A stretch of 33,694 bases of DNA from Gemmatimonadota bacterium (GTDB lineage Bacteria; Gemmatimonadota; Gemmatimonadetes; Gemmatimonadales; Gemmatimonadaceae): the NCBI GenBank assembly GCA_019510405.1, contig JAEKKK010000053.1, positions 1 through 33,694 on the forward strand. Direction: 5' to 3'. Each line of letters begins with the position of its first letter. The stretch's first letter is position 1. The notes beneath the pieces were generated by a model that saw only the letters and a program-made list of their open reading frames with translations, was not told the DNA's origin and searched no databases. Positions 1 through 33,694 of the stretch are shown here, in pieces. A program made the position numbers and the translations under genes.

Positions 1-26
1 AGTGCCGGGCGACGGGGAGCGTGACT

Positions 27-68
27 GTCATCCCGAGCGAGCGCAGCGAGTCGAGGGATCTGCACTTG
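27..68 (+). repeat. Dispersed REP-like repeat copy 1 (GTCATCCCGAGCGAGCGCAGCGAGTCGAGGGATCTGCACTT)
   Basis: Near-identical sequence recurs at 24244-24286 and, inverted and variant, at 31910-31954. Confidence 0.8.
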
Positions 69-171
69 CCGATCATTATCGGTCGTTTCGTCGTTGAAGC
101 GTTGAAGAGCAAGCGGCCCCGGAGCGCACAAGCGTCTCGGGGCCGTTCAACCAACTTTCCAACTCTCCAAC

Positions 172-579
172 TCACCGTCCTCGCAGCTGCTCATTGAACG
201 CGCTCGACTTCCCGCGCGGGATGCTCAGCGACTGCCAGGAACCCGCGGCGGTCATCTTCGCGATCAGCACGATCTGGCCCATGTGATTCGCGATGTGGGC
301 GAGCGAGCGGGCGAGCGCGGCGTGCACGGTCATCTGCTCGCCGCGGATCGTCACCATGCGCGTCACGTCGTCGTCGGTGAGCGACGCCAGCGTCGCGTCC
401 ACGACGCCGAACCCGCGGCGCATCATGTCGTTCACCTCGGCGCGCGTGTACGGACGCTCGACGAACTCCGCGTCGCGGTCGCGGTCCGGCTTCTCGCCGT
501 CTTCGGTGAGGAAGTTGGTGAAGCGCGAGACGAGATTTCCGCTCACGTGACGCACGAGCATCGCGACCGAGTTCCCCAT
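172..579 (-). pseudogene. DUF1572/DinB-like protein, N-terminally truncated
   Basis: GNSVAMLVRHVSGNLVSRFTNFLTEDGEKPDRDRDAEF...HIANHMGQIVLIAK matches the DUF1572/DinB-like pattern, but the usual N-terminal helix is missing. The upstream frame encodes MBL protein in another phase. Confidence 0.6.
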
Positions 580-1555
580 ACGGCTTCGAGACACCTGCCT
601 CGAGTGGAGAATAGAAGTCGTCCCAGTGCACGGGCAGGTACGCCTTCGGTCGCAGCACCGGAAGCACGAGCCGCGCGAGCGGTGCACCACCACCGGCGAT
701 CCACAGATCGACCGACGAGAGGCCGGCGTCGCGCAGCGCCGCGCGCAGGTTCTCGATCGGTGCACCGAAGCTCCTCCCTCCGACGACGATGGGCTGGTCG
801 AGATCCACCGCGCTGCCCGTGTTGCTGAAGAAAACGCTGACCGGGCGGTCGCGTGCAGGCACCGTGATCAGATACGCACGGCTCCCGCCCCCATTGGGAA
901 AATCCTCGGTGACGCCGGGGCGGAGTCCACCGGTCGCCGAGTCGCGTGTCGGCACGGCGGTGAGCTCGCGCGGGTCGTGCAGCTCGGGATTGACCGCGTG
1001 GTCGCCACTGTGGTTCCACCGCACGACGCGCATGGTGACGCCGTCGCCGAGCGGGATGGTCTCACTCCCTTCCACGGTGACGCACCGCGGGCTCGGCACA
1101 TCCTGCGCGGCGAGCTGCAGGCAGGTCGAGTGGGGGCCGTAGACGTCGGCGCGCGTCAGCTTCGCCCAGATCGCGGCGTCGAACGCGTGGTCGAAGTGAC
1201 TGTGCCCGTTCAGCAACGCGTGCACCGCATCGTGTCCGCCGAGCAGGGCGACGACACGCGCGACCGCGGCGCTGTCGGGACGGTATGGACCGCGCGAGCG
1301 CGCCAGCGTCTGATCGACGAAGGCACTCTGCGGCAGGCGCGTCACGTAGCCGTCGGTCAGGATGCCGAGCGGCCCGACGCGCAGATAGACGTTGGTGACA
1401 GACAGCCAGGTGATGTCGACCGAGGCCGTGGGCGCGTTCGGCATCGCCGGCAGCGCGCCCTCGCGTGCGGACCAGTCCGGCCGCGCGCCGGTGGCCGGTG
1501 CGCAACCGGCGAGAGCGAGGAAGAGCGCGACGCGCGCGATGTGGTGCGTGGACAT
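191..1555 (-). CDS. MBL-fold metallo-hydrolase-like lipoprotein with a chimeric C-terminus (genuine homology probably ends near 577)
   Basis: Signal/lipobox LFLALAGCAP, HSHFDH metal-binding motif, and VHWDDFYSPLEAGVSKPYG near the end. After about nt 577 the frame runs out of phase through the DUF1572 coding region. Confidence 0.65.
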   Translation of the reverse strand: MSTHHIARVALFLALAGCAPATGARPDWSAREGALPAMPNAPTASVDITWLSVTNVYLRVGPLGILTDGYVTRLPQSAFVDQTLARSRGPYRPDSAAVARVVALLGGHDAVHALLNGHSHFDHAFDAAIWAKLTRADVYGPHSTCLQLAAQDVPSPRCVTVEGSETIPLGDGVTMRVVRWNHSGDHAVNPELHDPRELTAVPTRDSATGGLRPGVTEDFPNGGGSRAYLITVPARDRPVSVFFSNTGSAVDLDQPIVVGGRSFGAPIENLRAALRDAGLSSVDLWIAGGGAPLARLVLPVLRPKAYLPVHWDDFYSPLEAGVSKPYGELGRDARASRERKSRLALHQLPHRRRREAGPRPRRGVRRASVHARRGERHDAPRVRRRGRDAGVAHRRRRDAHGDDPRRADDRARRARPLARPHRESHGPDRADREDDRRGFLAVAEHPAREVERVQ

Positions 1556-1561
1556 GATCCC

Positions 1562-1629
1562 GTTGGGGTCAGGTTCCTCGAAAAAACGCTACAGGGCGGT
1601 GGCGTTTATCAAAGGAATCCGACCCCAAC
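1562..1629. repeat. Imperfect palindromic intergenic element (GTTGGGGTC...GACCCCAAC)
   Basis: The left arm gttggggtcaggttcctcgaaaaaacg pairs with the reverse complement of the right arm, gttggggtcggattcctttgataaacg. Confidence 0.7.
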
Positions 1630-1644
1630 TTACCACCGAAGCGC

Positions 1645-2628
1645 TCAGCGGATCACGTATACCGTGTTCGCCTCGCCAGTGACGAGCGCCGCCGCGCCCG
1701 CCAGTCCGAACGCCACGTTCCTGGGCGTGCCGAGCCCGCCGATCGTCGTGACCTGCTTCGTCGCGAGGTTGACGATCTGCACCTTTCCGCGCGGCGGGTT
1801 GGTCACGTAGACCACCTTTCCATCCGGAGCGAGGGCGAGGCCGACGGCCTGCGGATCGACGCCGCTCACTGCGGTGCGTGCACCGGTGGCGACGTCGAGG
1901 ATGTCGAGTCCGTTCGATTCATTGGCGACGTACAGCGTCTTGCCGTCGGCGGACAGCGCGATGCGCTGCGGCGCCGCGCTCACGGTGTAGGTCCTCGCCA
2001 CCGTGTTGGTCGCTGTGTTCACGGCCGCGACCGTTCCCGCCGTGATCGAGCTGACGTAGAGGATCCCTGCGGCGCGATCGAGGGCGAGCCCGTTCGAGGC
2101 GGGGCCCGTGGCCACCTGCGCGATGATGGTCTTCGTCCCGGCGTCCATGACCTGGAGCGCCCCCGAGCTGGTGGTCACGTACACGCGCGAGCCTGCCGGG
2201 TCCGCGAGCACGTTGAAGCCTCCGCTGGTGAGCGGGACCGTAGCGAGCACACTCGGTGTCGAGGTGGTGAGGTCCACCACCGTCGCACTGTTGCCCGACT
2301 GGTTGGCGGTGTAGGCGCGCGTGCCGTTGGCGGACAGCGCGACGTGCGCCGGGGTCGGCCCCACGCCCACCGGCGATTCCAGTGTGGCGCCGCTGGCGGT
2401 GAGGATGCCGCAGGTGATCGAATTGGCGTCGATCTGCGACACGCAGAACCGGCCATTGGACGCGATCGCAACGCCGTGCGGACGTCCGGTGACGGACAGC
2501 GTCGACGCGATCGTGCCGGCCGGGTGTGTCAGGCCCGAGCCGGAGTCAGGGCCTGTAGAGCCACAGCCCACCGCGAGAAGCAGGGCGAAGACGCCGGCGA
2601 GCGGGCGACGAAAAGGGGCGAGCGACAT
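1645..2628 (-). CDS. YVTN-family beta-propeller repeat lipoprotein
   Basis: Lipobox LLLAVGCGS. Repeated blades such as VALSANGTRAYTANQSGNSATVVDLTT and IALSADGKTLYVANESNGLDILDVATG. Confidence 0.85.
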   Translation of the reverse strand: MSLAPFRRPLAGVFALLLAVGCGSTGPDSGSGLTHPAGTIASTLSVTGRPHGVAIASNGRFCVSQIDANSITCGILTASGATLESPVGVGPTPAHVALSANGTRAYTANQSGNSATVVDLTTSTPSVLATVPLTSGGFNVLADPAGSRVYVTTSSGALQVMDAGTKTIIAQVATGPASNGLALDRAAGILYVSSITAGTVAAVNTATNTVARTYTVSAAPQRIALSADGKTLYVANESNGLDILDVATGARTAVSGVDPQAVGLALAPDGKVVYVTNPPRGKVQIVNLATKQVTTIGGLGTPRNVAFGLAGAAALVTGEANTVYVIR

Positions 2629-2728
2629 GGAATCCTAGACCAGCGCGGGTGGATGACGAACGAGAGCGGTCTGAATAGACCCGTCCGGCTTCGCGCGTGT
2701 CAATAACGAGACAGAATACCCCGCGCCT

Positions 2729-2790
2729 CGAGTCCGACCCCCAAGTCTGACCCTCACGAGTCTGACCCTCGCGAGTCTGACCCCCGCGCC
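2729..2790. repeat. Short tandem GAGTCTGACCC(C/T) array
   Basis: cgagtccgaccccca-agtctgaccctca-cgagtctgaccctcg-cgagtctgacccccg, read directly. Confidence 0.75.
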
Positions 2791-3004
2791 CCCCTGAACA
2801 ATGAGGCCGCTTCGGGGTAAACATCAGTTCGCCACGCGGGAGCGAGCCCTACTGTAAACCGTTACATACCAACACTTTACGTAGGAACGTGAGGGGATTA
2901 AACTTATGTATCCTTCCGTGCCTGCGGGTGTAGAGAGTGGAGCACTTCACTCCGCCCGCGGCAAACGCCCAGTAGGGCGTCTTCCCGACCGCATCAGGAG
3001 GCTC

Positions 3005-3826
3005 ATGCGTAAAGGGTTCCTCGCTCAGAACGCGCTCGTCGGTGTGGCTGCGCTCGTCGTCGCGGCCGGTTACTTCGCACCCCAACGTGACCATACCGGA
3101 CCGGTCCTGAACGCAGCCGTCGGCTTCGTGAAGGGCACTGATTCCTCCGCGGCGGCGGCCACGACGGTGACGACCACGGCGGACAATGGCGAGGTCGAGG
3201 ACGTGACCGAGACGGCGTTGAACGCGTTCTCGAGCGTCGTGCGCGGCCTGAGCCGTCCGGAGGCGCTCAAGACCGCGATCAACAGCTACTTCGCGTTCAA
3301 GTCGGCGCACCCGGATGAGGTCAAGAAGCCATACCTCTACTTCGTCGACTTCGGTCTGCCGGCGACGGCGAAGCGCGGCTACGTGTTCGACATGGAGAAG
3401 CTGCAGATCGTCGATGGTCCGTTCACGGTCGCGGCGGGACGGGGCTCGGCGTCGGATGGCGGCGTCCCGACGAAATTCTCCAACGCGGCGAAGAGTGCCG
3501 CGACCTCGCTCGGCCTCTACGTCACGAAGGCGCTGTACGCGTTCAGCGGGCATTCGGCCGGCCGCGCGTACAACTCGGTCGGGCTGCGACTGGACGGCAA
3601 GTCCACGGGCTTCAACGACAACGCACTCGCTCGTGGCGTCGTGGCGCACGGTGCGCCGTACGTGACGCCGAACAAGGCGGGCCGCAGCCAGGGCTGTCCC
3701 GCGATGGAGCCGAGTCGCGCGCAGCGTCTGCTGCCGAAGTTGTCCGAGGGTGCGCTGGTGTTCCTCTTCGCACCGGACAAGAACTGGCTCTCGCGCGACC
3801 CGTGGGTGAAGGGGAGCACGACCTGA
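3005..3826 (+). CDS. Murein L,D-transpeptidase catalytic-domain (YkuD_2-like) family protein
   Basis: N-terminal membrane/signal segment; catalytic-type motif VVAHGAPYV...GRSQGCPAMEP. Start chosen at the in-frame ATG at 3005 inside ORF 2906-3826. Confidence 0.85.
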   Translation: MRKGFLAQNALVGVAALVVAAGYFAPQRDHTGPVLNAAVGFVKGTDSSAAAATTVTTTADNGEVEDVTETALNAFSSVVRGLSRPEALKTAINSYFAFKSAHPDEVKKPYLYFVDFGLPATAKRGYVFDMEKLQIVDGPFTVAAGRGSASDGGVPTKFSNAAKSAATSLGLYVTKALYAFSGHSAGRAYNSVGLRLDGKSTGFNDNALARGVVAHGAPYVTPNKAGRSQGCPAMEPSRAQRLLPKLSEGALVFLFAPDKNWLSRDPWVKGSTT

Positions 3827-3870
3827 TCGCGCCAACGGTAATCGAAGACTGATGTCGCACGAGACACGAG

Positions 3871-3904
3871 AACGGGGGTGAAGCCGATCGGCTTCACCCC
3901 CGTT
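3871..3904. terminator. Bidirectional intrinsic-terminator-like hairpin between convergent genes
   Basis: Perfect 17-bp palindrome aacgggggtgaagccga/tcggcttcacccccgtt. Confidence 0.8.
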
Positions 3905-3935
3905 TCACGTTCGCTCGAGTGAGTCGATCGAGCGC

Positions 3936-4559
3936 TTACTTCAGGCCGGCCTGGATGCTCTGGGCCTTGGTGAGGTGCTCCTGCACCGTCGCGGTCGCCT
4001 TGGCGAGTCCCGCGGAGACCGTGCTGTCCGAGGTGGCCTTCGCCGCGTCCTGCAGCTTGCCGAGGACCTTCTGGTGGGCGTCCACCTGATAGTCGATGTA
4101 GTTCTTGTCCCAGTCGGCGCCCTTCGCCTTGTCCGTCAGCTCCTTGAGCTTGTCGGCGCCGTTGCTGGCGACATCCTTCGCGTCGTCCCAGGTGCTGTCG
4201 GCGGTCGCCTTCACTTTCTCCATCAGCGAGTGGGCGTCCTTCATCATCGCGGCGGCGTACGCCTTGACCTTCGCGTTGGTCGCCTTCGTCTCGGCGAGCT
4301 TGCCGAGGGCGATCTCACCTGCGTTCGCGTTGTGGGCGAAGCCGAAGATGTGGTCGTTCGTCCAGGCGCCGGCGTTGTGCGCCATGTTCATCCCGGTGTC
4401 GGTCTTCGCCATTGCGGTCGAGTCGAGACGGCCGGCGGCGCTATCCGTGCGCGCGGCGGCCGTGTCGGCGGTGCGATCCGCCTTGCTGCAGGCGCCGATT
4501 GCGGTGGCGCAGAAGAGCGCCATGGAGATCGTTGTGAGTCGATGAGCGTGGGCAATCAT
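3936..4559 (-). CDS. DUF4142-family lipoprotein
   Basis: Lipobox-like ATAIGACSK. DUF4142-like helical domain (AGEIALGKLAETKATNAKVKAYAAAMMKDAH...). In-frame ATG at 4559. Confidence 0.85.
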   Translation of the reverse strand: MIAHAHRLTTISMALFCATAIGACSKADRTADTAAARTDSAAGRLDSTAMAKTDTGMNMAHNAGAWTNDHIFGFAHNANAGEIALGKLAETKATNAKVKAYAAAMMKDAHSLMEKVKATADSTWDDAKDVASNGADKLKELTDKAKGADWDKNYIDYQVDAHQKVLGKLQDAAKATSDSTVSAGLAKATATVQEHLTKAQSIQAGLK

Positions 4560-4817
4560 GATCGTCGTTCTCCAATGCAGGGGGAGCTTGCCTGTCGCCG
4601 CGAGACACGCCGGCTGGACGCCAAGAGGCGGCCGCGACGTTGGTCGAAGAGGCAATTGACAGACCATGAAGGGCCGGAGCGCGGGGCTGAGGGGTAGCGG
4701 AGCCGCGAGTGGACGCAATCGCACTCCGCATCGGTGACCGGGCTCACGCGCGATGCGTACACAACCGGCGAAACGCCAGCTGAGTCCGTCGCGTTCGAGA
4801 GTCGTCGAGCCTGCGAG

Positions 4818-6233
4818 CTATTTCCCCCGGCTCATCTCGTACGCCTGCATGATCGTGCCGTATTTCACGAGCATGTTCGGCACCTCCCACGCGGGCATCG
4901 AGCCGTCGCGGAGGAAGCGGAGGAAGTCCGACGTCACCTGGCCGAAGTGCGACTCGTGGCCGACGTCGTACTTCGCCGGCACGTCCACGGCGAAGCGGTC
5001 GCCGTCGCGACGCACGGCGACGCCGGGCCACTTCTGCTGCAGGCCGGCGACGGCCGCGTTCAGCGCAGACTCGAACGCCGCCGGCGTGACGGACGGATTG
5101 CGCTCGACGTAGAGCACGGGCTTGTACTTCTGCTCCGCGCCCTGCTGGATCATGAGGTTCGCCTTCGTGCCGCGCATGACGGAGAAGTGCGTGTCGCCGC
5201 TGCCGGGCGGACCCTCGAACTGCCACGAGTCGGACACCTTCACGTGGATGCCGCGCAGCGTGTAGTTCATCTCGCCGTTCGAGTAGACCTGGAGCACGCC
5301 GTTCTTCACGTCGCCTTTCAGGTAATCGGGGAAGCTGTCGGCGCCGGTCACCTTCCTGAACTGCGCGATCGAGATCGGCGTCGGCCAGCGCTTCGCGCTG
5401 AGCATGTGCACGTCGCTCTGCTTCAGCGTCTGCGCGGGGAATGCTTCCCACTGCACGAGGTCCACGAGGTGGGTAGTGACGTCCACGATACCCTCGCCCT
5501 GCTGCCGCACGTCGAAGAACCACTGCGGCCGCTTGAGCGGCGAGCCGGCGACGATCTTCGAGTAGTTGTGGACGCTGACCTTCGTGATGGCGGGGTTCTC
5601 GGTCGTCCCCTTCACCAGCGTGCCGAACAGCGCGGGCTGCATCGACAGCGCGCGCTGGAGCGCCGTGGTGACCTCGTTGCGCTCCGTCATGATGTCGTAC
5701 AGGAGCACGTGCTTCTGCTTCGCGGTCGTGAATGCCTTGCGAAGCTTCACCAGATCGGCCGGCGTGCGGACCATCGGCTTGTCGGCCAGGACGTTCAGCC
5801 CCGCGTCGATCGAGCGCGCGATGTACTCGGTCTTCCGCGCGTTGTTGCCGGCGATGACGACGACATTGCCCGCGCGGTCGGCGATCATCCGGTCGAGGTA
5901 GTCGGGCCCGGTGTAGACCTTCTCCACCCAGTGGGTCGGCTGCTCTTCGCGCTTGTTGAACGACTCGATGCGCGCGAGATGCTCCTTCAGGTCATCGCCT
6001 CCCGCCGAGTAGACCCACACGACGGAATCGACGTCGGGATACATGAACTTCTGCACGAGCGAAGCGTGGAAGTGTCCCGGGTCGAGCGTGATCAGGCGGA
6101 AGCGGGCCGAATCGGCGCGCGACGCGCCCTGCTGCGTCGCCTGCTGAGCGGAGGCTGGTGCGGTCGCCATGACGAGAGCGGCAGCGCCGAACGCGGCGAG
6201 CCGGAGCGCGAGGTGGGTGGGAGTCCGATTCAT
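4818..6233 (-). CDS. Gfo/Idh/MocA-type oxidoreductase with putative oxidoreductase C-terminal domain, secreted
   Basis: Signal peptide ...MATAPASAQQ; LDPGHFHASLVQ; NVVVIAGNNARKTEYIARSIDAGLNVLADKPM. Confidence 0.8.
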   Translation of the reverse strand: MNRTPTHLALRLAAFGAAALVMATAPASAQQATQQGASRADSARFRLITLDPGHFHASLVQKFMYPDVDSVVWVYSAGGDDLKEHLARIESFNKREEQPTHWVEKVYTGPDYLDRMIADRAGNVVVIAGNNARKTEYIARSIDAGLNVLADKPMVRTPADLVKLRKAFTTAKQKHVLLYDIMTERNEVTTALQRALSMQPALFGTLVKGTTENPAITKVSVHNYSKIVAGSPLKRPQWFFDVRQQGEGIVDVTTHLVDLVQWEAFPAQTLKQSDVHMLSAKRWPTPISIAQFRKVTGADSFPDYLKGDVKNGVLQVYSNGEMNYTLRGIHVKVSDSWQFEGPPGSGDTHFSVMRGTKANLMIQQGAEQKYKPVLYVERNPSVTPAAFESALNAAVAGLQQKWPGVAVRRDGDRFAVDVPAKYDVGHESHFGQVTSDFLRFLRDGSMPAWEVPNMLVKYGTIMQAYEMSRGK

Positions 6234-6243
6234 CGGTGAGCCG

Positions 6244-7695
6244 TCAGACTTTGGAGAAGGTCCGCGCGAGCGTGAGCGCGCCGTAGCCGGCGCGCTCAGG
6301 ACGGGTGAGCATGGCGTTGGCTTCAGCATCGTTCACGAACCGCTCGGCCTTGGCGTCCCACGTGAGCGGACGCTGCAGCTTCATCGCGATCCAGCTCACG
6401 ATGCACGCCGCGTTCGCGCGGTGCGCCACCGGCGCCGGCGCGAGCGGCTGCTGGCGCGACTTCACGCACTCGAGCCAGTTCTTGTGGTGCGAGAGACTGT
6501 GCGGCATCTGCACGGTGACGCCGTTGGGATCGAGCAGCTTCGGGTCGCTCGCGTCGAGCGACTTGAGCGACGTCGTGCGTCCCGAGGGATCGCTCGCCGT
6601 CTGCGATGCATCGCGCGAGACGAAGATCCACCCTTCGTTGCCGATGAACTTGATCCCGTTCGGCAGCTCGTCGGACACCGTCATGATGACGTTGCCCGGA
6701 TAGGTGAGCTCGATGTGATACTTGCCGTGCACGTTCCAGATGCGGTCATGCGGAGGGAACTCGCCCTTGCCCTCGATCTTCGACGGGCCAGTGAGCTCCA
6801 TGTCCATCCCCCAGTGCGCCGTGTCGAAGTGATGCGCGCCCCAGCCGGTGATCATGCCGAGTGAGTAGTTCTCATTGCGCAGCCAGCCTGGACGCGACTG
6901 CACGTCGGGGCCGCCGTCGCGCCCCGTGCCCTGCGGATGGACGCGCTGCTCGGTGTAGAACACGACGGGCGTGGGGCCGAGCCACATGTCGTAGTCGAGA
7001 TTCGCCGGCACCGGCTGCTGCGGCTCGTCGGGCGCGGTGGGATCGATCGGGAGCCCGATCTCGACGCGCTGGAGCTGACCGACGCGCCCACTGCGCACGA
7101 ACTCCACGGCCTTCCGGAACTGCTCGTTCGGCCCCCACGACCGCTGCTGGCTTCCCACCTGAAGGATGCGCCCCGACTTCGCGACGGCGTCGCGGAGCAT
7201 GACGCCCTCGGCGTGCGTCATCGTGAACGGCTTCTGGAGGTAGACGTCCTTGCCGGCGCGCAGCGCGCGCAGCGCGACCTCGGCGTGCTGATGATCGGGG
7301 AGGGAGATCGTGACGGCGTCGATGTCCGAGCGCGCGAGGAGCTGCTTGTAATCGGTGTAGACGTCGATCTTCTGCGGTGGCGCGTTGCGCGCGGCGAAGA
7401 GGTGCTCGACGCGCGTCTTCCCGCTGGCGGCGCGGCGTGAATCCAGATCGGCCACGGCGAGGACGTCGGCGAGATCGGAGCCGGCGACGCCGACCATGTC
7501 GTGGCCCTGCGCGATGCGTCCCGCGCCGATGTGTCCGACGCGAACGCGATTGCTCGGTGCGTTCGCCCCGAGCAGCCGCGCCGGGATGATCATCGGCGCC
7601 GCGACGGCGGCGGCGGTCACGCCGGTGCGCTGGATGAACGCGCGGCGAGAGATCGCGTCGTTGGTCTCGTTCGGCTTGGTCATCGGTCGGCTCAC
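6244..7695 (-). CDS. Gfo/Idh/MocA family oxidoreductase, Tat-exported
   Basis: Tat motif SRRAFIQRTG; VRVGHIGAGRIAQGHD; AVTISLPDHQHAEVALRALRAGKDVYLQKPFT. Confidence 0.9.
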   Translation of the reverse strand: MSRPMTKPNETNDAISRRAFIQRTGVTAAAVAAPMIIPARLLGANAPSNRVRVGHIGAGRIAQGHDMVGVAGSDLADVLAVADLDSRRAASGKTRVEHLFAARNAPPQKIDVYTDYKQLLARSDIDAVTISLPDHQHAEVALRALRAGKDVYLQKPFTMTHAEGVMLRDAVAKSGRILQVGSQQRSWGPNEQFRKAVEFVRSGRVGQLQRVEIGLPIDPTAPDEPQQPVPANLDYDMWLGPTPVVFYTEQRVHPQGTGRDGGPDVQSRPGWLRNENYSLGMITGWGAHHFDTAHWGMDMELTGPSKIEGKGEFPPHDRIWNVHGKYHIELTYPGNVIMTVSDELPNGIKFIGNEGWIFVSRDASQTASDPSGRTTSLKSLDASDPKLLDPNGVTVQMPHSLSHHKNWLECVKSRQQPLAPAPVAHRANAACIVSWIAMKLQRPLTWDAKAERFVNDAEANAMLTRPERAGYGALTLARTFSKV

Positions 7696-7770
7696 GTCAG
7701 GTGATCGGAGGAGTATGCAGCGAAGGAATTGGGTCGGCGAGCGGACAGCGGCGAGAAGGCGGTGAGCGAT

Positions 7771-8976
7771 CTACGGCGTCAGTGGGGCGGGCGTTGCGGT
7801 GGGGGTGGGCTCGGGGACGAGGACGCCGGCGATGAGCAATCCCGCGACGAGGGAGACCGCGGTGAGGATCATCGTGAAGGCGGTGGCGATGCCGGACACG
7901 GTGTCGCGTTCCATCAGCGAGGCCATGCTACGGTATCCGATGCTGCCGGGAACGAGGAGGAGGATACCGGGCACGAGCACGACCGGCGCGGGACGCTGGC
8001 GCCAGCGCTCGTAGGCGCTGCTCGCGAGCGCGACCCCGAGCGCGGCGACGAACATGCCGAGCTCGAGACCGAGGTGCGTCGCGCCGATGCGACCAGCGAC
8101 GACACCGAGCGCGCCGGCGGCGACGATCCAGGGCGCGTCACGCGGGTCGGCGCGGAGAATGACGGCGGAGCTCGCCGAGGCGAGCGGGACGGCGACGATC
8201 GCCGCCCAACCGGGAAGCGTTCCCGCAGACTGCGCGATCGGCGCGCCGAAAAGCGCCACCCCGAGCTTCGTGCCGAGCGCGACCCCGAACACGATGCCGA
8301 GCAGCGTCATGAATGCGCTGCTCAACCGCAGGGTGCCCGACGCGAGGTGCCGCGTCGCGAGCTCGGTGATCGCCGTCGTGAGCAGCAGGCCGGGCATGAG
8401 GACGATGAGCCCGGCCAACGTGGCGACGAACACCGAGAGCGGACCGACGAACCGCGCCAGACCGATGGCCGCCGTGCTCAGGAGGAAGGCGGCGAGCGAC
8501 TCGAAGACGCGGCTGATGCGCGCGTGACGCTCGGCGTATAACGCGAAGAGTCCGAGTCCCAATCCGAGCACGGTGGCGACGATGATCTCGTGCCAGCCGC
8601 CGCCGAGAAATTGGCAGACGGCGCCGGAGAGCACACCGAAGGCGAGCGTGACGAGTGCTGGACTGTATGGCGTGGGCGCAGCCACGATGCGCTGGATCTG
8701 CGCCATCCCTTCGCGCGGTGAGACGCGTCCATGCGCGACGTCGAGCGAGACCTGCTCGAGCGCGGCGAGCTTGGCGAGGTTCACCTCACCCGGCTCGACG
8801 CGGAGCAGATGCGTGTACTGGCGCGACTCGGGACCGAACGCCGCCATGATCTGCGTCGGCATCGAGAAGAAGCGATGCCCGTACAGACCGAGCCGGTCCG
8901 CCGTGGCGCCGAGGATTCCTTCGAGGCGCGGAGCGGAGTAGCCGTAGGAGTGCAGCGCGCGGGCGAGCTTGAGCAC
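7771..8976 (-). CDS. Threonine/serine exporter (ThrE/DUF1212-like) family protein
   Basis: LARALHSYGYSAPRLEGIL...LRVEPGEVNLAKL followed by about ten TM segments. The true start may lie upstream, near 9048. Confidence 0.8.
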   Translation of the reverse strand: MLKLARALHSYGYSAPRLEGILGATADRLGLYGHRFFSMPTQIMAAFGPESRQYTHLLRVEPGEVNLAKLAALEQVSLDVAHGRVSPREGMAQIQRIVAAPTPYSPALVTLAFGVLSGAVCQFLGGGWHEIIVATVLGLGLGLFALYAERHARISRVFESLAAFLLSTAAIGLARFVGPLSVFVATLAGLIVLMPGLLLTTAITELATRHLASGTLRLSSAFMTLLGIVFGVALGTKLGVALFGAPIAQSAGTLPGWAAIVAVPLASASSAVILRADPRDAPWIVAAGALGVVAGRIGATHLGLELGMFVAALGVALASSAYERWRQRPAPVVLVPGILLLVPGSIGYRSMASLMERDTVSGIATAFTMILTAVSLVAGLLIAGVLVPEPTPTATPAPLTP

Positions 8977-9044
8977 GAAGCCGACGGCGAGCGGATCGGG
9001 CTCGCCGAGGTTCAGCTCGGCCGTCGTCTTGAGGATGTCGTCGC

Positions 9045-9479
9045 TCAGGGGACGCGAGGTGCGGGGACCGCGTTGATGCTCTTGCCAAGCTCGCCCAACG
9101 CCATGCCGTACGCGACGATGACGGTGACAGCGGCTGCGCCGACGGCGAGGCCGGCGGTGCGGCCGACGCTGAGCTGCCGGCGGTCGATCGAGGCGACGTC
9201 GGCGCGAGGAAGGGCGCGCCGCTCCCGCGGGCTCTCGGCCAGGCCGATGACGCTGTCGCTGCGCACCGTCACTTCACGGAGCGTGAGCTCGCCACCACTG
9301 CGCAATCGGACGCGGGCACGCGAGATCGGCTCGGCATCGGCCTGCTGGTCGAGCGTCGCCGGCACCGGACGCCAGGTCATGCAGGCGGTGAGCTGGGTAA
9401 GGAGGAGCGCGGCGCAGGTGGCGCGGCGCAGCGAGGATCGGGCGGCAGGATGCATCAGTGAAACTGCCGCCTCCGTCAC
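9045..9479 (-). CDS. Small uncharacterised lipoprotein, paralog 4 of a tandem array
   Basis: Lipobox LLTQLTAC; VRLRSGGELTLREVTVRSDSVIG; C-terminal hydrophobic helix. Confidence 0.75.
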   Translation of the reverse strand: MTEAAVSLMHPAARSSLRRATCAALLLTQLTACMTWRPVPATLDQQADAEPISRARVRLRSGGELTLREVTVRSDSVIGLAESPRERRALPRADVASIDRRQLSVGRTAGLAVGAAAVTVIVAYGMALGELGKSINAVPAPRVP

Positions 9480-9540
9480 ATCACTCGCAACCTCGTGGCC
9501 GGTATTCGCCGCCCAGCCGTGGTCCCCGGCTCGGTACCGC

Positions 9541-9946
9541 TCAGCGAACGCTCGGCGCCGGAGACGGTACCGCGGTCCAGGTCGGCCCGAGCCGCGCGAA
9601 GGCAGCGTAGATGTATGCGACGTAGGCGACCGCCGCTGCCACTACCACGAGCGTGCCCGTTTGCACGACGCTCACCTCGCGGTGCTCGATCGACGCGACG
9701 TCGGCGAGCAAAATGGCGCGTCGCTCGCGTCCGTCGGCGGAGAACCCGATCACGCTGTCGGACCGAACGGTCGCGTCGCGGAGCGAGATCTCGGTGCCGT
9801 TGCGGAAGGCGATCCGCGCCTCGCGAATGCGTTCGTCGCCCACCTGCTGCTCGAGCGTCCCGCGCATCGGGCGATAGGTGTAGCACGCCGCGAGCTGGGT
9901 CAGCAGCAGGAGCGTGGCGATCGAGCGGCGCGACGCGCGCCGGCGA
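9541..9946 (-). CDS. Small uncharacterised lipoprotein, paralog 3 of a tandem array (start codon uncertain)
   Basis: Lipobox LLTQLAAC; IAFRNGTEISLRDATVRSDSVIGFSADGRERRAILLADVASIEHRE. No canonical in-frame start near the signal peptide. Confidence 0.65.
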
Positions 9947-9949
9947 GTG

Positions 9950-10360
9950 TCAGTGCGTGGTTGGTGCCGGCGCCGCGCTCGTGAAGACTCGGGCGGTGAA
10001 GACCACGACGAGCGCGGAGACGGCCCCGACGACCGCGAGCCCGGCAATCCCTCCGGCGGTGCGCTGGGTCCAGCCGAGGCGCGAGTCGACGTAGGCGACG
10101 TTGGCGGTGGGGACGGCATGTCGCTCATACGTCCGCACATTCTTGCCGACGATGCTGTCGGGGCGGATCTGGGCGTCGCGCAGGATGACCTCGGAGCCGT
10201 CCTGCATCACGAGGCGGGCGCGATGGATCTGCGGAGCGCAGACGTTGTCCTCGGCCGTGCCGGGGAGCCGAGCCCACTGGCTGCACGCCCCTGCGTGCGT
10301 GAGCAGCAGGAGGACGCAGAGGACGCGGCGCGACAGCGGAGGAGCAACGGGATGCCTCAC
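9950..10360 (-). CDS. Small uncharacterised lipoprotein, paralog 2 of a tandem array
   Basis: Lipobox LLLTHAGAC; LVMQDGSEVILRDAQIRPDSIVG; C-terminal hydrophobic helix. Confidence 0.75.
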   Translation of the reverse strand: MRHPVAPPLSRRVLCVLLLLTHAGACSQWARLPGTAEDNVCAPQIHRARLVMQDGSEVILRDAQIRPDSIVGKNVRTYERHAVPTANVAYVDSRLGWTQRTAGGIAGLAVVGAVSALVVVFTARVFTSAAPAPTTH

Positions 10361-10419
10361 GCCTGATGAAACACCATTCGATGTGGTGGGCGGTGTCGGG
10401 CCTAGGTCTCACTGGCGGA

Positions 10420-10794
10420 TCAGGTTCTGGGCTGCGTCATCGCCAGGAACAGCAGCGAAACGACGGCGACCAGGGCGCCGGTGACGAATGTCAGGAAGGG
10501 ATCGGCATTCTGCGTCTCGACTCTAGCGATGTCGCTGCGCGCGATGGCCAACCGGGCCGGCGTACCGCGCTGGAGGCCGACGATGCTGTCGGAGGTGATG
10601 GCTGCGTCGTCGAGCTCGAACTCGGTGCTGTCACGGAGCCACACGGTAACGCGCTCGAGCTCTTCTTTCTCTGGATGAGCCAGGCCTGCTCCGGGCAGCG
10701 GTCCCCACCGATAGCAGCCTGTGGCGAGGATGACGAGCAGGATCGCGCAGTGGCGCTTCGCCATGATGTCGTTGGGCTCTCGTGAGGGTGACAC
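10420..10794 (-). CDS. Small uncharacterised lipoprotein, paralog 1 of a tandem array
   Basis: Lipobox LVILATGC; VWLRDSTEFELDDAAITSDSIVGLQRG; C-terminal hydrophobic helix. An internal start at MAKRHCAILL is plausible. Confidence 0.7.
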   Translation of the reverse strand: MSPSREPNDIMAKRHCAILLVILATGCYRWGPLPGAGLAHPEKEELERVTVWLRDSTEFELDDAAITSDSIVGLQRGTPARLAIARSDIARVETQNADPFLTFVTGALVAVVSLLFLAMTQPRT

Positions 10795-10872
10795 GGTGGG
10801 CGGGCGAAGGTGCGGCGCCCGAGTGTTCCCTTACGCGCGAATGTCCGGCGGATTGGCTCAGTGCTCGACTCG

Positions 10873-10971
10873 CCAAGGGGTCAGAGCCCTTGGGCTTCGC
10901 CCAAGGGGTCTGACCCCAACGTCTGACCCCAACGTCTGACCCGAGCTTCTGACCCCGGCGTCTGATCTTGG
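10873..10971. repeat. GGGGTCTGACCCC-type repeat with UUCG-apex hairpin and tandem GTCTGACCCCAAC units
   Basis: Hairpin cccttgggc-ttc-gcccaaggg (10887-10907) followed by tctgaccccaacg/tctgaccccaacg/tctgacccgagct/tctgaccccggcg. Confidence 0.8.
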
Positions 10972-10972
10972 A

Positions 10973-12004
10973 TTAGAGGGCGGAGGCGAGGGCGCGGGTG
11001 ATCTCGGCGGCCGGGCTGGCGCGGCAGCCGGTGGCGTTCTGGCCGGACCAGAGCGGGGAGAAGTCGCCGCGGCCCGCACGCTCGGCGGCGGCGCGGAGTG
11101 GCGCGATGGCGGCGCTGGCGAATGGGAATGCTGGCGCGGCAGGTGACATCGGACCGAGCTCGCGCATGATGCGGTTCACGATCCCGCGCGCAGGGCCGCC
11201 CGAGAAGAGGTTGGTGAGGGCGGTGTGGTGTGCGGCGTCGCTCAGTAGCGCGGCGCGGTGAATCGCGCTCGTCGTCGCCTCGTCGCAGCAGAGGTACGAC
11301 GTGCCCACCTGCACCGCCGACGCGCCGAGGTCGAGCGCGGCGGCGACACCGGGCGCATCGGCGATCCCGCCGGCGGCGATCACGGGGACGCGCACGGCGC
11401 GCGCGATCTGCGGGACGAGCGCCAGCGTTCCGCATTGCAGCGTCAGATCATCGGCGAGGAAGTGGCCGCGATGTCCGCCCGCCTCGAGACCCTGTGCGAT
11501 GATCGCGTGCACGCCGCGCTCCTCCAGCCACCGCGCTTCGTCCACGGTCGTCGCGGAAGAGAGGATCGTCGCGCCGGTGCGACGGACGACGTCGAGCAGC
11601 GACGCGGACGGGAGGCCGAAGTGGAAGCTGACGACGGGGGGCGCAAGCTCGCGCACGACGTCGGCGGCGGCGGCATCGAACGGTTTTCGAAGCGGAGCGG
11701 CGGGGGCCGCGCCGAGATCCAGTCCGAGCTCGCGATAGTAGGGTGCGAGCGTCTCGCGCCAGGTCGCTTCGCGTGCCGCGTCCGCCACGGGCTCGGCGTG
11801 GCAGAAGAAGTTCAGATTGAATGGGCGCGAGGTCGCGGCGCGCACGGCGGCGATCTCGGCGCGCATCGCATCGGGCGAGAGCATCGCCATGGGGAGCGAA
11901 CCAAGTCCGCCCGCCTCGCACACGGCGATGGCGAGCGCGCTCCCCTGCACTCCCGCCATTGGTGCCTGGATGATCGGCAGCGCGACGCCGAGCCGGTCGC
12001 GCAA
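10973..12004 (-). CDS. Nitronate monooxygenase (2-nitropropane dioxygenase family)
   Basis: PIIQAPMAGVQG; VHAIIAQGLEAGGHRG; VIAAGGIADAPGVAAALDLGASAVQVGTSYL. Confidence 0.9.
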   Translation of the reverse strand: MRDRLGVALPIIQAPMAGVQGSALAIAVCEAGGLGSLPMAMLSPDAMRAEIAAVRAATSRPFNLNFFCHAEPVADAAREATWRETLAPYYRELGLDLGAAPAAPLRKPFDAAAADVVRELAPPVVSFHFGLPSASLLDVVRRTGATILSSATTVDEARWLEERGVHAIIAQGLEAGGHRGHFLADDLTLQCGTLALVPQIARAVRVPVIAAGGIADAPGVAAALDLGASAVQVGTSYLCCDEATTSAIHRAALLSDAAHHTALTNLFSGGPARGIVNRIMRELGPMSPAAPAFPFASAAIAPLRAAAERAGRGDFSPLWSGQNATGCRASPAAEITRALASAL

Positions 12005-12011
12005 CGCGTCG

Positions 12012-12641
12012 CTAGCTGTCGTCGTCGACGCTCCGGAACTCCCCCGAGTCGCGCCGGATGATGACTTCGGCGGAGCTCATCGTGACCTTGCCGGTGAACC
12101 GCACGACGCTCGCGATGCCGCTCGACTCCGCCCAGCTCGACGCGCGTGGATGACGGCGATACTCGAACGAGCCGAGCACCGCGCTGACGTGATCCTCGAC
12201 GCCGACGTCCCTCGGAAGCTGGATCTCGATGTTGCCCATGAAGGCGTGCAGCTCGATCTCGGTGACGCCGGGCGGGAAGCTCGCCTGGGTGAGGTCCAGC
12301 TCGACGTTGCCGAGCACCGTGCGCACGGCGAGCTGTCGCGGCACGCGTTCCATCTTCTTCACGACGCTGCCGAGCACCACGCCGACGTTCATCGAGGGAA
12401 TGCTCGATCGCGTGCCGGGCACCGCCGTGATGCCCAGATCCGCCGTCAGCTCGGCGAGTGCCGCGTAGTTGGTCGCGGCGTACGCCGCCGCGGTCCGCCG
12501 CTCGAACTCCTCGAGCGTGAGATGATCGTTGGCGAACCGCTCGGTGAGCACGGCGATGGCCTGCTCGCGTGCCGCGGGCGAGACCGTCGGCTGCATTGCC
12601 GACGAGGGCGGGGGCGGATCGGCCGGAGGCCTGGTCATCAT
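12012..12641 (-). CDS. DUF1707 / LiaF-like C-terminal domain protein
   Basis: REQAIAVLTERFANDHLTLEEFERRTAAAYAA (DUF1707-like) followed by a GNVELDLTQA...GNIEIQLP beta domain. Confidence 0.8.
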   Translation of the reverse strand: MMTRPPADPPPPSSAMQPTVSPAAREQAIAVLTERFANDHLTLEEFERRTAAAYAATNYAALAELTADLGITAVPGTRSSIPSMNVGVVLGSVVKKMERVPRQLAVRTVLGNVELDLTQASFPPGVTEIELHAFMGNIEIQLPRDVGVEDHVSAVLGSFEYRRHPRASSWAESSGIASVVRFTGKVTMSSAEVIIRRDSGEFRSVDDDS

Positions 12642-13279
12642 CCGTCAGAATGGCGATCGGGCTGCCGCGGCGATAGGGCCGATTGGGCCTGATCCACCGC
12701 GGCGATACGGCGACTGGCCTCGCCCCACTCGATGGTCGGCGCGACTTCCTCGTCAGCGAGCGCCATCGACTCGAGGGCGCGACGCACGACCGGCGCTCCG
12801 TCGGGCACGGCGCGTCCCCAGTCGAGCTCAGCCCGCCGGCAGATGCGCTCGTGGCGCGCGCGGGCCGCGGCGAAGGGGGTGACGCCGTACTTCTCGGAGA
12901 GATGATCGAGGCGGGCGTGCATCCCTTCATGGATGAACGACGCAGCGACCTGCGAGTCGGAGAACTGCTCGTTCGCCATGAAGGTCAGCTCGAGCATCAC
13001 GAGCTTGCTGTCGCCGAAGAAGGCGGCGCGACAGGCGTAGCGCTGGACGAGGATGCCGGCGATGTCGCGCCGGAGGTGTGCCAGCCGCCACGGTTGGTAT
13101 TGCGCGACGCGCGCGATCACCGCCTCGGCGCGCCGGAAGACGCGCTCCGTGTCGATGTCGTCGCGCGTGTTGACCACATGAACAGGGATCCCGCCGACGA
13201 TGCGGGTTTCCGGTCGCGGCTCCAGCGAACGCTCGCGCTCTCCGCCGCCGAGCACACGATCGAGCCAGTCACGCAACAT
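12638..13279 (-). CDS. Hypothetical protein with HExxH-type zinc-metalloprotease motif
   Basis: VAASFIHEGMHARLDHL contains HEGMH. Overlaps the downstream LiaF-like gene start by 4 nt. Confidence 0.65.
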   Translation of the reverse strand: MLRDWLDRVLGGGERERSLEPRPETRIVGGIPVHVVNTRDDIDTERVFRRAEAVIARVAQYQPWRLAHLRRDIAGILVQRYACRAAFFGDSKLVMLELTFMANEQFSDSQVAASFIHEGMHARLDHLSEKYGVTPFAAARARHERICRRAELDWGRAVPDGAPVVRRALESMALADEEVAPTIEWGEASRRIAAVDQAQSALSPRQPDRHSDG

Positions 13280-13313
13280 GATCGCCCTCCTCCTTCGCCT
13301 CGACGCTGCCGCG

Positions 13314-14522
13314 CTATTGGGCTGTGCCGAGCTTGAACACCGTAGTGGTGTTGTACACCTGTCCGGGACGCAGGATCACCGAGGGAAACTTCGGCTGGTT
13401 CGGCGAATCGGGAAAGTGATGCGTCTCGAGGGCCAGCCCGTAGCGGTACTTGTAGACGTGCCCGCTCTTTCCTACGGCGCTGCCATCGAGGAAGTTGCCG
13501 GTGTAGAACTGTACGCCGGGCTCCGTGGTGTAGATGTCGAGGGTACGTCCGGTGGTCGGCTCCATGACGTGCGCGGCGCGCACCAGGCTGGTCTGGTCGG
13601 TGCGGTCGAGCACCCAGGTGTGATCGTAGCCGCGGCCGTACTTCAGCTGGATGTGGCTCGAGTCGATACGCGCACCGATCGGCGTCGGTGCGCGGAAGTC
13701 GAACGGTGTCTTCGCCACTTTCATCAGCTCGCCGGTGGGGATGAGCGTGGAGTCCACCGGGACGATCTCGCTGGCCGGGATGGCGAGCACGTGGCCCAGG
13801 ATGTCGCGCTTGCCGTCGCCGGCGAGATTCCAGTAGGTGTGGTTGGTGAGGTTGACCGGCGTCGCCTTGTCGGTCGTCGCCTCGTAGTGGATCGCGAGCT
13901 CGTTGCTGTCGTTGAGCGTGTAGGTGACCTTGGCGTTCAGCGTGCCGGGGAAACCTTCGTCGCCGTCGGGGCTCGTGTGGGTGAGGACGACGCCGACGCC
14001 GCTGTCGTTCCTGAACGGCTCGGCGTGCCAGACGACCTTGTCGAATCCTTTGACGCCGCCATGCAGGCTGTTGGGCGGATTGTTGACGGCGAGCTTGTAC
14101 GTCTTGCCGTCGAGGGTGAAGCGCCCCTTGGCGATGCGGTTGCCGTACCGGCCGACGATGGCGCCGAAGTAGGGGGAGCTCTTCACGTAGCCGGCCATGT
14201 CGTCGAAGCCGAGGACGACGTCGTCGATCTTTCCCGTCCGGTCGGGCGTCTTCAGCGACTGGACGATGCCGCCGTAGGAGAGGATGCGCGTCTCGAGGCC
14301 GTTCTTGTTGGTGAGCGTGAACACCTCGACCGGCGTGCCGTCGGGGGCGGTGCCGAATGGCGCGCGCGAGACACTGTCGACATGCGGCGCGGTCGCCGCG
14401 GTCGCCGCCTTCGTGGAATCGGCTTTCGCGCTGGTGTCGGCGCCGGAGGTGCCACACGCGAGCGCGGCCAGCATGGACGCGAACAGGAACGTGCCGCGGG
14501 GAAGGCGGCGTGCGACGGTCAT
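13314..14522 (-). CDS. galM: Aldose 1-epimerase (galactose mutarotase), lipoprotein-type signal
   Basis: GRYGNRIAKGRFTLDGKTYKLAVNNPPNSLHGG; NLTNHTYWNLAGDG; QFYTGNFLDG. ATG at 14522. Confidence 0.9.
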   Translation of the reverse strand: MTVARRLPRGTFLFASMLAALACGTSGADTSAKADSTKAATAATAPHVDSVSRAPFGTAPDGTPVEVFTLTNKNGLETRILSYGGIVQSLKTPDRTGKIDDVVLGFDDMAGYVKSSPYFGAIVGRYGNRIAKGRFTLDGKTYKLAVNNPPNSLHGGVKGFDKVVWHAEPFRNDSGVGVVLTHTSPDGDEGFPGTLNAKVTYTLNDSNELAIHYEATTDKATPVNLTNHTYWNLAGDGKRDILGHVLAIPASEIVPVDSTLIPTGELMKVAKTPFDFRAPTPIGARIDSSHIQLKYGRGYDHTWVLDRTDQTSLVRAAHVMEPTTGRTLDIYTTEPGVQFYTGNFLDGSAVGKSGHVYKYRYGLALETHHFPDSPNQPKFPSVILRPGQVYNTTTVFKLGTAQ

Positions 14523-14617
14523 CGAACGACCTCGAGGATGCGGGGATGCGGAGACGCGGAACGACCCCTTGATCGGCGCCCAAGATGACGCCGGTGCGTG
14601 CGGCGCGCGAGTGCGCG

Positions 14618-14938
14618 CTACGCGGCGAGCGGTGAAGCGAGGAGCTCGGCGAGCAGGGTCGCGGTGCCGTCCGGGCCGGTCACGTCGAGCGTGAGCGAGC
14701 GATCGCCGAGGGCGAGGCCGACGCGGAACTCGAGGAAGGGGCAGCACTCGCGCTCGCGCCGGACGACGGCGTCGATCTGGCGCATCCGTTCGGCGGTCGG
14801 CGCGAAGCGGAGGCGGATGCCGCTGGGCAAGGGCATGCGCTGCACCGCGTGATCGGCGAGGCCGAGCAGAAGCGTATCACGCTGCGCGAGCAGATCGGCA
14901 GCGGAGAGGGTGCAGGCGATGGGCAGCGGTGTGGTCAT
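14618..14938 (-). CDS. Small conserved protein with ERECCPF motif
   Basis: CTLSAADLLAQRDTLLLGL...RRERECCPFLEFRVGLALGDRSLTLDVTGPDG. Resembles small cysteine proteins often annotated near MerR/heavy-metal genes. Confidence 0.6.
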   Translation of the reverse strand: MTTPLPIACTLSAADLLAQRDTLLLGLADHAVQRMPLPSGIRLRFAPTAERMRQIDAVVRRERECCPFLEFRVGLALGDRSLTLDVTGPDGTATLLAELLASPLAA

Positions 14939-15188
14939 GGTGCGCGGTCGGTTGCCTGACCAATACGCGGTGCGGCAGTATCGATCCCGACTCGGGTCGG
15001 CCGCGTTCGACAACGCGCCGTAGCGGACGCATGTGATAACGCGCACTTGACAGTTGCGCTCCGCAGGCGAGCGTATCGGGAGCGGGAAGGGAGCGGGGGC
15101 GATGCAGTCCTCCGGTCGCGATCTTCGGGGGAGCAGCAGGCATGCGCAAGCGCGGGGTGGCTATGGGTCCGCAGTCGGAGGCAGGGCG

Positions 15189-16865
15189 ATGACTCGCCCA
15201 TCGCGGTCCGAAGCATCGCGCCTGACGCTGGTGTGCGCGATCGCGACGATCGCGACCGGCGTGACGGTGCTCACCGGCTGGACGCTCCACGTCGACTTGC
15301 TGACGCGCATGTTCGTCGGCAACGTGCACATGCTGCCGATCACCGCGGCCACGTTCGTGATCGCGGGCGTGTCGCTGTGGATGCAGCGTGTCGACACGGA
15401 CGAGGCGAGCCGGTTGTCGTTCGTGTCGCGCGGGCTCGCGGTGCTCGTGGTGGTCATCGGACTGGTGACGCTCGCGGAGCGCGCGTGGGGGTGGAGTACG
15501 GGGCTCGACGGCCTGCTCTTCCCCGCCACGCTGGCGCGGCTGCCGTACCAGCCGGCGGGGCGGATGGCGACCAACTCCGCGGTGAGCTTCGTGCTCGCCG
15601 GCGCCGCCCTCTTCCTGCTCGACGGACAGACGCGCCGCGTTCGTCAGACTGCGCACTGGTTCTCGACGCTGGGCATCACGATCGCCGCGCTGGCGCTGAT
15701 CGGCTACCTGTACGGCGCGACGGCGCTCTATCAGATGGATGTCGCCGCGTCGATGGCCGTATCGACGGCGTGCGCCTTCTTCGCCCTCTACGTCGGGATC
15801 CTCAGCGCGCGGCCCGGCGCATCGTGGGCGGGACGGCTCGTGTCGCGCACGGGGACGGGGATGCTGGCGCGCCGGCTCCTGCTCGCGCTGACGATCGTCC
15901 CGCTGGCGCTCGGGTGGCTCTACCTCCACGGCCGCGACTACTTCAGCCGCGAGATCGGCATCGCGATCCTCGTCGTCGTGATAATGGCGATCCAGCTGAC
16001 CGTTCTCCTGCGCGCGGCGGCGATCGTGCAGCGGGGCGAGCGCGCGCAGGCGCGCGCATTGGAGCACGCGGCAGCGGCGCGCGACGAGGCCGAGCGCGCG
16101 AACCGGGCGAAGAACGACTTCCTCGCGGTGATGAGCCACGAGCTGCGCACACCGCTCAACGCGATCATCGGGTATGGCGCCCTGCTACGCGACGGGATCC
16201 CCGATCCCGCCACGCCCGGCCAGCGGAATCAACTCGAGCGCATCGGGGCGAGCGCGAAGCATCTGCTCGCGCTGATCGACGAAGTGCTGACGCTCTCGCG
16301 GCTCGAGCTCGGGCGCGAGCGCATCACGCCGACGCGCGTCGGCATCGCGTCGCTGTGCGAGGAAGCGGCGGCGATGATGGAGCCCGAGGCCAGCCGGAAG
16401 GGACTCGCCCTGACGCTGCACCTGCCCGAGCCCGTGTACACGATGACGACGGACGCGGGGAAGCTGCGCCAGGCGCTCGTGAACCTGATCACCAACGCGG
16501 TGAAGTTCACCGACCGCGGCGGGGTGCAGGTGCGTGCGTGGGGCGAGGACATGGGGTCGGTGGTCGTCTTCGAGGTCGAGGACACGGGGCTCGGCATCTC
16601 AGCCGATCATCTGCCGATGATCTTCGACGCGTTCTGGCAGGTGGATCAGGCACCGACGCGACGCGTGGGCGGCACGGGGCTCGGCCTGCACGTGACGCGG
16701 CGGCTCGTGCGCCTGCTCGGCGGCGACGTGGTGGTGCGCAGCGTCCTCGGCGAAGGGAGCTGCTTCACGATCCGGGTGCCGCGGGCGTACTGGGAAGCGC
16801 CCGCCGAAGGCGGGTCGATGGATGTGATGGATACCGGAGAGTTGGTGGCGAGTCGGGCGGGATGA
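15189..16865 (+). CDS. Membrane sensor histidine kinase
   Basis: Multiple N-terminal TM segments; H-box FLAVMSHELRTPLNAIIGY; N-box LVNLITNAVKFT; DTGLGIS and GGTGLGLHVTRRLV. Confidence 0.9.
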   Translation: MTRPSRSEASRLTLVCAIATIATGVTVLTGWTLHVDLLTRMFVGNVHMLPITAATFVIAGVSLWMQRVDTDEASRLSFVSRGLAVLVVVIGLVTLAERAWGWSTGLDGLLFPATLARLPYQPAGRMATNSAVSFVLAGAALFLLDGQTRRVRQTAHWFSTLGITIAALALIGYLYGATALYQMDVAASMAVSTACAFFALYVGILSARPGASWAGRLVSRTGTGMLARRLLLALTIVPLALGWLYLHGRDYFSREIGIAILVVVIMAIQLTVLLRAAAIVQRGERAQARALEHAAAARDEAERANRAKNDFLAVMSHELRTPLNAIIGYGALLRDGIPDPATPGQRNQLERIGASAKHLLALIDEVLTLSRLELGRERITPTRVGIASLCEEAAAMMEPEASRKGLALTLHLPEPVYTMTTDAGKLRQALVNLITNAVKFTDRGGVQVRAWGEDMGSVVVFEVEDTGLGISADHLPMIFDAFWQVDQAPTRRVGGTGLGLHVTRRLVRLLGGDVVVRSVLGEGSCFTIRVPRAYWEAPAEGGSMDVMDTGELVASRAG

Positions 16866-16875
16866 TCTTTAACCA

Positions 16876-17162
16876 CCACTCCCAGTACTGAGTACGAAGT
16901 ACCTGGTACCTGGACTGGCATAACGGCTCCCGGAAGGCTCGGAAGCCGCTCTATCCGATAAGCACACGGCCGTACTGAGTACCAAGTACGCGTTGGGGTC
17001 AGAGTCAGCGATTCGCTGACTCTGACCCCTTTCGTTGAATAGCTGGAATGCGCCAGGGGGTCAGACACCTTCGGTATCTGACCTCAACAGCTGGCCCCTT
17101 CATTCCGGGAGGCAGTATGCCAGTCTCGGTACCAGGTACCTGGTACCCGGTACTGGGAGTGG
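16876..17162. repeat. MITE-like composite element with 60-bp imperfect terminal inverted repeats
   Basis: 16876-16935 against the reverse complement of 17103-17162: 51/60 identical by ungapped hand alignment. Internal hairpins at 16995-17029 and 17059-17084. Confidence 0.8.
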
Positions 17163-17259
17163 CAGTTCAGTAATCCCCTAACCCCAAGCGCCAGTACCAC
17201 TTGCCTACACGGCCCACTTTTCGCACGGGTCCGGTACGGACGTACCAGAACTTCCATCC

Positions 17260-19527
17260 GTGCAATCCCTGTCTCTCCGCTTCCATCTTCTGCTGGCGGC
17301 CGCGCTGTGCGCGATGCCGATCGGGATCGCCCGCGCCCAGTCCGCACCGAGCGCCGAGCGGCCGGTGGTCGGGCTGCACGATTCGATCGACGTCGCGTCG
17401 CTGAAGTTCGACGGCGCGCAGGCGGTCACGCCCGACGAGCTGAAGCTGATCGTGTTCACGCGGACGTCGAGCTGCCGGCTCGTGCTCATCGCGCCGCTGT
17501 GCAAGCTGTCGCGCAGTCAGCTCTTCATCGACCGCCGTCGCACGACCCCCGCGGCGCTCGGCGAGGACATCACCAAGATCCGCGTCTACTACTGGCGTCG
17601 CGGCTTCCGCGACGCGCAGGTGGACACCGTGCTCACGGCGGCGCGGCACGGGATGAACGTCGCGTTCCGCATCGTCGAGGGAGAGGCGACGCGCATCGGC
17701 ACGCTCGACGTCGAGCAACGCGCGCCAGTGCTGAGCGAGAAAGAGCTGAGCGACGCGGTCGTCGTGCACGCGGGAGAGCCGCTCGATCTCATCGCCCTCG
17801 ACACGACGCTCAACCGGCTCCACGACGCGGTCTGGAACAAGGGCTACGGCGACGTGCGCGTCGATACGACGGTGCCGCGCGCCGACGCGTCGCACGTCGT
17901 GCCCGTGCGCATCGACGTCGACCCGAAGTACCTCACCCGGGTCGGCCAGGTGAACTTCGAAGGGAACCGCGCGATCTCGGATGCGGCGCTGCGGCGCGGC
18001 ACGATGCTCCAACCGGGCACGCTCTACACGCGCGACGCCGTGCTCGAGAGCCAGCGGCACCTGATGCAGCAGCCGCTGCTCGCGCGCGCCGTCGTCGTGA
18101 CGCCGCCCGCGGGCGACAGCGTCAAGACGATCACCGTGGCGGTCGCGGAGCAGAAGCCGCGGCACGTCGATGCGACGCTTGGCTTCAACACGATCGAGTT
18201 CGGCCAGGCCTCGCTGGACCTCCGGCACAACGCGCTCGGCGGGGGACGGTGGCTGCGGCTGTACGGCTCCGTGGGCAATCTCTTCAGCGAGCAGCTCAAC
18301 GGCTGGGGGATCTTCCAGCAGGTGATCCCCGAAGATCCGATCTTCGATGCCGATCCGTTCGTGCAGCCGGCATACGAGGCATCACTGACATTGACGCAGC
18401 CGTGGATCGCCGGCGCGCGGACCTCGGCGTCGGTCCGTGCGTTCGCCAACCGCCGGATCCTCACCGGCGTGGCGGTGGACCAGAGCGTGGGGGGATTCGT
18501 CGGCATCGCGCACGACATCGCGCCGCGAGCGCCGATCGGTCTCAACTACCGGCTGGAGGCGGTGCGCGTGGAAGCGGGTGCGGTCTACTTCTGCGCCGGC
18601 TACGGCATCTGCGACGCGGCGACGATCCAGGCGCTCAGCAACACGCAGCGACTCGCGCCGATCGGTGCAAGTGCGTGGATCGACCGGTCGGACGATCTGG
18701 ACAGCCCGACGCACGGCTACACGGCGCTGCTCGACGCGGAGCACGCGTCGCGCGCCACGGGCTCGACGTTCGAGTTCAACCGCATCCTCGGCGACGCATC
18801 GTACTACAAGCCACTCGGCGCGGTCCCATCCACGTACGGCATCACGAAGCCGCCGAAGGTGCTCGCGTTCCACCTGCGCGCCGGCATGATGCGCCCGATG
18901 GACAGCGACCGCACCGCACTCGGCATCGCCACGCCCGGCGAAGGGATCGCGCATCCGCGCACGCTCTTCTACGCGGGCGGCATGCAGTCGGTGCGCGGCT
19001 TCGCCGAGAACGAGCTCGGGCCGCGCGTGCTCCAGGTACGCGCCAGCTCGCTGCTCGCCGCGGGATGCACCCTCGCGACCATCGTGGACGGGACGTGCAA
19101 TCCGAACGGCGTGCCGAACGACGCGGTGTTTCCCGTGCCGACGGGCGGGAGCAGTCTCCTCGAGGGAAGCGTCGAGCTCCGGATGCCGCTGCGGAAGAAC
19201 CTCACCGGCGTGGCGTTCGTCGACGCGGGCCACGTCGGCACGACCGGCCTCGCGACGGTGGGACAAGCGAAGGGCGCGGTCACGCCGGGCTTCGGATTCC
19301 GCTATCGCTCGCCACTCGGCGTGATCCGGCTCGACTTCGGGCTCCGTCCGGTGGGCGAGGAGCAGCGCCCGGTCGTCGTCGCCATCCCGGACGCGACCGG
19401 GCAGCTCCGCATCGTGCAGCTGCAGCAGGAGAAGTCGTACTCGCCGGTGGAGAATCCATCGCCGGGCACGTGGCGCGCGATCGGACGCCGGATCGTCGTG
19501 CACTTCGCGATGGGGCAGGCGTTCTGA
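17260..19527 (+). CDS. BamA/TamA-family (Omp85) outer membrane assembly factor
   Basis: GTG start, signal peptide, POTRA-like repeats (VGQVNFEGNRAISDAALRRG) and C-terminal barrel motifs (SVRGFAENELGPRVL; GFGFRYRSPLGVIRLDFGLRP). Confidence 0.9.
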   Translation: MQSLSLRFHLLLAAALCAMPIGIARAQSAPSAERPVVGLHDSIDVASLKFDGAQAVTPDELKLIVFTRTSSCRLVLIAPLCKLSRSQLFIDRRRTTPAALGEDITKIRVYYWRRGFRDAQVDTVLTAARHGMNVAFRIVEGEATRIGTLDVEQRAPVLSEKELSDAVVVHAGEPLDLIALDTTLNRLHDAVWNKGYGDVRVDTTVPRADASHVVPVRIDVDPKYLTRVGQVNFEGNRAISDAALRRGTMLQPGTLYTRDAVLESQRHLMQQPLLARAVVVTPPAGDSVKTITVAVAEQKPRHVDATLGFNTIEFGQASLDLRHNALGGGRWLRLYGSVGNLFSEQLNGWGIFQQVIPEDPIFDADPFVQPAYEASLTLTQPWIAGARTSASVRAFANRRILTGVAVDQSVGGFVGIAHDIAPRAPIGLNYRLEAVRVEAGAVYFCAGYGICDAATIQALSNTQRLAPIGASAWIDRSDDLDSPTHGYTALLDAEHASRATGSTFEFNRILGDASYYKPLGAVPSTYGITKPPKVLAFHLRAGMMRPMDSDRTALGIATPGEGIAHPRTLFYAGGMQSVRGFAENELGPRVLQVRASSLLAAGCTLATIVDGTCNPNGVPNDAVFPVPTGGSSLLEGSVELRMPLRKNLTGVAFVDAGHVGTTGLATVGQAKGAVTPGFGFRYRSPLGVIRLDFGLRPVGEEQRPVVVAIPDATGQLRIVQLQQEKSYSPVENPSPGTWRAIGRRIVVHFAMGQAF

Positions 19528-22500
19528 TGGCGCAGCCGATCCCGCGGCCGCACACGACCGCCGAGCCGGTGGATCCGCCCCCGCGGCAGCGCAAGCGTGG
19601 AGTGGTGCGCACGCTGCTCGCCGTCGTGGTGGTGCCCATCCTGCTCGGCCTCGTGATCGTGCTCGTGCTCGCGAACACGCCGTGGGGGAACGAGCGCGTG
19701 CGACGCGTGATCGTGTCACAGGCGAATGACCGGATGCACGGGCAGCTCGACGTGCGCGAACTGCGCGGCAACCTGCTCTCCGGCGCGACGCTGACCGACG
19801 TGCGGCTCGTGGACAGCGCACGCAGGCCATTGTTCACTGCGCGCCGTGTGCAAGTCCGGTATGCACTGCTCCCCGCGCTGCGCGGCCACATCGTGATCCG
19901 ATCGCTCGTGCTCGACACGGCGGAGGTGCTGCTGGACAAGCAGCCCGGCGCGCGCTGGAACTTCCAGACGCTGATGAAGCCGAGCACCCGGGCGAAGGAC
20001 ACGACGCAGGCCGGCACGCCGCCGGAACTGTCCGAGATCACCGTGCACCATGGGCGCTTCCTGTACCGGCGCCCATGGAGCCCCGACACCACGCTGACGG
20101 CGGACCGGCGCGACTCGGCGATCGCCGCGGCGCTGGCGGGAACGTCGCGCGCGCGCGTGGAGCGTGTACCGGGCGGATTCCAGCGCGTGCTGGACTACCA
20201 CGACATCGACGCGCGGCTGCCGACGGTGCGGCTCGCGCACGACGGCCAGCCGACCGCCGTCGAGATCGCGTCGCTCTCGATGCTCGGCGAGCCCTATCGG
20301 CCGCCGGCGGTGGAGGTCCGCTCGCTCGTCGGGACGATCTATGCGTCGAAAGATTCCCTGTGGTGGCGGGGAGCACGGATGTCGCTGCCGGGCTCGCGCG
20401 TCGCCGGCGACGGGACGATCAAGTTCCGGCGGATGGGCTTCTCGCTCGATCTCACCGGCGCGCCGCTGGCGTTCGCCGATCTCAAGTGGCTCAACCTGCG
20501 GGCGCCGTCATCCGGCGGCGGCAACGTGCGCTACGCGATGCGCATCCACGGTGACTCGACGACGATCTCGCTCGCCGACGCAGACCTGCATTATCGCGAC
20601 GCATCGGTCGTCGGCAACGCGTCGATCACGCGCGTGCACCCGAAGGGCGAGACGAGCCGTCTGCTCGTCGACGGCGCGGATCTCACGGTCGCGCGACTGA
20701 GCACGGCGATCGTGCACGAGCTGGCGCCGACGCTGAAGCTGCGGCGCAGCGGCACGCTCGACGGCCACGTCGCGGTGAGCGGCCCGCAGAACGATCTCCG
20801 CCTCGACGCGGACGTGACGTTCGACGACGCGGCGGCCGGACGCAGCCATGTCGTCGCGCGTGGTGGGCTCGGCATGGAGCGCACGCCGACCGCGCACGAC
20901 CTCGCGGTGCAGCTCCGGCCGCTCCAGCTGGCGACGGTCTCCGGCGCCGGCGTGCATCTCCCTGTCGGCGGCGTGCTCGAGGGAACAGCGACGGTGAGCG
21001 GGGGGATGGCGACAGGGTTCCGCGCCCGGGGCGACCTGGTGCACGTGGACCGCGGCGCCCGCTCGCACCTGATCGGCAGCGGCAGCTATGCGAGCGGCAC
21101 GCACCGGCTCGCGGCGGACGTGCGCCTCGCGCCGCTGTCGCTGGCGACGGTGAACCGGATCGTCCCCGCGGCGCGGCTGCGCGGCGTCGTCACGGGACAG
21201 GTGCGCGCCGAGGGCACGCCGAAGGATCTGCGCGTCGCCGGCGCGCTGCAGTCGGCGTCCGGTGGCGGCACGATCGACGCGCACGGCACCGTGGCGCTGC
21301 GCGGCACGCGCACGAGCTACGACGTCGTCGCCGTCACCGATCGGTTCGACGCGAGCACACTCACGGCGCGCGCGCCGAGCAGCAGTCTCACCGGCACGAT
21401 CGCGGCGCGCGGGGTCGGCACCACGCCGGCCACGGCGAACCTCGTCGCGCGCGCCGATCTCACCAACTCGCGGTGGGACACGCTGCGCGTCGACCGGTTG
21501 CAGACGCGGCTCGCCGTGGCGGACGGCCTCGCGCGGCTGGATACGCTGTCGCTGCTCGCGCGCGGCGCGAACGTTCAGGCGGCGGGCGCGTTCGGGCTCG
21601 ATGCGCGACATTCCGGCACGCTGCGATACACCGCATCGATCGATTCGCTCGGCGTGCTGCGGCCATGGATCGGCACGTCGGACACGAGCGTGGTGCCGGC
21701 GCCGGCGGCGGAGCGACGCACGCGGCTCGCGGCGGCGCGGCGCGATTCGGTGCGGCGCGCCGATGCCGTGCGGATCGAGCGGCTGGCGCTCGGACTTCCC
21801 GAAGGCGTGACGCTCGCGCTCGATACCCTGCCACCGCTGCGGCGCGATTCGCTCGGCGGCTCGCTGCGGGTGTCGGGGACGCTGATGGGCAACGTGAAGC
21901 AGCCCGGCGTGACCGGACGCGTCACCGGCCGCGACCTCGTGGTGCGCGGCAGCTCGGCCCGCACGCTCCAGGCGAGCTTCGCCACCGCCAACCTGCGCGG
22001 CACGAACGCTCCGCTGCGCTTCACGGTCGAAGCCGACAGCGTGCACGTAACGGGGCGCGCGTTCGAGCGGGTAGAGATCGCTGGAGTGGACACCCTGCCG
22101 AGCCGTCGCGTCTCCGGCGTCGCGTACGTGCGGCAGGATTCGCTCGTCTCGTACGCCGTACAGGGCGCGTATGCACAGCCGGCGAGCGGCGTGCACGTCG
22201 TGGAGCTCGACTCGCTGCGCGCCACCTTCGACACGCTCGTCTGGCGGTTGACCAACCCTGCGTCGCTCCGCCTCGACCACGGCGGCGTCGCGGTGAAGGC
22301 GCTCGAGCTCCGCAGCTCGAGTGGGGGCCGCCTGTTCGCGTCGGCCCAGCTGCCGGAGAAAGGCCCGATCTTCCTCAACCTGGAAGCGGATGGCGTGCGG
22401 GTCGCCACGCTGCTGCAGGCGCTGCAGCGCGACACCGATGCCGACGGCATCATCTCGGCGAGCGCGCTCGTGCAGGGAACGCGCGCCATGCCGACGGTCG

Positions 22501-24200
22501 AGGGGAGCGTCGGCCTGCGCGCGGCACGGTTCGAGGGGCGTCGCGCGCCCGATGTGGGCGTGTCGCTCCGCTACCGCGACCGGCTGGCGTCGTTGAACGC
22601 GGTGGCGCGCGACAGCACGGGACGGCAGGTGCTGAATGGGCGAGCCACGCTGCCCTACGATCTGGCGCTCGCCGGGGTGAGCGGATCGCGCCGAGTCGCG
22701 GGTCCGCTCGCGGGGGAGGTCGTGCTCGACAGCTTGTCGCTCGCGTCGCTGCCGCTCTCGTCTCGCTCGTTCAGCGGCGTGCGGGGGAAGCTAGGCGCCG
22801 AGGTGCGGCTGGGCGGCACCTGGGAGGCGCCGAGGTACACCGGCCGAGCGGGGCTGCGCGACGGCGCGCTCACGCTGGAGGCCATTGGGATGAGCATCGA
22901 GGGCGGGATAGCGGATCTCTCGCTCGTCGGCGACACGCTGCGTCTCGATTCGCTCGTCGCGCGGGCGCGCGGGCCGATCCGCGCGAGCGGCACGGTCGAT
23001 CTCGCCGATCGGTCGCACCCGTTCGTGCGCATGTCGGCGTCGGGGGACGAGGTGCGCGTGATGAACCAGCGGCGTGGTCTCGTCGACGCCGACTTCGACC
23101 TCACGGCCATCGGTCCCCTGGATTCGCTGCGCGTGACCGGGCGCGGGGAGATGCTCGGCGGCTACCTGGCGCTCAAGCAGTTCCGCAAGGATCTGCTGCG
23201 CGTGAAGTCGCCGGGCGACCTGTCGTTCTTCACCGTGTTCGACACCACCGCGTCGAGGAGCGATAGCGCGCGCGTCGCGCTCGCGCGGCGTGTGCCGAAG
23301 AAGGTCGCGCTGGTCGCCGACCTCACGCTGGTGATCGATCGCGGGAACTACTACCGGAACCGCCCCGACGCGAACACCGAGTTCTACACGGGCGACGGTG
23401 AGGCGGTGGTGGCGCACATCGATCAGCGGAGCGACGACCAGTGGGCGATCGGGTTCGTGCGCATTCCAGGCGGCGTCGCCTTCTTCCGCACGCAGCCGTT
23501 CGTGCCGGCGCGCGGCAGCCTGACGTTCGGTCCGCACACCGACGCCGTGCACGTCGTGCAGGAGATCGGCGAGCGCATGCTGTGGGAGGCCGGCCGCGGG
23601 TGGTTCCCGTTGCAGATGATCACGGGGGGCACGTCGAAGGCGCCGGCGGTGGGGTTGGAGAGCGGCACGCTCTTCCCCATCCGCGGGCGCGAGCTGAATG
23701 GCTACCTCACCCAGGGACGCACGGCGACGTCGCTGCTGCAGCATGCGACGACGTCGCTGGCGGGGAGCGAATCGTGGAGCGGACAGCTCGGCGGCCTCAC
23801 GGGCGCGCTCGCGCGACGGCAGCAGGGCGCGACGGCGCTCGGTGTCGTGCTGCACGACATCGGGACGGGGACGACGAAGGAATACGGCCTCGACGCGTTC
23901 AGCGTCTCACCGGCCGACGTACCGCCGGAGCTCGTGTATGGAAAGACCGGCGGCGTGCGCGGCGCGCTCGTGGAAGGGGGCCGCTACATGACGACGGACC
24001 GGTACATGGCCGGCCAGCTCCGGCTCACGACCGGGATCCCCGGCTTCCGCATCGCGCAGCGCTTCGGCACCGCGTACCGGATCGACGTCGGTCTCGAGCC
24101 GCGCTTCCTGTTCCGCGCGCCGGAAGAGCTGGGGATCACGCATCCCACCCTGCGCACGGGAGTGTTCGGGGCGTTCCTGACGCGGAGTTGGGACTTTTGA
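19527..24200 (+). CDS. tamB: TamB-like translocation and assembly module protein (1557 aa)
   Basis: N-terminal TM anchor and AsmA/TamB-like start (ERVRRVIVSQANDRMHGQLDVRELRGNLLSGATLTDVRLVD). Long beta-repeat body and C-terminal DUF490-like region. ATG overlaps the TGA of the Omp85 gene. Confidence 0.9.
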   Translation: MAQPIPRPHTTAEPVDPPPRQRKRGVVRTLLAVVVVPILLGLVIVLVLANTPWGNERVRRVIVSQANDRMHGQLDVRELRGNLLSGATLTDVRLVDSARRPLFTARRVQVRYALLPALRGHIVIRSLVLDTAEVLLDKQPGARWNFQTLMKPSTRAKDTTQAGTPPELSEITVHHGRFLYRRPWSPDTTLTADRRDSAIAAALAGTSRARVERVPGGFQRVLDYHDIDARLPTVRLAHDGQPTAVEIASLSMLGEPYRPPAVEVRSLVGTIYASKDSLWWRGARMSLPGSRVAGDGTIKFRRMGFSLDLTGAPLAFADLKWLNLRAPSSGGGNVRYAMRIHGDSTTISLADADLHYRDASVVGNASITRVHPKGETSRLLVDGADLTVARLSTAIVHELAPTLKLRRSGTLDGHVAVSGPQNDLRLDADVTFDDAAAGRSHVVARGGLGMERTPTAHDLAVQLRPLQLATVSGAGVHLPVGGVLEGTATVSGGMATGFRARGDLVHVDRGARSHLIGSGSYASGTHRLAADVRLAPLSLATVNRIVPAARLRGVVTGQVRAEGTPKDLRVAGALQSASGGGTIDAHGTVALRGTRTSYDVVAVTDRFDASTLTARAPSSSLTGTIAARGVGTTPATANLVARADLTNSRWDTLRVDRLQTRLAVADGLARLDTLSLLARGANVQAAGAFGLDARHSGTLRYTASIDSLGVLRPWIGTSDTSVVPAPAAERRTRLAAARRDSVRRADAVRIERLALGLPEGVTLALDTLPPLRRDSLGGSLRVSGTLMGNVKQPGVTGRVTGRDLVVRGSSARTLQASFATANLRGTNAPLRFTVEADSVHVTGRAFERVEIAGVDTLPSRRVSGVAYVRQDSLVSYAVQGAYAQPASGVHVVELDSLRATFDTLVWRLTNPASLRLDHGGVAVKALELRSSSGGRLFASAQLPEKGPIFLNLEADGVRVATLLQALQRDTDADGIISASALVQGTRAMPTVEGSVGLRAARFEGRRAPDVGVSLRYRDRLASLNAVARDSTGRQVLNGRATLPYDLALAGVSGSRRVAGPLAGEVVLDSLSLASLPLSSRSFSGVRGKLGAEVRLGGTWEAPRYTGRAGLRDGALTLEAIGMSIEGGIADLSLVGDTLRLDSLVARARGPIRASGTVDLADRSHPFVRMSASGDEVRVMNQRRGLVDADFDLTAIGPLDSLRVTGRGEMLGGYLALKQFRKDLLRVKSPGDLSFFTVFDTTASRSDSARVALARRVPKKVALVADLTLVIDRGNYYRNRPDANTEFYTGDGEAVVAHIDQRSDDQWAIGFVRIPGGVAFFRTQPFVPARGSLTFGPHTDAVHVVQEIGERMLWEAGRGWFPLQMITGGTSKAPAVGLESGTLFPIRGRELNGYLTQGRTATSLLQHATTSLAGSESWSGQLGGLTGALARRQQGATALGVVLHDIGTGTTKEYGLDAFSVSPADVPPELVYGKTGGVRGALVEGGRYMTTDRYMAGQLRLTTGIPGFRIAQRFGTAYRIDVGLEPRFLFRAPEELGITHPTLRTGVFGAFLTRSWDF

Positions 24201-24336
24201 GGGGATGCGGGAATGCGGGGATGAGGGGATGCGGAACGACGTGGTCATCCCGAGCGAGCGGAGCGAGTCGAGGGATCTGCACTTCCGCATTACCCCATTC
24301 CCTCATTCCCTCATTCCCTCATTCCCTCATTCCCGC
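24201..24336. repeat. Composite intergenic repeat: GGGATGCGG arm, REP-like core copy 2 (24244-24286) and CATTCCCT x5 tandem arm
   Basis: gcgggaatgcggggatgaggggatgcgg ... gtcatcccgagcgagcggagcgagtcgagggatctgcactt ... (cattccct)n at 24296-24335. Confidence 0.75.
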
Positions 24337-24343
24337 AAATGCC

Positions 24344-24385
24344 ACAGGGCACCTGCTCCGGCTCTCGCCGTCACAGGTGCCCTGT
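24344..24385. terminator. Hairpin between convergent tamB and pilin genes
   Basis: acagggcacctg ... caggtgccctgt, a 12-bp perfect stem with an 18-nt loop. Confidence 0.6.
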
Positions 24386-24479
24386 TCATCCAGTACCGTC
24401 CGTCGGCTGCGACCCCGTCGAGGACCCTCGTCCAATCCGGTGCTGGATTTTCTTGCTAGGCGGTCAGCTGCAGCGCGCC

Positions 24480-24866
24480 TTACTTACAGGTCGGCTCGCC
24501 GTCGCCCGCGCTCGTGACGAGCGGGTTCGTCGTGTTGACGCCGATACCGCACGAGAAGCTCGTCAGCTGGCTGTGCGTGTTCGTCGCGAGCCAGGCACCC
24601 GCATAGACCGCGATCGTCGGCATGCCGACGCCCGACGACGGCTTGAACTTCATGCCCTTGGTCGTATCCGTCGCGTAGGCGGCCGAATCCGCGAAGTACG
24701 ACTCTTCGGCGGTGACCAGGTTCCGCAGGTCCGACTTCATGGCGGCGATGTACGCCTTCGACTTGGTGTTGGCGAACTTCGGGATCGCGATCGCGGCAAG
24801 AATACCGATGATCACGACGACGATCAGAAGCTCGATGAGGGTGAAACCGCGACGGGTCGTGCGCAT
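24480..24866 (-). CDS. Type IV pilin / prepilin-type N-methylation protein
   Basis: MRTTRRGFTLIELLIVVVIIGILAAIAIPKFANTKSKAYIAAMKSDLRNLVTAEESYFAD: prepilin peptidase site and hydrophobic N-terminal helix. Confidence 0.9.
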   Translation of the reverse strand: MRTTRRGFTLIELLIVVVIIGILAAIAIPKFANTKSKAYIAAMKSDLRNLVTAEESYFADSAAYATDTTKGMKFKPSSGVGMPTIAVYAGAWLATNTHSQLTSFSCGIGVNTTNPLVTSAGDGEPTCK

Positions 24867-26366
24867 GTTTGGCCTTTTGATTGCGAGTGGACGCGCCGCG
24901 CTGGGGGGGAGAGTGCGGGCGTATCTTGAGGGAGGGAACTGCTTCGTCCAGCCTCCAGAATGCAGCAGCGGTGCCAGGCTGTGTCCGCTGTAATACATAG
25001 ACGCGCATCTCACGTGGTGGTAACGGCTTTGGGACACCCCGATCCCTCGGCCAGACGCCCCTCCCACCGCGATTCTGGCCGTCCTGCTATGCAACAAGTT
25101 GCAAACCTTGCAACTGTTGTCGGATCCGTCAGCCGCGGACTGGGGTGATCGTTCCGCCGGGGCTCGGCTGCCGTAGGCATTGGACCGCACGCCGGGCGCC
25201 CAGAGCAGGACGCGATTGCGCCCGCTGCGTTTCGCGGCGTACAGCGCCTCATCAGCGCGCGCACGCAATGCGGACCCCGCGTCATTATGAACGATGCGCT
25301 CCGCGGCGATGCCGATGCTCATGGTGATCGGCGTGCCCTGCGGCAACGCCAGGCATCCACCGATGCGGAGCCGAGTCATCATGCGCTCCGCGACCGCACC
25401 GGCCGCCTCGGCATCTGCGCCAGGCAGCAAGACGGTGAACTCCTCACCACCCATGCGCGCGACGACGCCCTCCTCGCTCACCGTCTCGCTGAGCATGGTG
25501 GCGATCTCGTACAGCACTTCGTCGCCGACGAGGTGACCGAACCGATCATTGATATCCTTGAAGTGATCGAGATCGACGGCGAGGAGTGCGACGTCGCCGC
25601 TCTTGCGACGTGCGTCGCCGAGGGCGCGCTCCATCTGCATGGCGAACCCGCGCCGATTGAGGCAGCCCGTGGCGGGATCCGCGTTGACGAGCGGCGCGAG
25701 CTCGGCGCGCAGGTCGTTGAATGCGGCGCCGACCGCCGTGACGGCATCGGCGTGCGGATCGCCTTCGACGTCGTAGGTGCGGCCGAAGTCGCCGTCACGC
25801 GCCTCGTCGAACAGGGCGCGCAGCGCGCCGAGCCTGCGCTCGACCCGATGGTGCAGGAGGAAGCTCACCGCGGCGAGGACCGAATAGCTGGCCAGCGCGG
25901 GGAGCGCCGTGGTCGGCTGCACCGACGAGGCCTCCGGAGTGAGCACCATGAGCGCCGCCTGCCAGAACAGCGTGGCGACGAGCACGAGCACTGCCGGCCG
26001 CACGCCGAACTGATACAGGGCGATCTGGAGCGGCACCGTCGCGGCGAGCAGCACCCAACCGTGCGCCGCATCGGCGAAGAGCGCGTGCGCCACGGTGAAG
26101 ATGAGCATCACGTCCGCGATGCCGTGCGCCGACATGAGCGAGAGCTTCACGCGCTGCCGATGCAGCACCCACCACGTCGCGATCCCGACGAACGCGACGT
26201 ACCCCGTGAGCCCCGCGAGCGCGGCGGCGAGCGATGCGCTCGTGCGGTACGGAGAGAGGAGCAGCACGAGCGCCACCCCGGCAGCGAGCAGGCCGCGGAT
26301 CCGATTCTGGCGGAGCAGCACCGCCGATGTACTGCGCACGACGGGCGCGAAGCGCGAAACGGTCAC
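24480..26366 (-). CDS. Membrane diguanylate cyclase (GGDEF). Recognisable domain ends near 25200, but the frame stays open into the pilin.
   Basis: Six predicted TM segments, then DPATGCLNRRGFAMQMERALGD...VDLDHFKDINDRFGHLVGDEVL...RMGGEEFTVLLPG...ADEALYAAKRSGRNRV. GTG start at 26366. Confidence 0.65.
   Translation of the reverse strand: MTVSRFAPVVRSTSAVLLRQNRIRGLLAAGVALVLLLSPYRTSASLAAALAGLTGYVAFVGIATWWVLHRQRVKLSLMSAHGIADVMLIFTVAHALFADAAHGWVLLAATVPLQIALYQFGVRPAVLVLVATLFWQAALMVLTPEASSVQPTTALPALASYSVLAAVSFLLHHRVERRLGALRALFDEARDGDFGRTYDVEGDPHADAVTAVGAAFNDLRAELAPLVNADPATGCLNRRGFAMQMERALGDARRKSGDVALLAVDLDHFKDINDRFGHLVGDEVLYEIATMLSETVSEEGVVARMGGEEFTVLLPGADAEAAGAVAERMMTRLRIGGCLALPQGTPITMSIGIAAERIVHNDAGSALRARADEALYAAKRSGRNRVLLWAPGVRSNAYGSRAPAERSPQSAADGSDNSCKVCNLLHSRTARIAVGGASGRGIGVSQSRYHHVRCASMYYSGHSLAPLLHSGGWTKQFPPSRYARTLPPSAARPLAIKRPNMRTTRRGFTLIELLIVVVIIGILAAIAIPKFANTKSKAYIAAMKSDLRNLVTAEESYFADSAAYATDTTKGMKFKPSSGVGMPTIAVYAGAWLATNTHSQLTSFSCGIGVNTTNPLVTSAGDGEPTCK
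24961..24977 (-). promoter_or_regulatory. Candidate sigma-54 (-24/-12) promoter of the pilin gene
   Basis: Minus strand CTGGCACCGCTGCTGCA: GG-N10-GC spacing, about 95 nt upstream of the pilin ATG. Confidence 0.5.
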
Positions 26367-26413
26367 GAGAGAACCACGTCGGGGAGGACCGCTGGCGGGC
26401 GCCGACTTCGGCG

Positions 26414-28039
26414 TCAGCCCAGCTGGTGCGTGGCGAGCACTGCATCCGCAGCGGCGACGCCGCGGTACTGCGCCTCTTCGAAGAGGGAGAAGCCGGTGAG
26501 ATCGGAGTGCGCGAGGTGGATGCCGCGTGGCGCCCACTCCCGAGTGCGTCGGGCGTCCGCACCGAGAAAGCCTACGGTGGGACGCACCATTGCGTGTCCG
26601 ATCCGAAAGATATCGACATGTGAGACGCATCGCCGAATGTTCGGGTGCGCCACCTCCAACTCCATCATGATTCGTTCCACCCAGTCGGACCAGTTGGATC
26701 GAAGCAACACTTGACGTTCGGTCACCGGGTCGCGATTGGCGAGCGCGCAATAGTATGTCCATACCGTTGGCCCCCCCTCGCGCGCTCGAAGTGATTGGTG
26801 CGTGGCGACCACGTATCCCAGCCCGGCGTCCGATCGCAGCACGTTGTCCCACGCGGGGGACGCACCACGCTCGTCGGGCCGGCGATCCAGCGTGAGGTTC
26901 GCCACGAGCCAGGGCGAATAGACGAATCCGGGCGCCCGCGCTCCCTCGATCACGTACGGCGCGAGGAAGGTGGGCGCCGCGAAGATGACATCTTCGCAGC
27001 GATACTCGGCATCACCCGCACGCACACTCCATCCTTTCGTCCCGTCGCGGACGATGCGATGAACGGGTGCTCCGGTGACCGTACGATCGCGCACCCTGGC
27101 GGCGAGACGACGCGCGATCCACGCATTGCCTTCCGGCCAGGTGAGCGGCCCCTGCTCCGCCGCCTCGCGCGACGCGTAGTAGTGCACCCCCGCCCAGGCC
27201 GACGTGTCGCGCGCGAGCGCGCCGTAGTCGTCGCGCGTGCCGTACTCGGCGTACCAGCGGATCGCGGGCGAGCGCAGCCCATTCGCCGCGAGCCAGTCGG
27301 CGAACGACATGCGATCGAGCGGGGAGCCGGCGGGAGCGCCGAGTGCCATCGGGATCGTGAACTCGCCGGAGGCGCGCCGTTCGGCGATCAGGTCGGCGAA
27401 CCGGCGGAGCTCGTCGCGCCCCGTGCGTGAGTTCATCAGCTCGGCCTCGAGACCCGACTGCCATTCACCCTGCACGAAGAGCCGCTCCTGCGGCGCGAAG
27501 CAGAGCGTGCGCTCGTCCCACCCGGCGTCGGTGAGCACGCCCAGCTCCCGAAAGAGCTCGCGGGCGAGCGTGGCTCGCGGACCGGGAACCGGGACGTAGT
27601 GCGCTGCCCAGGGATAGCGCGACACGGCATTCTCGCCGCCGCGCGCATTGCCGCCCGTCTCGCGCTCCATCTCGAGCAGGACGAAATCGCGGAAGCCGCG
27701 CCGGTCGAGCTGCCACGCCGCACTCAATCCGGCGATCCCGCCGCCGACGATGACGACGGGCACGCGCACCGTGCGCCGCGGCGCCGGCATCGGGGCTCGA
27801 TCACGCAAACGATGGCCGATCGCGGCGCTCTCGTTGACCCATCCGCCGCTGATGCGCGGCCCGCTCTTCCGGCCAAGTCCGAGCAGCGCCGGCGCACGAC
27901 CGAGCTTTGCGGCGGCGGCGACTCCGGCGGCAACGAGCGTCACACCGCCCGCGAGCAGGAAGGTACGACGCGACGTATTGCTCCGTGCCCCCTCTTCTCC
28001 CTCCGCGCCCTCGTTCTTCACCGGTTGACCCGGTCCCAC
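26414..28039 (-). CDS. Tat-exported FAD-dependent amine-oxidase-like oxidoreductase
   Basis: Tat motif SRRTFLLAGG; FAD-binding VPVVIVGGGIAGLSAAWQLDRRGFRDFVLLEMERETGGNARGG. Confidence 0.8.
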   Translation of the reverse strand: MGPGQPVKNEGAEGEEGARSNTSRRTFLLAGGVTLVAAGVAAAAKLGRAPALLGLGRKSGPRISGGWVNESAAIGHRLRDRAPMPAPRRTVRVPVVIVGGGIAGLSAAWQLDRRGFRDFVLLEMERETGGNARGGENAVSRYPWAAHYVPVPGPRATLARELFRELGVLTDAGWDERTLCFAPQERLFVQGEWQSGLEAELMNSRTGRDELRRFADLIAERRASGEFTIPMALGAPAGSPLDRMSFADWLAANGLRSPAIRWYAEYGTRDDYGALARDTSAWAGVHYYASREAAEQGPLTWPEGNAWIARRLAARVRDRTVTGAPVHRIVRDGTKGWSVRAGDAEYRCEDVIFAAPTFLAPYVIEGARAPGFVYSPWLVANLTLDRRPDERGASPAWDNVLRSDAGLGYVVATHQSLRAREGGPTVWTYYCALANRDPVTERQVLLRSNWSDWVERIMMELEVAHPNIRRCVSHVDIFRIGHAMVRPTVGFLGADARRTREWAPRGIHLAHSDLTGFSLFEEAQYRGVAAADAVLATHQLG

Positions 28040-29520
28040 TCCTGCTCGTAGTAGCGTACGAGCACCTGGGTGTTCAGCCGATTTGCTTCGACCGGCACCG
28101 GCTGCATGTCGGCCGAGAACTCGAACATGCGCGGCACTTCGGCGACGGTGAGATAGCGCAGCCCCGAGGGAAGCGTCGTGGGCGGCGTGTAGCGCCCGTC
28201 ACTGAGCGAGGCGAGCACGAACCCCCACTCGCCGAACGACGGCACGTACAGGTGATACGGGTACGTGTGCAGGCCGGCCTGCTTCATCGTCTCGGCGATG
28301 CACCAGTAGCTCTGCCGCGCGAAGAGGGGCGACGTCGCCTGCACGACGACGAGACCCTCGCGCGAGAGATGCCGCGACAGCAAACGATAGAACGCCGTCG
28401 TGTACAGCTTGCCCACGCCGTAGTTGTTCGGGTCGGGGAAGTCGACGACGACGAAGTCGAACATGTCGGGATGCTGGTCGAGCCAGACGAACGCGTCGTC
28501 GTTGACGACGTGCACCTTCGCGGACTTCAGCGATCCCTGATTCAGCCCGACGAGGGTGGGGTGCGTCGAGAAGAGGCGCGTCATCTCCGGATCGAGATCG
28601 ACGAGCGTGATCGACTCGACGGCCGGATGCTTCAGCAGCTCCCGCACGGCGAGCCCGTCGCCGCCGCCGAGGACGAGGATGCGCCGCGCGCTCGGCCGGG
28701 CCGAAAGGCCGGGATGCACGAGCGCCTCGTGGTAGCGATACTCGTCGCGCGAGCTGAACTGGAGGTGCGAGTTGAGCCAGAGCCGGAGGTCGTCCTTCCA
28801 CGCGGTGAGCACGATACGCTGGTAGCGCGTGTTGCGCGCGAAGATGACTTCGTCCGAGTAGATGTTGTCTTCAGCGAGGTTGGTGAGCTTGTTGGCGCTC
28901 ACCATGCCGGCGGAGAGGAACAGCAGCACGGCGACACAGGCCGCGCCGAGCACGCGGCGCGCACCGAGGTGGGACCGGAACAGCCAGACCGACCAGAGGG
29001 CGACGGCGGCGTTGATCATCCCGAACAGCAGCGCCGACCGGACGAGGCCGAGCTTCGGTACGAGGAGGATCGGAAAGGCGAGCGACGCGGCGAGCGCGCC
29101 GAGGTAGTCGAAGGTGAGGACGTTGGCGACGACGTCCTTGAAGGCGTAGCGGTCTTTGAGAATCCTCATCAACAGCGGAATCTCGAGCCCGACGAAGATA
29201 CCGAGCACCGTGACCAGCAGGTACAGCACGAGCCGGAACGCGCCCGTGTAGGCGAAGGCGAGAAAGAGGATCGTGGACGAGAATCCGCCGACCAGCCCGA
29301 CGAGGAGCTCGATCGTGACGAAGCGCGCCACGAGCCCGCGCGAGAGGTAGCGCGACAGCCAGCTCCCCACCCCCATGGCGAAGAGGTAGGTCCCGATCAC
29401 CGTCGAGAACTGCGTCACGCTGTCGCCGAGCAGGTAGCTCGCCAGCGCGCTCGCGACGAGCTCGTAGATCAGCCCGCACGCGGCGATGAGGAGGACGGAG
29501 AGGAAGAGGGGAAGCGCCAC
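28018..29520 (-). CDS. Membrane-embedded spermidine synthase-like aminopropyltransferase
   Basis: Seven or more N-terminal TM segments, then SpeE-like HLQFSSRDEYRYHEALVHPGL, ILVLGGGDGLAVRELLKHP, LVDLDPEM, VVDFPDPNNYGVGKLYTTAFYRLL. Confidence 0.9.
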   Translation of the reverse strand: MALPLFLSVLLIAACGLIYELVASALASYLLGDSVTQFSTVIGTYLFAMGVGSWLSRYLSRGLVARFVTIELLVGLVGGFSSTILFLAFAYTGAFRLVLYLLVTVLGIFVGLEIPLLMRILKDRYAFKDVVANVLTFDYLGALAASLAFPILLVPKLGLVRSALLFGMINAAVALWSVWLFRSHLGARRVLGAACVAVLLFLSAGMVSANKLTNLAEDNIYSDEVIFARNTRYQRIVLTAWKDDLRLWLNSHLQFSSRDEYRYHEALVHPGLSARPSARRILVLGGGDGLAVRELLKHPAVESITLVDLDPEMTRLFSTHPTLVGLNQGSLKSAKVHVVNDDAFVWLDQHPDMFDFVVVDFPDPNNYGVGKLYTTAFYRLLSRHLSREGLVVVQATSPLFARQSYWCIAETMKQAGLHTYPYHLYVPSFGEWGFVLASLSDGRYTPPTTLPSGLRYLTVAEVPRMFEFSADMQPVPVEANRLNTQVLVRYYEQEWDRVNR

Positions 29521-29742
29521 TCAGTGCACGGCGGCCGCAATGATGATGGCCAACGCGATGGCCACCGCGCCCATCAGGACGCCCAGCGCCGTGTTCTGGT
29601 CCTCGATCAGCTCCTTCCAGAGCGAGCCGGGAGTGAGCTTGTCGAACAGCATGAAGGCGAGGATGAACAGCAGCACGCCGATGAAGGCGAAGACGATGGC
29701 TGCGACCGCGTTCTGGACCATCGAGGAATAGACGTCGGTCAT
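29521..29742 (-). CDS. DUF350 (YjfL-like) small membrane protein
   Basis: 73 aa, two TM segments: VAAIVFAFIGVLLFILAFMLFDKLTPGSLWKELIEDQNTALGVLMGAVAIALAIIIAAAVH. Confidence 0.8.
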   Translation of the reverse strand: MTDVYSSMVQNAVAAIVFAFIGVLLFILAFMLFDKLTPGSLWKELIEDQNTALGVLMGAVAIALAIIIAAAVH

Positions 29743-29743
29743 C

Positions 29744-29938
29744 TCACTTGCCTCGCATGTAGTGGCCGGAGCCGAAGAAGGTGCGGTAGTGCGGGCGGTA
29801 CGCGCCCGGGTTGTCGCGGATCGAGCGTGGGATGTTCTTCACCTCGGTCGGGCGCATCGGCGTCCAGCCGCGCACCTCGGCGACGACGAGGAGCACGATG
29901 AGCAGCGCACCGAAAGTGGTATAGACGGGATGCTTCAT
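29744..29938 (-). CDS. Small single-TM hypothetical protein
   Basis: MKHPVYTTFGALLIVLLVVAEVRGW...NIPRSIRDNPGAYRPHYRTFFGSGHYMRGK. Packed between DUF4178 and DUF350 genes. Confidence 0.75.
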   Translation of the reverse strand: MKHPVYTTFGALLIVLLVVAEVRGWTPMRPTEVKNIPRSIRDNPGAYRPHYRTFFGSGHYMRGK

Positions 29939-29941
29939 CGG

Positions 29942-31240
29942 TCAGTCGTCATCGTCGTCGTCGCCCGAGGGGGCGTAGTCGCTCTCCTTCCAGCGTGCGC
30001 TCTCCATTCCCCAGGCACGCAGTGCAACGAAGATGGGCGGGAGCGCGAGCAGGGCCAGGCAGATGAGATAGGGCGTGAGCGTCGGCACGTCGCGGCGGAC
30101 GACGATGCGATACTCGAGGAAGGGCGTCGGCACCTCCGCTTCCGGAAGGACGCGCAGGAAGTACTGGCCCGGCGGCACACTCGGCAGCACGGCACGATCG
30201 CGTCGCGAGCCCTCGCTCCAGTTGCCGTCCGAGTCGCGCCCGTAGTAGTAGCTCACCTCGCGGCCGAACTCGTACGTCGTGCCGGTGGCCTCGTTCACGA
30301 GCGCGTACTCGAAGTACGCCCACCCGTTGTCGACCTGCGCTTCGGTGGTGACCTCGAGATTCGAGGTGCGGCCGCTCACCGTGAAGCTCGGCGTCACGAA
30401 CGCGAGCGAATCGGCGGGCGCGCCGGGGCGGAAGAAGGCAGCGTTCGTGGCGAAGACCGTCTCCCTCGATGCGGTCAGGAGTCGAATCAGAATGAGGCCG
30501 ACGATGACGGCGACGAAGAGCAGGTAGCGCTTCGCCATCGAGCCGGCCCGTGACACGAATTCGTCGGGCTGGTTGGCGTACACACCGCGCGCATGCGGCA
30601 CCCTGGTCTTGAGCCCGAAGGCAGACCAGATCTGTGCTGCCGGTGTGTAGGTGCCGAGCGACCAGGTGGTCTCGTCTTCGGTCTTCTCCTTGCTCAACAT
30701 GCGCGGCGGCGCCACGAAGTCGCTTGCGGTCGCCCTGTCCCCCACGCGTACCTGCCAGGGGAACTCGCCGAGGACGAAGTACGTCTCGGCGGTGGCTGTC
30801 TGGAAATGCTTGAACGTCTCGCCGTGCATGGTGACGACGGGTCGTCCGCCGCTCATCGTCTCCTCGGGCGCCGCCTTGAGGACCTGGACGTCGTTCCAGT
30901 GGCCGTCGTACTGGGTGAGGTAGCGGAACCCCTTGTACGGGTTGAAGAGGAGGTACTCCTCCCAGTAGTACGTCGTCCCGTCGATCGTCGCGCCGCGCAC
31001 CTGATAGCCGACGACCTCCCACTTCTCCCCCTTGAGCGTGCCGCGCGTGCCGAGCGGGATCTGCGGCGTGAACTTCTGCCGCGCCGTGAACTCCTGAAGG
31101 ACGTGAAGGTTCGGATCGCGCGCGTCGAGGATGCTGCCGCAGCTCGCGCAGACGACGGAGAGCGCCTGATCGAGGGTCCGGAGCTCGATCGCGGCACCGC
31201 ACTGCGGGCAGGTCAGCGAGGCAACGGCCGGCGCGCTCAC
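29942..31240 (-). CDS. DUF4178 domain protein with N-terminal zinc ribbon, C-terminal TM region and poly-Asp tail
   Basis: CPQCGAAIEL...CASCGSIL; LGTRGTLKGEKWEVVGYQVRG...WEEYLLFNPYKGFRYLTQYDGHW. GTG start overlaps the upstream TGA. Confidence 0.8.
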   Translation of the reverse strand: MSAPAVASLTCPQCGAAIELRTLDQALSVVCASCGSILDARDPNLHVLQEFTARQKFTPQIPLGTRGTLKGEKWEVVGYQVRGATIDGTTYYWEEYLLFNPYKGFRYLTQYDGHWNDVQVLKAAPEETMSGGRPVVTMHGETFKHFQTATAETYFVLGEFPWQVRVGDRATASDFVAPPRMLSKEKTEDETTWSLGTYTPAAQIWSAFGLKTRVPHARGVYANQPDEFVSRAGSMAKRYLLFVAVIVGLILIRLLTASRETVFATNAAFFRPGAPADSLAFVTPSFTVSGRTSNLEVTTEAQVDNGWAYFEYALVNEATGTTYEFGREVSYYYGRDSDGNWSEGSRRDRAVLPSVPPGQYFLRVLPEAEVPTPFLEYRIVVRRDVPTLTPYLICLALLALPPIFVALRAWGMESARWKESDYAPSGDDDDDD

Positions 31241-31884
31241 CAGCCCTCGAAGCGGCGCAGGTTCTTCGGCGCGAGCTGGTCGAGCTCGACGTACGTGCCG
31301 ACGTACGCGACCGGCGTGTCGTCGGAGTAGTCGATCGTCGCGAAGCGCAGCGTGTCGCCGTGTCCTTCGCTGTCGAGATCGGCGAACAACGACTCGTCGC
31401 GGTCCCAGGTCGTGAAGGGGAGCTCGCCCTCGACACCGGCGTAGTGGGCGCGCGTGAGCGACGCGACGCGGAAGCGCGTGTCGTCGATGACGTACCACTG
31501 GCCGACGCGAAGATGGGTCGCGGCGGGGAGCAGCCCTGGCTGCTTCGCCAGCGACGAGATGGCGATATCGCCCTGCGCGTCGGAGAGCCAGGCGTCTCCA
31601 CCGCGCATCGTGCGCAGGTACCACTCGTTCCAGCCGCCGCGGTCGTACCGATACACGATGCGCCCGACGACGACGAATCCATCGTTCTGCCAGCGTCCCT
31701 CGGTGCCGAGCTGGATCGGAGAGCTCGTCGGCGGGAGGTCGCTCACTATGCCGACTTTCTCGAGATCCACGTCGCGACGCACGAGCACGGCCTTGCAGTA
31801 GGGACAGACCGTCTGCACCGCGCTCGACCAGCGGAACTCGATCGTGGCGCCGCAGTTGGGGCAGGCAGCGGTTCGCGCGGTCAC
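31237..31884 (-). CDS. DUF4178 domain protein with zinc ribbon
   Basis: CPNCGATIEF...CPYCKAVL; LGTEGRWQNDGFVVVGRIVYRYDRGGWNEWYLRT. Confidence 0.8.
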   Translation of the reverse strand: MTARTAACPNCGATIEFRWSSAVQTVCPYCKAVLVRRDVDLEKVGIVSDLPPTSSPIQLGTEGRWQNDGFVVVGRIVYRYDRGGWNEWYLRTMRGGDAWLSDAQGDIAISSLAKQPGLLPAATHLRVGQWYVIDDTRFRVASLTRAHYAGVEGELPFTTWDRDESLFADLDSEGHGDTLRFATIDYSDDTPVAYVGTYVELDQLAPKNLRRFEGW

Positions 31885-31909
31885 GTCAACGGGCTCGCCA
31901 CCGGCGGAG

Positions 31910-31954
31910 GTGCAGATCCCTCGACTCCGCGCTACGCGCTGCGCTCGGGATGAC
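31910..31954 (-). repeat. Dispersed REP-like repeat copy 3 (variant, inverted)
   Basis: Reverse complement is gtcatcccgagcgcagcgcgtagcgcggagtcgagggatctgcac. Confidence 0.75.
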
Positions 31955-31962
31955 AGCGTCTT

Positions 31963-32349
31963 TCATCGCGAGGCGAGCGCCTGGCGAGCGTACGCGCGCT
32001 CGAGGTGCCGCACGGTCACGCGCTCGGCGCCGAGCAGCTCGGCCAGCCGTTCGGCGAAGGGCCACGCCGCGCGCGGCGTGCAGCAGAACAGGTTGAGACA
32101 GAGCGAGCCGTGCTCGGGGAAGGTGTGCACGGTGAGATGCGACTCGGCGAGCAGGAGCATCCCCGTGATGCCGCCGGGGGGCGGGAAGACGTGCCACTGT
32201 CCCGCGCCGACGGGACGCAGCGCGAGCTCGTGCACCATCCGGTCGACCAGCGAGGCGAGGACCGCGCGATCAGCGAGGCGTTCGGCTGCGATGCCGAACG
32301 CCTCGACGATCCATTCGTCACCGCGGGCGACATCGCCGAGCGTGGTCAC
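31963..32349 (-). CDS. speD: S-adenosylmethionine decarboxylase (SpeD/SpeH class)
   Basis: LAESHLTVHTFPEHGSLCLNLF, the autocatalytic processing motif. GTG at 32349 overlaps the upstream TGA. Confidence 0.9.
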   Translation of the reverse strand: MTTLGDVARGDEWIVEAFGIAAERLADRAVLASLVDRMVHELALRPVGAGQWHVFPPPGGITGMLLLAESHLTVHTFPEHGSLCLNLFCCTPRAAWPFAERLAELLGAERVTVRHLERAYARQALASR

Positions 32350-33368
32350 CCCTGCGCGGCGCCGCACTCGGAGCAGAACTTCGCGGCACGCGGGATCGAC
32401 TTGCCGCAGTTGGTGCAGAACTTCGTGCCTTCGGCGGCTGGAGCGCTGTGGTCGGGGAGCTGGGTTGGCGTGGCGGGCGACGACTTCTGCGCTGCGTCGC
32501 CCCCGGAGGCGACCTGGTTCAACGCGTCCGTCATCGCCCGCCCCATCGCCATCCCTGCCCCGAGCCCGGCGCCGAGCCCTGCACCACCACCTTCGTTCGC
32601 CGCGGCGATCGGGATCGCCTGCGCGGCCTGGTACTGCGTGTAGTCACGCAGGTTGCCGGCCATATTCATGCCGATGCGCTCGTCGAGCTTCTTCTGGAGC
32701 TCCTCGGGGAGCGAGAGACTCTCGACGACGAACGAGTCGAGCGCGAGCCCGAGGTCGGCGAACACCGGCGTGATCTGCGTCGAGATCGCCGCGCCGAGCT
32801 CCATGAGATTCCCCGCCATGTCGAGGAAGGGAATCTTCGACTCGGCGAAGGCGTCGGAGACCTGCCCGACGATCGTGTTGCGCAGATGGCCTTCGAGATC
32901 GGCGACGGTGTACGTCTCCCGCGTGCCGCTGATCTTCTGGTGAAAGCGCGTCGGATCGGCGACGTGGAAGCTGTAGAGCCCGAAGCCGCGCAGCCGCACC
33001 ATGCCGAAATCCTTGTCGCGGATCGTGATCGGCTGCTGGGTGCCCCAGCGCTGGTCCGTCTGGGTGCGCGTGGAGAAGAAGTAGACGTCGCTCTTGAAGG
33101 GCGACTCGAATCCGGTGTACCAGTGCTTGAGGTTCGTGAGCAGCGGCAGCGTCTGCGTCTCGAGCGTGTACAGCCCGGGCCCGAACTGGTCGGCGATCTT
33201 CCCTTCGTTGACGAAGAGCGCCATCTGCGACTCGCGCACGGTGAGGCGCGCGCCGTACTGGATCTCCATGTCGCGCATCGGATAGCGATGCGCGAGCACG
33301 CCGTCGCCCTCTTCCGTCCACTGGATGACGTCTATGAGCTGCTTGCGCAGAAAGTCGCCGAGCGACAT
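32346..33368 (-). CDS. SPFH-domain / YdjI-like 'virion core protein' with C-terminal zinc ribbon
   Basis: SPFH-like body (ESQMALFVNEGKIADQFGPGLYTLETQTLPLL...) and C-terminal CTNCGKSIPRAAKFCSECGAAQG. Confidence 0.85.
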   Translation of the reverse strand: MSLGDFLRKQLIDVIQWTEEGDGVLAHRYPMRDMEIQYGARLTVRESQMALFVNEGKIADQFGPGLYTLETQTLPLLTNLKHWYTGFESPFKSDVYFFSTRTQTDQRWGTQQPITIRDKDFGMVRLRGFGLYSFHVADPTRFHQKISGTRETYTVADLEGHLRNTIVGQVSDAFAESKIPFLDMAGNLMELGAAISTQITPVFADLGLALDSFVVESLSLPEELQKKLDERIGMNMAGNLRDYTQYQAAQAIPIAAANEGGGAGLGAGLGAGMAMGRAMTDALNQVASGGDAAQKSSPATPTQLPDHSAPAAEGTKFCTNCGKSIPRAAKFCSECGAAQG

Positions 33369-33461
33369 GAGGTCTCCTCGTGAAGTTGCGGGGATGATGA
33401 TACGACGTAGACACTACGTCGGCAATCACGCAGGAGTTGCGGCGCGCGCCGTTGTCGCGCG

Positions 33462-33565
33462 CGGTGAACGGTGATCAGTGAACGGTTTACGGCCGGCCTC
33501 GGTCAGCCCCTGCGTCCCGAGATCGGCTGATCACCGTTCACCGTTCACTGTTCACTGTTCACCGT
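33462..33565. repeat. Inverted repeat plus GTTCACY heptamer tandem repeat
   Basis: 17-bp perfect inverted repeat cggtgaacggtgatcag (33462-33478) / ctgatcaccgttcaccg (33527-33543), then gttcactgttcactgttcacc. Confidence 0.8.
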
Positions 33566-33694
33566 CAACAGGCCGCCCTCACGCATGATCTCCTCGAATA
33601 GATCGAACAGCTCGGGATCGAACGCGCTCCCGCGGTCTCGGCGCATCACCTCCATCGCCTGCTCGTGCGTGAAGCGTTCCTTGTAGCTGCGCTT
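33545..33694 (-). CDS. C-terminal fragment of a probable HD-GYP domain protein (runs off the window)
   Basis: Translation KRSYKERFTHEQAMEVMRRDRGSAFDPELFDLFEEIMREGGLLTVNSEQ* matches the HD-GYP C-terminal pattern (HxxAxxxMxxxxGxxFDPxLxxxF). Confidence 0.6.
   Translation of the reverse strand, partial: KRSYKERFTHEQAMEVMRRDRGSAFDPELFDLFEEIMREGGLLTVNSEQ

Follow-up and report, generated by a model that had tools for sequence, protein, structure and literature searches.

Results

A composite palindrome separating a kinase gene from an Omp85 gene

The window analysed here, that is the whole stretch of 33,694 nucleotides from a Gemmatimonadota bacterium, carries a non-coding repeat element which does not lie inside a 23S rRNA helix: its site is the interval between a histidine kinase gene and an Omp85 gene (Table 1). 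A sequence-only reading had described it as a 287-bp MITE-like element beginning 10 bp past the kinase stop, and its structural description was borne out. The 60-bp arms (16876-16935 and 17103-17162) match without gaps at 51 of 60 positions, the internal copy of the arm core (16972-16989, compared with 16885-16902) agrees at 17 of 18, a perfect 17-bp stem is formed by 16995-17011 and 17013-17029, and a hairpin with a TTCG apex is present at about 17057-17085. Only the borders are changed: since the conserved ends extend 5 to 7 bp further outward, as (TG)AAC[TG][GA]CCACTCCC..., the element is better given as 16871-17167.

Table 1. Parts of the element and the neighbouring genes, in window positions
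Feature	Position	Strand	Description
Whole element	16871-17167	.	Conserved ends AAC..CCACTCCC / GGGAGTGG..GTT; aligned with about 20 near-full copies from the same genome and 79 ends
Left arm	16871-16935	+	Four GTAC heptads, at 16885, 16892, 16899 and 16906
Right arm	17103-17167	-	GTAC heptads at 17129, 17136, 17143 and 17150
Inner palindrome, left half	16950-16989	+	CTCTATC..ACGGCC GTACtgaGTACcaaGTAC
Nested REP-like hairpin 1	16995-17029	.	GGGGTCAGAGTCAGCGA-t-TCGCTGACTCTGACCCC
Nested hairpin 2	17057-17085	.	GGGGTCAGACACC-TTCG-GTATCTGACCTC
Upstream histidine kinase gene	15054-16865	+	HisKA, HATPase_c (Pfam)
Downstream Omp85/POTRA outer-membrane protein gene	17260-19527	+	Pfam

Over their 65 nt, the two arms are 83% complementary to each other, and their GTAC units form a 7-bp array (GTACNNN). 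The long complementary ends thus form a stem, as in IVS and IVP elements. The region folds far better than its shuffled versions, with z scores of -12.6 and -12.1 (RNA or DNA) and none of 100 shuffles equalling it. A scan against Rfam gave sub-threshold matches only.

A dispersed family in the same genome

The element belongs to a dispersed repeat family, so that the absence of other arm copies, which would have spoken against a mobile element, is not what was found. In the assembly (3.74 Mb in 327 contigs, 77% complete) the GTAC-arm family counts about 20 near-full copies, 69-89% identical, besides numerous partial copies, and at least one family end occurs at 52 distinct places. The exact 13-bp end motif CCACTCCC[AG]GTAC is found 66 times, for an estimated 0.2 or so by chance. 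Three size classes can be told apart: solo hairpins of about 57 bp, long palindromes of about 225 bp, and palindromes carrying GGGGTCAG, of about 255-365 bp, the window copy having 287. The exact arm pattern had no match in collections of genome contigs and viral contigs, from which the same or very near genomes are possibly absent. The end motif AACNNCCAC accompanied by GTAC heptads was seen at four places in the sister genome G005 and once in G117, and in none of the other genus members tested. One genus member, G002, is matched at 79% over 1152 bases by a named Gemmatimonadaceae contig (L172), so that the genus probably belongs to Gemmatimonadaceae.

Aligned family ends read (TG)AAC[TG][GA]CCACTCCCAGTAC, and conservation fades outside. 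The AAC...GTT ends had suggested an integron attC site, a candidate that was rejected, as the bases outside the ends are not conserved. No target-site duplication was detected in 25 complete copies, with several end definitions and lengths tried. The MITE-like label is therefore only half right: inverted ends, multiple non-coding copies and the palindrome remain, and a classical MITE is not supported. Nor did we find, for this family, a clean empty site with precise ends.

Two arms resembled each other no better when they belonged to one element than when they came from different ones (similarity 0.773 within against 0.789 between, permutation p 0.97). There is thus no arm covariation within elements, and no sign of a pairing kept by selection on each copy.

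Nested repeats that also bracket a Y1 transposase gene

The sequence-only reading had also proposed that a GGGGTCAG element was nested in a GTAC-rich palindrome. This nesting holds, because family copies without GGGGTCAG exist: C182, C240 and C295 (223-226 bp) are each a single long palindrome, with a GTAC-repeat centre bracketed by ACGGCC/GGCCGT. Both halves of the inner palindrome are kept in these three insert-free copies; the window element has lost its right half or has it replaced. GGGGTCAG or its complement is present in 25 of 29 complete records, a few overlapping ones being counted twice, and hairpins 1 and 2 are found together, in the same order, in several family copies.

The inserted repeats live largely elsewhere. 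Across the genome, GGGGTCAGAGT[AC] was counted 207 times and a reversed control 0 times; the repeat often forms tandem or inverted units of 15 bp at a distance from GTAC elements. The genome has two Y1 genes. The Y1_Tnp gene on contig C29 (1229-1564) has three GGGGTCAG copies on one side (822-863) and three inverted ones on the other (1693-1742); the hairpin 1 repeat flanks it on both sides as GGGGTCAGAGTA. The second Y1 gene, on C229, is cut by the contig end; its visible side is flanked by GGGGTCAG-like sequence. In another genome (G060), the GGGGTCAGAGTCAGCGA form stands just ahead of a frame read as RAYT.

TIR-flanked tyrosine transposases sharing the motif GGGGWSAS were described by Di Nocera and colleagues (PMC3733652). 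As GGGGTCAG fits this motif and brackets a Y1 gene, the internal hairpins are best filed with repeats of the RAYT/TIRYT kind, which they also resemble in forming hairpins. They differ from those described (PMC3733652) by being nested within another palindromic element and by the absence, as we read them, of the GTAG tag of GTAG REPs.

A 23S_rRNA_IVP gene lies between the same arms in a sibling copy

A transposase related to the arms had been suggested as something to look for. None with GTAC arms was found among the two Y1 genes and the arm neighbourhoods examined in this 77%-complete assembly, and no GTAC cluster was found around the C29 Y1 gene. The gene that does lie between such arms is of another kind. 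A 567-bp sibling (C270:27719-28285) has the same arms (about 59 of 66 positions alike, with one 1-nt gap), homologous to the left arm of the window element, and encloses an intact ORF of 125 aa, absent from the window copy, that matches PF05635, 23S_rRNA_IVP (E 6.7e-31). It is also recognised as TIGR02436, four helix bundle protein, and its closest solved structure is 2gsc, XCC0516. In the sister genome G005, a GTAC arm with the AACTGCCAC end, as in the C270 sibling, is followed by a truncated IVP frame and then by GTAC units.

The association extends well beyond this genome. In relatives, PF05635 genes are flanked by inverted arrays of other units, such as (GGAGTCA)n / (TGACTCC)n and (GAGAGTT)n / (AACTCTC)n. 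Among 52 PF05635 loci, mostly the best hit per genome rather than a random sample, 43 lay between inverted arms scoring above all 100 shuffles of both flanks; of 52 control pairs situated another 1 kb away, none did so. The positive loci comprise 21 of 23 in relatives and 22 of 29 in other phyla, the latter from genomes picked for holding a GTAC array, their arm units being nonetheless diverse. An earlier version of the test, with 30 shuffles of one side, had given 20 of 23 and 5 of 23 for controls on the loci where the two-sided version gave 21 and 0. The best-scoring lag in the 43 positive loci was 7 in 35 cases and 8 in 6; the GTAC arms belong to these 7-bp arrays. Conversely, in 890 kb around GTAC arrays from many other phyla, five IVP genes were found, four of them within 400 bp of an array.

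In several phyla the heptad unit varies from gene to gene, yet it agrees between both arms of one gene. From these sequence comparisons, this suggests that arms and IVP gene travel together. In Algoriphagus and Litoribacter populi (loci L181 and L202), an IVP gene lies between GTAC heptad arrays with the same neighbouring genes.

A few arrangements seen along the way can be added. At L181 and L202, the IVP element precedes apparently the same gene. Several GTAC arrays lacking a gene occur in Litoribacter ruber as well. At another locus (L087, G042:C8, about 1390-1545), inverted (GAACTGC)n / (GCAGTTC)n arrays switching to (GCAGTAC)n lie close together and enclose no IVP gene; this is a heptad hairpin made of another unit, again gene-less. 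At L261 (G000:C313), the IVP gene follows an array of GCGTGCTCTGACG and precedes its inverted copy; the period of this array is longer, not 7.

Elements occupy the 3' ends of genes and the junctions of rearrangements

With genes called by a simple GC3-based procedure, 20 of 21 elements fall into intergenic space. Sixteen could be classified by the orientation of their neighbours: 8 lie between convergent genes, 8 between tandem genes and none between divergent ones, so that they sit at gene 3' ends.

Elements are also found at the junctions of rearrangements. In the sister genome, the kinase gene is followed by a convergent gene X, and the Omp85 gene is on another contig, behind another gene. 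Within the assembly itself, a second copy of the kinase 3' end is found at C39:10054-10269 (L062, L084): 194 bp matching the end of the kinase side at 99% are followed by a solo GTAC hairpin of 57 bp and, behind it, by sequence read as gene X. Since the window differs from both, the junction formed by the kinase gene, the 287 bp and the Omp85 gene is a synteny breakpoint located at the element. The presence of the window arrangement and that of C39 in one metagenome bin may reflect strain variation. A chimeric contig at this junction is less likely, given that the longest exact match of the window copy to the other sequences compared in its own genome is 56 bp. Another example concerns C270, where two elements delimit a segment of 1.77 kb; the sister has this segment in inverted orientation (L312, G005:C34:3845-5900), and a GTAC element stands at each of the two junctions there. 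For the element at C270:16310, the orthologous site of the sister holds a version of its own, so this place is old and not newly inserted.

Discussion

The element of the window is probably a gene-less member or derivative of a class of intergenic stem-loop IVP elements related to the IVSs of 23S rRNA, into which RAYT repeats were nested. In the gene-bearing form, 7-bp tandem repeats (here GTACNNN) would make up two inverted arms, with a 23S_rRNA_IVP gene enclosed by them. Gene-less copies would derive from it, the arms having multiplied without the gene in this genome as solo hairpins, long palindromes and palindromes carrying GGGGTCAG; the spread of the arms may be helped by the IVP protein or by some factor that reads the stem, and recombination between copies could then rearrange the chromosome. 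Several observations count against this explanation: a single intact IVP copy with GTAC arms is present in the 77%-complete assembly, neither a target-site duplication nor a clean empty site with precise ends was found for the family, arm pairing does not covary within elements, and the place at C270:16310 is old.

The reverse order of events appears rather unlikely to us. GTAC-heptad hairpins would then be older host repeats, the IVP gene a passenger that entered their loops, and the window copy would never have had a gene. Such a history would account for solo hairpins and gene-less copies being far more numerous than the single gene-bearing copy, and for the GTAC arrays without IVP genes seen in many phyla; IVSs moreover substitute for rRNA tetraloops (PMC4990558). 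It fits poorly with heptad units that differ between genes but agree across the arms of one gene, which suggests joint travel.

It is quite improbable that the whole is a compound REP/BIME structure whose movement depends on a Y1 transposase, with the GTAC arms serving as ends of a TIR-type RAYT (TIRYT) element. The Y1 gene on C29 is bracketed by GGGGTCAG repeats, with no GTAC cluster found around it, and the one on C229 is accompanied by GGGGTCAG-like sequence on the side that is visible, even if the missing target-site duplication would suit a Y1 enzyme, two such genes are at hand in the genome, and some Y1 genes do have long flanking TIRs and spread as dimers and clusters (PMC3733652).

We consider it very improbable that the element is a functional RNA hairpin located at the 3' ends of genes, a terminator or mRNA stabiliser under selection and homogenised by gene conversion: its very stable fold and its location, intergenic and never between divergent genes, would be expected of one, and against this stand the composite and nested structure, the absence of compensatory changes within elements and the absence of any Rfam family at threshold. 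Highly unlikely, too, is an ordinary MITE derived from a DDE transposon, the full-length copy of which would be missing from the incomplete assembly: size, terminal inverted repeats, copy number and intergenic site agree with it, but arms made of 7-bp arrays, an IVP gene between them and 25 complete copies without target-site duplication under any end definition tested do not.

Bacterial MITEs thus resemble the family in size, inverted ends, copy number and lack of coding capacity, and differ from it by their target-site duplications and cognate transposases, neither of which was found in the 25 complete copies or among the two Y1 genes and the arm neighbourhoods. Another likeness is offered by the 23S rRNA IVSs of Coxiella and Leptospira, with complementary ends forming a long stem and an IVP-family ORF in the loop. 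The Coxiella IVS has an S23p ORF preceded by tandem heptamers, GACAGAT, whose number varies between strains (PMC4990558). Unlike these, the present elements are intergenic and multi-copy, their arms are mostly heptads, and the window copy is without the ORF.

Heptameric repeats are over-represented in bacterial genomes, and their explanation is unsettled (PMC4692102). In Xanthomonas, each genome has about 70 inverted pairs of GGGAATC heptads, in intergenic arrays of unexplained origin, much like the arrays described here; the unit is another one, the repeats are framed as G-quadruplex repeats, and no link to IVP was seen there (PMC4692102). Our search, whose reach excluded most subscription journals and preprints, found no paper tying heptad arrays to IVP genes. 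A broader proposal, which we hold as tentative and somewhat doubtful, is that stand-alone IVP (PF05635) genes across bacteria might form the centre of a class of mobile stem-loops that has gone unrecognised, with inverted arms of 7-bp repeats read by an IVP pentamer, many unexplained heptameric repeats and gene-less palindromes being their remnants.

The spread of IVSs and the role of the IVP four-helix-bundle proteins are poorly understood. The strong association of IVP genes with inverted heptads connects these questions with that of the heptad repeats and makes both testable: the arms predict a candidate binding site, and gene-less families predict mobilisation in trans. In this genome, palindromes of the GTAC-arm kind are located at junctions of chromosome rearrangement.
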